Shown: positions 1-64,000, counted from the stretch's first letter. The stretch: 64,000 bases of DNA from Microbacterium laevaniformans (GCF_016907555.1 NZ_JAFBCE010000001.1:310001-374000), one strand, 5' to 3'. Made by a program: numbers and translations. Notes: generated from the sequence alone by a model not told the origin.

Positions 1-377
1 ATCTGGTGAAGCTGAGCGACGAAGATGCTGCGTGGCTGTATCCGGGGTTGGATGCCGAGGCCGTGCTGCATCAGATTGCAGCCTACGGGCCGCGCCTGAC
101 GGTCATGACGCGCGGTGGCGAGGGAGCGATCGGGCTCGGGCCCGGCGGCGTGAGCGCCGTCGATGCGCTGCCTGTCACGGTCGCCGACACGATCGGCGCC
201 GGCGACGCGTACATGGCGAGCCTCATCTCCAGCGCGCTGGACGATCCCGCGATCTTCGAAGACGCCGCCTCGTTCGCCGCGGCCCTTCGCCGTGCCGCCG
301 TCACCGCCGGCATCACCGTCTCGCGCGCCGGTGCGAACCCGCCCACCCGTGCCGAGGTGGACGAGCGCCTCGGCTGA
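1..377 (+). CDS. PfkB-family sugar kinase, C-terminal part (5' end outside window)
   Basis: This is the C-terminal part of a ribokinase/PfkB-family carbohydrate kinase; the reading frame is open from the first base, so the start lies upstream. The signature DTIGAGDAYMAS is the PfkB second motif, carrying the catalytic Asp and the glycine-rich anion hole of the family. The preceding stretch MTRGGEGAIG matches the ATP-binding strand-turn of these kinases. Members phosphorylate fructose, ribose, adenosine or related sugars in the cytoplasm; the substrate cannot be read from this fragment. The next gene begins 43 bases after the stop. Confidence 0.85.
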   Translation, partial: LVKLSDEDAAWLYPGLDAEAVLHQIAAYGPRLTVMTRGGEGAIGLGPGGVSAVDALPVTVADTIGAGDAYMASLISSALDDPAIFEDAASFAAALRRAAVTAGITVSRAGANPPTRAEVDERLG

Positions 378-420
378 GCCCGGCCATGTACGTCCACACC
401 CAGAAGAGAGGTCCCCTGTC

Positions 421-732
421 ATGACCGTCGTCGTCACCGCCGTCTTCCACCCCGTCGAGGGCCAGCGCCCCGCACTCATCGAGGCGCTCAGCGCCGCCAT
501 GCCCGCCGTCCACGCCGAGGAGGGGTGTCTGCTCTATGCCATCCACGCCGCCTCCGACGGGACGGTCGTGATGATCGAGAAATGGGCCGAGCCCGCCGCC
601 CTCGCCGCGCACGCGCAGGGCGACGCCGTGAAGGCCCTGCAAGCCGCCGTCACCGGCCTGGTGACCGGGCCTGCCGAGGTCGTGACGATGACTCCTGTGC
701 CGGCCGGGACGCCGTCCCAAGGCGCTCTGTGA
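421..732 (+). CDS. Antibiotic biosynthesis monooxygenase (ABM)-fold protein
   Basis: A 103-residue protein with the ferredoxin-like alpha/beta-barrel pattern of the ABM/YgiN family: an N-terminal strand, then EEGCLLY and the strand VVMIEKWAEPAAL followed by AHAQGDAVKAL, the usual position of the conserved His region. Family members are small dimeric quinol or polyketide monooxygenases, or dienelactone-like proteins without cofactor. The ATG follows an AGAGAGG ribosome site at 403-409. Its stop overlaps the GTG of truA (GTGA), so the two are probably co-translated. The substrate is unknown. Confidence 0.75.
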   Translation: MTVVVTAVFHPVEGQRPALIEALSAAMPAVHAEEGCLLYAIHAASDGTVVMIEKWAEPAALAAHAQGDAVKALQAAVTGLVTGPAEVVTMTPVPAGTPSQGAL

Positions 733-1604
733 CGACAGACGAGGTCGTTTCCGACTCCGCGGGAGGGATGCGGCTGCGCCTCGATCTCGCCTACGACGGC
801 ACGGACTTCCGCGGGTGGGCCCGTCAACCGGGTCTGCGTACCGTTCAGGGCACGCTCGAGACAGCACTGGCCCGCGTGCTCGGCGGCGATCCTCAGCTGG
901 TCGTGGCGGGTCGAACCGACGCCGGGGTGCACGCGGCCGGGCAGGTCGCCCACCTCGACCTCACCGATCGGCAGCAGCAGCGGCTGTCGTCCAGCCGCGC
1001 CGGCACCGCCGAGGCGCTGGCGGCCCGCATCAACGGGGTGCTCGGCGCCTATCCCGACGTCGTGGTGCACCGCACCGCCGTCGCACCGGACGGGTTCGAT
1101 GCGCGGTTCTCGGCCGTCTGGCGGCGCTACGAGTACCGCATCGCCGATCGCATCGCCGGTTACGACCCCCTCGAGCGCGTGCGCACGACCAGCGTGAAGG
1201 CCGCGCTGGACGTGGACGCGATGGATGCCGCCGCGCATTCCCTCATCGGTCTGCACGATTTCGCGGCGTACTGCAAATGGCGGGAGGGAGCGACCACGAT
1301 CCGCACCCTGCTGGAGTTCGGCTGGTGTCGAGACGATCACGGCATCCTGGTCGCGCGGGTCAAAGCCGACGCATTCTGCCACAGCATGGTGCGCGCCCTC
1401 GTCGGCGCCTGCGCGGCGGTCGGCGAAGGGCGGCTGAAGATCGCCGACGTCGCTGCGATCCGCGACGGGGGGGTGCGCACGAGCGACGTGAAGGTGCTCG
1501 CGGCTCGCGGTCTCACCCTCACCGAGGTCGGCTACCCCGCCGATGACCTGCTGGGCTCCCGCGCCGCGCAGACGCGCGCACGCCGCAGCCTCGACGCCGA
1601 CTGA
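729..1604 (+). CDS. truA: tRNA pseudouridine(38-40) synthase TruA
   Basis: TruA isomerises uridines 38-40 in the tRNA anticodon arm. The protein starts with a beta strand (LRLDLAYDGTDFRGWA) typical of the family and carries the catalytic aspartate in GRTDAGVHA at residue 64. FSAVWRRYEYRI and FCHSMVRALVGA are further family blocks. The GTG at 729 overlaps the previous stop; an ATG at 768 is a possible alternative start and lies just upstream of the conserved domain. At 291 residues it has the normal length for actinobacterial TruA. In many relatives truA sits after the rplQ ribosomal operon; here the preceding genes differ. Confidence 0.96.
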   Translation: MTTDEVVSDSAGGMRLRLDLAYDGTDFRGWARQPGLRTVQGTLETALARVLGGDPQLVVAGRTDAGVHAAGQVAHLDLTDRQQQRLSSSRAGTAEALAARINGVLGAYPDVVVHRTAVAPDGFDARFSAVWRRYEYRIADRIAGYDPLERVRTTSVKAALDVDAMDAAAHSLIGLHDFAAYCKWREGATTIRTLLEFGWCRDDHGILVARVKADAFCHSMVRALVGACAAVGEGRLKIADVAAIRDGGVRTSDVKVLAARGLTLTEVGYPADDLLGSRAAQTRARRSLDAD

Positions 1605-1681
1605 GCCGGACGGGTCCCGTCGTCAAGACGGAGCAGATTCCTAGGACCGCCGCTTAGGCTGAGAGCGACGGAAGGCGGGGG

Positions 1682-2371
1682 ATGAAGGTCATCTCGTACA
1701 ACCTCAACAAGCACAAGGCGGTCGGCGAGCTCGGCGAGCTGGTCGAGAGCACGGGGGCCGACGTCCTCTGCCTGCAGGAGGCGGTCTCCAGCGACCTGCC
1801 GTCGCAGATCGGCGATCTCCACCTGGCCGAGGCGACGGCACGCAACCGGCTGGGACTTGCGCTGTACTACCGGCGAAGCATCTTCGATGCGCGCGACGTG
1901 CGCGCGCTCGCGCTGAAGAAGTCGCTGCACGACCGTGTGCTCAAGCCCGCGGAGGAGCGCATGCTGGCGGTGCGCCTGCACGACATCGACCTCGGCCGCG
2001 AGGTGATCGTCGCGAGCTTCCACGCCGCTCCGCTGACTGCGCTCAACTCGCTGCGGCGCAAGCAGATCCAGGCCGCGCTGGAAGAGCTCTCCAGCCTCGG
2101 CCCCGACCTGCCGATCCTCATGGTCGGTGACTACAACTATCCGGTGTTCAAAGAGAACCTCGGCCAGCACGTGCGCGAGTCCGGGTATGAGCTCACCCTG
2201 AGCGATGCCCGCACGTACACGCGCTACAAGTTCTTCCGCGGCCACTACGACTTCGCGACGAGCGTGGGGTTCGACATCGCGACGATCACGACGCTACCGC
2301 AGGGGCGCAGCGACCACCTGCCCATTCTGATCACTGCCGAGCCGCGCGCCCTGGCCCCGCGCACACCCTGA
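1682..2371 (+). CDS. Endonuclease/exonuclease/phosphatase-family protein
   Basis: A 229-residue protein of the DNase I-like phosphoesterase fold. Visible family elements in order are SYNLNKHK (metal and substrate Asn), CLQEAV (metal-binding Glu), VIVASFHAAP (catalytic His strand), MVGDYNYP with Asp about 150, and RSDHLPILI with the catalytic Asp-His pair at about 211-212. All active-site residues of the fold are therefore present and the protein is likely a metal-dependent phosphodiesterase or phosphatase. No signal peptide is seen, so it acts in the cytoplasm. The substrate cannot be inferred. An AAGGCGGGGG ribosome site lies immediately before the ATG. Confidence 0.85.
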   Translation: MKVISYNLNKHKAVGELGELVESTGADVLCLQEAVSSDLPSQIGDLHLAEATARNRLGLALYYRRSIFDARDVRALALKKSLHDRVLKPAEERMLAVRLHDIDLGREVIVASFHAAPLTALNSLRRKQIQAALEELSSLGPDLPILMVGDYNYPVFKENLGQHVRESGYELTLSDARTYTRYKFFRGHYDFATSVGFDIATITTLPQGRSDHLPILITAEPRALAPRTP

Positions 2372-2455
2372 CCCTCTTTGTCACGGCCCACGATCCTGCG
2401 GCCGTGGGTGCCGCGGCGTAGCGTGGAGGCACCGATCCCAACGGAGGGACGAATC

Positions 2456-3307
2456 ATGGTCGAGAAGATCGTCGTGGCGGTGACGGGGGCACCCGTCTCC
2501 GAACGTGCGGTGCGATGGGCGCTGCAGCGGGCGCAGGCCGCTGCGCCCGGCACGCAGGGCATCGAGCTGATGTCGGTGATCGGGGGAGCGCTCGGCGCCG
2601 TCGGCGAGGCGGAGCTGATCGCGCAGGCCGTCGCCGACACCGAGACCGTGCTGGAGCGCCTGGCGGCGCCGGTGCGGGATGCCGGCATCACGGTGATGAC
2701 ACGGGTGGAAACCGGCAACCCCGTGTCCCGCCTCATCGACGCCAGCGTCAACGCCGCACTCCTCGTGCTGGGCAGCGATTACCGCGGACCGGGCGACGGA
2801 CCGGCGCGCGGCGCCCACGGCATCCGTATCGTCGCCGGGGCCGCCTGCCCGGTCGTGGTGGTGCCCGACACGGCGCTCGTCGGTCGACGCGGGGTCGTCG
2901 TCGGCGTCGACGGGTCCCCGGTGTCCGAGCATGCGCTGCGTTTTGCGGCGCGCGAGGCCGACCGCCTGGGCGAGCCGCTCACCGCGGTCAGTGTCTGGAC
3001 TCCCATCGAGGCGCCCCGCAACGGACTGGCCGTCTACCCCGAGATGTACCTGTCGAACATGCAGGCCGCCACGGAGGAGATGCAGGCGGTGGCCCTCGCC
3101 GGGCTCGCCGTCGACTTCCCGGATCTGGTCATCGAGCGCGTCGTGGAGCGCGGCTACCCCTCGCGAGCGATCGCCTCGCGGGGTCTGACCGCTCGCCTCG
3201 TCGTCGTGGGTACGCACGGTCGCGGGGCCCTCGCCCGCTTCCTGCTCGGCTCGATCAGCCAGGAGGTGCTGTCGCATCTTCCCGCGGTGACCGCGGTGGT
3301 GCGCTGA
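2456..3307 (+). CDS. Universal stress protein with tandem UspA domains
   Basis: A 283-residue protein made of two UspA domains, roughly residues 1-140 and 145-283. The second domain has VVGVDGSPVSEHALRFA at its start and the ATP-binding motif GTHGRGALARFLLGSIS near its end (the G-2X-G-9X-G-S/T pattern). The first domain has the weaker GSDYRG version, so ATP binding is likely carried mainly by the second. Tandem Usp proteins are common in Actinobacteria and respond to hypoxia, stationary phase or envelope stress. The ATG at 2456 is preceded by GGAGGG. A strong hairpin follows the stop. Confidence 0.9.
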   Translation: MVEKIVVAVTGAPVSERAVRWALQRAQAAAPGTQGIELMSVIGGALGAVGEAELIAQAVADTETVLERLAAPVRDAGITVMTRVETGNPVSRLIDASVNAALLVLGSDYRGPGDGPARGAHGIRIVAGAACPVVVVPDTALVGRRGVVVGVDGSPVSEHALRFAAREADRLGEPLTAVSVWTPIEAPRNGLAVYPEMYLSNMQAATEEMQAVALAGLAVDFPDLVIERVVERGYPSRAIASRGLTARLVVVGTHGRGALARFLLGSISQEVLSHLPAVTAVVR

Positions 3308-3324
3308 CGCCGCGTAGCCTGCGC

Positions 3325-3372
3325 ACAACGAGAGAGCCTTCCCGGCTGTGACCGGGAAGGCTCTCTCGTTGT
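3325..3372. terminator. Bidirectional hairpin terminator between convergent genes
   Basis: A perfect 21-bp inverted repeat (arms 3325-3345 and 3352-3372) with a 6-base loop lies between the convergent usp gene and the LPXTG gene. The arm ends in CTCTCTCGTTGT, giving a short T-rich exit on both strands. The position and symmetry support a terminator shared by both genes. Confidence 0.88.
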
Positions 3373-3386
3373 CGTTCTGGCGTGCG

Positions 3387-3893
3387 TCAGGCCTTGGTCT
3401 CCTGGCGGTTGCGACGCACCGTGGCGGCCACGGCGACGGTCGCACCGGCGAGGACGAGAGCGCCACCGCCGACCCAGATGCCGAGCAGCGACTCGCTGTC
3501 GCCACCCGTCGAGGGCAGGGTGCCGCCGCCGGCCTCTGACGAGGCGCGAGCGCCGGTCGCGGAGAGCGTCCACGAGGAGCCCGCCGGCGGGGTGCCGACG
3601 ACCGTCGCCGTGGCGACGCCCGACGAGTCGGCGGTCTTGGTGACCGTCGTGGAGCTGACCGCGAACTTGACCGCGGCGAGGTTGGGGCCGGTGACACCTT
3701 CGCCCACGAGCGTGAACGTGACGGTCGCGCCGGGCTGGAACCCGGCGACGGGAACGGGGCCCGGGGCCGTCACGGTGATGGTGACGGTGTCGGGGCCGGT
3801 CGGGGTGTAAGCCTGTGCCATTGCCGGGGCGGCGAAAACCAACCCTGCGGCGATCGCGACGGAGGCCGCGACCTTGGCGAAACGGTGCTTCAT
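3387..3893 (-). CDS. Small LPXTG cell-wall-anchored protein 1
   Basis: A 168-residue secreted surface protein. Residues 1-30 are a signal peptide (KHRFAKVAASVAIAAG, then AAPAMAQAY with an AxA cleavage site). The middle is one Ig-like beta domain rich in Thr and Val (DTVTITVTAPGPV). The C-terminus has the sorting signal LPSTGGDS, a hydrophobic span and the basic tail RRNRQ. A sortase would cleave between T and G and link the protein to peptidoglycan; no sortase gene is in the window. The sorting signal is almost the same as that of the gene at 9457-10026, although the ectodomains differ. The binding target is unknown. Confidence 0.88.
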   Translation of the reverse strand: MKHRFAKVAASVAIAAGLVFAAPAMAQAYTPTGPDTVTITVTAPGPVPVAGFQPGATVTFTLVGEGVTGPNLAAVKFAVSSTTVTKTADSSGVATATVVGTPPAGSSWTLSATGARASSEAGGGTLPSTGGDSESLLGIWVGGGALVLAGATVAVAATVRRNRQETKA

Positions 3894-4097
3894 GAGAGCC
3901 TGCTTTCGAATCCGGTCTGGGGGTACCTGATGATCCGCTCGTTCCGTATATCCGGTCTTGTTGCAGATGGGGGGATGAGAATGAAGCGGTATGGTGTAGC
4001 TGATGCTCTCCCGAGTATTGCCTAGGGGTCTGCCGGATTGCAAACTCTTGCGGTTTCCGATATGTAAATGTTTCGCGACGTGAAGGAGACCTGCCGG

Positions 4098-4718
4098 ATG
4101 GAACGCCCCGGGAGTGGCCGCCGTGCTCTCAGCGCCGCGCTCGCCGCGCTGGTCGTCGTGATCCCGCTGGTCGGTTGCGGGCCCGCGCCGTGGGCCACGC
4201 AGGCGACGACACCCGCGCCCGCTCCCACGACCGCCGTCCCGGTTCCAACGCCGGTCTCCAACGATCTGTCGGGCGGATCGACCCAGCGCACGCTCACGGC
4301 GGGTGCGGTCTCGGCAGCAGTGAACTACTGGTCGACGTTGCGGATGGACCGCTGGACGCCGGCGGCGATGAAGCCGATCAGTCTGTCGATGGTGACGACG
4401 ATCACCCCCAATGACGGGCAGAAGGTCTATCTCCAGCGCGCCACGATGACGGCGATCCCCGCGAATGCGTCGCAGACGTTCGCACCGCTGGATGCCCAGG
4501 TGGATCAGGCCACGGTCTCTCCCGGATACCTGGTGCTGTCGCCCTACAGCTACTCCAACACCTTCAATGTCGGCACGGTCCCCGCCGAGGCCACGTACGT
4601 CACGGTGCAGTTCGAGTACGACTTCCTCGTGCAGACGACGCCCACCTCGACCGAGTTCGCGAAGCAGACCGCGAGTGACACGCTGACGATCGCGATCGCC
4701 GCCCAGAACGGCGGCTGA
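4098..4718 (+). CDS. Lipoprotein of unknown function (first of a pair)
   Basis: A 206-residue predicted lipoprotein: a basic N-terminus, a hydrophobic stretch (ALSAALAALVVVIPLVG) and the lipobox LVGC at about residues 28-31. A Pro/Thr/Ala linker follows, then a mixed alpha/beta domain that I do not recognise. The ATG at 4098 has AAGGAG nine bases upstream; an earlier ATG at 4068 in the same frame lacks a good ribosome site. The overall pattern (a strand with VYLQRATM, a later VQFEYDFLV strand, then a short C-terminal strand) resembles the next lipoprotein, so the two are probably paralogues. It is probably in one operon with that protein and the GT2 synthase. Confidence 0.7.
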   Translation: MERPGSGRRALSAALAALVVVIPLVGCGPAPWATQATTPAPAPTTAVPVPTPVSNDLSGGSTQRTLTAGAVSAAVNYWSTLRMDRWTPAAMKPISLSMVTTITPNDGQKVYLQRATMTAIPANASQTFAPLDAQVDQATVSPGYLVLSPYSYSNTFNVGTVPAEATYVTVQFEYDFLVQTTPTSTEFAKQTASDTLTIAIAAQNGG

Positions 4719-4807
4719 ACGCGCCTTCCTCAAGATCGGGTAAAGACCGTGTCGAGGTTTTCCTGATTCGCACGTCCCGCCGGTGGTCCATAGATAGCGT
4801 GTGGATC

Positions 4808-5539
4808 ATGCTTCCCGCCCCCTCACGTCCTCCCCGCCTCCGCGCCCTCGCCGTCGCCGCCGCGGGCCTCGTGGTGCTGACGTCTCTGACCGGCTGCACC
4901 CAGATCGCCAGCGCCTTCAACAGTCTGCAGCAGAACGCGGTGTCCACGCCTGCCCCGCGCCCGGCGGTCACCCAGGCCGTCAGCATGCCCTACGACTCGA
5001 AGTTCACCTACGACGGCTCGGTGTCGCTGTCCACCGACGTCGCCGATGGGCTCGAGGTGCGCCTGGACGTCTGGGCCGCCGATCCGAAGCGCACTCAGGA
5101 GTGGGCACCCGACAACGACAAGACCTTCGGTTTCGCGGTCAACGTGGTCGATCACCGCGTCGATGAGAAGGCGGTGCTCACGCAGAAGCGACGTGTGTAC
5201 ATGTCGATGATCAGCATCACCTCGCAGGTGTCGCAGTCCACGATCGGTCAGCAGCAGATGATGTCGCCGTTCCAGTTCTCGGCCGACCCTCGCACCCTGG
5301 TGCCGTCCGACACGATGCGCTCCGACCGCGGCCTCCTGCTGAACACCTTCCAGGGCGGCCTGCTCGTGCCGACGACGACGATCCACCAGCTGCCGGCCGA
5401 CACCTACGGGATCACCCTCCAGTTCGCCTTGCAGGTGTGGGTGGAGGGCACCGCCAACACGGATACGAGCTTCCAGCAGCAGACCGTCTATCAGGTTCTT
5501 CCGATCGCCATCTTCTCCCCGACCACCCCCACTCAATAG
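4808..5539 (+). CDS. Lipoprotein of unknown function (second of a pair)
   Basis: A 243-residue predicted lipoprotein with signal segment ALAVAAAGLVVLTS and lipobox LTGC. A GTG nine bases upstream (4799) is an alternative start. The mature part contains repeated beta-strand patterns (VRLDVWAAD, KRRVYMSMISITS, ITLQFALQVWVEG) without a recognised domain. The layout is like that of the preceding lipoprotein. It ends 30 bases before the GT2 polysaccharide synthase, so a role as an extracytoplasmic partner of that enzyme is a reasonable inference but is not shown. Confidence 0.72.
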   Translation: MLPAPSRPPRLRALAVAAAGLVVLTSLTGCTQIASAFNSLQQNAVSTPAPRPAVTQAVSMPYDSKFTYDGSVSLSTDVADGLEVRLDVWAADPKRTQEWAPDNDKTFGFAVNVVDHRVDEKAVLTQKRRVYMSMISITSQVSQSTIGQQQMMSPFQFSADPRTLVPSDTMRSDRGLLLNTFQGGLLVPTTTIHQLPADTYGITLQFALQVWVEGTANTDTSFQQQTVYQVLPIAIFSPTTPTQ

Positions 5540-5569
5540 GCTGTTGTCCACACCGACACGAGGTACACC

Positions 5570-7105
5570 GTGAGCACGCCCTTCGACACCGGCCGGCAGG
5601 CCGCCGAACCGCAGTTCCGTGCGGCACCCTTCGGGGCACCGCCGGCACCGCCGGCGCAGCCGTACGGGTTCCCCGTGCCGCAGGAGTCCTTCCACGCCGC
5701 GGATCTCACGATCCCCGAGTTCGACGATTTCTCGTCGGTGCTCGAGCACACCAGCGTGCACCGCTCGACCATCGGGTGCGTCGTGCCGGCGTACAACGAG
5801 GAGGAGTCGATCGCCGACGTGCTGCGCTCGCTGCTCGGGCAGAGCCGTGTGCCCGACGTGATCCACGTCGTCGTCAACAACACGTCCGACGCGACGGTCA
5901 AGATCGCGTCGGAGTTCAGCGGTCCGCACGAGATCACCACAGAGCTGGGCGAGCAGTTCACCGAGGTGTTCGTCCACGACATCGGCAAGAACCCCGACAA
6001 GAAGGTCGGAGCGCTCAACTACGGCTACGCACTGGTCGAGGGGTACGACTACCTTCTCGGTGTGGACGGTGACACGATCGCCGACCGCCGGGCCGTCGAG
6101 TTCCTCGAGGGCGAAGCCGTCGGCGACTCCCGCATCGGCGGGATCTCTGCGATCTACTCGATCGATGACCGCCCGATCAAGGGCGTCATCGCGAAGTTCC
6201 TCATCGCCGGCCAGCGCACGCAGTTCGCGGCCTTCAACCTGCAGAACCTGTTGCGCGGGCGCAACATGGCGGTGCTGGGCGGGCAGTTCTCGATCTTCTC
6301 GACGACGGCGCTGCGCGATGTCATGAAGGCGAACCACCAGAACTCGCCCTGGGTGAAGGACAGCGAGGTCGAGGACTCGCTGCTGTCGCTGCAGATCAAG
6401 AGTGCCGGCTACCTCACCAAGATCAGCCCCTTCGCCCGCGCCGACGTGGGCGGCATGACCACGCTCAAGGGCTACGACGCCCAGCAGGTGAAGTGGACCT
6501 ACGGCGCGATCGAGCTGATGTGGCCGGGCCAGCGCGGTGACACGAAGGGGCAGCCGTTCCACCCGAACCTGCGCCTGCGGTGGTTCGAGAACTTCTCGAT
6601 GCTCACCAACCTCTTCGTGCGCGTCGCCTTCCTCACCCTGCTGATCGCCTCGCTCTCGATCGACGCGTTCGTCTTCTCACCGTGGTGGCTCATCCCGCCG
6701 GTGGTCGCGACGATGCTGAACCTGCGGGTCGCACGGGCGATGGAGACCTGCAACAGTCGCGATCTTCTCTTCGCCGGCCTGATGTTCCCCGCGGAGATCT
6801 TCATGTGGGTGCGCATCAGCCACTTCCTGCGGTCGTGGACGCGGTTCCTGTCGCGCAAGAAGGTCGACAACTGGGCGATGCAGGCCAAGGCCGAACGCGG
6901 CGGCGGCAGCATCGGCCACTGGGTGCCGTTCATCATGCTCGCCATCGTCGCGATCGCGGTCGCGGTGATCTGGAACATGCTCGACCCGGTGGTGCAGTCG
7001 GCGTTCCTCTGGGTGGGCTGGCCCATCGTCGGGGTGGTCACGGTCATCCAGACCGTGCTCATGTCGTTCCGGCTGTTCCGTCGTCACCAGGGCTTCAAGG
7101 TCTGA
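5570..7105 (+). CDS. Membrane GT2 family glycosyltransferase, putative polysaccharide synthase
   Basis: A 511-residue inverting glycosyltransferase with a cytoplasmic catalytic domain (about residues 55-330) and C-terminal membrane spans. VVPAYNEEESI opens the GT-A fold, GVDGDTIAD holds the metal-binding DxD-like motif, KDSEVEDSLLSL carries the catalytic ED, and QQVKW matches the QxxRW motif of processive synthases with Lys in place of Arg. At least four hydrophobic segments follow (around 345-395 and 445-505). The processive features suggest a beta-glycan synthase of the cellulose/poly-GlcNAc type. No PilZ domain or N-terminal membrane span is seen. A secreted GH6 glucanase is encoded about 1.3 kb downstream on the other strand, similar to the CslA/CslZ pairing known in Streptomyces. 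Confidence 0.82.
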   Translation: MSTPFDTGRQAAEPQFRAAPFGAPPAPPAQPYGFPVPQESFHAADLTIPEFDDFSSVLEHTSVHRSTIGCVVPAYNEEESIADVLRSLLGQSRVPDVIHVVVNNTSDATVKIASEFSGPHEITTELGEQFTEVFVHDIGKNPDKKVGALNYGYALVEGYDYLLGVDGDTIADRRAVEFLEGEAVGDSRIGGISAIYSIDDRPIKGVIAKFLIAGQRTQFAAFNLQNLLRGRNMAVLGGQFSIFSTTALRDVMKANHQNSPWVKDSEVEDSLLSLQIKSAGYLTKISPFARADVGGMTTLKGYDAQQVKWTYGAIELMWPGQRGDTKGQPFHPNLRLRWFENFSMLTNLFVRVAFLTLLIASLSIDAFVFSPWWLIPPVVATMLNLRVARAMETCNSRDLLFAGLMFPAEIFMWVRISHFLRSWTRFLSRKKVDNWAMQAKAERGGGSIGHWVPFIMLAIVAIAVAVIWNMLDPVVQSAFLWVGWPIVGVVTVIQTVLMSFRLFRRHQGFKV

Positions 7106-7144
7106 CGCCCCGCGACGAAGACCCGCGGTGCCCGTCGGCGATGC

Positions 7145-8296
7145 TCAGGCGGCGTGCTCTGCCGTCAGCCGGTAGCCCACGCCGCGCACGGTCTCGATGT
7201 AGCGCGGGTTGGCGGGGTTGTCGCCGAGCTTTCGGCGGAGGTTGGTCATGTGCGCCTCGATCGCGCGCTTGTCGGCCTCGCCCACGAAGTAGCTCGTCAC
7301 GTACGACTCTCCGCGAAGGACGAGGGTCAGGTCGGCCTTGCTGCGCACCCGCCGCTTGGACTCCATGAGGGTTGCCAGCAGATCGAACTCGGTGCGGGTG
7401 AGCACCAGCTCCTGACCGGCGATCGCGGCGACGCGCTGCTCCGGGTTCACGGCGAGATCGCGGTGCGCGACCCAGCCGGGCCCGGTGTAGGCGACCACCT
7501 CACCGGCGCCCCCCGTCGCGGCGAGGGCGCTCCCGGGCGACTGGGGCCCGACGCTCGAGGGCACGACGATCGGCTGCGCCGGCGCGGCGGGTGCGGCGGG
7601 CACCGCCGCGGACGCAACGGGTGCGGCGGATGCCGGGGCCGGCTGCTCCTGCGGCCGCGCACGCGCTGCAGAGGGCTGCACGCCGTCGAAGCCGTAGGGC
7701 GGGTCGGCCGGCGCGGCGGGAGGCCAGCCGGCGGGCTGGGCCTCGACCGGTGTCGGCCAGCCGGGGGCCTGCGGCGGATACCCGTAGCCTGCGGCGGGAG
7801 CCTGCGGCATCCCGTAGTCGGGCATGCGCTGCGCGCCCGGGCGCGCTCCCGGGAAGGACGGTCCGCCGACTTCCTGGCGGGGCGCGGACGCCTGCGGCGT
7901 GTTGCCCGCCGTGGCGCGCGGGCGGCGCAAGAGCGAGTCGATGCGGGCGCGCAGCTCGCGCGGACGGAACGGCTTCACGATGTAGTCGTCCGCGCCGGAG
8001 CCGAGCCCGACGACGACGTCGGCCTCTTCTTCCAGGCCGGTGATCATGATGATGAACGTGTCGCTCTGCGCGCGGATGCGCCGCGCCGCCTCGAATCCGT
8101 CGATGCCGGGCATGTTCACGTCGAGCGTGGTCACGAGAGGCTGGTAGGAGAGCACCGCCCGCACGCCGTCGATGCCGTTGCCGACCGACACCGTCGAGAA
8201 GCCCGCAGCTTCGAGCACCTCCACGATGAGGTGACGGATGTCGGGATCATCCTCGATGATCACGGCGGTTTTCATCGGTAGCGAAGGATCGGTCAT
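7145..8296 (-). CDS. OmpR/PhoB-type response regulator with long Pro/Ala-rich linker
   Basis: A 383-residue two-component regulator. The receiver (residues about 9-125) has the acidic pair EDD at 15-17, the phospho-acceptor in LDVNMPG at residue 59 and VKPF for the switch Lys. A winged-helix DNA-binding domain closes the protein (about 290-380; NLRRKLGDN and YIETVRGVGYRL are typical). Between them lie about 150 residues rich in Pro, Ala and Gln, far longer than the usual linker of a few residues. The ATG at 8296 has GGAGAG upstream; an internal ATG at 8275 lacks one. No kinase is adjacent; candidate partners are the histidine kinases at 13.0-16.4 kb. Confidence 0.9.
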   Translation of the reverse strand: MTDPSLPMKTAVIIEDDPDIRHLIVEVLEAAGFSTVSVGNGIDGVRAVLSYQPLVTTLDVNMPGIDGFEAARRIRAQSDTFIIMITGLEEEADVVVGLGSGADDYIVKPFRPRELRARIDSLLRRPRATAGNTPQASAPRQEVGGPSFPGARPGAQRMPDYGMPQAPAAGYGYPPQAPGWPTPVEAQPAGWPPAAPADPPYGFDGVQPSAARARPQEQPAPASAAPVASAAVPAAPAAPAQPIVVPSSVGPQSPGSALAATGGAGEVVAYTGPGWVAHRDLAVNPEQRVAAIAGQELVLTRTEFDLLATLMESKRRVRSKADLTLVLRGESYVTSYFVGEADKRAIEAHMTNLRRKLGDNPANPRYIETVRGVGYRLTAEHAA

Positions 8297-8386
8297 GGTC
8301 CCGGGGGCTCTCCAGTAGGGGGGGTGTGGAGCACGGTGCTGAGCCACAGTCTAGCCACGCGCCGCCGCGGTCGGATCGAGGCGGCG

Positions 8387-9418
8387 TCAGCGCACGCCGC
8401 CGGTGAGTTCCGCGGCCGCGGCGGGCCACCACAACCCGGCCGCCGGTCCGCCGTTGCAGACGCCGTCGCTCTCGCCCGGAGGCTTGATCCAGAGGTTGGT
8501 GTCCACGACGTCGTCGCCGAAGGTCCCGGTGGCATCGCCGACGCGCTGCCCGGACGGGTTGCACCAGGTCCCACCGGCGGTCGCGACGCCGTTGCGGGAG
8601 GTGTCGATGATGGCGTGGGCGCCGCCCAGGCGGTCCGACAGCGCGTGCGCGTAGGCGAACTCGTCGTACGTCGACTGGTAGTTGGAGACGTTGGTGGCCA
8701 CACCGCGCACCCGGTCGATGATGCCCATCTGACGAATGAGCTGGGTCATCTCGTCGGGGCTGTGCCAGGCGCTGTGTCCCCCGTCGATGTAGATCCACGT
8801 CGCCGTCGACGAAAGGGCGTCGACCGCGCCCGAGAGGAAGCCGGCACGCGTCGCGACATCCCCGCACTCGCTGGTCAGGGCGATGCTGTCGGGCTCGAGG
8901 ATGATGATCTTCTGCTGGTCGGGCGCCGTCTTCAGCGCGTTTCCGATCTCGGCGACCCAGCGGGGGTAGTCGGCGGGCGACAGGCCGCCGGCGGAGTGAT
9001 TGCCGCAATCGCGGTCGGGCAGACCGTAGACGACCATCGCCGTGGCACGCTTCTGATCGCGGGCCTGGGCGATGAGGTCCAGAACCGTTCCGCCGACGGT
9101 GCCGATGGGATCCCGCTCAGGGGTCAGCCAGTAGGCGGTGGGCTGCGCGGCGAGGTAGGTCGTGCCGGTGGTGGCATCGGCATCCATCGGCAGGTTCTCG
9201 AGCGCGATCCGTGCCTTCGACTGCTGCGGCGCGATGACGGTCGTTCCGACGGCGGGCGGCTGGGCGAGCATGGCATGCACCCCCTGGGTGACGGCGATCC
9301 CCACCGCGGCGATCGCGCCCACCACGATCACGGCGGCGAGGACGATGACGGCGATGACGATTCCGCGTCTCGGCACGCGCCGAGGGGACAGGATGCGCCG
9401 GCGGGGGGAGGAGGACAC
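8387..9418 (-). CDS. Secreted or membrane-anchored GH6 family beta-1,4-glucanase
   Basis: A 343-residue protein with an N-terminal membrane anchor or uncleaved signal (IVIAVIVLAAVIVVGAIAAV) and a glycoside hydrolase family 6 domain. GH6 blocks seen are VYGLPDRDC (catalytic Asp region), IIILEPDSIAL (catalytic acid strand), WIYIDGGHSAWH, AIIDTSRNG and LWIKPPGESDG. The family hydrolyses beta-1,4-glucans with inversion of configuration. Length and lack of a cellulose-binding module point to a housekeeping enzyme for a self-made glucan rather than a plant-degrading cellulase; this is inference from the nearby GT2 synthase. The GTG at 9418 is chosen; a GTG at 9376 is possible. Confidence 0.9.
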   Translation of the reverse strand: MSSSPRRRILSPRRVPRRGIVIAVIVLAAVIVVGAIAAVGIAVTQGVHAMLAQPPAVGTTVIAPQQSKARIALENLPMDADATTGTTYLAAQPTAYWLTPERDPIGTVGGTVLDLIAQARDQKRATAMVVYGLPDRDCGNHSAGGLSPADYPRWVAEIGNALKTAPDQQKIIILEPDSIALTSECGDVATRAGFLSGAVDALSSTATWIYIDGGHSAWHSPDEMTQLIRQMGIIDRVRGVATNVSNYQSTYDEFAYAHALSDRLGGAHAIIDTSRNGVATAGGTWCNPSGQRVGDATGTFGDDVVDTNLWIKPPGESDGVCNGGPAAGLWWPAAAAELTGGVR

Positions 9419-9456
9419 GTCTGAACTGTACCGGTGCGGGGCGCGCGGGCGGCCGT

Positions 9457-10026
9457 TCAGAGGTCGTTGCGGTCGCGACGACGGCGAACGGCGAGGGCGA
9501 CGAGCACGACCGCGCCGGCGAGGACGAGCGCTCCACCGCCCACCCAGACGCCGACGAGCTGACCGCTGTCGCCGCCCGTGCGCGGAAGGCCGTCGGCGCC
9601 GGTGATCGACGCGCTGGCCGTACCGCCGGCCGAGCTGCGCGAGATCGCCGCGATGTTGTAGACGCCGCTCGCGGTCGCGGGCAGCACGATGCGGACCTCG
9701 CCGAGGGCGCCGTTCGCGTCGGAGGTGCGTGTGGTGCTTCCCGTGCTGATGGCGAGGTGCACCATGGCGAACGACGTGTTCGCGCCGTCTTGCCCGGTGA
9801 CGGTGATGGTGACCGGCTCGTCGGCGCCGAACGTGCGCTCTGCGCAGGAGAACGACAGGGTGCCGCCGGCGGTGATGCTGGCCGGAGAGGTCGTGCACGA
9901 GTCGACCGGCGGGTAGATCGTGGAGGCGTGGGCCGCGTTCGGGGCGAGCGCGAGAACGACGCCCACCAGGGCGGCCCCCGCGGCGCGCGCCAGACGGTCG
10001 ACGGTACGGCGGCGCGAGCGGGTCAT
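9457..10026 (-). CDS. Small LPXTG cell-wall-anchored protein 2
   Basis: A 189-residue surface protein: signal peptide (RLARAAGAALVGVVLALAP, then NAAHAS), one Cys-containing Ig-like domain (CTTSPASITAGGTLSFSC, probably a disulfide), a second strand-rich stretch, then LPRTGGDS, a hydrophobic span and the basic tail RRRRDRNDL. The ATG has AGGAAG upstream. The sorting signal shares the run GGGALVLAGA with the protein at 3387-3893, which suggests one sortase serves both. It lies between the GH6 enzyme and the DUF4012 protein on the same strand. Confidence 0.88.
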   Translation of the reverse strand: MTRSRRRTVDRLARAAGAALVGVVLALAPNAAHASTIYPPVDSCTTSPASITAGGTLSFSCAERTFGADEPVTITVTGQDGANTSFAMVHLAISTGSTTRTSDANGALGEVRIVLPATASGVYNIAAISRSSAGGTASASITGADGLPRTGGDSGQLVGVWVGGGALVLAGAVVLVALAVRRRRDRNDL

Positions 10027-10091
10027 GGAGCTTCTTCCTGCGGTGTGCACCAGACCGGGGACGAACCGGCCGAGCGTGCGATGCAGGGAGT

Positions 10092-11882
10092 CTACCCCGC
10101 GCCGCAGGTCGCCACGACGACGGGAGCGCGCGCGGCATCCGCCGTCGGCGTGACGACGGCCTGGGCGTCGCCGGCGGCGGTGTTCGCCCGGACGGTGACC
10201 GTCACGCCCGTCGATGCTCCCGGGGTGAGGTCGATGCCGAAGGTGAGCACCCGGCGTCCCTCGTGCACGCCGCCCGAGAAGCCGGCGCCGTTCGTGGCCG
10301 TCGCCGAGACGAGCTCGAAGCCTTGCGGCAGGTAGATGTTGCCGACGACCTCGGCGGCGCCCGGCGCCGTGCCGTAGACGCCGCCGCCGGTGATGTACTC
10401 CGGCAGTGCCGTCGCGGCGTCGGCGGGCGCGCGGCTGGTCAGGGTGAGCTGCAGGGTGAGCTGGCGGGGCGCGCTCTGCCCGCCCGGCCGGCACGATCCC
10501 CAGGCGAGAGACACGTCGGGGTCGATGTAGTAGCTCATCTTCGACCCGGTGCCGTCGTTGAGGAAGACGCCGAACCGTGCCGTGTGCGCGTCGGTGACCG
10601 GAAGCTGACCGGACACGACGGTGCCGTCGATGATCGCCTGCTCGTCGGCGTGCGCGCTCCACGCGAGCAGGCGATGCTCTTCGCCGGCCCGGGTGAGGGC
10701 GGAGATGAGGCCGGATGCCGAGCCCCGCCCGTCGGCGAGGGCCTGGAAGACCGCGCCCGCCGCACCGGCGAAGAAGGCGTCCTGATCGGCGGGCTTGGCG
10801 TACCGCAGGTACACCTCGTTGAGCAGCAGCGGGATCGCGTTGTCGGCGCTGAGGGCGTCGCCGCTCGGGAGGGCGACCGGGCCGGTGGTCTGCAGCAGGT
10901 ATGACAGCACGACCGGGTCGATGGCGAGCACGCCGTCGACGTCGGTGCCTGTCTTCAGCCGGTACATCTCCCGCGCGATCGGAGCGTCGACCGTGAAGTC
11001 GGGGATCTGCGTGAGGTTCTGGAAGTATCGCGCCGGCTTGGTGTCGTAGATCTTCGTGACCTCGTCGGGCAGGGCGACGACCGGGTTCGTGAAGCCGCGC
11101 GGCAGATCGCCCGACGAGAGCGCGCCGATCAGTGACAGACGTCCGTCATCGGCGCGCAGCACCACCGCGGCGCCGGCGATGCCGCCCAGCGAGCGCCACT
11201 CGGCGTTGTTCTGGACGAGCACCAGGTATGTCCGCGGTCCGTTCCGACCGAGCATGTCGGGCAGCAGCCGCGACGTGCGCGACAGGGTGTCCACGGCGGT
11301 CGACACGCTCGAGAAGAGATCGTCGGCACGGTCGACGGCCGTGCCGACGACGCCGATCAGCGGGGTGCGGTCGATGTCCTGCACGGCGACGGCGGCGTCG
11401 GCTGCGCGCGTCGCGGCATCCTGGGCGGGTGTCACGAGACCCGCGAGGACACTCGTGTCGAGGCGTCCGCCGACGGGGCGCAGACCGTCGATCGACACGT
11501 TCTGAGCGGCGGTAGCGAGGGGCAGCAGACTCTCCCGAAGGAGTTCGTCGGATGCCGCGGCCACCGTGCCGAACGCCGCCAGCTGCGGGCCGATCCACGG
11601 CGTGTGGCTGGCGAGCGCCCAGACGGGGTCGGAGGTGAGCTGGTGCGCTTCGGACGCGTCGGCGGCCAGCCGTGCCAGCGTCGGCGCAGCGGATGACGGG
11701 TCGGCGGCCAGCGCCGCGGTGCTCTGCGCTGCTCCGGTCTGTATCCGCTGCAGATGCTGGTAGGCGAGGGCCCCGCGCACGCCCACCCACACGGCGATCA
11801 CGACCGCCAGCAGCAGCAGACCGGCGACGGTCCACGCGAAGATGCGGCCCGCGGTGCGCGCCGGGCGGGGGAGTGCGCTCAC
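10092..11882 (-). CDS. DUF4012 domain-containing membrane protein
   Basis: A 596-residue protein with one N-terminal membrane span (IFAWTVAGLLLLAVVIAVWV) and a large extracytoplasmic part. YLVLVQNNAEWRSLGGI, the central DUF4012 block, is clear, and a C-terminal beta-rich region with ITGGGVYGT follows. DUF4012 proteins are frequent near polysaccharide loci of Actinobacteria and other Gram-positive bacteria; their activity is not established. GTG start at 11882. It is followed on the same strand by the LPXTG gene after 65 bases and may be co-transcribed with it. Confidence 0.85.
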   Translation of the reverse strand: MSALPRPARTAGRIFAWTVAGLLLLAVVIAVWVGVRGALAYQHLQRIQTGAAQSTAALAADPSSAAPTLARLAADASEAHQLTSDPVWALASHTPWIGPQLAAFGTVAAASDELLRESLLPLATAAQNVSIDGLRPVGGRLDTSVLAGLVTPAQDAATRAADAAVAVQDIDRTPLIGVVGTAVDRADDLFSSVSTAVDTLSRTSRLLPDMLGRNGPRTYLVLVQNNAEWRSLGGIAGAAVVLRADDGRLSLIGALSSGDLPRGFTNPVVALPDEVTKIYDTKPARYFQNLTQIPDFTVDAPIAREMYRLKTGTDVDGVLAIDPVVLSYLLQTTGPVALPSGDALSADNAIPLLLNEVYLRYAKPADQDAFFAGAAGAVFQALADGRGSASGLISALTRAGEEHRLLAWSAHADEQAIIDGTVVSGQLPVTDAHTARFGVFLNDGTGSKMSYYIDPDVSLAWGSCRPGGQSAPRQLTLQLTLTSRAPADAATALPEYITGGGVYGTAPGAAEVVGNIYLPQGFELVSATATNGAGFSGGVHEGRRVLTFGIDLTPGASTGVTVTVRANTAAGDAQAVVTPTADAARAPVVVATCGAG

Positions 11883-11905
11883 GCCACGATCCTACGGGGA
11901 GGCGC

Positions 11906-13015
11906 TCAGGCGATCACGCTCGCGCGCTCCCAGCGGTCGCCGCCGGCCAGCTGCGCCTCGTCGGCGGCGGCGGCGGCGGCCGTGATGAGGTCGTCGAGGT
12001 CGTAGCCGATGCGCGACACGCTCGCCCAGCCGATGCTGGCCGACAGGCGGACGGCGATCGATTGGTCGGTCGAGACGGTCGCCACACGCTCCAGCAATGC
12101 GCGCAGGAGGGGACGGACGGCGGCCTCATGGCGCGGCAGCAGAACGAGCATGCGCGAGGGTTCGAGCCGATCGAGATCGGCCTCGGCGGGGAAGACGGCG
12201 GCGACGTCCGACGCGAAGCGCTCGAGGACACGGCTGTACGCCAGCGCGCTGGAGGCTTCGCGCAGCGCGATCGGGTCGTCGAGGCGAACGTCCAGCAGTG
12301 ACCACCACGCGTCGTCGAATCGCTCCGCGCGGGCGAGTCGGTCACGTGCGATGACTCGGAAGCCGGCGACCGTCGCCGTCACCGAGGTCGGGTTCTCGGC
12401 CCGGGTGAGCAGCAGCAGCGTGGTCAAGGCGGTCACGAGCGTGATGGCCGCGACCACCGGGGTGAAGTCTTCCGTCGGAGGGAGGGTGTCGACCAGGCGC
12501 AGGCGGTCGCCCACGAGGTCGGTGCAGAGCCACACCAGGGAGAACACCGCCACCAGGCCCGACGACAGGGCGAGCGGGATGATCACGCCGCGTGCTGCCG
12601 GGCGCACACCGACGAGTTCGATCGCCGTGGCTGCGGAGATCGCCGCGAACACGACGAGCTCGACGTTGCCGACCGCGTCTTCGGCGGCGGTACCCGAGGT
12701 GAGCGCGACGGTCACGATGACCACGAGCGTCACACCGATCATCGCCGACAGCAGGATCGGTCGGCGCCCGCGGCGTGCGCGCAGGCCTACCCACACGAGG
12801 CCCAGAGCGAGGAGCATGAGTCCGTCGCTGAGGGCGTCGAGCCAGGCGTTGTCGAGGAGATTGGCGCTGGTCTGCAGGTAGCTCGCGGCCATGGCGGCGA
12901 TGAATCCGCTGGACCAGATCGCGGCCTCCCGCGACGGCCGCTGCAAGAACCCCAGCCCGATCATGATCGCGGTGCACAGCGTCGTCAAGGCGACCATGAC
13001 GGTCGAGATGCTCAT
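11906..13015 (-). CDS. Seven-span membrane protein with a degenerate GGDEF domain
   Basis: A 369-residue protein with about seven hydrophobic segments in the first 210 residues, followed by a cytoplasmic domain of about 150 residues. The end of this domain (SASIGWASVSRIGYDL, then AAAAADEAQLAGG) matches the SIGVA and AKxxGRN-like C-terminal signature of GGDEF diguanylate cyclases. At the place of the GGDEF loop the sequence reads EPSRMLVLLP, so the catalytic residues are lost and cyclic-di-GMP synthesis is not expected. Its start codon overlaps the stop of the histidine kinase gene at 13012 (ATGA), implying coupled expression and a shared signalling role. It could bind a nucleotide or act as a structural partner of that kinase. 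Confidence 0.7.
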   Translation of the reverse strand: MSISTVMVALTTLCTAIMIGLGFLQRPSREAAIWSSGFIAAMAASYLQTSANLLDNAWLDALSDGLMLLALGLVWVGLRARRGRRPILLSAMIGVTLVVIVTVALTSGTAAEDAVGNVELVVFAAISAATAIELVGVRPAARGVIIPLALSSGLVAVFSLVWLCTDLVGDRLRLVDTLPPTEDFTPVVAAITLVTALTTLLLLTRAENPTSVTATVAGFRVIARDRLARAERFDDAWWSLLDVRLDDPIALREASSALAYSRVLERFASDVAAVFPAEADLDRLEPSRMLVLLPRHEAAVRPLLRALLERVATVSTDQSIAVRLSASIGWASVSRIGYDLDDLITAAAAAADEAQLAGGDRWERASVIA

Positions 13016-14667
13016 GCGCTGACCTCCGTCGTGCTCGGACGGTGAGAGCCCCGCAACGGCAGGCGGACGGTCGCGGTCGTGCCGGTGCCGAGCGTGCTCT
13101 CCAGACTGATCGTGCCCGCGTTCTCCTCGATGATCTGGCGGGCGATCGACATTCCCAGTCCGGTGCCCGCGATGCCGCTCGCGGTGGCGCTGCGCGCGCG
13201 GAAGTAGGGGACGAAGACCCGCTCCAGATCGTCGGCCGCGATCCCGATGCCGGTGTCGGACACCCGCAGCACCGCGTCGTCGCCCTCTGCGGTGGTCATG
13301 ACCTCGACGCTACCGCCGCGCGGGGTGTACTTGATCGCGTTGCTGATGAGGTTGTCGACGACCTGGCGCAGTCGGAAGCCGTCGCCGGTGATCGGCAGGG
13401 GGCGGTCGATGTTCGTCTGCAGGTCGATGTCGGAGGCGGCCGCGGCCGGGGCGAATGCGTCGGCGGTGGCCGCGGCGATGACCGACAGGTCGAATTGGTC
13501 GCTCATCTCCGGGGCGCGGTGGGAGTCGAGCAGCGATTTCGTGAGGGCCAGCATCCGTTCGGCGGCCCCCTCGATGACCGTCGCGTGCTCGCGCTGGGCC
13601 GGCGTGAGGTCTTCGGCGTCCAGCATGAGGTCGGCGTGACCGAGGATGACCGTGAGCGGGTTTCGCAGCTCGTGGGAGACGGCGCTGGTTGTCGCGCGCT
13701 GCTCTCGGCGCTCGCGCTCGGTGTCGGTGACGTCGTCGAGCTGGATGATGGAGACCTCCGTGTCGTCGTCGGTCTCGGTGCGCACCGTACGTCCGCGGAT
13801 CGACATCGACAATGCGCGCCACTCTCCGCTGGCGTCGTACAGCCAGATCAGCTCGTTCTCGACCCGCTCGCCGCGGGCGGCGCGGGCGATGGAGGTCGCG
13901 TCGCGGGGAAGGGCGGTGCCGCGGTAGGCGCCGTACTCGACGGCGCGCGGCGGATGCCGGTAGTCGTCGTTGTCGTAGGCGTAGAGATGCCGGTAGGCGG
14001 CGTTGGCCAGGTCGATGTTCCCACGGTCGTCCACGCGGGCCAGTGCGGTGCTCACGGTGTCGAACAGTCCGTTGGCGCGGTCTTCGTGCACGCTCATCCG
14101 CGCGACGGCACGGTCGAGCTGGCGGGATTGACGCTGGATGAGAAGACGGAACGCACGGGTGCGACGGGCGCCCTGGTTCATGGCGATGCCGAGGAAGCCG
14201 AGTCCCAGCAGGACGATCATGATCTCCAGGGGCGACGTGAGCGGTGCCCCGGGAATCCACCAGCGCACGATCTGCAGCGCGAAGATGAGCCCGAGCGCGG
14301 CGACCACGGCAGCCATCGAGTAGTAGGTGGCCACCCACGCCATCGGGACGACCCACAGATATCCGAGCGTGTGGTCCGAGATGGCGAGCAGTCCGATCGC
14401 GACGGCGTCGGCGAAGGGCAGTGCGAGGACGAGCTCGCGATGGCGGGCCCACGGCATGACCATCGCCCACGACGTGATCGCGCAGATCAGGGCGAGCCCC
14501 GTCAGCAGCGAGATGTCGCCGAAGAGCCGCGGATTGAGCAGCGTCACGCCCAGTGCGACCGCGACGGTGCTGAAGCCGACCATGAGCTGCCACTGCCACA
14601 CGGACCTCACGACGGTGCCGATCAGCTGGCTGTCGGCCCATCGACTCTCGACGCGGGGGGTGGTCAT
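13012..14667 (-). CDS. Membrane sensor histidine kinase with PAS domain
   Basis: A 551-residue kinase: about six membrane spans (residues 20-185), a PAS-like domain (about 200-310, with VDDRGNIDLANAAYRHL), a HisKA helix with the phospho-acceptor His332 in SAVSHELRNPL, and an intact HATPase domain (N box LISNAIKYTP, G1 SDTGIGI, G2 GTGLGMSIA). All residues needed for autophosphorylation are visible. Upstream on the same strand lies a second kinase (14687-16357); downstream is the degenerate GGDEF protein with overlapping codons. No regulator is directly adjacent on this strand; the receiver protein at 16435 and the OmpR-type regulator at 7145 are candidates. Confidence 0.93.
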   Translation of the reverse strand: MTTPRVESRWADSQLIGTVVRSVWQWQLMVGFSTVAVALGVTLLNPRLFGDISLLTGLALICAITSWAMVMPWARHRELVLALPFADAVAIGLLAISDHTLGYLWVVPMAWVATYYSMAAVVAALGLIFALQIVRWWIPGAPLTSPLEIMIVLLGLGFLGIAMNQGARRTRAFRLLIQRQSRQLDRAVARMSVHEDRANGLFDTVSTALARVDDRGNIDLANAAYRHLYAYDNDDYRHPPRAVEYGAYRGTALPRDATSIARAARGERVENELIWLYDASGEWRALSMSIRGRTVRTETDDDTEVSIIQLDDVTDTERERREQRATTSAVSHELRNPLTVILGHADLMLDAEDLTPAQREHATVIEGAAERMLALTKSLLDSHRAPEMSDQFDLSVIAAATADAFAPAAAASDIDLQTNIDRPLPITGDGFRLRQVVDNLISNAIKYTPRGGSVEVMTTAEGDDAVLRVSDTGIGIAADDLERVFVPYFRARSATASGIAGTGLGMSIARQIIEENAGTISLESTLGTGTTATVRLPLRGSHRPSTTEVSA

Positions 14668-14686
14668 CGGTTCCTCATCCGGCAGT

Positions 14687-16357
14687 CTATTGATCCGCGT
14701 CGGCGGCAGCTGTGCCGCCGCGGGGAAGCAGCAGGGTCGCCTTCGTGCCGTGTCCGGGCAGCGACACGATCATGACCTCCCCGCCGTTTCGTCGTGCGAG
14801 CATCCGGGCGATGGGCAGCCCCAAACCCGTCCCCGGGGTCGCACGGACCTCGGCCTGCTCGCCGCGGTAGAACGGGTCGAAGACCTGCGCGAGGGCGTCG
14901 GGCCCGATGCCCGGACCGGTGTCGCTGACGGTGAACATCACGTCGGCGGCGACACCCGAGATCTCGACACGGACGGCGCCGCCCGCCGGCGTGAACTTGA
15001 CGGCGTTGGACAGCAGGTTGCCCAGTGCGCGCGCGGCGTCGTCGCGGTCGGCGAAGACCTCCATCTCCTCGGCGGTGTCGATGTCGACCTCGATGGAGCG
15101 CGCAGTGGCGCTGCCGGTGTGGTGCGCGACGACCTCGTGCACCAGGTCGGATGCCGCGATCTCGCGCGGTCGCGGCCGTTCGGCCTGGGTGCGGCTGAAG
15201 GCGAGGAGGTCGTCGAGCATGCCGGCCAACCGTCCGGTGTTGCGACGGATCGCGTCAACCCACGCCGCGGCCTCGGCGGGCAGATCGGCCTCGGAGAGCA
15301 GCTCGCTGTAGCCGGCGATGATCGTGATGGGGGTGCGCAGTTCGTGGCTCGTCGTGGAGAGGAAGTCCTGCCGCTGCCGTTCGAGGTCATAGCGCACCTG
15401 GACGGTGGCGGCGGTGGCGCGCGCGGCCTCGGCGCTCTCGTCCGCGGCATCCACTGCCGTGCGGGCGTTGCGCAGCGACTCGTTGCGTTCGGTGGTCGTC
15501 AGAACCGTGAAGATCGCGAGCGCGGCGACGAAGGCGGCGACCGTGATGGCGCGCTCGGTGGGGTCGATGCGAGCCGGGTCGGACACGCCCATGCTCAGCC
15601 TGCTGAACAGCATCGTCGTCAGCGCGACGACGATGGCCTGGATCTGGGCGAACAGCGGCGGGAAACGCAGGGAGGCCCACGCCAACGGCACGAAGACGAG
15701 GAATGCGAGCGGCAGAGGGCTGAGGGGCCTGATGCCCGCTGCGATGACGATGAGCATCACGAGGATCTGCGCTGCCGACTCGCCCGGACGAGAAGGCGGG
15801 TGCGGCTGCCCCTCGAAGAGCGCGAGAGGAACGATCAGCAGCACCGCCGACAGGTGGGAGGCGCAGGTGATGATCGCCGAAGCGAGGGGGTCACCCTCGA
15901 CGAGGGTGATGTTGATGAGCGCGATGAGCAGGGCGAAGACCATGGCGGAGACGGCGGACAGGGCGACGAACTGCACCGCGTCGGTGGTTGTGCGCAGGCG
16001 TGCGTCCCGGCCCCGGCGCAGCAGCAGCCAGCCCAGCATCGCCGCTTCGATCGCGTTCGCCAGTCCGTACAGACCGCTGAGCTCGGCGGGTCGCCCCGCC
16101 ACGAGGTTGCCGGCGGTCGTCGCGACGAGCACGACACACACCGACACCGCGCGGCGATGCGGCGGCGCGCGCAGGACGAGCACGACCGAGACGCCGGCCG
16201 CGGGCCACCATAGGGCCACCGGCACGCCGGGAACGGCGAAGCCGACCGCCACGATCGACAGCACGAAGATGAGCACTGCTCCGCCCAGCCAGAAGCCCAG
16301 GGTGCGCCACGCAGCTGTGGGGCGATCGACGGGGCGATCCACCCCGGAGGCTGTCAT
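14687..16357 (-). CDS. MASE1-domain sensor histidine kinase
   Basis: A 556-residue kinase with an N-terminal MASE1-type integral membrane sensor (about residues 20-290, eight or so spans; VALWWPAAGVSV is the conserved loop), a short coiled region, HisKA with His338 in TTSHELRTPIT and a complete HATPase domain (LLSNAVKFTP, SDTGPGIG, GTGLGLPIA). MASE1 domains bind unknown ligands and occur on kinases and cyclases. It is divergent from the single-domain receiver gene at 16435, with 77 bases between the starts, which is the best hint of a cognate pair. Confidence 0.93.
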   Translation of the reverse strand: MTASGVDRPVDRPTAAWRTLGFWLGGAVLIFVLSIVAVGFAVPGVPVALWWPAAGVSVVLVLRAPPHRRAVSVCVVLVATTAGNLVAGRPAELSGLYGLANAIEAAMLGWLLLRRGRDARLRTTTDAVQFVALSAVSAMVFALLIALINITLVEGDPLASAIITCASHLSAVLLIVPLALFEGQPHPPSRPGESAAQILVMLIVIAAGIRPLSPLPLAFLVFVPLAWASLRFPPLFAQIQAIVVALTTMLFSRLSMGVSDPARIDPTERAITVAAFVAALAIFTVLTTTERNESLRNARTAVDAADESAEAARATAATVQVRYDLERQRQDFLSTTSHELRTPITIIAGYSELLSEADLPAEAAAWVDAIRRNTGRLAGMLDDLLAFSRTQAERPRPREIAASDLVHEVVAHHTGSATARSIEVDIDTAEEMEVFADRDDAARALGNLLSNAVKFTPAGGAVRVEISGVAADVMFTVSDTGPGIGPDALAQVFDPFYRGEQAEVRATPGTGLGLPIARMLARRNGGEVMIVSLPGHGTKATLLLPRGGTAAADADQ

Positions 16358-16434
16358 ACGAGTACGCTAATGGCATTCGGGGGTAATCTAGACAGACTAG
16401 TAGTCGAGGGGCTGAGTCGGTGGAGGACGCACCC

Positions 16435-16800
16435 ATGGCGAACGTGCTCGTTGTCGATGACGACGCCGACGTCGCCGAACTGGTGCGCACGGTCTTGAGC
16501 ATCGCCGGTCATGAGGTCACCGTCGCCACCGACGGCGAGCACGGAATCGCCACGGCATCGGCAGCGCACCCCGATCTCATCGTTCTCGACTGGATGATGC
16601 CGGGGATGACGGGCATCGAGGTCTGTCGCACGCTGCGGCAGGATTCGTCGTTCGATGCCACCCGCATCATCATGCTCACGGCCAAATCGGCGCCGTCCGA
16701 CATCGATGCGGCGCGCGGAGCGGGTGCCGATGACTACGTCGTGAAGCCCTTCGCGCCGCGCGAGCTGCGTCACCGCGTCGCCGAGCTGCTCGCCTCGTGA
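16435..16800 (+). CDS. Single-domain response regulator (receiver only)
   Basis: A 121-residue CheY-like receiver without an output domain. The acidic triplet DDD at 8-10, the phospho-acceptor Asp52 in VLDWMMPG, a switch Thr in MLTAK and Lys104 in VVKPF are all present. Stand-alone receivers act through protein contacts or as phosphate relays. The ATG at 16435 has GGAGG eight bases upstream, better than the in-frame GTG at 16420. It is divergent from the MASE1 kinase, its likely partner. Confidence 0.92.
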   Translation: MANVLVVDDDADVAELVRTVLSIAGHEVTVATDGEHGIATASAAHPDLIVLDWMMPGMTGIEVCRTLRQDSSFDATRIIMLTAKSAPSDIDAARGAGADDYVVKPFAPRELRHRVAELLAS

Positions 16801-16811
16801 CGGCGGCCGGC

Positions 16812-17747
16812 TCAGCCGGCGATGTCGATGAGGCGTGAGCCCGCCCAGAGGGTGAGCACGGTGCCCGATGCGCTGCTGCTCGCGTCCAGTGCGAGCGGCC
16901 CGGCGGCATCGGCGGCGTCGAGCGTCGTGCATCCGAGATCGCTCGTTCCGGTCGCGTCGCTCGAGTGGGCGGTGATGCGGATGCCGCTGCACACGGCATC
17001 CGTCTGCGCGATGTAGACGGTGTCTGCGCTGACGGCGACGGCGCGTGCCGCCTGAGCGAGACGCGTCCAGTTCTGCCCGTCCAGGCGGTAGGCGGCGTCG
17101 TCGCAGACGATCGCGGTGGTGCTGCCGGCCGAGCGCAGGCCCCAGGGTGTCGCGCAGGGGGCGGCGATGCGCGTGCCGTCGACGATGACGGCGCGCTCGC
17201 CGGGCAACACGTAGGTGTCGACGGCGAAGATGTCGGGGTAGGGCTCCCAGAACCGGCCGTCGGTGTAGGTGCGCAGAGTGTTCAGGGTGCAGCTCGCGCC
17301 GAGCGCGGCGACGGCGGTGGCATTGCGCCCACCGAACGAAGTGAGGCTGAGCACCTGGACGGCGCCCTTCGTCGTCGGGGTGACGCTCTGCCACGTGGCG
17401 CCGTTGTCGCCGGAGCGTTCGACGACGGGCGCCGCGCCGCCGCACGCTCCCGCGGTGGCGCGCCACATCGCGTCGGCGCCGACGGACAGGAACCGCTCGG
17501 CCGCACCGGGCGCGCCGGCAGGGGTGGGGGAGGCGGATGCCGTGGGTGTCGCCGTCGCCGTCGGGGTGCGAACGGCGTAGGTGAAGGTGGGGGCCGGGCC
17601 GACGGTGGCGTCGACGTCGCCGGGGCCGCGACCCTGCCGGAGCGCGGCGACGCTGAGCCCGACGGCCGCGACGGTGAGCGCGATCAGTCCGATCGCGATG
17701 AGCGTCGCGCCGCCGCGGCTCTTGGCGAAGCTGCGCGGGCGGGGCAC
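16812..17747 (-). CDS. Membrane-anchored extracytoplasmic protein downstream of the tyrosine kinase
   Basis: A 311-residue protein with one N-terminal span (ATLIAIGLIALTVAAVGLSV), a Thr/Pro/Ala linker (TPTATATPTASASPTPAG) and a beta-rich Cys-containing ectodomain. Repeating units with strand-turn patterns such as RSGDNGATWQSV resemble the BNR/sialidase-like turns of beta-propellers, but no family is certain. Its GTG begins three bases after the stop of the polysaccharide tyrosine kinase, so the two form an operon and this protein may assist polymer export or kinase control. That role is inferred from position only. Confidence 0.65.
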   Translation of the reverse strand: MPRPRSFAKSRGGATLIAIGLIALTVAAVGLSVAALRQGRGPGDVDATVGPAPTFTYAVRTPTATATPTASASPTPAGAPGAAERFLSVGADAMWRATAGACGGAAPVVERSGDNGATWQSVTPTTKGAVQVLSLTSFGGRNATAVAALGASCTLNTLRTYTDGRFWEPYPDIFAVDTYVLPGERAVIVDGTRIAAPCATPWGLRSAGSTTAIVCDDAAYRLDGQNWTRLAQAARAVAVSADTVYIAQTDAVCSGIRITAHSSDATGTSDLGCTTLDAADAAGPLALDASSSASGTVLTLWAGSRLIDIAG

Positions 17748-17750
17748 GAC

Positions 17751-19268
17751 TCAGCTCTCCCTGTCGGCCTCACGCGCGTCACGGCGGGAGTCGAACCCGA
17801 GCTCGTCGAGCGTGGGGGCGGCGGGCACGCTCGCCAGCGGCGTGGTGCGTCCGCGGCGCTTGGCCCCCTTGCGCTCGGCCTTGGAGGTCTTGGCCGGGGT
17901 CTCGCGGTAGCCGTACCCGTATCCGTAGCCGTACCCGTAGGCGGAGTAATAGGAGTCGGGTCCGCGGGTGGGAACCATCGACATCACGAAGCCGGCGAGC
18001 TTGGCGCCGACCGTGTTGAGGGCCTCGGTGGCCCCCTGGAGCTGGTGCTTGGTCGTGCGGCCGGCCGAGATGATCAGCAGCGCGCCGCTGGTGACGCGCG
18101 CGAGGATGGCGGCGTCGGTGACGGGCAGCAGGGGCGGTGCGTCGCAGAGCACGACGTCGAAGTCCTTCTCGAGCATCTCGAGCAGGGTGTTCATCTGGCG
18201 GGAGCCGAGCAGCTCGCTGGGGTTCGGCGGGATCTTGCCGGCGGGCAGCACGTAGAGGCTGCGCCCGCCCCAGGGGAGCATGACCTCCCCGACCTTCGCG
18301 CGACCGATGAGCACGTCGGTGAGACCGGCGCCGCCCTCCATGCCGAGGTATTCGGCGACCTTGGGCTTGCGAAGGTCGGTGTCGAGCAGGGCGACGCGCT
18401 TGCCGGCGTCGGCGAGGGCGATGGCGAGGTTGATCGTGGTGGTCGACTTGCCCTCGCTGGGGATCGAGCTGGTGATGACGAAGCTGGAGCGGCCGCCCAT
18501 GTCGAGGAACTGCAGGTTGGTGCGCAGCGCCCGGAACGACTCGGCCCGGGGGCTGAGCGGATCGGCGTGGACGATGAGCGGGCGCTCCTTGGCCTTCGTG
18601 TCGTAGGCGATCGCGCCGATGCCGGGCGAGCCGGTGATCTGCTCGGCCTCGCGGGGCGTGCGCACCCGGTTGTCGAGGGTGGTGCGCAGCACCGCGACGC
18701 CGATGCCGAGGGCCAGGCCGACGAGAACACCGAGGGCGAGGTTCAGCGGCACGTTGGGGCTCGACGGCTTCAGCGCGGGCTGCGCGTCGCTGACGCGGCT
18801 GAGGCGGATGGCGCTGGCCCCGCTGTTGCTCTCGGGCTCGAGCTGCGGCACCGCGGAGGCGAGGCTCGCCGCGATCGCGTTGGCGATCTTGGCCGCCTGG
18901 ACGGCGTCGGGGTCGGAGACCGTGATGGTGATGAGCGTGGAGTTGAGAGCGGCCGACGCCTTGACGTCTTTCGCGAGATCTTCGGCGGTGCGGGCGAGGC
19001 CGAGGTCGGCGATCACCGGGTTCAGCACGACGGGCGTCGTGGTGAGTCCCACGTAGGTGTTGATGCGCGCCTGGGCGAACGACGATCCCTGCTGCAGCTC
19101 CTGGGCCGTGTTGCCCGACTGCGTGGAGACGAAGACCGTGCTCGCGGACTCGTAGATCGGGGTCCTCGTGAGGGAGTAGCCCGCCGCCGCGCCGAGTCCC
19201 AGCAGGGTCAGCACGACGATCACGAGCCAGTTCTTGCGGAGGATGCGGATGTAGTCGCTGAGCTCCAT
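17751..19268 (-). CDS. Wzz/BY-kinase: polysaccharide chain-length and tyrosine autokinase protein
   Basis: A 505-residue fusion of a Wzz-type membrane module (spans near residues 14-34 and 175-195) with a cytoplasmic bacterial tyrosine kinase. The kinase has Walker A SSIPSEGKSTT with Lys274, Walker A' LLDTDLRKP and Walker B VLCDAPPLLP. A tyrosine cluster (SYYSAYGYGYGYGYGY) is the autophosphorylation tail, followed by a basic and acidic C-terminal extension. Such proteins control assembly and export in Wzx/Wzy pathways. The ATG at 19268 has GAGAGG upstream. The probable opposing phosphatase lies at 21029-21628, separated by an HNH gene. Confidence 0.95.
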   Translation of the reverse strand: MELSDYIRILRKNWLVIVVLTLLGLGAAAGYSLTRTPIYESASTVFVSTQSGNTAQELQQGSSFAQARINTYVGLTTTPVVLNPVIADLGLARTAEDLAKDVKASAALNSTLITITVSDPDAVQAAKIANAIAASLASAVPQLEPESNSGASAIRLSRVSDAQPALKPSSPNVPLNLALGVLVGLALGIGVAVLRTTLDNRVRTPREAEQITGSPGIGAIAYDTKAKERPLIVHADPLSPRAESFRALRTNLQFLDMGGRSSFVITSSIPSEGKSTTTINLAIALADAGKRVALLDTDLRKPKVAEYLGMEGGAGLTDVLIGRAKVGEVMLPWGGRSLYVLPAGKIPPNPSELLGSRQMNTLLEMLEKDFDVVLCDAPPLLPVTDAAILARVTSGALLIISAGRTTKHQLQGATEALNTVGAKLAGFVMSMVPTRGPDSYYSAYGYGYGYGYGYRETPAKTSKAERKGAKRRGRTTPLASVPAAPTLDELGFDSRRDAREADRES

Positions 19269-19452
19269 GGTGCCTCTCGAGGACGCGCTGCCAGCCAGGG
19301 GGAGGGGTGCAAGGCCGGGACGATCGGACTCAGTCTGCCATAGCGGATGTTTCGGGCCGGTGTCCGCACGGCAACACGTGCGTGTGCAGCCTGCACAGGT
19401 CATCGTCGCCGTCGGTGCCGCCGTGGGGATCCGTCATCATCACCCCGCATCG

Positions 19453-19492
19453 CTCAGCGGCTCAGCGGCTCAGCGGCTCAGCAGTTCAGCGC
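19453..19492. repeat. Tandem 8-bp repeat overlapping the stop of the HNH gene
   Basis: Five units with consensus CTCAGCGG run head to tail (three exact, then CTCAGCAG and TTCAGCGC). On the minus strand each of the first four units contains TGA. Because eight is not a multiple of three, these stops fall in all three reading frames. The stop codon of the DUF222 HNH gene is inside the fourth unit. Confidence 0.8.
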
Positions 19493-20863
19493 GTAGCGGG
19501 CGCTCCCTCCGATGCGGGGCGTGCGGTCGGCATCGATCCACGGCGGCGGAATGAACCACACCCGCGCCGTCACGCCGACGCCGTCGACACGGATCTCCCA
19601 CCCGTCGCTGTGGATACGATGGTGGCAGCCGGTGCACAGCAGCACGCCGTTGTCGAGGTCGGTGGGCCCGGCATCCCTGTTCCACCAGGCGATGTGGTGG
19701 CCGTGGGTCCATGCCGGCGGAGCCCCGCAGAACGCGCAGCCGCCGTCGCGTTCGGCGAGGGCGAGCTTCTGTGCGGGTGAGAACAGGCGGCGCGTGCGAC
19801 CCCAGTCGAGAATCTCGCTGTCGCCGCCGAGAACGCACGGAATGACCTGCAGGTCGGCGGCGAGCCGGCGCACTTCCGCGGCGGGCAGCGATGCGTCGAA
19901 CCCGTCGATGCGCGCGACGCCGCACCCCGACTCGAGCTGGTCGAGCGTCATCCGCACCACGACGGTGGTTGTCGCTGCCGTGGGAACCTGCTCGCAGCCG
20001 AGGGCGTGCGCGCACAGTTCGTGCAGGGCGTCGGCTCTCATCTGCGGCACCGTGCGCTCGTCGCGAAGAGCGCCTGCCTCGGGGTCGTCGCCGCCCCCGC
20101 CCCCGTGCCCATGCCCGTGCTCGCGCCGTGGGGCGTGCTCGTTATTCTGCAGCACGCGGGTGACCATCGCGTCGAGCACCGTCTTGATCGGCGCGGCGGT
20201 GGCCACGTCGAACACCCCGGTGAGGTGGAGCATGCCGTCTCGCTCCTGCATCCGCAGCGCGCGGGCCGACCGATGCTCCTCGTGCGCGGCGGCGAGCCCG
20301 TCGGGGTCGAGTTCGGCCTCCGCGTGCGCCAGCAGCCTGGTCAGCTCGTCGGCGCGCAGTCCGGGTGCCCGCTGGCAGAAGTCGCGCTCGGCGGCATCCC
20401 TGCGCGCGGAATCGACGCGGAGCGACAGCTTGTCGAGCAGAGTGATGATCGCCGACGCCGCTGTCATCGACAGAGCGCCCGCCGCCACAGCCGCCGCCAC
20501 GTGCGGGTGCGCGGCGGGTCGCGACTCGCCGCTGATACCGGTGCGCGGCGCGGTGCTCTCGCCCACCTGCACGAGTTTGATCGCTTCGCCCACGCTCGCT
20601 CCGGTGGTGGCCTGGATCAGGGCGACGGGGGAGCGGAACCCCTGCTTCTTGGCGAGGGAGTCGCCGCCCAGCTGCGGCCGCGACTGGCGGGAGATCTCCG
20701 CCGCGACGGGTGCGAAAGCGGCGTCGACCTGGCGCATGAGCACGCCGAAAGCGCGATTCACCTCGACGAGCGCGCTCGGTGACAGCGCGGCCGGCGCCTG
20801 TGCACCGCCCGCCGCCGCGAGCGCGTCGAGCGCTGCGGCGATGCCATCGAGCCTGTTCTCCAT
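19478..20863 (-). CDS. DUF222 HNH endonuclease-like protein, copy 1
   Basis: A 461-residue protein with an N-terminal helical DUF222 region and a C-terminal HNH nuclease domain: CAFCGAPPAW, then HGHHIAWWNRD and NGVLLCTGCHHRIH, giving the zinc Cys pairs and the catalytic His. A His/Gly-rich patch (REHGHGHGGGGGDDPE) sits in the middle. The family is very abundant in Actinobacteria (the 13E12-type repeats of mycobacteria belong to it) and is often multi-copy; its role is unknown. This copy separates the BY-kinase from the LMW phosphatase and is bracketed by a tandem repeat and a large inverted repeat, which suggests insertion. A second family member is at 46300-47610. Confidence 0.85.
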   Translation of the reverse strand: MENRLDGIAAALDALAAAGGAQAPAALSPSALVEVNRAFGVLMRQVDAAFAPVAAEISRQSRPQLGGDSLAKKQGFRSPVALIQATTGASVGEAIKLVQVGESTAPRTGISGESRPAAHPHVAAAVAAGALSMTAASAIITLLDKLSLRVDSARRDAAERDFCQRAPGLRADELTRLLAHAEAELDPDGLAAAHEEHRSARALRMQERDGMLHLTGVFDVATAAPIKTVLDAMVTRVLQNNEHAPRREHGHGHGGGGGDDPEAGALRDERTVPQMRADALHELCAHALGCEQVPTAATTTVVVRMTLDQLESGCGVARIDGFDASLPAAEVRRLAADLQVIPCVLGGDSEILDWGRTRRLFSPAQKLALAERDGGCAFCGAPPAWTHGHHIAWWNRDAGPTDLDNGVLLCTGCHHRIHSDGWEIRVDGVGVTARVWFIPPPWIDADRTPRIGGSARYALNC

Positions 20864-20913
20864 GACTTTGATATTAGAACATACCTACGACACTCGTCGG
20901 AGTTGTCCACAGG

Positions 20914-21019
20914 GGTCGGGGCGTTTCGACTGGCTGCGCTCGCTCAACGACCGGCAGCACCCGCCCACCACCCCCGGGTCATTGAGCGAGCGCGGAGCGC
21001 GAGTCGAAACGCCGACCCC
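20914..21019. repeat. Large imperfect inverted repeat, dispersed-repeat family (full copy)
   Basis: Two arms of about 41-42 bases (20914-20954 and 20978-21019) are near-perfect reverse complements with a 23-base loop. The core of each arm reads CGTTTCGACT...CGCTCGCTCAACGACC. A single arm of the same family, 36 of 37 bases identical, is found at 41388-41424. It lies between the HNH gene and the phosphatase, 10 bases from the phosphatase stop, and may act as a terminator of that gene. Similar palindromes are known to be scattered in Microbacteriaceae genomes. Confidence 0.85.
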
Positions 21020-21028
21020 GCCGAGAGG

Positions 21029-21628
21029 TCAGCCGAAGGCGATCCGCACGACGCGTTCGACGGCGACGAGCCCCGGCTCGAGCTCGACTGCAGAGCGTTC
21101 GTACGTCGCCGCCGACCGACCGTAGGGGTCGATGACGTCGTCGTCCTCGGGGGATGCCGGGGGCATCGTGAGCCCGCGCCGCCCGGCGACCGCGCCCAGC
21201 GCGGCGGCGAAGCGCTCCCGCGGAGGTGCGCCCTGCCCGGCGGTCGCTGCGGCCGTCCGCAGGTCGTCGTCGCTCAGATCGGCGGCGAGGCGGGCGAACT
21301 CGCGCGCCGTGAAGGCCTGTCGCATGCGCGAGGGGTCGAGCTCGACGACCTCGCGGCGGTGGTCGCGCGCCATGGCGAGGACGAGATCGGCGGTGCGTAC
21401 GTGTACCGGGGTGAGGTAGCGGGCGCCGTGGGCCGCCACGAGCGTCGGGTCGACGCCGCGGGCGAGGGCGAGGTCAGCGGCTTCGGGAGTCATCGGCATC
21501 CCGTCGCGCGCGCGAGCGCCGGCGCTGGAGACGCGCACCGGAAGATCGGCGAGGCGGGTGGCCAGCAGCTGCGCGGCCAGGGGGGAGCGGCAGATGTTGC
21601 CGGTGCACACGGTGAGGATCTCGAGCAC
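21029..21628 (-). CDS. Low-molecular-weight protein-tyrosine phosphatase (Wzb-like)
   Basis: A 199-residue phosphatase. The P-loop VCTGNICRSP places the nucleophile Cys8 and Arg14 at the N-terminus, as in all LMW-PTPs, and DPYGRS near residue 167 supplies the general-acid Asp. It is somewhat longer than the usual 150-160 residues because of an insertion around 95-150. In polysaccharide loci such enzymes dephosphorylate the BY-kinase, here probably the protein at 17751-19268. Arsenate reductase function is possible for the fold but less likely in this setting. GTG start. Confidence 0.92.
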   Translation of the reverse strand: MLEILTVCTGNICRSPLAAQLLATRLADLPVRVSSAGARARDGMPMTPEAADLALARGVDPTLVAAHGARYLTPVHVRTADLVLAMARDHRREVVELDPSRMRQAFTAREFARLAADLSDDDLRTAAATAGQGAPPRERFAAALGAVAGRRGLTMPPASPEDDDVIDPYGRSAATYERSAVELEPGLVAVERVVRIAFG

Positions 21629-21698
21629 GGTGACTTCCGGTGTCGATAGAGCGGGGGAGGGAGTGTGTGGCTCGCCGCGTGACCGGTAGTTTGGCCAC

Positions 21699-22556
21699 GT
21701 GCCCGATCAGCTTAGCGACCCCGGTTCGTCCGCCCTCGAGGCGTCGACGCCTGCACGCCGGTCGCCGAGTGGGCGCGGCGCGTCGGAGGCGTCGGGCGAG
21801 GCCGCGACGCCCGGGCGCCGTCGTCGCAAGCGCACCGACTGGCGTCTGGGCGGCACGGCGGTGCGCCGGTGGGACCTCTCCGTCCTGTCGGCAGCGCTCA
21901 TCGGGGTGGGGCTCGGCGTCGTCGGCGGCGGCGCCGTGAGCCGCATCGCGGCGCCGTGGGCGGCGACCGCCTCGACCGTGGTGCTGTGGCTCGGGCTCGG
22001 TGCCGCCGTCGCGTTCGCCTTCGCACGGTCACGGCCGGCCGGGCTGCTGCGGTTTCGGCCGATCGATGTGCTGTGGGGGGTCGGGCTGGGGCTCGGCCTG
22101 CGTCTGCTGCAGGGCTGGGTGAGCGGTGCGGATGCCGCGGCCTTCCCCTCTGCGATGGCGCTCGACGGCGGCCTGCCCTCGGGGTGGTGGCTGACGGAGG
22201 CGATTCCGGCGGGGCTGGTCGCGCCGCTGGTCGAGGAGTTCTTCTTCCGCACCGTCGTTCTCATCGCGGTGTATCAGTTGCTGCGGCGGAGCGTGGGTGG
22301 GGTGGCGGCCGGGGTGACGGCGGCGCTCGTGTCGGCGGGCGGGTTCGTGCTGTTGCACGCGACGGCGGGGGCGTTGACGCTGGTCGACGGCATCCAACTC
22401 TTCGCGGTGGGGGGCACGTGCGCGCTGGTGGTGCTGCTCACGGGCCGCATCTGGGGTGCGGTGTTGACGCACGTGGTCTACAACGTGACGTATCTGGTGC
22501 TCGTCGTGGTCGGAACGCTGGGTGCCGTGGCGCCGACGGCGCCGTCGCTCGGCTGA
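21699..22556 (+). CDS. CPBP family intramembrane metalloprotease
   Basis: A 285-residue integral membrane protein with about eight spans. The CPBP (ABI) signature is present: VEEFFFRTVV gives the EExxxR motif and GGFVLLHA the first conserved His; LTHVVYNVTY gives the final His/Asn motif. Homologues process CAAX proteins or act in bacteriocin immunity and regulated proteolysis. About 50 hydrophilic residues precede the first span. The GTG start at 21699 fits the divergent arrangement with the phosphatase. The stop is only four bases before the first hipBA operator. Confidence 0.87.
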   Translation: MPDQLSDPGSSALEASTPARRSPSGRGASEASGEAATPGRRRRKRTDWRLGGTAVRRWDLSVLSAALIGVGLGVVGGGAVSRIAAPWAATASTVVLWLGLGAAVAFAFARSRPAGLLRFRPIDVLWGVGLGLGLRLLQGWVSGADAAAFPSAMALDGGLPSGWWLTEAIPAGLVAPLVEEFFFRTVVLIAVYQLLRRSVGGVAAGVTAALVSAGGFVLLHATAGALTLVDGIQLFAVGGTCALVVLLTGRIWGAVLTHVVYNVTYLVLVVVGTLGAVAPTAPSLG

Positions 22557-22560
22557 GGCA

Positions 22561-22656
22561 TGTCTGAATATTCGGACATCGCCTCGTGTCGGGATATCCG
22601 GACATCTTCTCTGGTCTGAATATCCAGACATGGTAGATTGTCGGAATATTCAGACA
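22561..22656. promoter_or_regulatory. Array of four 18-bp palindromic operators of hipBA
   Basis: Four near-palindromes lie at 22561-22578 (TGTCTGAATATTCGGACA), 22587-22604 (TGTCGGGATATCCGGACA), 22613-22630 (GGTCTGAATATCCAGACA) and 22639-22656 (TGTCGGAATATTCAGACA). Consecutive sites start exactly 26 bases apart with 8-base spacers. They end 14 bases before the hipB ATG. HipB proteins autoregulate through several operators upstream of their own operon, so these are the predicted binding sites. The promoter is likely embedded among them but I cannot place it. Confidence 0.85.
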
Positions 22657-22670
22657 TCCAGGGGGTGCTC

Positions 22671-22913
22671 ATGTCCGGGAGGCGAATCGACGTCGAGGTG
22701 CGCAGGGCGAACGACCTCGGACCTGTGCTTGCGCGTGTGCGAGAGGAGCGCGGCATCCGTCAAGAAGACCTCGCCGACGAGCTCGGCTTCGCCCGCTCGT
22801 ACCTCGCAGCCTTGGAAACGGGGACTCCGGTCATTCAGTTGCGACGCCTCTTTCAGGTGATGAGAAGGCTGGGTATCCGCCTGACGGTCTCCTTCGAGCG
22901 GACGGGCACGTGA
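22671..22913 (+). CDS. hipB: HipB-like antitoxin and autorepressor (XRE family)
   Basis: An 80-residue protein with one helix-turn-helix domain (QEDLADELGFARSYLAALET) and a short C-terminal beta strand (IRLTVSFERTG), the fold used by HipB to dimerise. It would neutralise HipA and repress the operon through the four upstream palindromes. The ATG at 22671 is chosen because AGGGGG lies just upstream; an in-frame TTG at 22638 would begin inside the fourth operator. The stop overlaps the hipA GTG. Confidence 0.88.
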   Translation: MSGRRIDVEVRRANDLGPVLARVREERGIRQEDLADELGFARSYLAALETGTPVIQLRRLFQVMRRLGIRLTVSFERTGT

Positions 22914-24163
22914 GTGATGAACTGGACGTCTACCTCGCCGGCCGCCACATTGCCACTCTGACGTCGACGTCGAACCGACGGGTCGTGGAGCTCACGTGGT
23001 CGCAAGAGGCAGATGTCGGCGACATCAGGTTGTCGGAGAGCTTCGCGCAGATCGTGGGGCTGAGCCCCGACAGGCAGCGGCTCTCGCGATTTCTCGGCGG
23101 TTACCTGCCCGAAGGGCAGCAGCGCACCGCCATGGCGAAGCATCGCGGCATCGCTACGGATGATCTCTTTGGCTTCTTGCGCGAGTACGGGGGATCACTT
23201 GCGGGGGCGCTCGCCTTTCGCAAGGCTGACGACCAGCCACATTACGAGTTGCTGACGCCGAAGAAGCTTGCACGTGCCTTCCGTGAGGCCTCTGCCCGAT
23301 GGAACCAGGGCCTGCGTGACGACAGTCGCTCGATGATTCCCGGCTTCCAACCGAAGGTGCTGGTCACCAAGCTGGATGACGGCCGGTGGTACCAACCCCA
23401 TGGAGGCGCGCACTCTACACACATCCTCAAGCCGCCCCGAAAAGACGCGGTGGCTCGCCTCTATGACGAGTTCTACGCTCACGAGCTGGCCCGTCACATG
23501 GGGTTGGCGTCGTTCCACAGCGAGATCCGCAAGGTCGCGGGCGAGTCCTACCTCGCGATCGAACGATACGACCGGCGTCAGCGCGGAGGCGTGGTTGAGG
23601 TGATCCACCAAGAGGACGCCGCGCAGGCGCTCGGGTTGGACTGGACGTCGGATGCCGTGAAGTTCCAGAACCAGGATCGACCGAACGACCGTTCGCACGC
23701 CTCGGCCGGCGCTATCGCTGAAGCACTCGTCGCCCTAGACGGCGACCCTCTGCGGGGCTGGCTGCGTCAGCTGACTTTTCGCTTATTGATCGGCGACAAC
23801 GACGGACATGCGAAGAACGTATCGATCATGCACCTACCCGGTGAAGACAGGCTCGCCGATCTGTACGATGCGGTGCCCAATCTCTTTCAGTCGGGGCGCG
23901 TCGACTTCACACTCGCGCTCTCGGTAAACAGGGTGTTCGATCATCGCAACCTCACCAAGGATCACCTGGAGCGCGAGGCCGCCGCATGGGGAGGGCTCAA
24001 CCCTCGAGCGATCTCGGCGACGGTCGACGACGTCTTCGGCCGATTTGAGGCGGCGCTTGAGGCGGTGCCGTTTCCCCATCAAGGTTCCCCCGATGTCGTC
24101 GCTGCTCTCCGCCGCACTCTTGAACGGCTCCGCGCCGGCAAGACCATCGGCCAGTACGCCTGA
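22910..24163 (+). CDS. hipA: HipA-family serine/threonine kinase toxin
   Basis: A 417-residue HipA kinase. Visible family blocks are SMIPGFQPKVLV with Ser141 at the position of the autophosphorylated P-loop serine, ERYDRR, HQEDAAQALG, the catalytic D298xxxxN303 in GDNDGHAKN and the metal-binding Asp320 in LYDAVP. E. coli HipA phosphorylates glutamyl-tRNA synthetase and causes growth arrest; other HipA kinases have different aminoacyl-tRNA synthetase targets, so the target here is open. The GTG overlaps the hipB stop by four bases, the standard antitoxin-first arrangement. All catalytic residues are intact. Confidence 0.92.
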   Translation: MSDELDVYLAGRHIATLTSTSNRRVVELTWSQEADVGDIRLSESFAQIVGLSPDRQRLSRFLGGYLPEGQQRTAMAKHRGIATDDLFGFLREYGGSLAGALAFRKADDQPHYELLTPKKLARAFREASARWNQGLRDDSRSMIPGFQPKVLVTKLDDGRWYQPHGGAHSTHILKPPRKDAVARLYDEFYAHELARHMGLASFHSEIRKVAGESYLAIERYDRRQRGGVVEVIHQEDAAQALGLDWTSDAVKFQNQDRPNDRSHASAGAIAEALVALDGDPLRGWLRQLTFRLLIGDNDGHAKNVSIMHLPGEDRLADLYDAVPNLFQSGRVDFTLALSVNRVFDHRNLTKDHLEREAAAWGGLNPRAISATVDDVFGRFEAALEAVPFPHQGSPDVVAALRRTLERLRAGKTIGQYA

Positions 24164-24188
24164 GACACCAAGTTTTCACCAAAAGGAT

Positions 24189-24206
24189 GATGAGAGCCCT
24201 CTCATC
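24189..24206. promoter_or_regulatory. 18-bp palindrome upstream of the polysaccharide locus
   Basis: GATGAGAG and CTCTCATC form perfect 8-base arms around two C residues, 26 bases after the hipA stop and about 120 bases before the first gene of the polysaccharide locus. There is no following T run, so an operator is somewhat more likely than a terminator. The protein that binds is unknown. Confidence 0.35.
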
Positions 24207-24329
24207 GTGCTCCTAGGCTCGGGTGTCACCGGGAGTCATCAGACCGTCACGCGTCACACACCTGACACATTCAACTGATAATCTCCCGACAGCCGGGGGG
24301 CCGAAACCGAGATATAGGAGGAAGCCGAA

Positions 24330-25922
24330 GTGTCGACCGATATTCAGGTCGATGCGACGACGGAGTCGCCTCAAGACTCGACAGCATCCCGCGCGGACAG
24401 CGGCTCCATCACTGCTCCGGCCGGTGCGTCGACTCAGGCCACCAGCACCATGCGTCCCGCTGCCCCACCCTTCAACGATTGGCGTCGCCGCTTTCAGCGC
24501 CGGCTCGTCGTCAGCGATTTCCTCGTGCTGACGTGGGTCGTCTTCGGCGCCCAGATCGCCTGGTTCGGGTTCGGCAATGCGCAGCTGGCAATCCGGGATG
24601 ACGCTCGTATCTCGGACATCTCCTACTGGGCGTTCTCGGTGGTACTTATCGTCGTCTGGTTGGGAGCGCTGTCGTGGAGCGACTCGCGCAGCGTGCGCGT
24701 TCTCGGCTCGGGGTCGAATGAGTATCTGCGGGTGTTCGATGCCAGCCTGAGGGTGTTCGGTGCGGTCGCCATCGTCGGCTTCCTCACCAAAATCGATGTC
24801 GCTCGGGGATTCCTGCTGATCAGCCTGCCGGCGGGCGTGCTGGTGCTGCTCTGGACGCGGTGGCTGTGGCGGCAGTGGCTGATCATGAAGCGCAGGACCG
24901 GTGACTTCTCGGCGCGGGTGCTTCTCGTCGGGTCGGAGGAGTCGGTTGCCCAGATCGCGCGTGAGCTCATTCGCACTCCGAGCGCCGGTTATCACGTCGT
25001 CGGCGCGTGCACGCCGACGGGCAAAGTCGCTGACTTCGTGCCCGGCACTTCCGTGCCCATGATGGGGAGCGTCAACGCGGTTGAGCGTGCGATGGAACTG
25101 ACGGATGCCGACACCGTCGCCGTGACGAGCACCGACGAGCTGCCGCCCGACAAGGTGAAGCAGATCTCGTGGAACCTGCAGGCCGGCCGCCAGCACCTCG
25201 TGCTCGCGCCAAGCATCGTCGATATCGCGGGGCCGCGGCTGCACACTCGACCGGTCGCAGGTCTGCCCCTGATCCACGTCGAGACGCCACGCTTCAGCAA
25301 GGGTCAACTGTTCCTGAAACGATCGGTCGATGTGACCGCGAGCGCGCTCGGGGTGTTGCTGCTGAGCCCTGTGCTGGCCTTCCTCGCGATGAGCATCCGT
25401 CTCTCATCGGAGGGCCCCGTTCTTTTCAGTCAAGTCCGTATCGGTCGTGGTGGACGCGAGTTCACGATGTTCAAGTTCCGCTCGATGGTGACAAATGCCG
25501 AAGAGCTGCTCGCGCAGCTCACACGCGACCGTCAGGAGCAGGGCCTCGACTCGGGCAACGAGATCATGTTCAAGATGAAGAACGACCCGCGTGTGACGCC
25601 GATCGGCCGCATTATGCGCAAGTACAGCCTCGACGAGCTGCCGCAGCTGTTCAACGTGATCGGCGGATCGATGTCGCTCGTCGGACCGCGACCGCCGTTG
25701 CCGAGTGAGGTGGAGCAGTACGCCACGCATGTGCACCGCCGCTTCCTCGTCAAGCCCGGCATCACCGGACTCTGGCAGGTGAGCGGCCGCTCGACGCTCT
25801 CGTGGGAGGACACCGTGAGGCTTGACTTGTCGTATGTCGAGAATTGGTCGCTGGTTGGTGATATCGCGATTCTCGCGAAAACCGCAAAGGCCGCGATTGC
25901 TCCGGGAGAGACCGCAGCGTGA
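24330..25922 (+). CDS. Initiating polyprenyl-phosphate sugar-1-phosphate transferase (WbaP/CpsE-like)
   Basis: A 530-residue membrane enzyme that starts glycan assembly by moving a sugar-1-phosphate from a nucleotide sugar to the lipid carrier. Four or five N-terminal spans (about 55-190) are followed by a Rossmann-like region ([18 protein letters not shown]) and the bacterial sugar-transferase domain (about 325-525). Conserved blocks include [50 protein letters not shown] and [17 protein letters not shown] start with TAGGAGGAAG upstream. This is the first gene of the glycan locus. A truncated, mutated relative lies 340 bases downstream. Confidence 0.94.
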
Positions 25923-26113
25923 CAGAGCTCCTTTTTGTCGGTTCGGGTTTCTTCGGTCTCACGATCGTTGAGCGAGCGGCCGCTAGACGGCGGAAGGTGA
26001 TGGTGATTGCTCGTCGTCACTACATTGACGGGAAGGCGTGCAACGAGGATGAGGCACTGATGGATACTGAGGTGCACCGGCATGATCGTCGATCACCCCG
26101 CGTGAACGCGTGA
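25919..26113 (+). pseudogene. Remnant of UDP-galactopyranose mutase (glf) N-terminus
   Basis: A 64-codon frame overlapping the stop of the sugar transferase (GTGA). The translation [18 protein letters not shown], then [19 protein letters not shown] and EVHRHD, matches the FAD-binding N-terminus of UDP-galactopyranose mutase, whose family reads VGSGFFG and later RRxHIGGNAY. Gly-to-Lys and other changes are present, the frame ends after about 64 codons against 380-400 in the family, and no continuation was found in the next bases. It is therefore a dead fragment. It implies that an ancestor of this locus made UDP-galactofuranose. Confidence 0.75.
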
Positions 26114-26259
26114 TCCGAGTACCCTGCCATCGCCTCGATATGTCTATGCACATACCCCTGCACCAGCAGGCCAATCACAAGCCGGCAGTTCGTCTTCGTC
26201 GACATCCCTCGCCGCCAGCGACCAGCTCCCGGCGGCGGCGAGTGCCATCCTGGATCGAG

Positions 26260-27117
26260 CTCCCCATCATGGGCTTGGTGTCGGCGGTCGATCGCCCCAT
26301 CCGCGCCACGGGTGCTGACACGGTAGCTGTGACGAGTACTGACGAGCTGCCGCCCGACAAGGGCAAAGAGATCTCGGGGGGGCTTGAGGCTGGAAAGCAG
26401 CCCCGTGTTCTCGCGCCGGGCGTCGTCGACCTCGCCGGTCCGCGTATTCATGTCCGCCCGGTATCGGGCCTACCGCTAGTCCACGTCGAGACCCCGCGAT
26501 TCAGTAAGAGACAGCTGTTTGCCAAACGCACGCTCGGCCTCGCCGCCGCGGTGCTGGGCGTGATTCTCATCAGTCCGCTACTGCTGTTCGTCTCGATCGC
26601 CGTTCGGCTTGCGCGCCAAGGACCCGTCTTCCTCATTCAGATCCGTACGGGCCTGCGAGCGCAAGAGGTCACGATGATCAAGTTCCGCTCGATGGTCGTT
26701 AGCGCAGAAAGCCTGCTCGAACAACTCGCCAAGCAAGAATGCGATGCGGGCAACGAAGCTCTCTTCAAGACTAACAATGATCCCAGAATCACCGCCATCG
26801 GGCGCGTGATACAGAAGTACAGCCTCGATGAGTTGCTTAAGTTGTTCAGCGTGATCGCTCGGCCGATGTCGCTCGTCGGCCCCCGTCACCCTCTGCCAAG
26901 TGAGGTCGCGCAGTATGCCGACCGCGTGCACCGCCGCTCCCTCGCCGAGCCAGGAATCACGGGCTTCAGGCAGGCTAGTGGTCGCTCGTTGCTGCCGGGG
27001 GATGAATCCGTGCGCCTCGACTTGTCCTACGTTAAGAACTGGACATTCGTGGGCGACACTGTAATCCTTCTAGACGGCCCGCGTCCCCCGCCCCCCGCGC
27101 CCGGCGAGACAGCCGCC
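26260..27117 (+). pseudogene. Truncated, degenerate second copy of the initiating sugar transferase
   Basis: This stretch keeps frame and aligns with the C-terminal half of the 24330-25922 enzyme from its [12 protein letters not shown] block to its GETAA end; [16 protein letters not shown] is identical in both. The N-terminal membrane half is missing. Conserved positions are changed: DELPQL to DELLKL, GPRPPL to [15 protein letters not shown] to GFRQASGRS, and IGRGGRE to TGLRAQE. The frame then runs on past the homologous end into the next gene. The whole open frame spans 26110-27249. The best reading is a decaying duplicate or the scar of an earlier cluster exchange. A residual enzyme is unlikely. 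Confidence 0.8.
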
Positions 27118-27157
27118 CAGTCCCCTCCCCGATCTCGCTTCCCGACCAAGGAATCAC

Positions 27158-28744
27158 ATGAACTCGACGCCGCCCGCCGTCCTCGACTGCACGCTCCGAG
27201 ACGGCGGCTACTACACCGCGTGGGATTTCCAGCAGGACGTTGTCGGTAGTTACTTGCGCGCGGCCTCAAAGCTGCCGATCTCGACGATCGAACTCGGGTA
27301 CTGCAACCTCCCGCGTGATGGCTACTTCGGCCAGTACTACTTTCTCAACGAGGCCACGACGGCGCGCGCAAAGGGCATCTTGCGCGAGGATCAGCGCCTC
27401 GCCGTCATGCTGGATGAGAAGTCTGTCCCCTTGACGTCGCTCGACCGTGTCGTCGGGGAGGTTATCGGGACGGTCGACCTCGTTCGCATGGCGGTGGCAC
27501 CAACCCGCCTTGCTGAAGCAGCAGCTCTCGGCCGACGTCTTCGTGAACTGGGCTTCGACGTCGCCATCAACATCATGTACCTATCGAAGTACTGGGATTC
27601 GGTGGACTCCCTGTCCAGTCTCTCCGAGGCGGCTGAGGTGTCCTCATGTCTCGCTCTCGTCGACAGCTACGGCGGTTGCACTCCCGAACAGGTCGCCATC
27701 GCAATCTCTTCACTTCGAGAGCTGCATCCCCAGACAGCGGCGGGCTTCCATGGACACGACAACATGCGCCTCGCTTTCGCGAACTCGCTGAGCGCCGTCA
27801 CCGCGGGCGCGACGATCATTGATAGCACCGTCACGGGCATGGGACGTGGTCCAGGGAACACTCAGACAGAGACCCTCCTCGTCCACAAGTACGCTGCCAC
27901 CCCCGACGAGCTCGACTACGTGGCGCTTCACGACATCGTTGACCCGTTCGAGAAGCTGCAGCGCGAGTACGGCTGGGGCACTAACTTGGTCTACATGATC
28001 TCGGGTGCCGCCGGACTCCCTCAGAATCGGGTAATGGACTGGCTGGGCAAGAATCGCTATTCAGTACCCTCAATCATCCATGCGATGCAGAATCAGTCAC
28101 TCGGTAGCATCGACGAATTCTCTTACGAGACGCTCGGCGCACTTTCTGCGAACGAGACAGACGAGCTGATCGTTATCGGAGGCGGTCCGACAATAGAGGA
28201 GCACGCCGAGGCAGTCGTTGAGTACGCCAACCGAAGCGGCGCGACAGTTGTCCATGCCAACTACCGCCACCTGTCGCTCATCGAACGGCTGACCACCAGG
28301 CAGTACGTCGCGCTCGCGGGCGACGTAGTTGACCGACTCCCCGATCGTGCAACTCTCGACATCAGCGATGGCTACATCGTCCCGGCAGCGCCGCGAATTC
28401 GCCCAGTTCCGGAGTTTGCGCGCGCTCGTACTCGACAAGTGCAGCCGTTTGTCGTCAGCGCCGACACCGACAATCTCGGACCCGTGAGTGACATCGGGCC
28501 GCTCTCTCTGGCTCTCGGCGCTGCTCTGGCAAATGACGCAGCGCGTGTGACCCTTGTCGGGTTCGACGGCTACGCCCATGCGACAAGTGCTGAGCAAGAG
28601 CTTGCAAAGGAGTCGCAGTTACTCCTCGACGCATTCCGGAAGGATCATCCCGAGCGCGAGGTCACTAGTGGTACTCGCACTCGATTCGACGTACCTGTTG
28701 CCTCGATCTACAGTCGGCTCTCAGCGCTCGCATCCGATGAGTGA
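27158..28744 (+). CDS. DRE-TIM (HMGL-like) aldolase fused to a Rossmann-like C-terminal domain
   Basis: A 528-residue two-domain protein. Residues 1-290 form a DRE-TIM metallolyase: LDCTLRDGGYY at the N-terminus, metal-binding FHGHDNMRLA and the active-site loop GMGRGPGNTQTE, as in 4-hydroxy-2-oxovalerate aldolase and related pyruvate enzymes. From about 325 a second domain begins with ELIVIGGGPTIEEH, resembling the nucleotide-binding opening of MptE/DUF115-type proteins. The ATG lies inside the tail of the preceding pseudogene frame. The stop overlaps the HAD gene, which overlaps kdsB. Together they suggest formation, dephosphorylation and CMP activation of a 2-keto-3-deoxy sugar acid; this pathway is inferred. 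Confidence 0.78.
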   Translation: MNSTPPAVLDCTLRDGGYYTAWDFQQDVVGSYLRAASKLPISTIELGYCNLPRDGYFGQYYFLNEATTARAKGILREDQRLAVMLDEKSVPLTSLDRVVGEVIGTVDLVRMAVAPTRLAEAAALGRRLRELGFDVAINIMYLSKYWDSVDSLSSLSEAAEVSSCLALVDSYGGCTPEQVAIAISSLRELHPQTAAGFHGHDNMRLAFANSLSAVTAGATIIDSTVTGMGRGPGNTQTETLLVHKYAATPDELDYVALHDIVDPFEKLQREYGWGTNLVYMISGAAGLPQNRVMDWLGKNRYSVPSIIHAMQNQSLGSIDEFSYETLGALSANETDELIVIGGGPTIEEHAEAVVEYANRSGATVVHANYRHLSLIERLTTRQYVALAGDVVDRLPDRATLDISDGYIVPAAPRIRPVPEFARARTRQVQPFVVSADTDNLGPVSDIGPLSLALGAALANDAARVTLVGFDGYAHATSAEQELAKESQLLLDAFRKDHPEREVTSGTRTRFDVPVASIYSRLSALASDE

Positions 28745-29462
28745 GACTCAGCAGACAGCAATTGACGCCTACGACGTAGTGATATTTGACTGCGACGGCG
28801 TGCTCCTTGATACGAACAGCGAGAAGAACCGCGCTTTCGAGGCTGTCGCGAGGGAGTTCGGCTACGACGATGAGGCGAGCGCCCGATTCGCCGCGTGGCA
28901 ATCAACGAACTTCGGAATCTCTAGGTTCCGTGTATTCGAAGAGCTTCTGTCTGGCCGCTTCGGGGCGCCTAGGGATGGCGAGACCCAAGCGGTTCTCGCT
29001 GATCTCACGTCTGCATTCGCCGCACGAACGTCAATCATCTACGACACGGCCGATAGGACTAAAGGAGCAGCCGACCTACTAGCGGCACTTGCACAGAAGC
29101 GACGCTACGTCGCATCGGGCAGCGCCCAGGATGAACTGCGCTCCGCGTTTGCTCGGCGACATCTCGCAGGCGACTTCGTAGGCATTTTCGGCTCGCCGAC
29201 TCCGAAGAAGGAGATCGTTCAAGCGATCGTCGAGCGAGAGCGGACCGACCGACCCGACTCGAACGCGATCATGATCGGCGATGCAATGGCAGATGCAGAC
29301 GCAGCCGACGCGGCCGGGATCGACTTTGTTTACGTCGGGGCCTACTCCACCGTCCGGCCAGCCATGCTTGAGCGCGCGTCGGCAACGGGTTATCGCACCG
29401 TCGAAACTCTTGCCGAGCTCCTTCTGCCAACCCATCCTTCGCCCATGAAAGCATCGCAATGA
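28737..29462 (+). CDS. HAD-superfamily phosphatase (beta-phosphoglucomutase-like type)
   Basis: A 241-residue HAD hydrolase. Motif I is FDCDGVLLDTN with the nucleophile Asp, motif II YVASGSAQ, the conserved Lys lies in PTPKKEIV and motif IV in MIGDAMADADAA. A helical cap is inserted after motif I. It starts within the aldolase stop (8-base overlap) and its stop overlaps the kdsB ATG, so the three are translated as a set. By analogy with KdsC or NeuB-pathway phosphatases it would remove a phosphate from a ulosonate phosphate, but its sequence type is the phosphoglycolate/beta-PGM group and the substrate is inferred from position. Confidence 0.85.
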   Translation: MSETQQTAIDAYDVVIFDCDGVLLDTNSEKNRAFEAVAREFGYDDEASARFAAWQSTNFGISRFRVFEELLSGRFGAPRDGETQAVLADLTSAFAARTSIIYDTADRTKGAADLLAALAQKRRYVASGSAQDELRSAFARRHLAGDFVGIFGSPTPKKEIVQAIVERERTDRPDSNAIMIGDAMADADAADAAGIDFVYVGAYSTVRPAMLERASATGYRTVETLAELLLPTHPSPMKASQ

Positions 29463-30196
29463 ACTTCGACGACATCCTCATTGTCATCCCGGCACGATTC
29501 AGCTCAAAGCGTCTGCCTGGTAAGCCGCTGGTACCCATCGCTGGCGTTCCTATGATCATCCGGACGGCCAAGCAGTGCGCAGCCGTCGTCCCTCGCGACC
29601 GGATCGTTGTCGCCACCGATGATCAACGCATCGTGGATGTGTGCCTAGAACACGGATTCCGAGCAGAGCTTACGCGGGACAACCACCTGACCGGCACGGA
29701 CCGCGTTGCAGAGATCGCGGCACGCATTCCGGCGCGAACGTACGTCAATGTTCAGGGAGACGAACCCGTGTTTGAGCCTGATGACATTCGAGCGATCATC
29801 GATGCCTCTAATGCGAACCCGACTGCCACGTTCATCGGTTCTTGCGCGCTCACTGAGGCGCAATGGCGAGACTCGAAGTACATCAAGTTACTAGTGGGGC
29901 TTGACCAGCAGCTCATCTACATCGGTCGTGCGATGGTTCCCGGGTCACACGACGGAGGCTTTCACGGGGGTTCGCGACAAGTCTGCGCGTACGCGTACAC
30001 ATCCGAAGTCCTGGCGAAGTACGCATCGGTAGCAGCCCGCACTCCTCTCGAAGCGATCGAGGACTGCGAGGTCGTACGGTTTCTCGAGCTGAGCATCCCG
30101 GTCACGGTCATCCCGATGAGCGATCGCTCCATGTCAGTAGACAGACCGGAGGATGTGCTTCGCGTCGAAGCGACCATCGAGGCGTCAACACACTGA
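29459..30196 (+). CDS. kdsB: 3-deoxy-manno-octulosonate cytidylyltransferase-like enzyme (KdsB)
   Basis: A 245-residue CMP-sugar synthetase. IPARFSSKRLPGKPL is the CTP-binding loop of KdsB, TGTDRVAE and YVNVQGDEP are the family metal and substrate blocks, and SVDRPEDVLRVEATI closes the domain. The enzyme couples a 3-deoxy-ulosonic acid to CMP. Kdo is the normal substrate in Gram-negative bacteria; in an actinobacterium without lipopolysaccharide a wall or capsule ulosonic acid is expected. Some actinobacterial walls are known to contain teichulosonic acids. The exact sugar is not readable from sequence. Confidence 0.9.
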   Translation: MNFDDILIVIPARFSSKRLPGKPLVPIAGVPMIIRTAKQCAAVVPRDRIVVATDDQRIVDVCLEHGFRAELTRDNHLTGTDRVAEIAARIPARTYVNVQGDEPVFEPDDIRAIIDASNANPTATFIGSCALTEAQWRDSKYIKLLVGLDQQLIYIGRAMVPGSHDGGFHGGSRQVCAYAYTSEVLAKYASVAARTPLEAIEDCEVVRFLELSIPVTVIPMSDRSMSVDRPEDVLRVEATIEASTH

Positions 30197-30204
30197 CCGG
30201 CCGA

Positions 30205-30243
30205 CTGCTGAGTGTCGATGATTCGGTCATCGACACTCAGCAG
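30205..30243. terminator. 17-bp hairpin between convergent kdsB and DUF115-like genes
   Basis: Arms 30205-30221 and 30227-30243 are perfectly complementary (CTGCTGAGTGTCGATGA and its complement) with a TTCGG loop. It lies nine bases after the kdsB stop and ends 30 bases before the convergent gene's stop. The stable UUCGG-type loop and the position support a terminator for both strands, although no long T run follows. Confidence 0.85.
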
Positions 30244-30272
30244 GTCGAAGGTTGACGGTGCGCGCATAGGTG

Positions 30273-31127
30273 TCAGCGCCCAAGTTCGATTGCGAGTTCC
30301 GACTTTCGGAATATGTCGCACTTGCCGTCGATCGTGCAGTCGACGACGTCGCGACCGGCTCGGTCCCACGCGGCTCGCGCCAGCGCATACGAGTACTCGT
30401 TGCCGCGAAGAACTGGATTCCGCAGAGAAAGGCCCTGCGGAAAGTAGCGCGGATCGAAATGATTCGTGTCGACTTGACCCGTCGTCTCGTAGGCAGATGG
30501 CGCGCCGGCGCTTGAGTGATTGTGATCCATGCCAATGATGACTGCCTTCTGCCAGCCGAGGAGGTAGGCGCCCTGGAGAGCCCAAAACATAGCAGTATAG
30601 CCGTGGTGCGAGGAAAGCCCGAGATGCTTGGCGAACCGCCAGCGCAGCTGATAGCGCAAGAAGGCGACATTCTCCCGTCGGTCAAATAAGTCAGCGGCGT
30701 CGCGCGAGACCATGAGCGGCACCGGAAGGGCGGCGAGTTCAGCACCGAAATGCTTGAGGACATCAGGGTCATGAGCACAGATCAAGGACGGTGCGCGTTC
30801 GTACGAGTCCATCAGTACATATCCCCGATTCATAAGAATATACGGGTGCCGGTCGAGTACACTCAGATCAGTGCGACGGAGGCTAGGGCCACTCGCGACG
30901 ATCAGGCCCGTCTGGCCATTCTCGCTGCCGCGCAGTCGATCTAGTGTCACTAGACTGCTCCTTCCGATGGCACTGCGCGAGTAGCGCATATCACCTACTC
31001 TGCGCCGAAGATCACGCGCGAAGGACACCAAGAAACCGCTCTGTGTATGGGTCTCATCAAGGTCAACTGGAAGGCGGGATACGAGCGTTCCAGGAGCAGA
31101 AAACTTCGTAATCGCGTCAATGACCAT
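30273..31127 (-). CDS. DUF115/MptE-like protein, possible CMP-sugar glycosyltransferase
   Basis: A 284-residue protein without membrane spans. The central GLIVASGPSLRRTDLSVL is the glycine-loop motif of DUF115 (MptE-like) proteins and resembles the GNGPSL loop of GT42 sialyltransferases. YILMNRGYVL, ICAHDPDVL and HFDPRYFPQG follow in the order typical of DUF115 proteins in surface-glycan loci. Because the convergent kdsB makes a CMP-sugar, a role in transferring that sugar is plausible but unproven. The ATG has AGGAGA upstream. It follows the flippase gene by 22 bases on the same strand and is probably in its operon. Confidence 0.65.
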   Translation of the reverse strand: MVIDAITKFSAPGTLVSRLPVDLDETHTQSGFLVSFARDLRRRVGDMRYSRSAIGRSSLVTLDRLRGSENGQTGLIVASGPSLRRTDLSVLDRHPYILMNRGYVLMDSYERAPSLICAHDPDVLKHFGAELAALPVPLMVSRDAADLFDRRENVAFLRYQLRWRFAKHLGLSSHHGYTAMFWALQGAYLLGWQKAVIIGMDHNHSSAGAPSAYETTGQVDTNHFDPRYFPQGLSLRNPVLRGNEYSYALARAAWDRAGRDVVDCTIDGKCDIFRKSELAIELGR

Positions 31128-31149
31128 CTGCTATCTCCTGTCGTGAATC

Positions 31150-32559
31150 TCAAGATCGTGTTCTAGCGCGGGCCCGAAGTTGAATGACCATACTGCTCAC
31201 AGCGCTCGCAACAGCAACAACGTACAGCGCGATGACAGTGGAGGAACTCATGGAGGGCTGATTGGCGAGCGCGCCGGTGGCCACGCAAGCGGTAGACAGG
31301 ACAATGAGCGCTGGGGTCAGGCCAGCACGCTTCCAGTCGACCTCGGCCCTAACTAGACGAACGATGAAGAATGCAGCGCCCGCCATCGCAATCCAGCTAA
31401 TGGTGACCGATATCGGGCCTCCTGATAGTCCCAGAACAGGCACAAGCGAGAATGATCCAACAATGACGACGATTAAGCCCAAAGTTGAAGCGATCCAGTT
31501 CCACCTAGTATTTCCCATCGTTTGCGTTGGGAAATTCAGCGCCATCCCGTAAGCAGTCCAGAGCAAGGGCACGGCCGCCATTAGCCCTATTGCAGACGCC
31601 ACGGTGTCATAGCCTGACCCTAATATCCAGTCAACGAATGGTCTGCCCATGAGGATCATCAACAACGTCGTAGCTGTTCCGATTATCCATTGCAGACGCA
31701 TGACTCGGGCTAAGTGGAAAGTGGGGCCTGGCAACGCGGTTCGGGCGTACTCCGGCGTGACTGCGCGGTTGATCTCGGCGACGATGAGCACGCCGACGTT
31801 GACGACGTTTTGTGCGATCGACAGATAACCCACGTCACTGAGTGGAAGGAGGACCGCGAGAATCGGTCGATTGACGAAAGAGATCCCCCAGAACGCGAGC
31901 GAATGGGGAAGTAGCGGCAGACTGAATGAGACGAGCGATCGCAGATCGTCCCGCCGCGCTCGCCGAACTCGCATCGTGCGCGGCGCAATTATGAACGCAA
32001 GGAGAAGCGAAGCGGCTCCGGCGACGAGGTCGGAGAGTACCCACCCCCACACTCCCCAGGGAAGTGCCAGAACGAAGGCAATCTTTGAGGCAAGTGAAAC
32101 CACAATGCTAGTCAGCGTAAACAGAACGAGCGGACTGAAGCGATGCTCCGCCCGAAGGCGCGACTGCACGTACGATGATCCGTACAGCCCGAGGCCAGCG
32201 GCGATGATCTCGATTCCCCAAAGGGCTGACGGCACTTGGAGGATGTCCGCCGGCAGGGCTAAGAGTGCACCTCCGACAAGAAGACAAGCACTTGGGCCAA
32301 TCACGAGGAGCCAAAGCCTGCTCGCGGCAAGCATCCCAATCTGACCGGGCTCATGCTGAAGACGGGATGCGGCGCGGAACACCGCCGCTTCCACAGGACT
32401 CCCCATTCCTGCGCCGAGCACCGTGCCAGCCACAGTGATGAGGCTCGCCGCGCCGTAGTCATCGGGACTCATCGCTCTCGTGACGAAGGGAAGGAGGAGT
32501 AAGCCAACGCTCCTCTGCACGAGTGCGAGGACCGTGAACACGGTCATGGCGCGCTTCAC
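31150..32559 (-). CDS. Wzx-like flippase / polysaccharide exporter (MOP superfamily)
   Basis: A 469-residue membrane protein with about 12-14 hydrophobic spans. The N-terminus RSVGLLLLPFVTRAMSPDDYG is the standard opening of polysaccharide biosynthesis MOP transporters that move lipid-linked repeat units to the outer face. The GTG at 32559 is chosen because GGAG lies seven bases upstream and it sits directly before the first span; an in-frame GTG at 32655 would add 32 residues unlike the family. The DUF115-like gene follows it. The A/T content is visibly higher than in the flanking housekeeping genes. Confidence 0.9.
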   Translation of the reverse strand: MKRAMTVFTVLALVQRSVGLLLLPFVTRAMSPDDYGAASLITVAGTVLGAGMGSPVEAAVFRAASRLQHEPGQIGMLAASRLWLLVIGPSACLLVGGALLALPADILQVPSALWGIEIIAAGLGLYGSSYVQSRLRAEHRFSPLVLFTLTSIVVSLASKIAFVLALPWGVWGWVLSDLVAGAASLLLAFIIAPRTMRVRRARRDDLRSLVSFSLPLLPHSLAFWGISFVNRPILAVLLPLSDVGYLSIAQNVVNVGVLIVAEINRAVTPEYARTALPGPTFHLARVMRLQWIIGTATTLLMILMGRPFVDWILGSGYDTVASAIGLMAAVPLLWTAYGMALNFPTQTMGNTRWNWIASTLGLIVVIVGSFSLVPVLGLSGGPISVTISWIAMAGAAFFIVRLVRAEVDWKRAGLTPALIVLSTACVATGALANQPSMSSSTVIALYVVAVASAVSSMVIQLRARARTRS

Positions 32560-32889
32560 GAGACGACTCCATTCTCTGCCACGCGTACGTGGACCGCTGT
32601 CGGTCAGCTTCGTCCGATGTCTACTCGGGCCAGCGGCGGACAGAAATAGAGTCACTCCACCCCGGATTCCTCAATCCTACCGGCTTTGGCGCCCGCCCAC
32701 GACCAAGGGCATTCCTGCGGCCCACGCGTCATCTACCGCTTCGAGACAACCAGTCTGGGTCGCTTGAAAGTGCGGCGGAAGGACCCGCAGTCACCCAGCC
32801 GCTGCGGCGCCTAAGATGGTAGTGCAAGGCGAGCAGATCCACGGAAATAGCGGTCTGGTGATCTCGACCCGAAGGGACTATTTCTCGCA
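32560..32889. other. 330-base divergent intergenic region in the glycan locus
   Basis: This stretch separates the divergent flippase and GT4 genes. No credible gene, RNA or repeat was found in it; short frames present have no ribosome site or homology. It must hold the promoters of both transcription units, but no convincing -10/-35 pair could be assigned. Confidence 0.6.
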
Positions 32890-34038
32890 ATGAAAGTCTT
32901 CTATGTTTGCTCGCGTATGCCATGGCCCGCCGATCACGGCGCCAACGTCAGAACCGCAGGCGTAATCGAAGCGCTCGCGGCTCATTGCGATGAGATCGTT
33001 GTTTTTGCACCCAATGGTGGCCCGCTGCTGACGCCACTCCCAAATGTGAGAATTGTTAGCGTCTCGCGGTCCGCACCTAGGGGTTTCGAACGTTTCCTCC
33101 CTGGCCCATATGAATCGCGATCTTTGTTCCCACTCATGAGGGCCGTGAAGAGCGCAAGCGGGCAGTCGACCGCACCTCTAGCACTGTTCTGGGAGAACAC
33201 TGTGATCGCGGATATCGGTCGCCGATCCCGGATTCGAGGAAATCACATCGTAGAGTTCGCCAATCTCGAAAGTCGCCGCTACCTCGCGCAAGCCCGGGGC
33301 ACACGGGGTGTCCAGAAGATCAAGCCACTGTTGGAGGCGGCGAAGGCGCTCGTATGGGAACCTGCTGTCCGACGATGGGCAAACCTATCTGTTGCCCTGT
33401 CGTCGAGCGAGATCCCCTCGGGCGACTCTTACTCGACCAACCAGACGATCCTCGTGCCGAACGGAGTCGAGCAGCGGCCCGCCATCCAGTCTGCCAGCAC
33501 GTCCCGCGTTGTGCTCGCGGTGGGCAGTTGGTGGTACGAGCCCAATCGTGAAGGGCTCGAAGAAGTTCTTCAGAGTGTGTGGCCGCTGGTCGTCGCCAAG
33601 ATTCCAGAAGCGAAACTTCTCGTAGTCGGCCGCGGCGCTGACGACCTTGTTAGTGACAAATCGCCCCACTCCGGCGTAAGCAACCTCGGCTTCGTTGATG
33701 ACCTGCAACCACTATACGAATCTTCTGCGCTCGTTCTTGCGCCCGCCAAGTCGGGCGCTGGAAGCCAGTTGAAGCTTGTAGGTGCACTCGCTCGAGGCCG
33801 TGTCGTTGTAGGTCCGGCCTATCTTGAACGCGAGACGCGAAACGGTGATCTGCCCGCCGACGCCGTCATTGGCACGGACGACCAGGCTGAGACGATAGTG
33901 CGCCTCCTCGAGAACTCGGAGGAGCGCCACCGCCGCGAGGCGGCAGCAATTCGCTTCTCGAGGGAGAACTCCTGGGAGAAGGTTGTCGCGCCTATCGTCG
34001 CGTATCTCGATACGCTCGCGCGCGAGCGTTCCGTTTAA
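32890..34038 (+). CDS. GT4-type glycosyltransferase
   Basis: A 382-residue retaining glycosyltransferase of the GT-B fold. The N-terminal domain begins with KVFYVCSRMPWPADHG (acceptor side). The C-terminal nucleotide-sugar domain contains VVLAVGSWWYEPNREGLEE, KLLVVGRG, VSNLGFVDDLQPLY and the donor-site region LAPAKSGAGSQLKLVGALARG. The usual EGF/SxxE pair is replaced by SGAGSQLK, the pattern seen in the Stp1/HreP-like branch of GT4. The ATG has an AAGGG ribosome site. It is a single-gene unit convergent with the polymerase gene. Sugar specificity is unknown. Confidence 0.88.
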   Translation: MKVFYVCSRMPWPADHGANVRTAGVIEALAAHCDEIVVFAPNGGPLLTPLPNVRIVSVSRSAPRGFERFLPGPYESRSLFPLMRAVKSASGQSTAPLALFWENTVIADIGRRSRIRGNHIVEFANLESRRYLAQARGTRGVQKIKPLLEAAKALVWEPAVRRWANLSVALSSSEIPSGDSYSTNQTILVPNGVEQRPAIQSASTSRVVLAVGSWWYEPNREGLEEVLQSVWPLVVAKIPEAKLLVVGRGADDLVSDKSPHSGVSNLGFVDDLQPLYESSALVLAPAKSGAGSQLKLVGALARGRVVVGPAYLERETRNGDLPADAVIGTDDQAETIVRLLENSEERHRREAAAIRFSRENSWEKVVAPIVAYLDTLARERSV

Positions 34039-34101
34039 TCGAGTGACTGAGCCGACTCTGGCCCGTTGGTCCAAGCGAAGAAGCCCAAGTCGCGTGTTTG
34101 C

Positions 34102-35523
34102 TCAGGTCCGACGATCGGACCGTGACGTTACGAGCGCCGATACGGCCAATATCACGGAGAGACTCGCCATGGCCTGAAGCAGGGAGCCTCGAAGCACGAG
34201 CAAGAGATAGAACGGAAGAACGCATCCCAACAGAGTAGGAACCCCGGTCTTCTTTAGTTGCAGCTCGTTGGACGTGTCCCACCTGCGTAGGAAGACGCCA
34301 AGCGCGACAGCACCAACTATCACCGCCAGAAAAGCCCCATTTATGAGCAACTCGGCAGGAAGCGGCGCCGACAGATTTGAGAATGCGTAACCCTTGTAGT
34401 TGGCGATGAGAACTCCCGTGTCGACAGGTTTCGATGGCCAAAATGCTCGTGGCACCCAGAACAGAAGCACTCCGACCATCTGCCATCCGAGCGTAGGACC
34501 GACGTCATTCACGTACTCAACGACGTTGATGAGTTGCGCGAACGCATCGAAGTCCGGGCTCGCGAACTGAGGGAGTGGGTCTGAGAACTCGATCGCCGAC
34601 GCGGTCGAGTATCGAAAACTATCGAGCACGGGGAACAAGAACGCCAGACTCAGCAGCGCGAGAATCGATGTCGCGCGGTACTTAAGTAGCGACGAGTAAG
34701 CGCCCATCACCGCTAGGAGTCCAAGGACGATTACGCCAAACACGTATCGCGGCGAGCCGACCGGGTTCACAATCGTCAAGAGCATGAGCGCACTAAAGAA
34801 GACGACCACACGCCGCGTGGATCGCCAGGCAGCGGAGCCATCGCGCATAACGAGAACCTGCGCGACGATCACCGTGAGTAGACCGACCGAAACGAGTGCT
34901 TCCACTATCTGCGCAACCAAGGGGTCGCCGAAGGTTCGCCAAACAACTGCGCCGCGCCAAACGCGGGGGCCCCAAATCGCTCCCAGACCGATCAGTGCTA
35001 TGTATGCTGCACCCATCGAGAGCAGGAGGGCCGTCCACAGATAGACACGGACCGGATCGATCGTTCTCGGACGCGCCGCTGGGAGCTCGATACGAGATGG
35101 CGCGAGCACAGCCCCGAGTATGAGTAGCACCTCGAACACGATGACCGCCGCGATGGCAGTCCAGGCGTTGGAGAAGTCGACATTGGGTGTTGTTGATGGG
35201 GCACCGTAGCCGCGGAGTTGTACGAGCGGAGCGATCCCAAGAAACACGTAGACGAAGAGCCACGTCACCATCTCGAACAGACGACGATCTGGCACAGTCA
35301 TCAGCCAACTAAATCGCATACCGGCGATGATGACCGCAATGAGGGCACCGACCCACGCGGAGTCGCTCGCAGAGGAACCGGTTGCGGCGATGATGAGCAT
35401 CGGAACAAGCCCCACCAACGCGCCGGCAAGGATGGTGCCGAGAAAGGGAGCGTGGGAAGCGGGCGTTGACAATCTCGCCATAGGATCGACGGTGGGCGTT
35501 CGGAAGGCCTTACTTGTACGCAT
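34102..35523 (-). CDS. Wzy-like O-antigen polymerase family membrane protein
   Basis: A 473-residue protein with about 11-12 spans and a large extracytoplasmic loop around residues 295-385 (SFRYSTASAIEFSDPLP to FWVPRAFWPSKPV), the layout of Wzy-type polymerases. VPRAFWPSKP is a motif often found in the O-antigen ligase/polymerase-like oligosaccharide repeat-unit polymerases of Gram-positive capsules. The ATG at 35523 overlaps the stop region of the GT2 gene upstream by 14 bases. It would join repeat units after flipping by the Wzx protein. Sequence is too divergent to name the linkage. Confidence 0.82.
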   Translation of the reverse strand: MRTSKAFRTPTVDPMARLSTPASHAPFLGTILAGALVGLVPMLIIAATGSSASDSAWVGALIAVIIAGMRFSWLMTVPDRRLFEMVTWLFVYVFLGIAPLVQLRGYGAPSTTPNVDFSNAWTAIAAVIVFEVLLILGAVLAPSRIELPAARPRTIDPVRVYLWTALLLSMGAAYIALIGLGAIWGPRVWRGAVVWRTFGDPLVAQIVEALVSVGLLTVIVAQVLVMRDGSAAWRSTRRVVVFFSALMLLTIVNPVGSPRYVFGVIVLGLLAVMGAYSSLLKYRATSILALLSLAFLFPVLDSFRYSTASAIEFSDPLPQFASPDFDAFAQLINVVEYVNDVGPTLGWQMVGVLLFWVPRAFWPSKPVDTGVLIANYKGYAFSNLSAPLPAELLINGAFLAVIVGAVALGVFLRRWDTSNELQLKKTGVPTLLGCVLPFYLLLVLRGSLLQAMASLSVILAVSALVTSRSDRRT

Positions 35524-36397
35524 CAGAACTCGGCTCGTTGCGAAGGCGAGCGGCAACCCTCCCAATGAAAACATCCAGCGGAAGGTTCATTAGCTGCATG
35601 ATCCGATGGTAGACGCGAGCTCGACGAGAGACCCCCGGATAGATGCTCGCGGCGTGCCACATCGCGCGTAGGTATCGCCTGTCGCGGATAGACGATACGT
35701 CGCGATACTTATCCAAGAAGCTCCGCAATCCCTCTACCTGTCGAGCACCGGGAGAGGAAAGATGCTCACCAGAGCCGGCGTGCTGGATGACGCAATCTTC
35801 GCTCAGCACTCTGTAGTGTCCTCCTTGCGCGAGGTATCGGACCAAGAGATCCTGATCTTCCGCCACCAGTAGCGTCTCATCGAACCCATCGAGGGCGATT
35901 AGCTGAGCAGTCTGCGCCACAAAGTTTGATCCCGTCAAGCCCGGGTTGTTTCCGAGACACATCGTCCACAACAGCCCTTCGCTGAGCCGCATGAAGGGCC
36001 TATCTCCTAGACTCGTCCGCAACACAGTATGGCTGACGGCGAGGTCGACGCCCGCTCCGAGGCGGGCAGCCGTGCTCGCCAAGAATCCGGGCAGCCACTC
36101 GTCGTCGTCATCGAGGAACGCCACGAGGGGCGTCTCGACCATCGCAAGCCCGACATTCCTTGACCGCGACGCGGATCCCGCCAACGTCAGAGATGCGACG
36201 TACTTCACTCGCTCGATCGAGTTTGCGGCGATCCGCTCGACAACCTCGCGCGTCGCTGGGTCGTCCAGGTCGTCCACGACGACAATGGTGTGGGCACGCG
36301 TGGTCTGTGCCAGCACAGAGGCTAGCGATCTCTCCAGAAGCCGCGGGCGCCCGTGAGTGGGGACTACGACTGTGACGGCTTCATCTCTATAAGCCAA
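35510..36397 (-). CDS. GT2-type glycosyltransferase
   Basis: A 295-residue inverting transferase with the GT-A opening VTVVVPTHGRPRLLERSL, the acidic motif AFLDDDDEWLPGFL that binds the metal and nucleotide sugar, and VAEDQDLLVRYL, which supplies the catalytic acidic residue. No membrane span is seen. It is predicted to start at TTG 36397, the only in-frame start near an AAGGA ribosome site before the conserved strand. The gene overlaps the polymerase and follows the GT14 gene by 33 bases, making part of a six-gene minus-strand operon (39005 down to 34102). Confidence 0.88.
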   Translation of the reverse strand: MAYRDEAVTVVVPTHGRPRLLERSLASVLAQTTRAHTIVVVDDLDDPATREVVERIAANSIERVKYVASLTLAGSASRSRNVGLAMVETPLVAFLDDDDEWLPGFLASTAARLGAGVDLAVSHTVLRTSLGDRPFMRLSEGLLWTMCLGNNPGLTGSNFVAQTAQLIALDGFDETLLVAEDQDLLVRYLAQGGHYRVLSEDCVIQHAGSGEHLSSPGARQVEGLRSFLDKYRDVSSIRDRRYLRAMWHAASIYPGVSRRARVYHRIMQLMNLPLDVFIGRVAARLRNEPSSDAYK

Positions 36398-36430
36398 GAA
36401 ACGTCCTTATTGTTGGTTCGACCCGGAAGT

Positions 36431-37318
36431 TCATTCGACGCGGCGGTCGATCTCGCTCAAGAGATCTGCGTCTCGCGATGAATCAAACTTCCGCGCGAAG
36501 AAGGCGCGCTCCGGCGGTTGCAGCGCCATGGCCCAATCGATCCGACCCGTGAGGTTTGCGTCGACTATGTGAAAGTTCGGGATCTCCGACACGCTCGCAA
36601 CTCTGGGTTCCAGCTTCCTGAATTCGGTTTCGGCGGCCCATCTCGAATTATAGATGAAGGTCTGGAAAGCGATCTCGTCAGGCGCAAAGGAGTCAAGAAA
36701 CCACTCGCGCTGCTGTGTACGAACGCTGGCGACTGCCTCCTGAGCACAATCTCGCGGAAGTGCCATCCACTGAGACCCGATCGCCACGTGTACGGGAACC
36801 TCCTTCGCATACCCGATCGAGCGCAAACGTGACCAGGCGTTTCGCATCGCTCTCCGGGAAAGCGATCCACGTGCGCCGAATCGCGCGGCCCAAGAGTCGA
36901 AGCCATGACGACGCTCATACCGCCATCGATGGTCCTCGCCCGGTCCGGTAACGGCATGCGCCCGCGCATGCACGCGCCAGCGCGACGAAGCCAGGTGGTT
37001 GACGAATTCGGCGACGGGACGGACCGGATAGCACCTGCCCGAAAGGAACACGACATGATCATCCACCGAGGTATCCGACAAGGCCTGATCCACCGAATGT
37101 GCCATTCCCTCGACAATCGACCATCCGCCCCAATTCAGTCTGCTCCGCGTTCGAACGTACTGCGCCGTCCGCGAACTGGTGATCTTGGCTACGGAGTCGA
37201 AGTCGTCGAGATCGGTCTTCGCGTCGATGTGGACATGGATCGGATGCGCACCCAGTCGGCCAACCAGTCGGCGCAACATGGCTGGGTCATCATGTGCCAA
37301 TACGACGAAGACGGGCAT
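36431..37318 (-). CDS. GT14-family (core-2/I-branching type) glycosyltransferase
   Basis: A 295-residue protein of the GT14 family. FVVLAHDDPAMLRRLV, VHIDAKTD, NWGGWSIVEG, VVFLSGRCYPVRP and FAPDEIAFQTFIYNS are the ordered blocks of this family, with the Glu of PDEIAFQT as the probable catalytic base. Eukaryotic members add beta-1,6-GlcNAc branches; bacterial relatives act in capsule loci with various donors. The start codon shares one base with the previous stop (TGATG), indicating translational coupling in the minus-strand operon. Confidence 0.85.
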   Translation of the reverse strand: MPVFVVLAHDDPAMLRRLVGRLGAHPIHVHIDAKTDLDDFDSVAKITSSRTAQYVRTRSRLNWGGWSIVEGMAHSVDQALSDTSVDDHVVFLSGRCYPVRPVAEFVNHLASSRWRVHARAHAVTGPGEDHRWRYERRHGFDSWAARFGARGSLSRRAMRNAWSRLRSIGYAKEVPVHVAIGSQWMALPRDCAQEAVASVRTQQREWFLDSFAPDEIAFQTFIYNSRWAAETEFRKLEPRVASVSEIPNFHIVDANLTGRIDWAMALQPPERAFFARKFDSSRDADLLSEIDRRVE

Positions 37319-38460
37319 CAGCCTTTTCCGGGTCGCGGAGCATCGGCCAGTTGACGCGTCTCGTCGTAGAGGCCTTCGAGTCGAAGAGCGACATGATCGA
37401 TGTTGAGTTCGTCACGAAGATACGTGGCTCCTCCCTGTCGGAGGCTTTCGGCGTGGCCAGGCACCGTCAGGATCTCAGCGAGCGCATGCGCCATCGCTTC
37501 CGGTGATCCATCAGTGATGACCGCCGCACCGTATTTGCGGCAGGCGTCTGCAATCCCGAGCGAAGTCGTGACCACCGAAGGAGTGCCAGCGCGCAGCGCT
37601 TCCAACAACGACATCGGGAACACTTCACCTTCGGCCGGAAGTACGTAGGCGCTTGCGCTCCGGAGCAGGCTGTCAGTCTCGGCGGGGTCCACGGCTCCGA
37701 TCCATCGGACAGGCACCGATTCACCGAGCGCGCTAATCATCTCCGCAACACGCTTACCGTCGCCCTCGTCGGGTCCAGCCAGGACAAACTCGAGTTGAGG
37801 GAAGCGAGGGGCGAGCAACCTGGCCGTCTCGACGAAAGCAGGCGCACGCTTTCTCGGGTGCAATCGAGCTAAGAACACCACTCGAGGCAGGCGGTCGTTG
37901 TAAGGTGAAAGCTCGCCAACATGCACACCGTTCGTGATTCGGACCTGCTTCACAGATGGCTCGATCTCGGCCAACGAACCGGCTTCCTCGGCGGTTAGTA
38001 CGAGGGCCCACGAAGCGCCTCGAAGCGCCGCTCTCGTCTCCCACAGATCGATCGGACGAGCGAGCAGCCGTGTGGACGCATCGATCATCCCGTGGGTCTG
38101 GACTACGTATGGAATTCCCAGACGACGGACCGCTCTCGCCGCAGGGAGGGTAACGAGGTCGCGGGCGAGGTGGATGTGCGCGATATCCAGATCAGGCGCC
38201 GCAGCTCGAAGGGCTCTCATCAGACCCGGCGATCGTAGACCAGCGAACCCCAAAGAGGCGTGCAGGAAACGACCCGAGAAAGTTCGAAGGCTGTAGCCGT
38301 CTTGCTGCTGGTCGACTTCCTCGTCTGGAGGACAAGCTGCGAAGACCGTGACCTCGTGACCGCGTGCGGCGAGCGCCTCTGCCTGACCGAGGGCAACTCG
38401 AGCGGGACCCCCGAACGCTCCATCGGGGGAGAGATAGGTGACGACGTGCGCGACCCTCAT
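37318..38460 (-). CDS. GT4-type glycosyltransferase
   Basis: A 380-residue GT-B transferase. RVAHVVTYLSPDGAFGGPARV is cut here to its start: the N-terminal glycine-rich acceptor loop is GAFGGPARVA. The donor domain has VVFLARLHPRKRAPAFVE, FVLAGPDEGDG and the catalytic EGEVFPMSLLEALRAGTP, in which Glu and the following ExxE pattern bind the nucleotide sugar. The ATG overlaps the stop of the acyltransferase gene (ATGA), and the stop overlaps the GT14 start. Donor and acceptor are unknown. Confidence 0.9.
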   Translation of the reverse strand: MRVAHVVTYLSPDGAFGGPARVALGQAEALAARGHEVTVFAACPPDEEVDQQQDGYSLRTFSGRFLHASLGFAGLRSPGLMRALRAAAPDLDIAHIHLARDLVTLPAARAVRRLGIPYVVQTHGMIDASTRLLARPIDLWETRAALRGASWALVLTAEEAGSLAEIEPSVKQVRITNGVHVGELSPYNDRLPRVVFLARLHPRKRAPAFVETARLLAPRFPQLEFVLAGPDEGDGKRVAEMISALGESVPVRWIGAVDPAETDSLLRSASAYVLPAEGEVFPMSLLEALRAGTPSVVTTSLGIADACRKYGAAVITDGSPEAMAHALAEILTVPGHAESLRQGGATYLRDELNIDHVALRLEGLYDETRQLADAPRPGKG

Positions 38461-39005
38461 CTGAATCGCTCCGCGAGCCGACCAGTCTGATCCCAGATGG
38501 TGTTTGGCTCGACGTCGCTGTCGACGCGGGTGAGCGGCTTGATCAGGGCAGATCGCCCGATAGTCACGCCCCCGAGCACCACACAACGGCTCGTCACCCA
38601 CACTCCCGACTCGATCGTGATTGGCCGCGTGACGAGTGCCATGTCCTTGCGGTGGCGGTGGCTTCCAGTCGTCAAGAGCGTCTCCTGCGAGATCACGACA
38701 TCGTGGCCGATGTGGATGTGGTCCTGATTGTGGAACCAGGCGCCCTCGCCGATCCAAGAGCGGTCGCCGATGTGCAACTTCCAGGGAAATTTCACGCGGG
38801 TGCGGGGCCGGAAGATGACGCCGCTGCCGATTTCGGCGCCGAACGCGCGCAGCACTCGTATGCGTAGGCCCGAGCTGATCTGCCAGGCGTTGGTGACAAG
38901 AAGCAACTCGACGATGGCCCAGAGATACACCTTCCAGGCTGGTTGATCCCATGCGGCGCGCTCGCCCGGGGCCTTCGAGAGATCGATCACCGGAATGTCG
39001 CTCAC
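38457..39005 (-). CDS. WcaF-like hexapeptide acyltransferase
   Basis: A 182-residue left-handed beta-helix protein. After an N-terminal helix, hexapeptide repeats are seen (IGSGVI, IGDRSWIG, IGHDVVISQ, TIGRSALI). FHNQDHIHIGHDVVISQ and TTGSHRH carry the catalytic His region of WcaF/colanic-acid O-acetyltransferases. It probably adds an acetyl group to a sugar of the repeat unit. The GTG at 39005 follows AAAGGGA. It is the first gene of the minus-strand operon and is divergent from the GT4 gene at 39060. Confidence 0.88.
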   Translation of the reverse strand: MSDIPVIDLSKAPGERAAWDQPAWKVYLWAIVELLLVTNAWQISSGLRIRVLRAFGAEIGSGVIFRPRTRVKFPWKLHIGDRSWIGEGAWFHNQDHIHIGHDVVISQETLLTTGSHRHRKDMALVTRPITIESGVWVTSRCVVLGGVTIGRSALIKPLTRVDSDVEPNTIWDQTGRLAERFR

Positions 39006-39059
39006 GGCGTCCCTTTCTCGTAACTGTGTCGTAACGACGGTCGCTGTAAGGTCGGTGCC

Positions 39060-40319
39060 GTGCAGCAACGACCCTCGCGAACGCTCGTCTTCGGGCTCAA
39101 CTACCCCCCGGAGACTACGGGGATCTCTCCCTACACGGGCGCCATGGCTGGGGGGTTGGCGCGGCGCGGGCACGAGGTCCGCGCCATCACGGCGCACCCT
39201 CATTATCCAGACTGGAAGATCACTTCAGGTTACGGGCAGTGGTCGCGGAGCGAACAGATCGAGGGTGTGACCCTCTCACGGCTGCGTCATTACGTACCCC
39301 AGCGGCCGTCGCCGCTGCCACGCGCGCTGTCGGAGGTCACTTTCGGTATACGCCAGAGTTTCGCCCGCTGGGGCCGGCCGGCCGCGATCATCGCCGTATC
39401 GCCAGCATTGCTCTCTTCTGCTCTCGTTCGTCTGCGTTCGCGCCTCACGCATCGCTCGACTCCGTTCGTCGTGTGGGTGCAGGACCTCTACGGCATCGGG
39501 ATATCGGAGACCGGGCAGGGTGGCGGCATGGCTGCGCGCATCATTCGTAACGTCGAGGGATGGCTGCTGCGCTCGGCTTCGACCGTCGTCGTGATTCACG
39601 ACCGATTCGCGGATCGTGTGCACGATGACTTCGGTGTGCCTCGTGAGCGCATCGCGGTAGTCCGAAACTGGACGCATTTGCCCCCGCTGCCACCGGTGGA
39701 CGTTGCCGCGGTACGTGCTTCTTACGGCTGGCCCGATGACGAAGTCGTCGTCGTCCACACCGGAAATATGGGCGTCAAGCAAGGCCTTCACCACGTCGTG
39801 GACGCGGGGCGATTGGCGCATCAGCGCGGAGAGCGTGTGCGCTTCGTGCTCGTCGGCAACGGCTCGCAGCGCGACGAACTGCAGCAGCGAGCCGATGCGG
39901 AGCCGACGGCGACGCAGTTTCTGCCGCCTCTGGGAGACCGTGATTTCACCGGCATCCTTCAAGCAGCTGACGTCCTGCTCGTTAATGAGCTTCCCGGAGT
40001 CGCCGAGATGGCTGTTCCGAGCAAGCTCACGTCTTACTTCGCCGCTGGGCGGCCGGTGCTCGCGGCGACGGACTCCACCGGAATCACGGCGCAGGAGGTT
40101 ACCGCGGCACAAGCTGGTTTCGTCGTTCCCGCCGGAGACCCCGCGGCGTTGCTCGACGGCGTCTCGTCCCTCATCTCTGACCGAGCCCACGCTGATCGTC
40201 TGGGGCAGAACGGCAAACGTTACAGAGAGACGGTGCTCGATGAAACATTCGCGATCGATCGGTTCGATAGTCTGCTCGCGGATCTGATTGCCACCGCCGC
40301 TGAGAAGCATCCTGCGTGA
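39060..40319 (+). CDS. GT4-type glycosyltransferase (WcaI-like)
   Basis: A 419-residue GT-B enzyme resembling the colanic-acid fucosyl transferase WcaI. LVFGLNYPPETTGISPYTG opens the protein, VVWVQDLYGIGISETG is the family acceptor-site block and VVVVHTGNMGVKQGLHHV begins the donor domain. VNELPGVAEMAVPSKLTSY places the donor-binding Ser/Lys instead of the common ExxE. The GTG start has AAGG upstream. gmd and fcl follow directly, so GDP-fucose is a likely donor; this is inference by proximity. Confidence 0.88.
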   Translation: MQQRPSRTLVFGLNYPPETTGISPYTGAMAGGLARRGHEVRAITAHPHYPDWKITSGYGQWSRSEQIEGVTLSRLRHYVPQRPSPLPRALSEVTFGIRQSFARWGRPAAIIAVSPALLSSALVRLRSRLTHRSTPFVVWVQDLYGIGISETGQGGGMAARIIRNVEGWLLRSASTVVVIHDRFADRVHDDFGVPRERIAVVRNWTHLPPLPPVDVAAVRASYGWPDDEVVVVHTGNMGVKQGLHHVVDAGRLAHQRGERVRFVLVGNGSQRDELQQRADAEPTATQFLPPLGDRDFTGILQAADVLLVNELPGVAEMAVPSKLTSYFAAGRPVLAATDSTGITAQEVTAAQAGFVVPAGDPAALLDGVSSLISDRAHADRLGQNGKRYRETVLDETFAIDRFDSLLADLIATAAEKHPA

Positions 40320-40355
40320 CCTCCCCCCATCGACGATCAAGATAGGCAGAATCTC

Positions 40356-41384
40356 TTGACCAAGCGCGCACTCATCACCGGCATTACGGGCCAGGATGGC
40401 TCCTATCTTGCGGAGCTGCTGCTCTCGAAGGGCTACGAGGTGCACGGCCTCATTCGCCGAGCATCCACCTTCAATACACACCGCATCGACCACCTTTATG
40501 TCGACCCGCACGACGCCGACGCGAAGCTCTTCCTCCACTACGGCGACCTCTCCGACGGGGCGCGCATGGTCACCCTGATGTCGGAGATCAACCCCGACGA
40601 GGTCTACAACCTTGCCGCGCAGTCACACGTGAGGGTCTCGTTCGACGAGCCCGAGCACACTGCTGACACCACGGGCACGGGCACGATCCGTCTGCTTGAG
40701 GCGGTGCGACTCTCCGGCATCACGACCCGCTTCTACCAGGCGTCGACCTCGGAGCTCTACGGTGCGACTCCTCCGCCTCAGAACGAGGAGACGCCCTTCT
40801 ACCCGCGCTCGCCGTACGGGGTCGCGAAGCTCTACTCGTACTGGATCACCAAGAACTACCGCGAGGCATACGACATGTTCGCGGTGAACGGCATCCTCTT
40901 CAACCACGAGTCCCCCCGCCGCGGTGAGACGTTCGTGACCCGCAAGATCACGCGCGCCGTCGCCCGCATCAAGGCCGGTGTACAGAAGGACATCTACCTC
41001 GGCAACCTCGAGTCGATTCGTGACTGGGGTTATGCCGCCGAGTACGTCGAAGGCATGTGGCGCATGCTGCAGGCCGACGAGCCGGAAGACTTCGTGCTGG
41101 CGACGGGTGTCGGATACACGATCAAGGACTTCCTCGAGACGGCGTTCGGACACGTGGGCCTCGACTGGCAGGAGTTCGTCAAGTTCGACGAGCGCTACTT
41201 GCGCCCCACCGAGGTCGACGCGCTCATCGGCGACCCGGCCAAGGCCGCCGACAAGCTCGGCTGGGTTCCCACGATCGATGGGAAGGAACTGGCCAAGCTC
41301 ATGGTTGACGCCGACGTGGAAGCACTGGAAAAGGGCGCCGACTGGATCGACACCGTGAAGCTGGCCTCGTGGGGGACTCTGTGA
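40356..41384 (+). CDS. gmd: GDP-mannose 4,6-dehydratase
   Basis: A 342-residue short-chain dehydrogenase/reductase enzyme that converts GDP-mannose to GDP-4-keto-6-deoxymannose. The NADP-binding [14 protein letters not shown], the catalytic TSELYG and the Y154xxxK158 pair in [12 protein letters not shown] are present, with [17 protein letters not shown] as the family-specific block. The start is TTG at 40356, the only codon before the first strand in frame. The product is the substrate of the next gene, fcl. The 55 bases between them contain one arm of a dispersed repeat. Confidence 0.97.
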
Positions 41385-41387
41385 GCG

Positions 41388-41424
41388 TGGGGCGTTTCGA
41401 CTCGCTGCGCTCGCTCAACGACCG
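41388..41424. repeat. Single arm of the dispersed palindrome between gmd and fcl
   Basis: This 37-base sequence differs at one position from the left arm of the large inverted repeat at 20914-21019 (base 41402 is C where the other copy has G). The second arm is absent. It begins three bases after the gmd stop and ends 16 bases before the fcl start, inside what should be one operon. Confidence 0.85.
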
Positions 41425-41439
41425 GGGGAGTGGTCTGAC

Positions 41440-42423
41440 GTGGTGACGGCCGTTGACGGCGTCGAGTACACGCCGGGTGAGCTCGACCGTGACGCGACGT
41501 TCTACGTCGCCGGTCACCGCGGGCTCGTCGGGTCGGCGATCGTGCGCAGGCTCGAGTCGGCCGGTTTCGAGAACATCGTCGGCAAGACGTCGGCCGAGCT
41601 CGATCTCAAGGACCGTGACGCAGTGTTCGCCTACATGGGCGAAGCCAAGCCGAAGTACGTTGTGCTCGCGGCGGCGAAGGTCGGCGGCATCCTCGCCAAC
41701 TCCACGTACCCAGTCGACTTCCTGAGCGACAACATGCGCATCCAGGTGAACGTCTTGGACGCTGCACTTGCTAACGACGTCGAGCGCGTTCTGTTCCTCG
41801 GGTCATCCTGCATCTACCCGAAGTTCGCGGAGCAGCCGATCCGCGAGGACTCCCTGCTCACGGGTCACCTCGAGCCGACGAATGACGCGTACGCGATCGC
41901 GAAGATCGCCGGCATCCTCCAGACGCAGGCCGTGCGCCGCCAGTACGGTCTGCCCTGGATCAGCGCGATGCCGACGAACCTCTACGGCCCCAACGACAAC
42001 TTCTCGCCGAAGGGTTCGCACGTGCTGCCCGCGCTCATCCGGCGTTATGACGATGCGGCGAAGTCGGGTGCGCCGTCGGTGACCAACTGGGGAACCGGAA
42101 CGCCGCGCCGCGAGTTCCTGCACGCCGACGACATGGCCGACGCCTGCCTGCACCTGCTGGAGCATTACGACGGCCCTGACCAGGTGAACGTCGGCACCGG
42201 CTCAGACGTCACCATCCGCGAGATCGCTGAGACTATCGCGGGTGTGACGGGGTTCACCGGACAGACCGACTGGGATACCTCGAAGCCCGACGGCACGCCG
42301 CAGAAGCTGCTCGACGTTTCCAAGCTCGCCGAGGCCGGGTGGACGGCGAAGATCACTCTCGAAGAGGGCATGGAGCGCACCGTCGCGTGGTATCGCGACC
42401 ACGTCGACAGCATTCGCGAGTAG
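41440..42423 (+). CDS. fcl: GDP-L-fucose synthase
   Basis: A 327-residue epimerase/reductase that makes GDP-L-fucose from the gmd product. VAGHRGLVGSAIVRRL is the NADPH loop, FLGSSCIYPKFAEQPI and the Y151xxxK155 pair in NDAYAIAKIAG are catalytic, and MPTNLYGPNDNFSP and GTGTPRREFLH are family blocks. The protein has about ten extra residues before the first strand; start codons GTG 41440 and GTG 41443 are adjacent. With gmd it gives the locus a complete fucose-donor pathway. Confidence 0.97.
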   Translation: MVTAVDGVEYTPGELDRDATFYVAGHRGLVGSAIVRRLESAGFENIVGKTSAELDLKDRDAVFAYMGEAKPKYVVLAAAKVGGILANSTYPVDFLSDNMRIQVNVLDAALANDVERVLFLGSSCIYPKFAEQPIREDSLLTGHLEPTNDAYAIAKIAGILQTQAVRRQYGLPWISAMPTNLYGPNDNFSPKGSHVLPALIRRYDDAAKSGAPSVTNWGTGTPRREFLHADDMADACLHLLEHYDGPDQVNVGTGSDVTIREIAETIAGVTGFTGQTDWDTSKPDGTPQKLLDVSKLAEAGWTAKITLEEGMERTVAWYRDHVDSIRE

Positions 42424-42427
42424 CCCT

Positions 42428-42709
42428 GTGTTCCGTCACATCGTGCTGTTTCGTGTGCACGACGATGTCGACCACGACCGGGTGGAAGAGGCGATCGACC
42501 GCTTGCGTTCGCTCGCCGCACTGCCCGGCGTGGTCGACTGGCGCGTGGAGCTCTCGCTCGACGCCCGAAAAGGGCGAGTGATCGTAGAAGATGGCACCTT
42601 CGTGGATCAGGGCAGCTTCGAGCAGTTTCGACTTGATCCGCGCCACGTCGTCGCAGCCGAGGCGATGTCGCACATCGCCGACTGGTGGAACGGCGACTAC
42701 GCTGCTTGA
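42428..42709 (+). CDS. Dabb-family (stress-responsive alpha/beta-barrel) protein
   Basis: A 93-residue protein of the Dabb fold. FRHIVLFRVHDDV at the start and the C-terminal HVVAAEAMSHIADWWNGDY are characteristic, and the length is that of the family. Members are small dimers, some enzymatic, many of unknown function. It starts on GTG four bases after the fcl stop, so is probably co-transcribed, and its last 13 bases overlap the convergent small gene. There is no evident link with glycan synthesis. Confidence 0.85.
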   Translation: MFRHIVLFRVHDDVDHDRVEEAIDRLRSLAALPGVVDWRVELSLDARKGRVIVEDGTFVDQGSFEQFRLDPRHVVAAEAMSHIADWWNGDYAA

Positions 42710-42939
42710 CGGTACACGGGAGCAACGTCGACCGTGCGCGCCCGCGCTTCTGCATGCGATGGCGGCGCCCAACGGGGAACCTCGCGATCGCGGAACTCGT
42801 GCTCTATCGAGCAGTAGGCGTCTCGCCCGCTCCAGACGGCCTTCGCGGGCGACACAGATGAACCGCACTCGGCGCAGTTCACGCTCTCGATTCCCCAGAT
42901 CAGCGCGTTGATGCGCTTCTTGACACGCTCGAGCATCAT
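42697..42939 (-). CDS. Small putative zinc-ribbon protein
   Basis: An 80-residue protein with CAECGSSVSPAKAVWSGRDA followed by YCSIEHE, a possible Cys3His zinc site (CxxC, then C and H). The N-terminal VKKRINALIWGI is an amphipathic helix. The ATG pair at 42939/42936 follows a GGGGGG purine run; a longer frame from 42996 is possible. I do not recognise the family. Its 3' end overlaps the convergent Dabb gene. Confidence 0.55.
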   Translation of the reverse strand: MMLERVKKRINALIWGIESVNCAECGSSVSPAKAVWSGRDAYCSIEHEFRDREVPRWAPPSHAEARARTVDVAPVYRQAA

Positions 42940-43027
42940 CCCCCCAGAGTGCTCACACAACCATTCCCCCCGGAATGGTGGGACGACGACGTCCAAGCGA
43001 TGAAACTACGCCCAATCCCGGTAAAGA

Positions 43028-43522
43028 TCAATTGGGAAGCGGCGCGAGCTTCAGGAGCGCGAACAACTCCCGGCATCCGGGCCAGAGGTTTGCGGGCAGT
43101 TCGCTGGGCGCGAAGTACGCAAAGTCGAGACCCTCGTTGCGTGGTCGCGGCGAGCCTTCCGCCGCGACCACGAAGGAGAGCCCGATCGCGTGCTTGCGGG
43201 GGTCATCACCCGACACCGTTCCGTCGGTCGGCGTCAGGTCGGGCGGGAACCACTCGTAGACATAGTCTGGCTGCGGATTCAGCGGAAGAGTCGGCTCGAT
43301 GCCGATCGTCTCGCGGCTGTGTCTGCGGATGGCGCCGGCGATCGTCTCCCCGCGCTGAATGCGACCTCCGAGGTGGCACCACACCCGGCCATGAGGTGAG
43401 TCGCGGAGGATCAGGCCGAGCTCTCGATGTCCGTTGGGTTCACGCACCAGGACGAAATCGACGCAGGCGATCGGCATCGACTCCTCGATGAGGCGATAGG
43501 TGTCGGCGGGTAGGAACGTCAC
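43028..43522 (-). CDS. NUDIX hydrolase, GDP-mannose mannosyl hydrolase (Gmm)-like
   Basis: A 164-residue NUDIX protein. The box GGRIQRGETIAGAI, then RRHSRETIGI, departs from the consensus REUxEExGU in the way Gmm-type enzymes do, and the N-terminal region (YRLIEESMPIACVDFVLV) and length (E. coli Gmm has about 160) also fit Gmm. Gmm hydrolyses GDP-mannose or GDP-glucose and may regulate flux into GDP-fucose; in E. coli it sits next to gmd-fcl as here. Only one Glu of the metal-binding segment is clearly conserved, so activity is uncertain. GTG start with AGAGG upstream. Confidence 0.78.
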   Translation of the reverse strand: MTFLPADTYRLIEESMPIACVDFVLVREPNGHRELGLILRDSPHGRVWCHLGGRIQRGETIAGAIRRHSRETIGIEPTLPLNPQPDYVYEWFPPDLTPTDGTVSGDDPRKHAIGLSFVVAAEGSPRPRNEGLDFAYFAPSELPANLWPGCRELFALLKLAPLPN

Positions 43523-43632
43523 GTGACCTCTTTTACATCCGCCGGTTTACAAGCCGGATACGCGTCTCTGGTAGGAACAGTCTTGCGTGTTCACACTCCA
43601 CTCGCGCACCGTCCCCCCAACTTGGAGCTCCT

Positions 43633-44943
43633 ATGAAGCTGTCCGTCATCGGTTGTGGTTACCTCGGCGCTGTGCATGCTGCGGCCATGGCGTCGATCGG
43701 TCATGAGGTCGTCGGCATCGACGTTGACCAGCGGAAGATCGACGCGCTCTCCGAGGGACAGGCGCCGTTCTTCGAGCCGGGACTGCAGGAGATCCTGACG
43801 GCGGGGATTGCAGCGGGCAACCTGCGCTTCACCACCGATATGGCCGAGGCTGCGGGCGCGAAGGTCCACTTCGTCGGAGTGGGAACTCCCCAGCAGAAAG
43901 ACAGCTACGCCGCCGACCTCACCTATGTGAACGCGGCGTTCGATGCTCTGCTGCCCTACCTCGCTTCCGGTGACATCGTCGCCGGAAAGTCGACCGTCCC
44001 TGTCGGCACCGCGGCGAGCCTGGCTCCGCGGGTGTCGGAGACCGGCGCCACGCTCGTGTGGAACCCCGAGTTCCTCCGCGAGGGTTACGCGGTGCAAGAC
44101 ACCGTCGACCCCGACCGCCTCGTCGCCGGCGTGCCGGCGGGCGAAGAGGGTGAGATCGCAGCATCCGTGCTGCGTGAGGTCTACCACCCCTCGGTGGCGA
44201 AGGGCACGCCGTTCATCGTCACCGACTACGCCACCGCCGAGCTGGTCAAGGTCTCGGCGAACGCGTTCCTGGCGACCAAGATCAGCTTCATCAACGCGAT
44301 GGCCGAGATCGCCGAGGTCACCGGCGCCGACGTCACCCAGCTCGCCGACGCCATCGGCCACGACGCCCGCATCGGTCGTCGCTTCCTCGGTGCCGGCATC
44401 GGCTTCGGTGGCGGCTGCCTGCCCAAGGACATCCGTGCGTTCTCCGCTCGTGCGGAAGAGCTTGGGCGGGGCGAATCCGTCGCGTTCCTTCGTCAGGTCG
44501 ACGAGATCAACCTGCGCCGCCGCGAGCGCGCCGTGCAGCTCGTCGTCGACGGGCTCGGGGGATCGGTGTTCGAGAAGAAGGTGACGGTGCTCGGCGCGGC
44601 CTTCAAACCGCACTCCGACGACATCCGCGACTCTCCCGCCCTCGACGTCGCCGTGCGCCTGCACGGACTCGGCGCGAACGTCACGGTCACCGATCCGGCG
44701 GCGATCGAGAACGCCCGCCGCATCCACCCGCAGCTCACCTATGTCGAAGACCGCGACGAGGCCATCCGCGACGCCGACGCTCTCGTGCTCGTCACCGAAT
44801 GGGACGAGTACCGTCGCCAGTTGCCGCCGGAGCACGCGTCGTCGCTCACCGACGGCCGCGTCGTCGTGGACGGGCGCAACGGGCTCGACGCGGCCGCGTG
44901 GCGCGCCGCGGGGTGGGCGTACTACGGGATGGGGCGGCCGTAA
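43633..44943 (+). CDS. ugd: UDP-glucose 6-dehydrogenase
   Basis: A 436-residue enzyme that oxidises UDP-glucose to UDP-glucuronate with two NAD. The dinucleotide loop is VIGCGYLGAVHA, the catalytic Cys262 lies in GGGCLPKDIRAF, and VLGAAFKPHSDDIRDSPA opens the C-terminal UDP-binding domain. STVPVGT is also typical. The ATG has GGAG nearby. UDP-glucose would come from galU at 54598. The product gives the polymer an acidic sugar and closes the glycan locus. Confidence 0.97.
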   Translation: MKLSVIGCGYLGAVHAAAMASIGHEVVGIDVDQRKIDALSEGQAPFFEPGLQEILTAGIAAGNLRFTTDMAEAAGAKVHFVGVGTPQQKDSYAADLTYVNAAFDALLPYLASGDIVAGKSTVPVGTAASLAPRVSETGATLVWNPEFLREGYAVQDTVDPDRLVAGVPAGEEGEIAASVLREVYHPSVAKGTPFIVTDYATAELVKVSANAFLATKISFINAMAEIAEVTGADVTQLADAIGHDARIGRRFLGAGIGFGGGCLPKDIRAFSARAEELGRGESVAFLRQVDEINLRRRERAVQLVVDGLGGSVFEKKVTVLGAAFKPHSDDIRDSPALDVAVRLHGLGANVTVTDPAAIENARRIHPQLTYVEDRDEAIRDADALVLVTEWDEYRRQLPPEHASSLTDGRVVVDGRNGLDAAAWRAAGWAYYGMGRP

Positions 44944-44946
44944 CGC

Positions 44947-45336
44947 GTGACGTTCATCGCAACGATCGTGCTGGCGTTGGCCTCGGTTTTCCTGGTCTTC
45001 GCAGACGGGCCGATCTCGCGTCGACGCGACCTTGATGACATCCCGCCGCTCTCGCGCGTGCTCAGCGGGTTGTCGGCTGCGGCATCCGTCGTCGCTGTCG
45101 TCGCCGCCGCGATCAGCATCGCGCGCGCCTTCGATCCCGCTGCGCAGCCGGGTGACGACCTCGCGATCGCGGTGACCATCGTCGCGTTCGTCGCATTCGT
45201 CTGCGGCTTCGCGCCGGCCCTCGCCGCGGTGCGTCCCCGCAATCCTCAGACCTGGGGCACCTGGATGACCACCATCGCCTTTCTCGCGTCCGGTGCCGTG
45301 CTGACCATCGGCGCCGCGAGCGATCTCGCTGCCTGA
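44947..45336 (+). CDS. Small four-span membrane protein of unknown function
   Basis: A 129-residue hydrophobic protein with about four spans (FIATIVLALASVFLVFA; SGLSAAASVVAVVAAAISI; AIAVTIVAFVAFVCGFAPAL; TTIAFLASGAVLTIGA). GTG start three bases after the ugd stop, so probably in the same transcript. No family was recognised; the loop RRRDLDDIPPLSR after the first span is the only notable polar part. It might assist the glycan machinery, but nothing in the sequence shows this. Confidence 0.65.
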   Translation: MTFIATIVLALASVFLVFADGPISRRRDLDDIPPLSRVLSGLSAAASVVAVVAAAISIARAFDPAAQPGDDLAIAVTIVAFVAFVCGFAPALAAVRPRNPQTWGTWMTTIAFLASGAVLTIGAASDLAA

Positions 45337-45412
45337 GGTTTTTTCACGGTACCGCTCCCATTGCCGTGATTACGCGGGTAGGAGTACGTTCTGATCGAGC
45401 TGGGGAGAGTCG

Positions 45413-46213
45413 ATGGCGAACGTGCAACCGGGGTGGTACCCCGACCCGAATAAAGCAGACACGGTGCGGTGGTGGGACGGCACGGCGTGGACTGCGCACG
45501 TCGCCGAGAAGACCGGGGCCGCGGCATCCGCAGACACCGCGGTGACCGCGGCCAAGCGTCCGGGACGGGAACTCTCTCGCCGCACGAGCATCATCGTCGG
45601 CGCGGCGGCGGTGCTCGGCATCGCGCTCGTCGGGGGAGCGGTCAGTGCGGCCACGCTCGCCGCACGCTCGGCGGCCGAACAGAACGGTGCGGTCGCGTTC
45701 GTCGCGGCGACCGGCACGGCAGCGGCATCCACCCCCACCGCCACCCGCATGCCCACGCCGACGCACACGCCGGTCGTCACCACCCGCGACGAGGCCGTCA
45801 CCGAAGCCGTGCCGTTCGAGCGCACGTCGGTGGACGACTCCACGATGGCGCAGGGGCAGAGCGCGGTCACGACCGCGGGACAGAACGGTGAACGCACGCG
45901 CACCTACCGCGTCACCCTCACCGACGGAAAGGAGACGAAGCGTGAACTCGTCTCCGACACCGTCACCGTGCCGCCCGTCACCGGGGTGACGTCCGTCGGC
46001 ACGTATGTCGAGCCGGCCGCTCCTCCGCCCGCCGCCGCGCCCGGAGGCTGCGACCCGAACTATGCCGACGCCTGCGTGTCCATCGCCAGCGACGTCGACT
46101 GCGCGGGCGGAAAGGGCAACGGCCCCGCCTACTTCGACGGCGTCGCCCGCGTCGTCGGCCGCGACATCTACAAGCTCGACGGCGATGGAGACGGCTGGGC
46201 CTGCAACGGCTGA
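45413..46213 (+). CDS. DUF2510 and Excalibur-type calcium-binding membrane protein
   Basis: A 266-residue protein with three parts. Residues 1-35 are a DUF2510 domain (GWYPDPNKADTVRWWDGTAW), one span follows (IIVGAAAVLGIALVGGAVSA), then a linker with a G5-like strand region (RTYRVTLTDGKETKREL). The C-terminus has Cys pairs and DGDGDGWACNG, the Excalibur calcium-binding motif. Such proteins sit with the DUF2510 domain in the cytoplasm and the calcium module outside. Function is unknown. GGGGAG lies before the ATG. Confidence 0.82.
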   Translation: MANVQPGWYPDPNKADTVRWWDGTAWTAHVAEKTGAAASADTAVTAAKRPGRELSRRTSIIVGAAAVLGIALVGGAVSAATLAARSAAEQNGAVAFVAATGTAAASTPTATRMPTPTHTPVVTTRDEAVTEAVPFERTSVDDSTMAQGQSAVTTAGQNGERTRTYRVTLTDGKETKRELVSDTVTVPPVTGVTSVGTYVEPAAPPPAAAPGGCDPNYADACVSIASDVDCAGGKGNGPAYFDGVARVVGRDIYKLDGDGDGWACNG

Positions 46214-46299
46214 CGCGTAACGGCGGGGGAGAAGGCGCGTGCGTTGCACGGGGTCTCTTCATTCGAACAAATGTCCGAGGGTATCGCTACCCTTGAGGC

Positions 46300-47610
46300 A
46301 TGGAAGAGACCACGCCGATGAGCGAAGACAGCGACCAGCTGTCCGCGCTCGCGGCTCTGGTCGCCGAGACCGAGACGGTGCTGGCAGAGGTCTCGGCGGC
46401 CCAGGTGGCTGAGGTGCGGCTGCTCGCGCGGGCCGGGCAACTCGCCGAGCGTCAAGCGGCCACCCAGCGGGGCTCGGTGCGCGTGCACGACATGGCCCTG
46501 CGCTCGATCGCCGCCGAGCTCGGCGGTGTCATGCGGGTGACCGATCGCACGGTGCAGCAGCGCATCGGAGAAGCACGCGAACTCGTCGAGAGCTACCCTG
46601 CCACCCTCGACGCGTGGGAGGCCGGGCGCCTCACCCGCGCCCACGTGCGCGTGATCCTGGATGCCGGGGCGTGCGTGCCTGCCGATCGCAAGGCCCCGTT
46701 CGAGGCGGAGGCGATTCGGCTGTGCGCCGGCGACACCCCCAACCGGGTGCGTTCCGCAGTCGAGATCCTCGCCGAACGTTGCGCCGAGCGCTCATTCACC
46801 GAACGGCACGCGGAGGCGAGCCGCGGCCGACGGGTGCGTGTGGTGCCGGGCGCCGAGGGCATGTCCGACCTCATCGCGACGGTTCCGACCGTCATCGCGG
46901 AAGGGGTCATGGACCGCCTCACGCAGCAGGCGACGGTCATCATCGATGCGCGCACTCCTGACGACGACGATCCGCGCACCACAGATCAGGTGCGTGCCGA
47001 CGTGCTCAGCGACCTGCTGCTGACGGGCGCGCCGGCGCTCGATCCGACCGCCTGCGGCGACGGGCCGGGAACGCTCGGTGCGATCCGCGCCCAGGTGCAG
47101 GTCATCGTGCCCGCCCTCACGCTCCTCGGCGCCGACGAGGGGCCCGTAGACCTGGTCGGGCGCGCACCCATCGACGCCGCCACCGCGCGGTGCCTCGCTG
47201 CCGAGACCCACTCGCTCGCGCGCGTGCTCACCGATCCCGTCGACGGCACCGTCATCGCGGTCGACCGGTACCGCACCGCCGTACCGCAGCGGCGATTCCT
47301 GCGCGCCCGCGACCAGCACTGCCGCTTTCCCGGATGCCGCCGCGCGGCCATCCGCTGCGAGATCGACCACACCATCGACCATGCCCGAGGTGGACCTACC
47401 GCGCTGTGGAACCTCGCCCACCTGTGCCAGCGGCACCATTCGATGAAGCAGTTCACCGCGTGGAGGGTGCGACAACATCCCGGCGGCGTTCTGGAATGGA
47501 CATCTCCGACCGGCCGCCTCTACCGCGAAGACGCACCCGTGCCGCCGGTCGCGTTCGTCATGAGTCCCGCGCCACCGCCGGTACCCACCGACACCGCACC
47601 GCCGTTCTGA
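46300..47610 (+). CDS. DUF222 HNH endonuclease-like protein, copy 2
   Basis: A 436-residue DUF222 protein with a helical N-terminal region and an HNH domain: CRFPGCRRAAIRCEIDHTID, then NLAHLCQRHHSMK, with the catalytic His pair and zinc Cys. It is more like the 13E12 mycobacterial type than copy 1 at 19478-20863; the two share architecture but little close identity, so they are family members rather than a recent duplication. The role is unknown. The ATG at 46300 is used; an ATG at 46318 is possible. Confidence 0.87.
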   Translation: MEETTPMSEDSDQLSALAALVAETETVLAEVSAAQVAEVRLLARAGQLAERQAATQRGSVRVHDMALRSIAAELGGVMRVTDRTVQQRIGEARELVESYPATLDAWEAGRLTRAHVRVILDAGACVPADRKAPFEAEAIRLCAGDTPNRVRSAVEILAERCAERSFTERHAEASRGRRVRVVPGAEGMSDLIATVPTVIAEGVMDRLTQQATVIIDARTPDDDDPRTTDQVRADVLSDLLLTGAPALDPTACGDGPGTLGAIRAQVQVIVPALTLLGADEGPVDLVGRAPIDAATARCLAAETHSLARVLTDPVDGTVIAVDRYRTAVPQRRFLRARDQHCRFPGCRRAAIRCEIDHTIDHARGGPTALWNLAHLCQRHHSMKQFTAWRVRQHPGGVLEWTSPTGRLYREDAPVPPVAFVMSPAPPPVPTDTAPPF

Positions 47611-47666
47611 TCCGCACGCTGGCTGTCCGGCATGCCGTGCACCGGCGCGCGGTCGTCAGAACCGCG

Positions 47667-47706
47667 GCGCGGTGGCGTCACGACCGCTGCGCGGTGGCGT
47701 CACGAC
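47667..47706. repeat. Two 18-bp direct repeats, period 22
   Basis: GCGCGGTGGCGTCACGAC occurs at 47667-47684 and 47689-47706. The second copy contains the stop codon of the DUF4406-like gene on the minus strand. They lie between two convergent genes. No inverted symmetry was seen, and the meaning is unknown. Confidence 0.6.
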
Positions 47707-48104
47707 AGCGGTGCGGCGCCCTCCGACAGGGTCGACGCCGTCACGCCCGGAACGTCCTCGAGGGCGCAGTACACCGGCAGGCCGCGCGCCTCGGCGATCG
47801 CGACGTCCTGATCCGCACCGCGCGACGCTCCCGGCAGGCGCAGCACCGCATCGCAGCGCTGCAGCAGGCGCTCCGCCGTCGGGTACATCACCTCCGCGGC
47901 CAGCGGGTCGGTCGGGCCCGTCGCCCCCGCGCTGTCGAGCACCGGCAGCGCCACCCATTCGCCGATCATCGGCAGATGACCGGCTCGAAACAGCGGCCAC
48001 GCCGCCGTCTCGAGCCGTTTCAGATTCTTCGCCACCAGCGCGGGGTCACCATCGGTGCCGGACGCGTAGGGGCAGGCGATCAAGATCATCAACGACGTAC
48101 TCAT
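47700..48104 (-). CDS. DUF4406-like / nucleoside deoxyribosyltransferase-fold protein
   Basis: A 134-residue protein. LMILIACPYASG at the start, NLKRLETAAWPLFRAGHLP in the middle and LPGASRGADQDVAIAEARG follow the pattern of DUF4406 proteins, which share the fold of nucleoside 2-deoxyribosyltransferases and bind nucleotide-like ligands. Activity is not known. It is divergent from the DeoR-type gene with 46 bases between start codons, so that regulator may control it. Confidence 0.75.
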   Translation of the reverse strand: MSTSLMILIACPYASGTDGDPALVAKNLKRLETAAWPLFRAGHLPMIGEWVALPVLDSAGATGPTDPLAAEVMYPTAERLLQRCDAVLRLPGASRGADQDVAIAEARGLPVYCALEDVPGVTASTLSEGAAPLS

Positions 48105-48150
48105 GTCGGCTACACTAAGACACAACGTGCAAAAACAAGAAAGAACGTGA

Positions 48151-48906
48151 ATGCTCGCCGCTGCCCGCAAAGACCTCCTGCTCGACCGCCTGCGCCGCGA
48201 TGGGCGCATCGTCGCGAAAGAGATCGCCGCCGAGCTCGGCCTCTCCGAAGACAGCATCCGCCGCGATCTGCGCGACCTCGATGCCGCCGGCCTCGCCGTG
48301 CGCGTCTACGGCGGCGCCCTGCCCGCCTCGCCCGCCGTCGTCGACTACGCCTCCCGCACCGCCGTCGCCCCCGACAGCAAGCGTCGCGTCGCCGCCGTCG
48401 CGGCATCCCTCATCGAACCCGGCGCCACCGTCATCCTCGACGGCGGCACGACCAGCCTCGCCCTCGTCGACGCGCTCCCGCGCACCCAGCCCGGCACGGT
48501 CATCACCCACAGCCCCACCATCGCCGCCGCCCTCCTCGACCACGTCGTCGACGTCTTCCTCATCGGCGGTCAGCTGTTCAAGCACTCCGCCGTGGCCTGC
48601 GGAGCCGCCGCCGTCGAAGCGGCCGGCCGCATCAGCGCCGACCTCTTCTTCGTGGGCGTCACCGGCATCCATCCCACTGCTGGGCTCACCACCGGCGATG
48701 CCGAGGAAGCTGCCATGAAACGCGCGCTCGCCGCCCGCGCCGCCGACACCTATGTCCTCGGCAGCGACGAGAAGATCGGCACCGCCTCTCGGTACGAGGT
48801 GCTCGCTCTTGACGCCGTCACCGCGATCATCGCCGACGCCGCCGAGGCCGACCCGACCGCACGCGCACTCGCCGCCCGTGGCGTGACCCTGCTGCACGCA
48901 CGCTGA
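48151..48906 (+). CDS. DeoR-family transcriptional regulator
   Basis: A 251-residue regulator. The N-terminal winged helix (RRDGRIVAKEIAAELGLSED, then SIRRDLRDLDAAG) is the DeoR DNA-binding domain. The C-terminal sugar-phosphate sensor has ILDGGTTSLALVDAL, HSPTIAAALLDH and VGVTGIHPTAGLTTGDAEEA, as in the family. Such proteins repress sugar or nucleoside genes and release DNA on binding a phosphorylated sugar. The obvious candidate target is its divergent neighbour at 47700. The ligand is unknown. Confidence 0.93.
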   Translation: MLAAARKDLLLDRLRRDGRIVAKEIAAELGLSEDSIRRDLRDLDAAGLAVRVYGGALPASPAVVDYASRTAVAPDSKRRVAAVAASLIEPGATVILDGGTTSLALVDALPRTQPGTVITHSPTIAAALLDHVVDVFLIGGQLFKHSAVACGAAAVEAAGRISADLFFVGVTGIHPTAGLTTGDAEEAAMKRALAARAADTYVLGSDEKIGTASRYEVLALDAVTAIIADAAEADPTARALAARGVTLLHAR

Positions 48907-48907
48907 C

Positions 48908-49708
48908 TCAGACGGCGATCATCACCAGACTCGCGGTCGTGCCGACCGGGTGGTCGGGCCGCACCGGCAGCGTTGCCTGATTCGCCCGCACGGCATGGCG
49001 CGGCGCGAACGCCGGATCTCGCGTCGCCGTGCGGTGATCGGCAGCGCCCGTGAGGTGCGCCAGCTGTCGCCGTCGCTCCTCGTCCGTCGTGTGCCGCCCG
49101 TCGTCGGCCACCGACACCGTCGTGCGGTGATGATCGCGATGTGCTCGCACCACGATCCGGCCCGCCGTACGGCAGTGGCCGATCGCATACGACAACAGGT
49201 CGGCGAGCACCTGACGCAGCTGCGTCTGCTCGAACCGCACGCTGCCGCAGCCCTCATCGATCACCGGCAGCGTCACCCCTCGGGCCCCTGCAACGCCGAG
49301 GAACACGGCGCATACGTCAGAGAGGGCCGCCGACACCTCGGTAGCGGGTATCGACCGCGCGACGTCCTCACGAGCCGTGCGGAACAGATCGTCCACCACG
49401 TCGACCAGCTGCTCCGTCGCCCGACTCAGCCGCCCGCCGATCTCACCGGCCGGGGAGTGCGATTCGAGCAGCTCGGCATAGCCGGCCACCGTCGTCAGGT
49501 GACCGCGCAGGCGGTGGGCCGCATCGCGCAGGAAGTCGTCACGGATCCGCGACGCCTCGAACACCGTCGTCATATCGCGCGCCACGATCACCGCGCCCCG
49601 CCGGGCGCCGCGCTGATCTCGGAACGGGCGGGCGGTGATCGACATCGCGCGCTGCTCGGCCCCTTCGGCCGACCACGTCGTCTTCTCGGCGCGCGAGAGC
49701 GGCGGCAT
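48908..49708 (-). pseudogene. Truncated, degenerate sensor histidine kinase (C-terminal part)
   Basis: The minus-strand frame reads from the end of a PAS domain (TTWSAEGAEQRAMSITARPF) through a HisKA helix (AAHRLRGHLTTVAGYAELLE, His kept, typical SHELRTP lost) into an HATPase-like end. There the N box is LLSYAIGHC without its Asn, the G1 box is VADDGRH, and no G2 box is visible, so ATP binding is not expected. The sensor and most of the PAS domain are missing upstream of about 49690, where sequence of a different kinase begins on the other strand. It is best viewed as a dead gene. Confidence 0.7.
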
Positions 49709-49958
49709 CCTGCTCGTCGTGGTCGGCAACACCGGCTCCGCGCCGCCGGCGACACCGGCGCTGTCGGGGCTGGCGCGCCTTCGGCGACGAGCGCAGGTGC
49801 TCGGCGGACAGCTCGTGCTCGCAACGCTCCACGGCGGGCGCTCGCGCACCGGCGCCCGCCTGAAGCTCACGCTGCCGCTGAGCGAGGAGAGTGCCGGGGA
49901 TGCCGCGGCATCCGCCTCCGCCACAGCAGCGCCGCACACACCGCCCCCTGCACCATGA
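49695..49958 (+). pseudogene. Plus-strand fragment of a histidine kinase ATPase domain
   Basis: Read on the plus strand, GGILLVVVGNTGSAPP, GLARLRRRAQVLGGQL and TGARLKLTLPL are the final G boxes and last strands of a NarL/DesK-type HATPase domain. Everything before this, including the N box and dimerisation helix, is absent. The fragment begins where the minus-strand kinase fragment stops. Its end overlaps the 3' end of the CPBP gene. It appears to be the tail of another kinase joined here by rearrangement. Confidence 0.6.
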
Positions 49959-50733
49959 CGACCGCGCTGATCGTCGACGCGATCACTCCCGCAGACTGAT
50001 GCGCTGCGGTCAGCAGATCGAAGCCGGCGTGCCACAGCACCACGGGAACGATGCTCCACCGTGCGCCGGCCGTCATCCACGACAGGACGAACGATCCGAG
50101 CACCAGAGCCAGCATCCAGCCGACGATGCCGGCGCCCATGGCCTGATACGTCGGATTGAAGAAGAACGCCGGAGCGTGCCACACGATCCAGACCGCGGCG
50201 ACCAGCACCGACGCCCAGAACACCGTGACGCGCTCCGCGAGCACGGGGAGCAGCCATCCGCGCCACCCGGCCTCCTCGCCGAGGCCGAACGTCGCCGCCC
50301 ACACCAGTGCGACCAGCGGCCAGGGTAGGCCCGGCAGTTTGCCGGTGGTGCCGAAGGCGGCCGGGTCGGGCCAGCCGCCTTCGGCGAAAGCGGCGGTGAA
50401 GAAGCCGACAAGGTAGTACAGCGCCGGCATCCCCAGGGCGGCGAACCACCAGAAACCGCGGAACCGCAGCCGCAGGATGCGTCGTGCCCACCTCACCACG
50501 GCCGCCGGCCCCGCCGCGAACCAGGTCGCCGCTACGGCTCCGACCGCCGGTCCCGCCGACGCGACGAAGAAGGTGGCCGGCACGGTGTCGAGCGTGCCCG
50601 ACGGCGCGGTGCGCGCGTCGATGAGAAGCGGCAGCCACAGCCCCCAGGTGACGGCGAAGGTGACGCCCAGGAACACCGCCACGGTGCCTCGCCGCGCGGG
50701 CGCCGCGATCCCCGACGCAGGGTACGCGCTCAT
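49867..50733 (-). CDS. CPBP family intramembrane metalloprotease
   Basis: A 288-residue membrane protein with about eight spans. The metalloprotease motifs are GLGEEAGWRGWLLP (EExxxR), IVWHAPAFFF and VVLWHAGFDLL. It belongs to the same CPBP family as the protein at 21699-22556 but is not closely similar. The ATG at 50733 is chosen; an in-frame GTG at 50787 would add 18 hydrophilic residues. The 3' end overlaps the plus-strand kinase fragment. Substrate unknown. Confidence 0.85.
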   Translation of the reverse strand: MSAYPASGIAAPARRGTVAVFLGVTFAVTWGLWLPLLIDARTAPSGTLDTVPATFFVASAGPAVGAVAATWFAAGPAAVVRWARRILRLRFRGFWWFAALGMPALYYLVGFFTAAFAEGGWPDPAAFGTTGKLPGLPWPLVALVWAATFGLGEEAGWRGWLLPVLAERVTVFWASVLVAAVWIVWHAPAFFFNPTYQAMGAGIVGWMLALVLGSFVLSWMTAGARWSIVPVVLWHAGFDLLTAAHQSAGVIASTISAVVMVQGAVCAALLWRRRMPRHPRHSPRSAAA

Positions 50734-51057
50734 GCGTCGAGTCAACTCCGCCCCTCGCTGCGCAGCCAGCGGGGGAGGCCGTGACAATCTGCCGACGCGG
50801 GAACGCTCCCACCGCGACGGGCCGACCCTTGGTCGTCTGTCGGTTTACGTGCTTTCGCGTAAAACTCTCGTGAAATCGCGGATATCGGACGATGCGCTCT
50901 TTCGCGCTGCGACACAATGATGCTGCGTCCGGTCTTGGGGCCGGCGCGACCGACCCGTTTCTGGGAACGGAGCACTTTCTGCAGCGCTGCGCCTCCCTCG
51001 CCGGATGCGCCGGGCCTGCGGTCGGCGGGTCGCATCTTGGGGAAATGAGGAGTGACG
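50734..51057. other. Intergenic region between divergent CPBP and regulator operons
   Basis: About 320 bases without a supportable gene. It must contain the promoter of the plus-strand pair at 51058-52007 and of the CPBP gene. The short repeated word CTTTCGCG occurs twice (around 50852 and 50896), but no clear operator, promoter hexamers or RNA was identified. Confidence 0.5.
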
Positions 51058-51315
51058 ATGAGTCGAGCCGGCGACGCTCGCATTGTGGAGATCTACGTCA
51101 ACGCGCACTGGCAGCCCGCGCCCTCGCGCCGTTACCTCGACCCGCCCACGGCCCGCCAGCTGCGCGCCGAGGGCATCACGATGGTGCGCGTCGCCCCCAG
51201 CCTCTGGAGTCGCATCACCGGCCGCGCCGCCGGTCTCGCCGGCCGTGACATCTCCGTCGCCCGGTACCTCGCGACCACCACGCACCGCGGCGGCGACGCC
51301 ACCAGCCGGGCGTGA
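51058..51315 (+). CDS. Small basic protein of unknown function, coupled to a LuxR-type regulator
   Basis: An 85-residue protein without a recognised domain. [20 protein letters not shown] and [16 protein letters not shown] suggest an alpha/beta fold with a basic C-terminal half. GAGGAG precedes the ATG. Its stop overlaps the GTG of the regulator gene, so the two are translated together and may act together, for example as a partner that replaces phosphorylation. That is speculation. Confidence 0.6.
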
Positions 51316-52007
51316 CCGACCGGCCGCGCTCGGTGCGCGTCCTCGTCGTGGAAGGGCAACCCCTCCTTCGAGATCTGCTCGCACGCCTCATCGATCAGCA
51401 GTCGGGCATGCGTGCCGTCGCGCTCTGCGACTCTGCCCGCGCCGCCATCGAGGCGACCGAACGTGCGATCGATGTGGCCCTCATCGGCCCGCACGTTCCC
51501 GACGGCGGCGGGGTTCCGCTCGGCGAAGCTCTGCGTGCCCGATCGAGCCGCCTCGGGATCGTCGTGCTCGCGGCGCCCGAAACGCGGGATCTCCTGCGCC
51601 GCGTGCCGGCGCAAGACGCGGCCGGCTGGGCCGTGCTCTCCAAGAACCTCTCGCTGACATCCCCCGCTCTCATCTACGCCCTCAGGTCGGTCGCCGCCGG
51701 GCGTCGCGTACTCGACCCCGCCATCCGGGCGGAGAGCGTCGAATGGCGCGAGAGCCCCCTCTGCCGCCTCAGCGCCCGTCAGCGCGAGGTGCTCGCCCTC
51801 GTCGCCGAGGGGCTCAGCAACACGGCGATCGCCGGGCGGCTCGCCCTCTCGCCGCGCTCGGTCGAAGCGCACCTGCGGGCGGCCTACGCCGTGCTCGGCG
51901 TCGGGTCCGACTCCGCGCGCAACGCCCGAGTGGATGCCGTGCGCGCGTATCTCGCGCACGGGGGATCGGAGTTCGCGAACGCGGTGGGTGAGATTCCTCT
52001 CATATAG
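51312..52007 (+). CDS. LuxR-type response regulator lacking the phospho-acceptor Asp
   Basis: A 231-residue regulator of the NarL/FixJ layout. The C-terminal HTH is intact ([20 protein letters not shown], then [16 protein letters not shown]). The receiver is not: the acidic pair is replaced by [10 protein letters not shown], and at the phospho-acceptor position the sequence is [12 protein letters not shown] with Gly59 instead of Asp. It should therefore work without classical phosphorylation. Start is GTG with a four-base overlap with the small gene upstream. Its relation to the ruined kinase genes next to it is suggestive. Confidence 0.88.
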
Positions 52008-52158
52008 CCCCACGAGTCGCCTCCGGTGGTCGATGATGGGCGTGCCCCATCCCCATGCGGTGACGAACCCCAGATGTCACCACGGGAAGGCGGTCGCCCT
52101 GCCCCTGCCGGGGGGCTGGCGCGGGGCGACCGCATCCCTCCGTCCGACGGTCGAGCAC

Positions 52159-52638
52159 TTACGTCGTCGGACGGTCCGTCCGCGCCCCGGCGAGCGTCTC
52201 CGCGAAGACCGCGAGCACGATGCCCAGGCAGGCCCCGGCCGTGTTCGCGATGATGTCGAGCACGCTCGGCGTCCGCGCGGACAGCGCGATGGCCTGGCCG
52301 GTCTCGATCGTGACGGTCGTAAGGAACGCGATCGGCATCACCAGCCACCGATCGCGCGCGAGAATCAGCGTCAGAAGGAAACCCAGCGGCACGAACAGCA
52401 GGATGTTCGCGCCGAACTCGATCCGCGCGTAGGTCAGCAGCGGGAAGAGCCGCGTCACCGCCCGCAGCAGTGGCCCGGCCCCGGAGTCGACGGGAACGGG
52501 CCAGAACGCGATCAGCGCGAGCGCGATCACGTACGCTGACAGCCATGCCCGGGCACTTCGCCCCCACCGCGCCAGTCGCGTCTGCCAGGTCGGCGCGAGA
52601 CGCCGACCGAAGGGGGCAGAACCGGCGTCTTTCGTCAT
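52159..52638 (-). CDS. VanZ-like family membrane protein
   Basis: A 159-residue protein with about four spans. The VanZ pattern is visible: IEFGANILLFVPLGFLLTLI, ETGQAIALSARTPSVLDIIA and NTAGACLGIVL, where the Asn, Glu/Gln and Asp positions are conserved in the family. VanZ confers low-level teicoplanin resistance in enterococci; most homologues, including actinobacterial ones, have no proven function. ATG start at 52638. It is divergent from the sensor-like gene at 52773. Confidence 0.85.
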   Translation of the reverse strand: MTKDAGSAPFGRRLAPTWQTRLARWGRSARAWLSAYVIALALIAFWPVPVDSGAGPLLRAVTRLFPLLTYARIEFGANILLFVPLGFLLTLILARDRWLVMPIAFLTTVTIETGQAIALSARTPSVLDIIANTAGACLGIVLAVFAETLAGARTDRPTT

Positions 52639-52772
52639 CGGGCTTCCCTTCTACCGGGTCGCCCCGTCGCGACGAGAATACCGGCGGATTATAAGGAATT
52701 CCCTCTCCCCTCCATGTAGACGAATGGCTACACTGACTACTACTTGGGGGTAGGAATGGTGGGGTTGAGCTG

Positions 52773-54470
52773 ATGGCCCGGCGTGAGCCGCGCGCGATCA
52801 ACATGGTGTCAGCGTATTGGGACACCGCCGGAAGTGGTCGCTTCTTCACGCGCTGGAGCGCTGTCGTGTCGCTGCCCGTTTCGGCGCTCCTGCTCGTCGC
52901 CATCGTCGAGGGCACCCGTGACGGCTATGTGCAAGGCATTGCCGCGGCTGTGCTCAGCTGGGCCGTCCTCGCCCTTCCCGTTCTCGCCGTGGCTGCCGCC
53001 GAACGCCGAATGCGCGATCACCGCTCTCGTGCGCTCCTGGTCACCGTCACGCTGCTGCTCGTCGCGACCGCGCGTCCGATCCTCAACGAGACGTTCATCC
53101 ACCTCCTCTACAACGGCCGCTCCGGCGGCGTGTGGGCGGCGCGCATCGGCACCAACGTCATCGTGGCTTTCGGTCTGTTCACCCTCGTCGCGATCACCAC
53201 CACCCAGTATCAACAGACGCGTGCGACCGCCGACCGTCTTGCCCACGCTCTGGGCCGCTTGGATGCCGCGACCAAGCAGGTCGTCACCGGCGACCGTGAC
53301 GCACGTCTGGTCATCCGGAGCCTCGTCGCGGAGCTTCGGGCCGAGCGCAACGCCATGCTGGCGCGGGTGATCGACTTCGACGCCGTGCGCGACTTCTCCG
53401 AACGCGTGCGCGCCGCGAGCCACCGCCTGGAGGAGATGGCCGCCGCCAGTGCGCCGGTTCCCGCGCTGTCGGTGCCGCGGTCTCGCGCCACTCGGCACCG
53501 TCACGGGCTCGAGCGGCTCCAGCCGACGCCGCTGCTGTGGGTCGGGGCGCTCTACCTGCTCATGGCTGCGCCGTATCTGCTGACGGTGGGAGACGTCTCC
53601 GATGTCGTCATCGCCGGCGTCGCCGTCTTCCTGCTCGATCTGGCTGCCGGCGCCGTGCTGCGCGCGGTGCCGATCCACACCCGACGTAGCCGAGGCGTCA
53701 TCTTCCTCCTCGTGTGGACGTTGGCGGGAATGACGTCCGCGGTCGTGGGGCGTCTCCTGCTCCCGGCGACCGGGGCGCTGATGATCATCCCCGTGTTCGC
53801 CATGACGCTCACGGCCATCGTCCTCTCCCTCGCGATCGACACGTATCGGTGGGCACGCACCGACGAGGCCGATGCCACCCGAGAGCTCGCCCGCGCCGCG
53901 GGCGAGTTCGCCGACCGCGTGCGGCGAGCGCAGGCTCCGTTGCTGCATGCGGCATCCACTCTCCACGGGCGCGTGCAGGGGCTCTGCGTGATCTTCGCCG
54001 CTCGCGTCGACGAGAATCCGCCGACGGCCGACGACATCGCGCAGTTCCGTGTCGACACCGACCGGGCGCTCGACGAGGTGCTCGTGCCCGTGCCGACGTC
54101 GGAGATCGAGACGGTGGGCGCCTTGCGGCGGATGCTGGCGGGGTGGGAGCCGATCATGGTGCTGGAGACCCGCATCGACGACGCCGCGGCGTCGGCCGTG
54201 GACGGTGCCGAGGCCGCCCCCATCGTCTCGGAGGTCGTCAACGAGGCCCTCGTCAACGCGGTCAAGCACTCCGGTGCGCGCGCGGCACGGATCGACATCT
54301 CCACGGATGCCGGGGGAGACCTTCACGTGCGCGTCGCATCGGCCGGTGAGCTGCCTCGCGCGGTCATGCCCATGCGGCCCTTCGCGGGACGAACGCTCCT
54401 CTATCAGGACGGGCGCGAGGTCGTGCTCGAATCGACCGTGCCGACGACCCGGATCGCCGCCCCGGCCTGA
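52773..54470 (+). CDS. Membrane sensor protein with HATPase-like domain, possibly degenerate histidine kinase
   Basis: A 565-residue protein with two groups of four spans (about residues 28-150 and 250-355) separated by a helical cytoplasmic stretch, and a C-terminal domain with EVVNEALVNAVKHSGARAA, which is an intact N box of NarL-type kinases. The G boxes are weak (ASAGELPRAV) and no clear HisKA/HisKA_3 His motif is found, so it may not be an active kinase. The ATG follows GGGGTTGAG. An upstream stretch (52639-52772) is A/T-richer and probably carries the promoter. The ligand and partner are unknown; the LuxR-type regulator at 51312 is close. Confidence 0.7.
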   Translation: MARREPRAINMVSAYWDTAGSGRFFTRWSAVVSLPVSALLLVAIVEGTRDGYVQGIAAAVLSWAVLALPVLAVAAAERRMRDHRSRALLVTVTLLLVATARPILNETFIHLLYNGRSGGVWAARIGTNVIVAFGLFTLVAITTTQYQQTRATADRLAHALGRLDAATKQVVTGDRDARLVIRSLVAELRAERNAMLARVIDFDAVRDFSERVRAASHRLEEMAAASAPVPALSVPRSRATRHRHGLERLQPTPLLWVGALYLLMAAPYLLTVGDVSDVVIAGVAVFLLDLAAGAVLRAVPIHTRRSRGVIFLLVWTLAGMTSAVVGRLLLPATGALMIIPVFAMTLTAIVLSLAIDTYRWARTDEADATRELARAAGEFADRVRRAQAPLLHAASTLHGRVQGLCVIFAARVDENPPTADDIAQFRVDTDRALDEVLVPVPTSEIETVGALRRMLAGWEPIMVLETRIDDAAASAVDGAEAAPIVSEVVNEALVNAVKHSGARAARIDISTDAGGDLHVRVASAGELPRAVMPMRPFAGRTLLYQDGREVVLESTVPTTRIAAPA

Positions 54471-54597
54471 GTCGGCACGTCATCTGGCCGTCGCCCGGCC
54501 GACACAGAGCGATCTTCTGCGGGCGCTATGCTCGCCGTACGCGCGCGTCGCTGCGCGCCTCGGAGCAGACCCCCCTTCACGCCCCGCAGGAGATCGC

Positions 54598-55536
54598 ATG
54601 TCCCTTCGCTACAAGGCCGTCATCCCCGCTGCGGGCCTCGGCACGAGGTTCCTTCCCGCCACCAAGGCGATGCCCAAAGAGATGCTGCCCGTCGTCGACA
54701 AGCCGGCCATCCAGTACGTCGTCGAAGAGGCGGTGGCCGCCGGCATCCGCGACGTGCTCATCATCGTCGGCCGCAACAAGAACAACATCGCCAACCATTT
54801 CGACTCGGTCCCCGAGCTCGAGACGGCGCTGACGACGAAGGGCGACACCGCAAAGCTCGGCAAGGTCGCCCACTCGTCGCAGCTCGCCGACATCCACATC
54901 ACCCGTCAGGGCGAACCGCGCGGGCTCGGGCACGCCGTGTCGCGAGCGGCCTCGTACGTCGGCGACTCCTCGTTCGTCGTCATGCTCGGCGACGACCTCA
55001 TCGATGAGCGCGACCCGCTCCTTCCGACCATGCTCGCGGTCCACGAGCGCACCGGCGGTGCCGTCGTCGCGCTCATGGAGGTCGATCCCGAACAGGTCCA
55101 TCTCTACGGTGTCGCCACCGTCGGAGCTCGCGGCGATGACGGATCGGTCCGCATCCTCGACCTCGTCGAGAAGCCCGCCCGCGAGGTTGCCCCCTCCAAC
55201 CTCGCTGTCATCGGCCGCTACGTGCTGGGTCCGGAGGTGTTCGGAGTGCTCGCGCACACCGAGCCCGGCAAGGGCGGCGAGATCCAGCTCACCGATGCGC
55301 TTCGCGAGCTCGCGGCCGATGCGGACGGGCCCGGCGTCTACGGCGTCGTCTTCAGCGGGCGCCGTTATGACACCGGTGACCGTGTCGACTACATCAAGGC
55401 GATCCTGCAGCTCGCGTGCGACCGCGACGACCTCGGTCCCGAGCTGCGCCCGTGGCTCAAGCAGTTCGCCGCGGGCTTGGATTCCGTGCCCGCTTCTCCG
55501 GCTCAACCTGCGGTGCAGACGGCATCCGACCGATAG
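54598..55536 (+). CDS. galU: UTP-glucose-1-phosphate uridylyltransferase
   Basis: A 312-residue nucleotidyltransferase making UDP-glucose. VIPAAGLGTRFLPATKAMPK is the nucleotide loop of GalU, MLPVVDKPAIQYVVEEAV follows, and VMLGDDLIDE, VEKPA and GGEIQLTDAL are the sugar and metal sites. The ATG has GCAGGAGAT upstream. The product feeds ugd and probably the GT2 synthase. Actinobacterial GalU is essential or important for wall glycans. Confidence 0.97.
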   Translation: MSLRYKAVIPAAGLGTRFLPATKAMPKEMLPVVDKPAIQYVVEEAVAAGIRDVLIIVGRNKNNIANHFDSVPELETALTTKGDTAKLGKVAHSSQLADIHITRQGEPRGLGHAVSRAASYVGDSSFVVMLGDDLIDERDPLLPTMLAVHERTGGAVVALMEVDPEQVHLYGVATVGARGDDGSVRILDLVEKPAREVAPSNLAVIGRYVLGPEVFGVLAHTEPGKGGEIQLTDALRELAADADGPGVYGVVFSGRRYDTGDRVDYIKAILQLACDRDDLGPELRPWLKQFAAGLDSVPASPAQPAVQTASDR

Positions 55537-55654
55537 TCTGGTGACAGACAACACAGGAACAGTGAGCCTCGCCCGCAGAGCCTGTCCCCCCCAACCCCCG
55601 GTAGTGTCCCCACACGACCGGTTGGCGGTCGCCGACCCCCCGCGTGCGGCCGCC

Positions 55655-55703
55655 GCGACCGAGGAGCCGGAGTATCCCTTCGACTCCTCGGTCGCCCTTT
55701 TTT
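55655..55703 (+). terminator. Intrinsic terminator upstream of rplM
   Basis: A 12-bp perfect stem (GCGACCGAGGAG at 55655-55666 with its complement at 55684-55695), a 17-base loop and a T6 run at 55698-55703 make a clear rho-independent terminator on the plus strand. It lies about 120 bases after galU and 45 bases before the predicted rplM promoter. It most simply ends galU transcripts. Confidence 0.9.
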
Positions 55704-55747
55704 CACGGCACGTTCCGGACCGTCCCGTCCGCGTCCTCTCGGCCGGT

Positions 55748-55776
55748 TTGGCTGTGATGAGCTCGTAGCGTAGACT
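55748..55776 (+). promoter_or_regulatory. Predicted housekeeping-sigma promoter of rplM-rpsI
   Basis: TTGGCT (55748-55753) and TAGACT (55771-55776) are separated by 17 bases, matching the vegetative actinobacterial promoter. Initiation near 55783 would give a leader of about 145 bases before the rplM GTG. No gene was found in the leader; a regulatory role such as binding of L13 is possible but no structure was recognised. Confidence 0.6.
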
Positions 55777-55929
55777 TTCCCTTTGGTGCTCGTGCTGCCT
55801 GCGGCCGACGCCACGAACGTGAGCCCTCCACTGGCGTGTTCACCTGCCCGTATCTCGTATGCGCGCAGCGAACCACCCCGGAGCGGGATTCACGAACCTC
55901 TCCGTTCGAATCAAGAAAGCAGCACTACT

Positions 55930-56376
55930 GTGACGCGCACCTACACCCCCAAGGCCGGTGAAGTGACCCGCGAGTGGGTCGTCATCGACGCGACCGACGT
56001 CGTTCTCGGACGCCTCGCCTCGCACGCCGCCGCCATCCTCCGCGGCAAGCACAAGCCCACCTTCGCGAACCACATGGACACCGGTGACTTCGTCATCGTC
56101 GTCAACGCCGAGAAGGTCGCCCTCACGGGTCAGAAGCTCCAGAAGAAGATGGCCTACCGCCACTCGGGCTACCCGGGCGGGCTCACGGCCACCTCCTACG
56201 CCGAGCTCCTCGAGAAGAACCCGGTCCGCGCCGTCGAGAAGGCGATCCGCGGCATGCTCCCCAAGAACAGCCTGGGTCGCCAGCAGCTGTCGAAGCTGAA
56301 GGTCTACGTGGGCGCCGAGCACCCGCACGCGGCCCAGCAGCCCACCCCGTACACCTTCGGCCAGGTCGCTCAGTAA
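55930..56376 (+). CDS. rplM: 50S ribosomal protein L13
   Basis: A 148-residue ribosomal protein. [37 protein letters not shown] and [18 protein letters not shown] are standard L13 blocks. The start is taken as GTG at 55930; frames upstream are open but lack homology. It precedes rpsI by 27 bases, the conserved L13-S9 pair. Confidence 0.98.
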
Positions 56377-56403
56377 GCGCGCCGAGAGATATAAGGACAA
56401 CTC

Positions 56404-56901
56404 ATGGCGAAGATCGCTGACTCCATCGAAGAGAACACCCTCGGCAACGCGGAGAGCTACACCACCGAGAGCGCTCCGGTCGAGGCCGCTGCCGCGCCCC
56501 GCCCGGTGCTGTCGGTTCCCGGTGCCGCCGTCGGCCGCCGCAAGCAGGCCATCGCGCGCGTCCGCCTCATCCCCGGCTCCGGCACCATCACGGTGAACGG
56601 CCGCACGCTCGAGGACTACTTCCCCAACAAGCTGCACCAGCAGCTCATCAACGACCCGTTCACGGTGCTCGACCTCGCGGGTGGCTACGACGTCATCGCC
56701 CGCATCTCCGGCGGCGGCCCCTCGGGTCAGGCCGGTGCGCTGCGTCTGGGCATCGCCCGCGCGCTGAACGAGATCGACGCCGAGAACAACCGCCCGACCC
56801 TCAAGAAGGCCGGCTTCCTCTCGCGCGACGCCCGCGTCAAGGAGCGCAAGAAGGCCGGTCTCAAGAAGGCCCGCAAGGCTCCGCAGTACTCGAAGCGCTA
56901 A
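56404..56901 (+). CDS. rpsI: 30S ribosomal protein S9
   Basis: A 165-residue S9 with the actinobacterial acidic N-terminal extension (about 40 residues, [14 protein letters not shown]). The conserved domain has [37 protein letters not shown] and the basic tail ending KAPQYSKR that reaches the P-site tRNA. An AAGGACA ribosome site precedes the ATG. glmM follows after six bases. Confidence 0.98.
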
Positions 56902-56907
56902 AGCTTC

Positions 56908-58251
56908 ATGGCGCTGTTCGGGACGGACGGTGTGCGGGGCCTGGCCAACGGCCCCCTCACCGCCGACCTCGCGCTCACCCTGGCCCAGGCGACCGCCGTC
57001 GTCCTGGGCCAGGGCCGTATCGCCGAGGCACGAAAGGCCGCGGGCAAGCGGCTCACCGCCGTGATCGCGCGCGATCCTCGCGTGTCCGGTCAGTTCCTGT
57101 CGGCGGCCGTCGAAGCGGGGCTCGCCTCGTCGGGCGTCGACGTCCTCGACGCGGGAACGCTGCCCACGCCGGCGGCTGCCTACCTCATCGGTGACATCGA
57201 CGCCGACTTCGGCGTCATGATCTCGGCATCCCACAATCCTGCCCCCGACAACGGCATCAAGATCTTCGCCCGCGGCGGCGTCAAGCTCCCCGACGAGGTC
57301 GAGCGACGCATCGAAGAGGCGATGGCGGGGGAGAAGCTGCGTCCCACCGGCGGCGACGTCGGGCGCGTGGTGCGCTTCTCGGATGCCGAGGACCGCTACG
57401 CGATCCACCTGCTCGCGTCCCTGCCGCACCGCCTGGACGGGCTGCACGTCGTGCTGGACTGCGCGCACGGCGCGGCATCCGGTGTCTCTCCCGAGACGTT
57501 CCGCAACGCCGGGGCGAAGGTGACGGTCATCGGCGCCGACCCCGACGGCGTCAACATCAACGACGGCTACGGATCGACGCACCTCGAGAAGCTGTCTGCG
57601 GAGGTCGTGCGCACCGGCGCTGACGTCGGCATCGCGCACGACGGCGACGCCGACCGGTGCCTGGCGGTGGATGCCGAGGGGCGCGTGATCGACGGCGACC
57701 AGATCATGGCGATTCTCGCCGTCGCGATGAAGCGCGACGGGCGGCTCAAGAACGACACGCTGGTGGCGACCGTCATGAGCAACCTCGGCCTGCACCGCGC
57801 GATGGCCGCCCAGGGCATCACCGTCGAGCAGACCGCGGTCGGTGACCGCTACGTGCTGGAGCGGATGAACGAGGGCGGCTTCTCCCTCGGCGGCGAGCAG
57901 AGCGGCCACGTCATCATGAGCCGCTACGCGACGACCGGCGACGGTGTGCTCACCGGGCTGCACCTGTGCGCCGAGATGGCGCGGACGGGGCGTTCGCTGG
58001 CCGATCTGGCGTCGGTCATGACCGTCTTCCCTCAGGTGCTGATCAACGTGCGCGGGGTCGAGCGTTCCCGCGCGACCGACGCCGACGTCCTCGCCGGCGT
58101 GCAGGTCGCCGAAGCGGCGCTCGGCGACAGCGGGCGGGTGCTGCTGCGCCCCTCGGGAACCGAGCCGATGGTGCGGGTCATGGTCGAGGCCGCCTCGCAC
58201 GACGATGCGCAGCGTATCGCCGACGAACTCGCCGACATCGTCCGGGGCTGA
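56908..58251 (+). CDS. glmM: Phosphoglucosamine mutase
   Basis: A 447-residue enzyme that converts glucosamine-6-phosphate to glucosamine-1-phosphate for UDP-GlcNAc. [11 protein letters not shown] opens the protein, the phosphoserine Ser108 is in [15 protein letters not shown], the metal site is [12 protein letters not shown], and [15 protein letters not shown] binds the substrate phosphate. It is separated from rpsI by only six bases, so probably read from the same transcript. The partner enzyme glmS is at 60363. Confidence 0.98.
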
Positions 58252-58372
58252 GGCGGCGATCGGCGCAGATTACGCGCCGGCAAAAGGGGTGCGCGGCCCG
58301 TTCGTCAGCGTTCCCCCCGACGCCCCCCCCCCGACGGAGGGGCTGCTCCCCTCGATCGGCCACCGACGGCGC

Positions 58373-59314
58373 TCAGGCCGGTTCCTGCCAGCTCAGCGAC
58401 TCGATGTACCGCAGCAGCACGCCTTCGCGCAGCGCCCAGGGGCTCACCTCGAGTTCGTCGACGTCGAGCGCCGTCATGGCCGTGTGCAGCACGACGGCGG
58501 CCGCGACGATCTGGAAGGTGCGGTCGGCGGTGATGCCGGGCAGCTCCTGACGGGCGGATGCCGGGATGCGCGCCAGCCGCGGAATCCACGAGCTCAGCGC
58601 TCCCCGCGGCAGCAGCATCCGCTCGCTCCCGCTCCAGCCCGGCACGGGGTAGCCGGCGAGCTTCGCCAGCGACCGGATCGCCTTCGACGAGCCCACGACG
58701 TGGTTCGGCCGAGGCTGACCGGCCATGCGCGCGGCGACGGGCGCGAGCACACCGCGCGCGTGCTCGCGCAGCACCTCCACGGCCTCCTCGCCGGGCGGGT
58801 CATGGGGGAGGAACTCCACCGTCGTCCTTCCCGCGCCGAGAGGGACCGATGCGGCCACGTCGGGCAGTTCGTCCGCGCCGGCGGCGATCTCCAGCGATCC
58901 GCCGCCGATGTCGAACAGCAGGATCTGCCCCGCCGACCAGCCGAACCAGCGGCGCACCGCGAGAAACGTGAACCGCGCCTCCGACTCGCCGCCCAGCACC
59001 TGCAGTTCCTGGCCGAGGGCCGCCTCGATCCGCGCGATCACGTCGGCGCCGTTCGCGGCCTCGCGCACCGCGCTGGTCGCGGTCGCCAGCAGCTCGACGA
59101 CGTTCTCCGCCTGGGCGACGGCGCGGGCCTGCGCGACGGCATCCACCAGCGCCTCCACACCCGCCTCGCTGATCGCACCGTCGGGCTCGAGATAGCGCAT
59201 GAGACGCAGCACCGTGCGCTGGCTCGTGGTCGCCTGGGGACGCCCGCCGGGGTGGACATCGGCGACGAGCAGGTGGACGGTGTTCGAGCCGATATCGAGG
59301 ACTCCGAGACGCAT
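58373..59314 (-). CDS. Ppx/GppA family exopolyphosphatase-like protein
   Basis: A 313-residue member of the ASKHA superfamily. [16 protein letters not shown] is the first phosphate-binding loop, [10 protein letters not shown] the second, and [14 protein letters not shown] the third, which binds nucleotide or polyphosphate. It has only the two core domains, like mycobacterial Ppx1/Ppx2-type proteins that hydrolyse polyphosphate or (p)ppGpp. It is divergent from coaA with 33 bases between the start codons, so their promoters overlap. Confidence 0.9.
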
Positions 59315-59347
59315 GGGTTCAGCGTATCCACAGATAGAGTGGGCCCG

Positions 59348-60292
59348 ATGTCCACCCAAGACGAGACGACGATCGACTCGCTGTACCGCGAGATCGGGCG
59401 CGCAGACTGGGCACGCCTGGCTGCAGGCATCCCCGCTCCGCTCACCGAGACCGAGGTCGTGCAGCTGCGCGGTATCGGCGATCGGCTCGATCTCACCGAG
59501 GTGCGCGAGGTCTATCTGCCGCTGAGCCGGCTGCTGAGCACCTATGCCGAGAACACCCAGCGCCTTGGCGCCGAGACCGCCGCCTTCCTCGGCGAAGCCG
59601 ACTCGACCACGCCGTTCGTGGTCGCCGTCGCCGGGTCGGTCGCGGTCGGAAAGTCCACCATCGCGCGATTGCTGCGCGAGCTGATGAGCCGGTGGCCGGG
59701 AACGCCCCGGGTGGAACTGGTCACCACCGACGGCTTCCTCTATTCGAACGCCGAGCTCGAGCGCCGGGGACTGATGGAGCGCAAGGGCTTTCCGGAGTCG
59801 TACGACCGCCGCGCGCTGGTCAGCTTTCTCACCGAGGTCAAATCCGGCGCCGCGGAGGTGCGCGCCCCGTTCTACTCGCACGTCCGCTACGACATCGTCC
59901 CCGATGCGCATGTCACGGTCCGTCGCCCCGACGTCGTCATCGTCGAGGGTCTGAACGTGCTCTCGCCCCCGCCGTCGCCCCACGACGTCGCCGTCAGCGA
60001 CCTCTTCGACTTCTCGATCTATGTGGATGCCGACGAAGCCGACATCGCCCAGTGGTACGTCGACCGGTTCCTGGCCCTGCGCCGCGGTGCGTTCAGCAAC
60101 CCGAGCTCGTTCTTCAACGTGTTCGCCGACCTCTCCGACGAGGAGGCCGTCACGACGGCCCTCGGCTACTGGAACGAGATCAACCTGCCCAACCTCCGCG
60201 AGAACGTCGCGCCCACGCGCCACCGCGCCACCCTCGTGCTGAAGAAGGCGGCGGCGCACGCGGTGGAGTCGGTGCGCCTGCGCAAGCTCTGA
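59348..60292 (+). CDS. coaA: Type I pantothenate kinase
   Basis: A 314-residue kinase for the first step of coenzyme A synthesis. The Walker A is [15 protein letters not shown], and [43 protein letters not shown] and [10 protein letters not shown] are the ordered CoaA blocks. Length equals that of the family. The ATG at 59348 is chosen as the first codon before the conserved YREI helix. CoA is also needed for the AcpS reaction encoded downstream. Confidence 0.97.
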
Positions 60293-60362
60293 CGGCGACA
60301 TCCGCCGAATTCACGGCGTTTGTGAGGGATCCGCGCAAATGGGCGCACCTAGCATGGAGCCC

Positions 60363-62234
60363 ATGTGTGGAATCGTCGGATACGTGGGCCCTCGCGACAG
60401 CCAGGCCATCCTTCTCGCCGGGCTCGCCCGCCTGGAATACCGCGGCTACGACTCCGCCGGCATCGCCGTCATCGACGGTGCGGGGGAGCTGGACATGCGC
60501 AAGCGCGCGGGCAAGCTGCAGGTGCTGCGCGACGATCTCGCCGCCCACCCGATGCCCGACGGCACGACCGGGATCGGTCACACGCGGTGGGCCACCCACG
60601 GGGGTCCGACCGACGCCAACGCGCACCCCCACCTCGCCGACGACGACAAGCTCGCCGTCATCCACAACGGCATCATCGAGAACTTCTCGGAGCTGAAGGC
60701 CGAGCTGCTCAGCGAGGGGTACACGTTCCGCTCCGAGACCGACACCGAGGTCGCCGCGGTGCTCCTCGGCCGCGAGTATCAGGCCTCCGGCGATCTCGTC
60801 GCCGCCTTCCGCACCGTCGTGGCCCGTCTGGAAGGCGCTTTCACGCTCCTCGCGATGCACCGCGACCAGCCCGGGCTCGTCGTCGGCGCCCGCCGCAACT
60901 CGCCGCTCGTGATCGGTCTCGGTGAGGGGGAGAACTTCCTCGGGTCCGACGTCGCCGCCTTCGTCGAGCACACGCGCAACGCGCTCGCGATCGGCCAGGA
61001 CGAGATCGTCGCGATCACGCCCGCCGGCGTCGAGGTCACCGACTTCTCCGGCGCCCCCGTCGAGGTCGAGCCGTTCGAGGTCGTCTGGGACGCCTCGGCG
61101 GCCGAGAAGGGCGGCTGGTCCTCGTTCATGGCCAAGGAGGTCTCCGAGGAGCCCGACGCGGTCGCGAACACCATCCGCGGGCGCCTGCGCGCCGCCGGTC
61201 CCACGGGGGCGGAGATGACGGTGGCCATTCCCGAGCTCGACGGGCTGGACGAGCTGTTCACCGGCATCCGTCGCATCGTCGTGATCGCCTGCGGCACCGC
61301 CGCCTACGCCGGTCAGACCGGCAAGTACGCGCTCGAGCAGTGGACCCGCATCCCCGTCGACGTGGAGCTCGCGCACGAGTTCCGCTACCGCGACCCGGTC
61401 ATCGGCGAGGACACGTTGGTCGTCTCGATCAGTCAGTCGGGCGAGACCATGGACACCCTGATGGCCGTCAAGTACGCCCGCGAGCAGGGCGCCAAGACGC
61501 TGTCGATCTGCAACACGCAGGGCGCGACGATTCCCCGCGAGTCGGATGCCGTGATCTACACGCACGCCGGACCCGAGGTGGCCGTGGCCTCCACGAAGGC
61601 CTTCGTCGCCCAGATCACCGCGCTGTACCTGCTGGCCCTGCACGTCTCGCGCCTGCGCGGCACGATCTCCGTGGCCGAGCAGGCGACGCACGTTCGCGAG
61701 CTCGAGGCGGTCCCCGCCAAGATCCAGCGGGTGCTCGACAAGGAGCAGACGCACATCGAGCAGTTCTCGCACTGGATGGCCGACACCCAGTCGGTGCTCT
61801 TCCTGGGTCGTCACGTCGGCTACCCGATCGCCCTGGAGGGTGCTCTCAAGCTCAAGGAGATCAGCTACATCCATGCGGAGGGCTTCGCCGCCGGCGAGCT
61901 CAAGCATGGACCCATCGCGCTGATCGAACCCGGTCAGCCGGTCTTCGTCATCGTGCCCTCGCCGCGCGAGTCGGCCGAGCTGCACAAGAAGGTCGTCTCC
62001 AACATCCAGGAGATCCGCGCCCGAGGCGCGCGCGTCATCGCCGTCGCCGAAGAGGGCGATGCCGCCGTGCTGCCATTCGCCGACGAGGTGCTGCGCATCC
62101 CGCTGGCCGGCCCCCTGTTCGAGCCGCTGCTCGCGGTCGTGCCGCTGCACATCTTCGCCATGGGCCTCGCCACCGCGAAGGGCCTGGACGTCGACCAGCC
62201 GCGCAACCTCGCAAAGTCCGTCACCGTCGAATAG
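60363..62234 (+). CDS. glmS: Glutamine-fructose-6-phosphate aminotransferase (isomerizing)
   Basis: A 623-residue enzyme making glucosamine-6-phosphate. The N-terminal MCGIVGYVG places the nucleophilic Cys directly after the initiator Met, with TRWATHGGPTDANAHPH and IHNGIIENF in the glutaminase domain. Two SIS domains follow, with ACGTAAYAGQ, SQSGETMDTL and the C-terminal PRNLAKSVTVE. All catalytic residues are present. No glmS ribozyme is visible upstream; the gap to coaA is only 70 bases. Confidence 0.98.
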   Translation: MCGIVGYVGPRDSQAILLAGLARLEYRGYDSAGIAVIDGAGELDMRKRAGKLQVLRDDLAAHPMPDGTTGIGHTRWATHGGPTDANAHPHLADDDKLAVIHNGIIENFSELKAELLSEGYTFRSETDTEVAAVLLGREYQASGDLVAAFRTVVARLEGAFTLLAMHRDQPGLVVGARRNSPLVIGLGEGENFLGSDVAAFVEHTRNALAIGQDEIVAITPAGVEVTDFSGAPVEVEPFEVVWDASAAEKGGWSSFMAKEVSEEPDAVANTIRGRLRAAGPTGAEMTVAIPELDGLDELFTGIRRIVVIACGTAAYAGQTGKYALEQWTRIPVDVELAHEFRYRDPVIGEDTLVVSISQSGETMDTLMAVKYAREQGAKTLSICNTQGATIPRESDAVIYTHAGPEVAVASTKAFVAQITALYLLALHVSRLRGTISVAEQATHVRELEAVPAKIQRVLDKEQTHIEQFSHWMADTQSVLFLGRHVGYPIALEGALKLKEISYIHAEGFAAGELKHGPIALIEPGQPVFVIVPSPRESAELHKKVVSNIQEIRARGARVIAVAEEGDAAVLPFADEVLRIPLAGPLFEPLLAVVPLHIFAMGLATAKGLDVDQPRNLAKSVTVE

Positions 62235-62293
62235 TCCGCCGGCGCGGCGCGGGTAGGCTGGTGGGGCGCGCGTGCGCGGAGGGGGTGGATGCC

Positions 62294-62656
62294 GTGATCA
62301 TCGGAATCGGCGTCGATCTCGTCGACATCCCGCGCTTCGAGCGTTCGCTGCAGCGCACGCCCCGGCTGATCGAGCGTCTCTTCGCGCCGGGGGAGCGCGG
62401 CCTGAGGCCGCACTCCTTGGCCGCCCGCTACGCCGCCAAGGAGGCGCTGATCAAGGCGCTCGGCGGCTCGGACGGTGTGCACTGGACAGACATCGAGGTG
62501 GCGAGCGAGCCGTCGGGCCGACCCGTCTTCGCGCTGAGCGGCGAGACGGCGGCCACGGTCGCCGCGCGCGGCATCGGCGCCCTGCATCTGTCCCTCAGTC
62601 ACGACGCGGGTTTGGCGACCGCGTACGTCATTGCCGAATCGCAGGAGAGCGCATGA
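62294..62656 (+). CDS. acpS: Holo-[acyl-carrier-protein] synthase
   Basis: A 120-residue phosphopantetheinyl transferase that moves the 4'-phosphopantetheine arm of CoA to the acyl carrier protein. IIGIGVDLVDIPRFE has the metal-binding Asp, and RYAAKEALIKALGG has the Glu/Lys motif; LSLSHDAGLATAYVI closes the fold. The GTG at 62294 follows GGAGGGGG at 62278; a GTG at 62285 would lie within it. The stop overlaps the alr ATG. Confidence 0.95.
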   Translation: MIIGIGVDLVDIPRFERSLQRTPRLIERLFAPGERGLRPHSLAARYAAKEALIKALGGSDGVHWTDIEVASEPSGRPVFALSGETAATVAARGIGALHLSLSHDAGLATAYVIAESQESA

Positions 62657-63777
62657 GCAGACTTCCCGAGGGCGTGCTGCGCGAAGCCGTCATCGACACC
62701 GCGGCGATCACGGCGAACGTGCGGCACCTGCGACAGCTGACGGCATCCGAGGTCATCGCCGTCGTCAAGGCCGACGGCTACGGGCACGGCGCCGTGCGTT
62801 CGGCCCGCGCGGCGCTCGAGGGGGGCGTCCGCCGCATCGGCGTCTCCGACATCGACGAGGCGCTGGCCCTGCGCCGCGCGGGCATCGACGCCCCCATCGT
62901 CGCCTGGCTCCACGCGCCCGCCGCCCGCTTCGCCGAGGCCGCCTCCCGTGGCATCGAGCTCGGTGTCTCCCGCATCGATCAGCTGCAGGCCGCCGCCGCG
63001 GCGGCGTCGGCCGATCGCCCCGTGGGCGTGCACCTGAAGATCGAGACGGGCCTCGGCCGCAACGGGCTCGCCCCCGCCGACTACGCGGTCGCCTTCGCCG
63101 AGGCCGCCCGTCTGGAGCGCATCGGGCGCCTGCGGGTCGTGGGCATCTTCAGCCATCTGTCGAACACGTCCGCCGCCGATGACCGCGCGGCGATCGAGCG
63201 TTTCAGCGACGGGCTCGCCCTCGCGGCATCCTATGGCCTCGCCCCGCAGCTGCGGCACATCGCCGCTTCGCACGCGGCCATCGCCCTGCCCGAATCGCGC
63301 TTCGGGTGCGTCCGGCTCGGCATTGCGATCTACGGGCTGTCGCCGTTCGCCGACCGCACCTCCGCCGATCTGGGCCTGCGACCCGCGATGACGCTTCGCG
63401 CCGCCGTCGCCGCTGTCCGGCGCGTGCCCGCCGGCCAGGGCGTCTCCTACGGCTACGGCTACCGCACGACGCGGGCGACCACGCTCGCCCTGATCCCCGC
63501 GGGCTACGCCGACGGTGTGCCGCGCGCAGCGTCCGGGGGCGCCGCCGTCCGCATCGGCGGGGAGGTCTTCCCCGTCGCCGGTCGCATCGCGATGGACCAG
63601 TTCGTCGTCGACGTCGGTGATCACCCCGTCGCGGTGGGCGACGAAGCCGTCCTGTTCGGCGACCCGACGCTGGGGGCGCCTCCGGTGGAGGTGTGGGCGG
63701 ATGCCGCGGGCACCATCAACTACGAGATCGTCACCCGCATCGGTCCGCGCGTGCCGCGGCGCGAGGGCGTGGCGTGA
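62653..63777 (+). CDS. alr: Alanine racemase
   Basis: A 374-residue PLP enzyme producing D-alanine for peptidoglycan. Lys39 in AVVKADGYGHGA binds PLP, and the second catalytic region includes GYGYRTTRATTLALIPAGYA and AGRIAMDQFVVDVG. EIVTRIGPRVPR is the standard C-terminus. The ATG overlaps the acpS stop. The order glmS-acpS-alr-tsaE is common in Actinobacteria, which supports the next assignment. Confidence 0.97.
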   Translation: MSRLPEGVLREAVIDTAAITANVRHLRQLTASEVIAVVKADGYGHGAVRSARAALEGGVRRIGVSDIDEALALRRAGIDAPIVAWLHAPAARFAEAASRGIELGVSRIDQLQAAAAAASADRPVGVHLKIETGLGRNGLAPADYAVAFAEAARLERIGRLRVVGIFSHLSNTSAADDRAAIERFSDGLALAASYGLAPQLRHIAASHAAIALPESRFGCVRLGIAIYGLSPFADRTSADLGLRPAMTLRAAVAAVRRVPAGQGVSYGYGYRTTRATTLALIPAGYADGVPRAASGGAAVRIGGEVFPVAGRIAMDQFVVDVGDHPVAVGDEAVLFGDPTLGAPPVEVWADAAGTINYEIVTRIGPRVPRREGVA

Positions 63778-63875
63778 GTTCACCGCTGCGCGCTGCCGCA
63801 CCCCGCCCGCGGGAATCCGCGACCCGTCCGCGGCGTTGCAGCGGGCGGAGAGAAGACGAAACGGTGATCGCATGA
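63774..63875 (+). CDS. Possible 33-residue coupled ORF between alr and tsaE
   Basis: A GTG that overlaps the alr stop opens a 33-codon frame that ends in an ATGA overlap with tsaE. The predicted peptide is strongly basic (RAAAPRPRESATRPRRCSGR) and has no recognised family. The double overlap suggests ribosome re-initiation across the gap, but the composition is also what chance would give in G/C-rich DNA. Confidence 0.2.
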   Translation: MSSPLRAAAPRPRESATRPRRCSGRREDETVIA

Positions 63876-64000
63876 GCGGATTGGATGAGTTCGTCGGGCA
63901 GCGCGAGATCGCCTCGCCCGCAGAGATGGAAGAGCTCGGCCGGGCTTTCGGCCGCGCGCTGGGCGCCGGTGATCTCGTCGTGCTGACGGGGCCCCTCGGC
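63872..64000 (+). CDS. tsaE: tRNA threonylcarbamoyladenosine biosynthesis protein TsaE, N-terminal part
   Basis: The window ends within this gene. The 43 visible residues end GRALGAGDLVVLTGPLG, the strand and beginning of the Walker A loop (family continuation GAGKTT) of TsaE, the ATPase that works with TsaB and TsaD in t6A synthesis. MEELGRAFGRAL is the preceding helix. The ATG lies in an ATGA overlap with a small upstream frame. Position after alr matches many actinobacterial genomes. Confidence 0.85.
   Translation, partial: MSGLDEFVGQREIASPAEMEELGRAFGRALGAGDLVVLTGPLG

Follow-up and report, generated by a model that had tools for sequence, protein, structure and literature searches.

In the Kdo pathway, a phosphoenolpyruvate (PEP)-dependent synthase (KdsA), a phosphatase (KdsC), and a CMP-sugar synthetase (KdsB) act in turn, while the nonulosonate pathways rely on NeuB, LegI, or PseI together with NeuA or PseF and also end in a CMP-ulosonate. 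Genome surveys usually detect sialic-acid-like and Kdo-like sugars through NeuB or KdsA. The DmpG-type aldolases (DmpG/BphI), members of the DRE-TIM superfamily, use pyruvate, and the condensation of pyruvate with an aldose phosphate to a 3-deoxy-2-ulosonate phosphate is known chemistry for the pyruvate aldolase class. Downstream, CMP-activated nonulosonic acids are transferred by Maf enzymes, which accept both CMP-Neu5Ac and CMP-Kdo (PMC11339370), and for the E. coli K15 capsule, a Maf/CstII-like ORF has been predicted to act as the Kdo transferase (PMC7387560).

The window, a 64,000-nucleotide stretch of the Microbacterium laevaniformans genome, carries three genes that follow the same logic of synthase, phosphatase, and CMP-synthetase, with a KdsB-family final step (Table 1). 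Like the nonulosonate pathways, this cassette is predicted to yield a CMP-ulosonate. It differs from the Kdo pathway in that a DRE-TIM aldolase appears to replace the PEP synthase and a HAD-IA enzyme is found instead of KdsC. The trio spans 27158 to 30196, and the overlap of start and stop codons that the original prediction described is present at both junctions: 8 nt between the aldolase and HAD genes, with the HAD ATG inside the end of the aldolase gene, and 4 nt (ATGA) between the HAD and cytidylyltransferase genes. The convergent DUF115-like neighbor was likewise confirmed as an ORF on the opposite strand.

Table 1. Coordinates and predicted roles of the cassette genes and selected neighbors within the window
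Feature	Position	Strand	Evidence
Two-domain aldolase, whole gene, 528 aa	27158-28744	+	ORF; overlap with HAD gene
N-terminal DRE-TIM (HMGL-like) aldolase domain, residues ~1-311	27158-28090	+	PF00682; 3dxi_A; motif alignment
Predicted C-terminal Maf/MptE/GT42-like domain, residues 318-528 (GGGPT...GFDGY)	28109-28741	+	AF2 fold; weak PF01973 in homologues
HAD-IA phosphatase, candidate ulosonate-phosphate phosphatase	28737-29462	+	PF00702, TIGR01549; HAD homologue beside aldolase in most related loci
Predicted KdsB-type CMP-ulosonate synthetase (cytidylyltransferase)	29459-30196	+	PF02348, NF003952, KpsU 1gq9
Divergent MptE-like protein, candidate CMP-ulosonate-dependent glycosyltransferase	30273-31127	-	PF01973 weak; family profile leading to CstII
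Wzx-like flippase, same glycan locus	31150-32655	-	PF01943 E 7.6e-11
Priming polyprenyl-phosphate sugar phosphotransferase, glycan locus	24330-25922	+	TIGR03025 420 bits, PF02397

Around the cassette lie a flippase, glycosyltransferases of several families, a Core-2/I-branching-type enzyme, a hexapeptide-repeat transferase, and a priming sugar phosphotransferase, as well as genes for a GDP-mannose dehydratase, an epimerase, and a member of the UDP-glucose dehydrogenase family. Because these glycan genes surround the trio, we assign the cassette to a surface glycan locus.

The host genome is a single contig of 3.03 Mb (99.99% complete), and profile searches covered all of it. Neither KdsA/DAHP_synth_1 (PF00793) nor NeuB (PF03102) had a single match, and nothing exceeded the cutoff for KpsF/KdsD; the same searches were positive in control genomes. 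The original prediction had noted that KdsA and NeuB were missing from the locus, a statement that now extends to the entire genome and is joined by the lack of an above-cutoff KdsD. These results set the window genome apart from carriers of the Kdo and nonulosonate pathways, and a canonical Kdo or NeuB pathway elsewhere in the genome was rejected on the absence of PF00793 and PF03102 matches. With both synthases absent, no enzyme of the cassette other than the aldolase is a visible candidate for forming the carbon skeleton. One further, weaker cytidylyltransferase-like stretch occurs elsewhere in the genome.

The N-terminal domain of the aldolase belongs to the DRE-TIM/HMGL-like metallolyases, as it scored above the PF00682 cutoff (69.8 versus 29 bits, E 3e-19) and retains the RD and HxH metal motifs. 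In the motif alignment, R14, D15, H198, and H200 are invariant and match the Arg-Asp pair and two His residues of DmpG. The nearest PDB entry is 3dxi (3dxi_A, E 7e-74; structural Z 30.6), followed by DmpG-type 4-hydroxy-2-oxovalerate aldolases (Z 25 to 28). Entry 3dxi, titled merely "putative aldolase," is the N-terminal domain of BVU_2661 from Bacteroides vulgatus, which scored 405 bits against the profile of this aldolase family and belongs to it. The window protein fell below the cutoff of every DRE-TIM equivalog, including that for 4-hydroxy-2-oxovalerate aldolase (TIGR03217, 79 versus 286 bits). At aligned position 21, all 15 aligned members and 3dxi have Tyr in place of the DmpG His that follows the RDG motif; thus, the reaction of these aldolases may differ from that of DmpG. 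While the TIM barrel and metal motifs are common to DmpG/BphI and the window aldolase, the latter lacks a partner aldehyde dehydrogenase, is fused to a Maf-like domain, and occurs in a glycan context. A role as a catabolic HOA aldolase was rejected on this context, the failed cutoffs, and the missing dehydrogenase.

The other two enzymes of the trio are assigned at the family level. The HAD protein matched PF00702 (E 1.4e-16) and passed the TIGR01549 cutoff; phmmer searches with it against the PDB returned nothing at E 0.001. The cytidylyltransferase was retrieved by PF02348 (104.8 versus 22.6 bits, E 7.5e-30) and matched KpsU (1gq9) at E 1e-34. Its description as a KdsB-type synthetase stands at the level of the Kdo-cytidylyltransferase subfamily (NF003952, 199.1 versus 193 bits) and not in the strict sense of KdsB: both KdsB equivalogs were failed (TIGR00466, 123.5 versus 155.2 bits; NF003948, 133.7 versus 281 bits), and the His of the [KR]HVGIYAY motif of KpsU/KdsB is Gln in the window enzyme and in most cassette KdsB enzymes. 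The window enzyme and most of these cassette enzymes also have an ED.E..R motif in common, where KpsU reads ESLEQLR. Given the failed equivalog cutoffs and the His-to-Gln change, the product is probably not Kdo. The lack of an above-cutoff KdsD in the genome also makes Kdo unlikely, so that another 3-deoxy-ulosonate would be expected. Teichulosonic acids are constituents of actinobacterial walls and are mentioned for Streptomyces (PMC13011467); a link between them and the cassette is speculation.

In the window protein, Pfam assigns no family above the cutoff to the second, Rossmann-like or MptE-like domain that had been proposed for the aldolase; 9 of 15 homologues match PF01973 (MptE-like) weakly. 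Structural searches with a model of the whole aldolase were swamped by the TIM barrel, and the domain was then folded alone. The resulting, confident AlphaFold2 model (pLDDT 87, pTM 0.87) was best matched by VIA-align to the Maf flagellin glycosyltransferase 5mu5 (Z 14.3, 192 residues, rmsd 3.7). Lower matches were SteA (11.0), archaeal MptE 8sd5 (10.5), CstII 1ro7 (10.4), a CMP-sialyltransferase bound to a CMP-sialic acid analogue, and thiamine pyrophosphokinases (at most 9.4). With the Maf Z score well above those of unrelated entries, the model places the domain in the MptE-like/Maf/GT42 fold. Sequence identity to Maf, MptE, and CstII is about 12%, and the domain differs from these proteins in being fused to an aldolase. 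A profile comparison of the domain with the MptE-like family gave a probability of only 61%.

The separate MptE-like protein scored below the PF01973 gathering score (17.4 versus 34.6 bits, E 0.004) and is therefore a weak match, but it groups with proteins of three other loci (L030, L053, and L075), two of which (L053 and L075) pass that score. The window protein alone had no phmmer match in the PDB, while a joint profile of the four family members found CstII (E 2.6e-5), with MptE and Maf weaker. The gene lies immediately upstream of the aldolase in L030 and L075; in L053, an actinobacterial locus with no aldolase, a GT2 enzyme is fused to it and a cytidylyltransferase comes next. Based on the Maf/CstII fold of the C-terminal domain and the CstII-finding profile, both the fused domain and the separate protein are predicted to have a fold type that handles CMP-ulosonates. 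The original suggestion that both handle the CMP-sugar thus gains from the fact that each leads to Maf/CstII, one by fold and the other by profile. It is less general for the separate protein, which only 3 of the 26 loci encoding a two-domain aldolase contain.

These 26 loci come from five phyla. Short peptides of the aldolase alone, scanned against about 85,000 species genomes, retrieved 15 relatives, of which 14 align over almost the full length; identity to the window protein is 33 to 46% over the full length for 13 of the 15 loci. A plasmid search yielded further members, as did profile searches covering Alphaproteobacteria, Bacteroidota, Bacillota, a Treponema genome, and Actinomycetota. 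The second domain is present in every member of at least 510 aa, in three cases (L079, L080, and L105) by weak profile match only. A CMP-sugar synthetase, KdsB- or NeuA-type, lies within 3 kb of the aldolase in 24/26 two-domain loci versus 1/37 one-domain loci (Fisher p about 5e-14, for loci that are not independent). The sole one-domain locus with a nearby synthetase is from Treponema (L034). In linked loci, the synthetase is mostly a gene of the same run as the aldolase, and the linkage holds in Actinomycetota, several lineages of Pseudomonadota, Bacteroidota, Bacillota, and Spirochaetota. Of the four members added last, once this rule was apparent, three obey it. A search of other genomes for the fused aldolase next to a CMP-synthetase had been proposed at the outset, and the association proved strongly kept in other phyla. 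Chance neighborhood was rejected on the 24/26 versus 1/37 linkage and on the same gene set in distant genomes.

Within the cassette, the synthetase slot is interchangeable between KdsB- and NeuA-type enzymes, with NeuA-like synthetases in Roseomonas, Sphingomonas, and Bacillus loci. The aldolase is retained throughout, as is the HAD protein in most cases. A HAD phosphatase is usually present in the synthetase-linked loci; a narrow profile did not find one in L032, L105, and L128 to L130. The order aldolase-HAD-synthetase is common to the window, most Acetobacteraceae, Sphingomonas, and a Bacillus MAG. Leisingera plasmids, Fodinicurvata, and a Bacteroidota genome have aldolase-KdsB-HAD. Two loci have a separate canonical pair within 10 kb of the cassette, kdsA-kdsB in L033 and NeuB-NeuA in L035, so the cassette does not represent a rearrangement of an ordinary pathway. 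The two-domain aldolases of L021 and L131 have no CMP-synthetase nearby; that of L131 is accompanied by a HAD protein and adjoins an HpcH/HpaI aldolase and a TPP enzyme.

Taken together, we consider it fairly probable that the trio is a PEP-synthase-independent CMP-ulosonate pathway that feeds an acquired surface glycan and whose product is handled by Maf/GT42-type domains. The gene order, cross-phylum recurrence, absence of a PEP synthase, folds, and metal-site motifs behind this reading were computed directly. In the proposed scheme, the metal-dependent DRE-TIM domain would form a 3-deoxy-2-ulosonate phosphate from an aldose phosphate and pyruvate (PEP being the less likely donor). The HAD enzyme would strip the phosphate, and the KdsB-type enzyme, judging from its family, would form the CMP-activated 3-deoxy-2-ulosonic acid. 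This product may be bound by both the fused Maf/GT42-like domain and the separate MptE-like protein. The latter is the likely transferase; the former would either act as another transferase or provide feedback on the committed step by sensing the product. A glycan exported by the flippase would then incorporate the sugar. Replacement of KdsA/NeuB by a DRE-TIM aldolase, as originally proposed, is thus supported by the genome-wide absence of these synthases, the cross-phylum linkage, and the folds, with the chemistry deduced. Two observations named together in advance as counterevidence, a complete KdsA/KdsC pathway elsewhere and loss of the linkage in relatives, were looked for, and neither was found.

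The aldolase could instead form or cleave another 2-oxo acid, for instance acting as a lyase or a Claisen-type synthase, with the ulosonate skeleton supplied by an unrecognized enzyme (e.g., a DapA/NanA-class lyase) and activated by the neighboring gene products. The Tyr in place of the DmpG catalytic His, the failure to reach any DRE-TIM equivalog cutoff, and the L131 locus that lacks a CMP-synthetase all fit such a role. We nonetheless regard it as unlikely, as the synthetase tracks the two-domain aldolase in nearly all loci, no other carbon-carbon bond-forming enzyme recurs in the cassette, and the best family-level match is to pyruvate aldolases rather than acyl-CoA synthases. Less likely still is that the product is another CMP-activated acid and not a sugar ulosonate. 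PF02348 is a broad family, and the window enzyme departs from KdsB at motif residues; however, glycosyltransferases, flippases, and polymerases mark the loci as glycan loci, and the handling domains have the fold of CMP-ulosonate transferases. KdsB-type enzymes are usually part of ordinary Kdo or nonulosonate pathways, which raises the possibility that KdsA or NeuB is encoded elsewhere and the aldolase is a chance neighbor. The complete genome without a match to either synthase and an aldolase-synthetase linkage conserved across phyla render this explanation highly improbable.

The remaining alternative concerns only the fused domain and is compatible with the rest of the model. The C-terminal domain may be a purely allosteric sensor that slows the aldolase on binding CMP-ulosonate or CMP, with no transfer. 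LeuA-type DRE-TIM enzymes have regulatory domains, and here the domain is fused to the committed step, many loci encode other candidate transferases, and a fold match alone is no proof of activity. Weighed against the best fold match being a glycosyltransferase domain, this role is quite possible, if slightly less than an even bet.

By predicted function, the cassette of aldolase, HAD phosphatase, and CMP-synthetase is a variant of CMP-ulosonate biosynthesis. More tentatively, it may constitute a third, evolutionarily separate route, in which a pyruvate-using DRE-TIM aldolase, spread horizontally over at least five phyla, brings its own CMP-ulosonate glycosyltransferase domain and so combines synthesis and transfer in one polypeptide. 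No account of the cassette was found in the open-access literature searched. If the assignment is correct, surveys based on NeuB or KdsA overlook a class of producers that includes Gram-positive bacteria. The family would also represent a new aldolase class for making ulosonic acids, as well as a natural fusion of a bond-forming enzyme with a sugar-transferase-like domain, and PDB entry 3dxi would gain a role.

Third-position GC is 0.65 to 0.77 for genes at about 26 to 40 kb of the window versus about 0.8 to 0.94 for most flanking genes, and the aldolase occurs in no other genome among 400 of the host's family. Thus, the glycan locus looks acquired, and its distribution looks sporadic. In the aldolase tree, the window protein groups with those of Acetobacteraceae and Sphingomonas (support 88/87), apart from other Actinomycetota members. 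Phage collections contained no full-length member of the aldolase family; the search of the plasmid collection recovered the cassette on Leisingera plasmids.

The glycan genes between about 26000 and 40300 have a third-position GC of 0.65 to 0.77, compared with about 0.8 to 0.94 in most of the flanking genes, a difference that fits a horizontally acquired island. Two incomplete features separate the priming phosphotransferase, which is intact, from the two-domain aldolase. The shorter reads like the beginning of a UDP-galactopyranose mutase, as recognized by eye from its predicted protein, and together the two are probably leftovers of recombination at the edge of the glycan locus.

Features separating the intact priming phosphotransferase from the aldolase
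Feature	Position	Remark
Short ORF, UDP-galactopyranose mutase start-like	25919-26107	By eye only (21 protein letters, not shown)
Sugar-transferase domain, second copy, shortened	26110-27161	61% identical

Among the comparison loci from other genomes and plasmids, one from an actinobacterium of a different family (L053:7443-10250) encodes an MptE-like domain fused to a GT2 enzyme, followed by a second GT2, a cytidylyltransferase, and a 2-hydroxyacid dehydrogenase. The aldolase is absent from this run, which is possibly a further CMP-ulosonate or CMP-acid locus. At L131:2278-7321, a two-domain aldolase has a HAD phosphatase on one side and, on the other, an HpcH/HpaI aldolase with a TPP enzyme after it. 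No cytidylyltransferase lies near this aldolase, and the same enzyme possibly serves another pathway there. In a Bacillota genome (L105:334-3682), a PfkB sugar kinase gene lies downstream of the KdsB-type and aldolase genes; this kinase could supply the aldose phosphate and thus offer a clue to the substrate.

Multiple aldolase and cytidylyltransferase copies occur within the single genome of a Treponema MAG (loci L079 and L080), with up to three consecutive cytidylyltransferase genes. The cassette is also carried by non-mobilizable Leisingera plasmids (L036 and L037), within polysaccharide loci that additionally encode glf, gmd, and GDP-fucose synthase.
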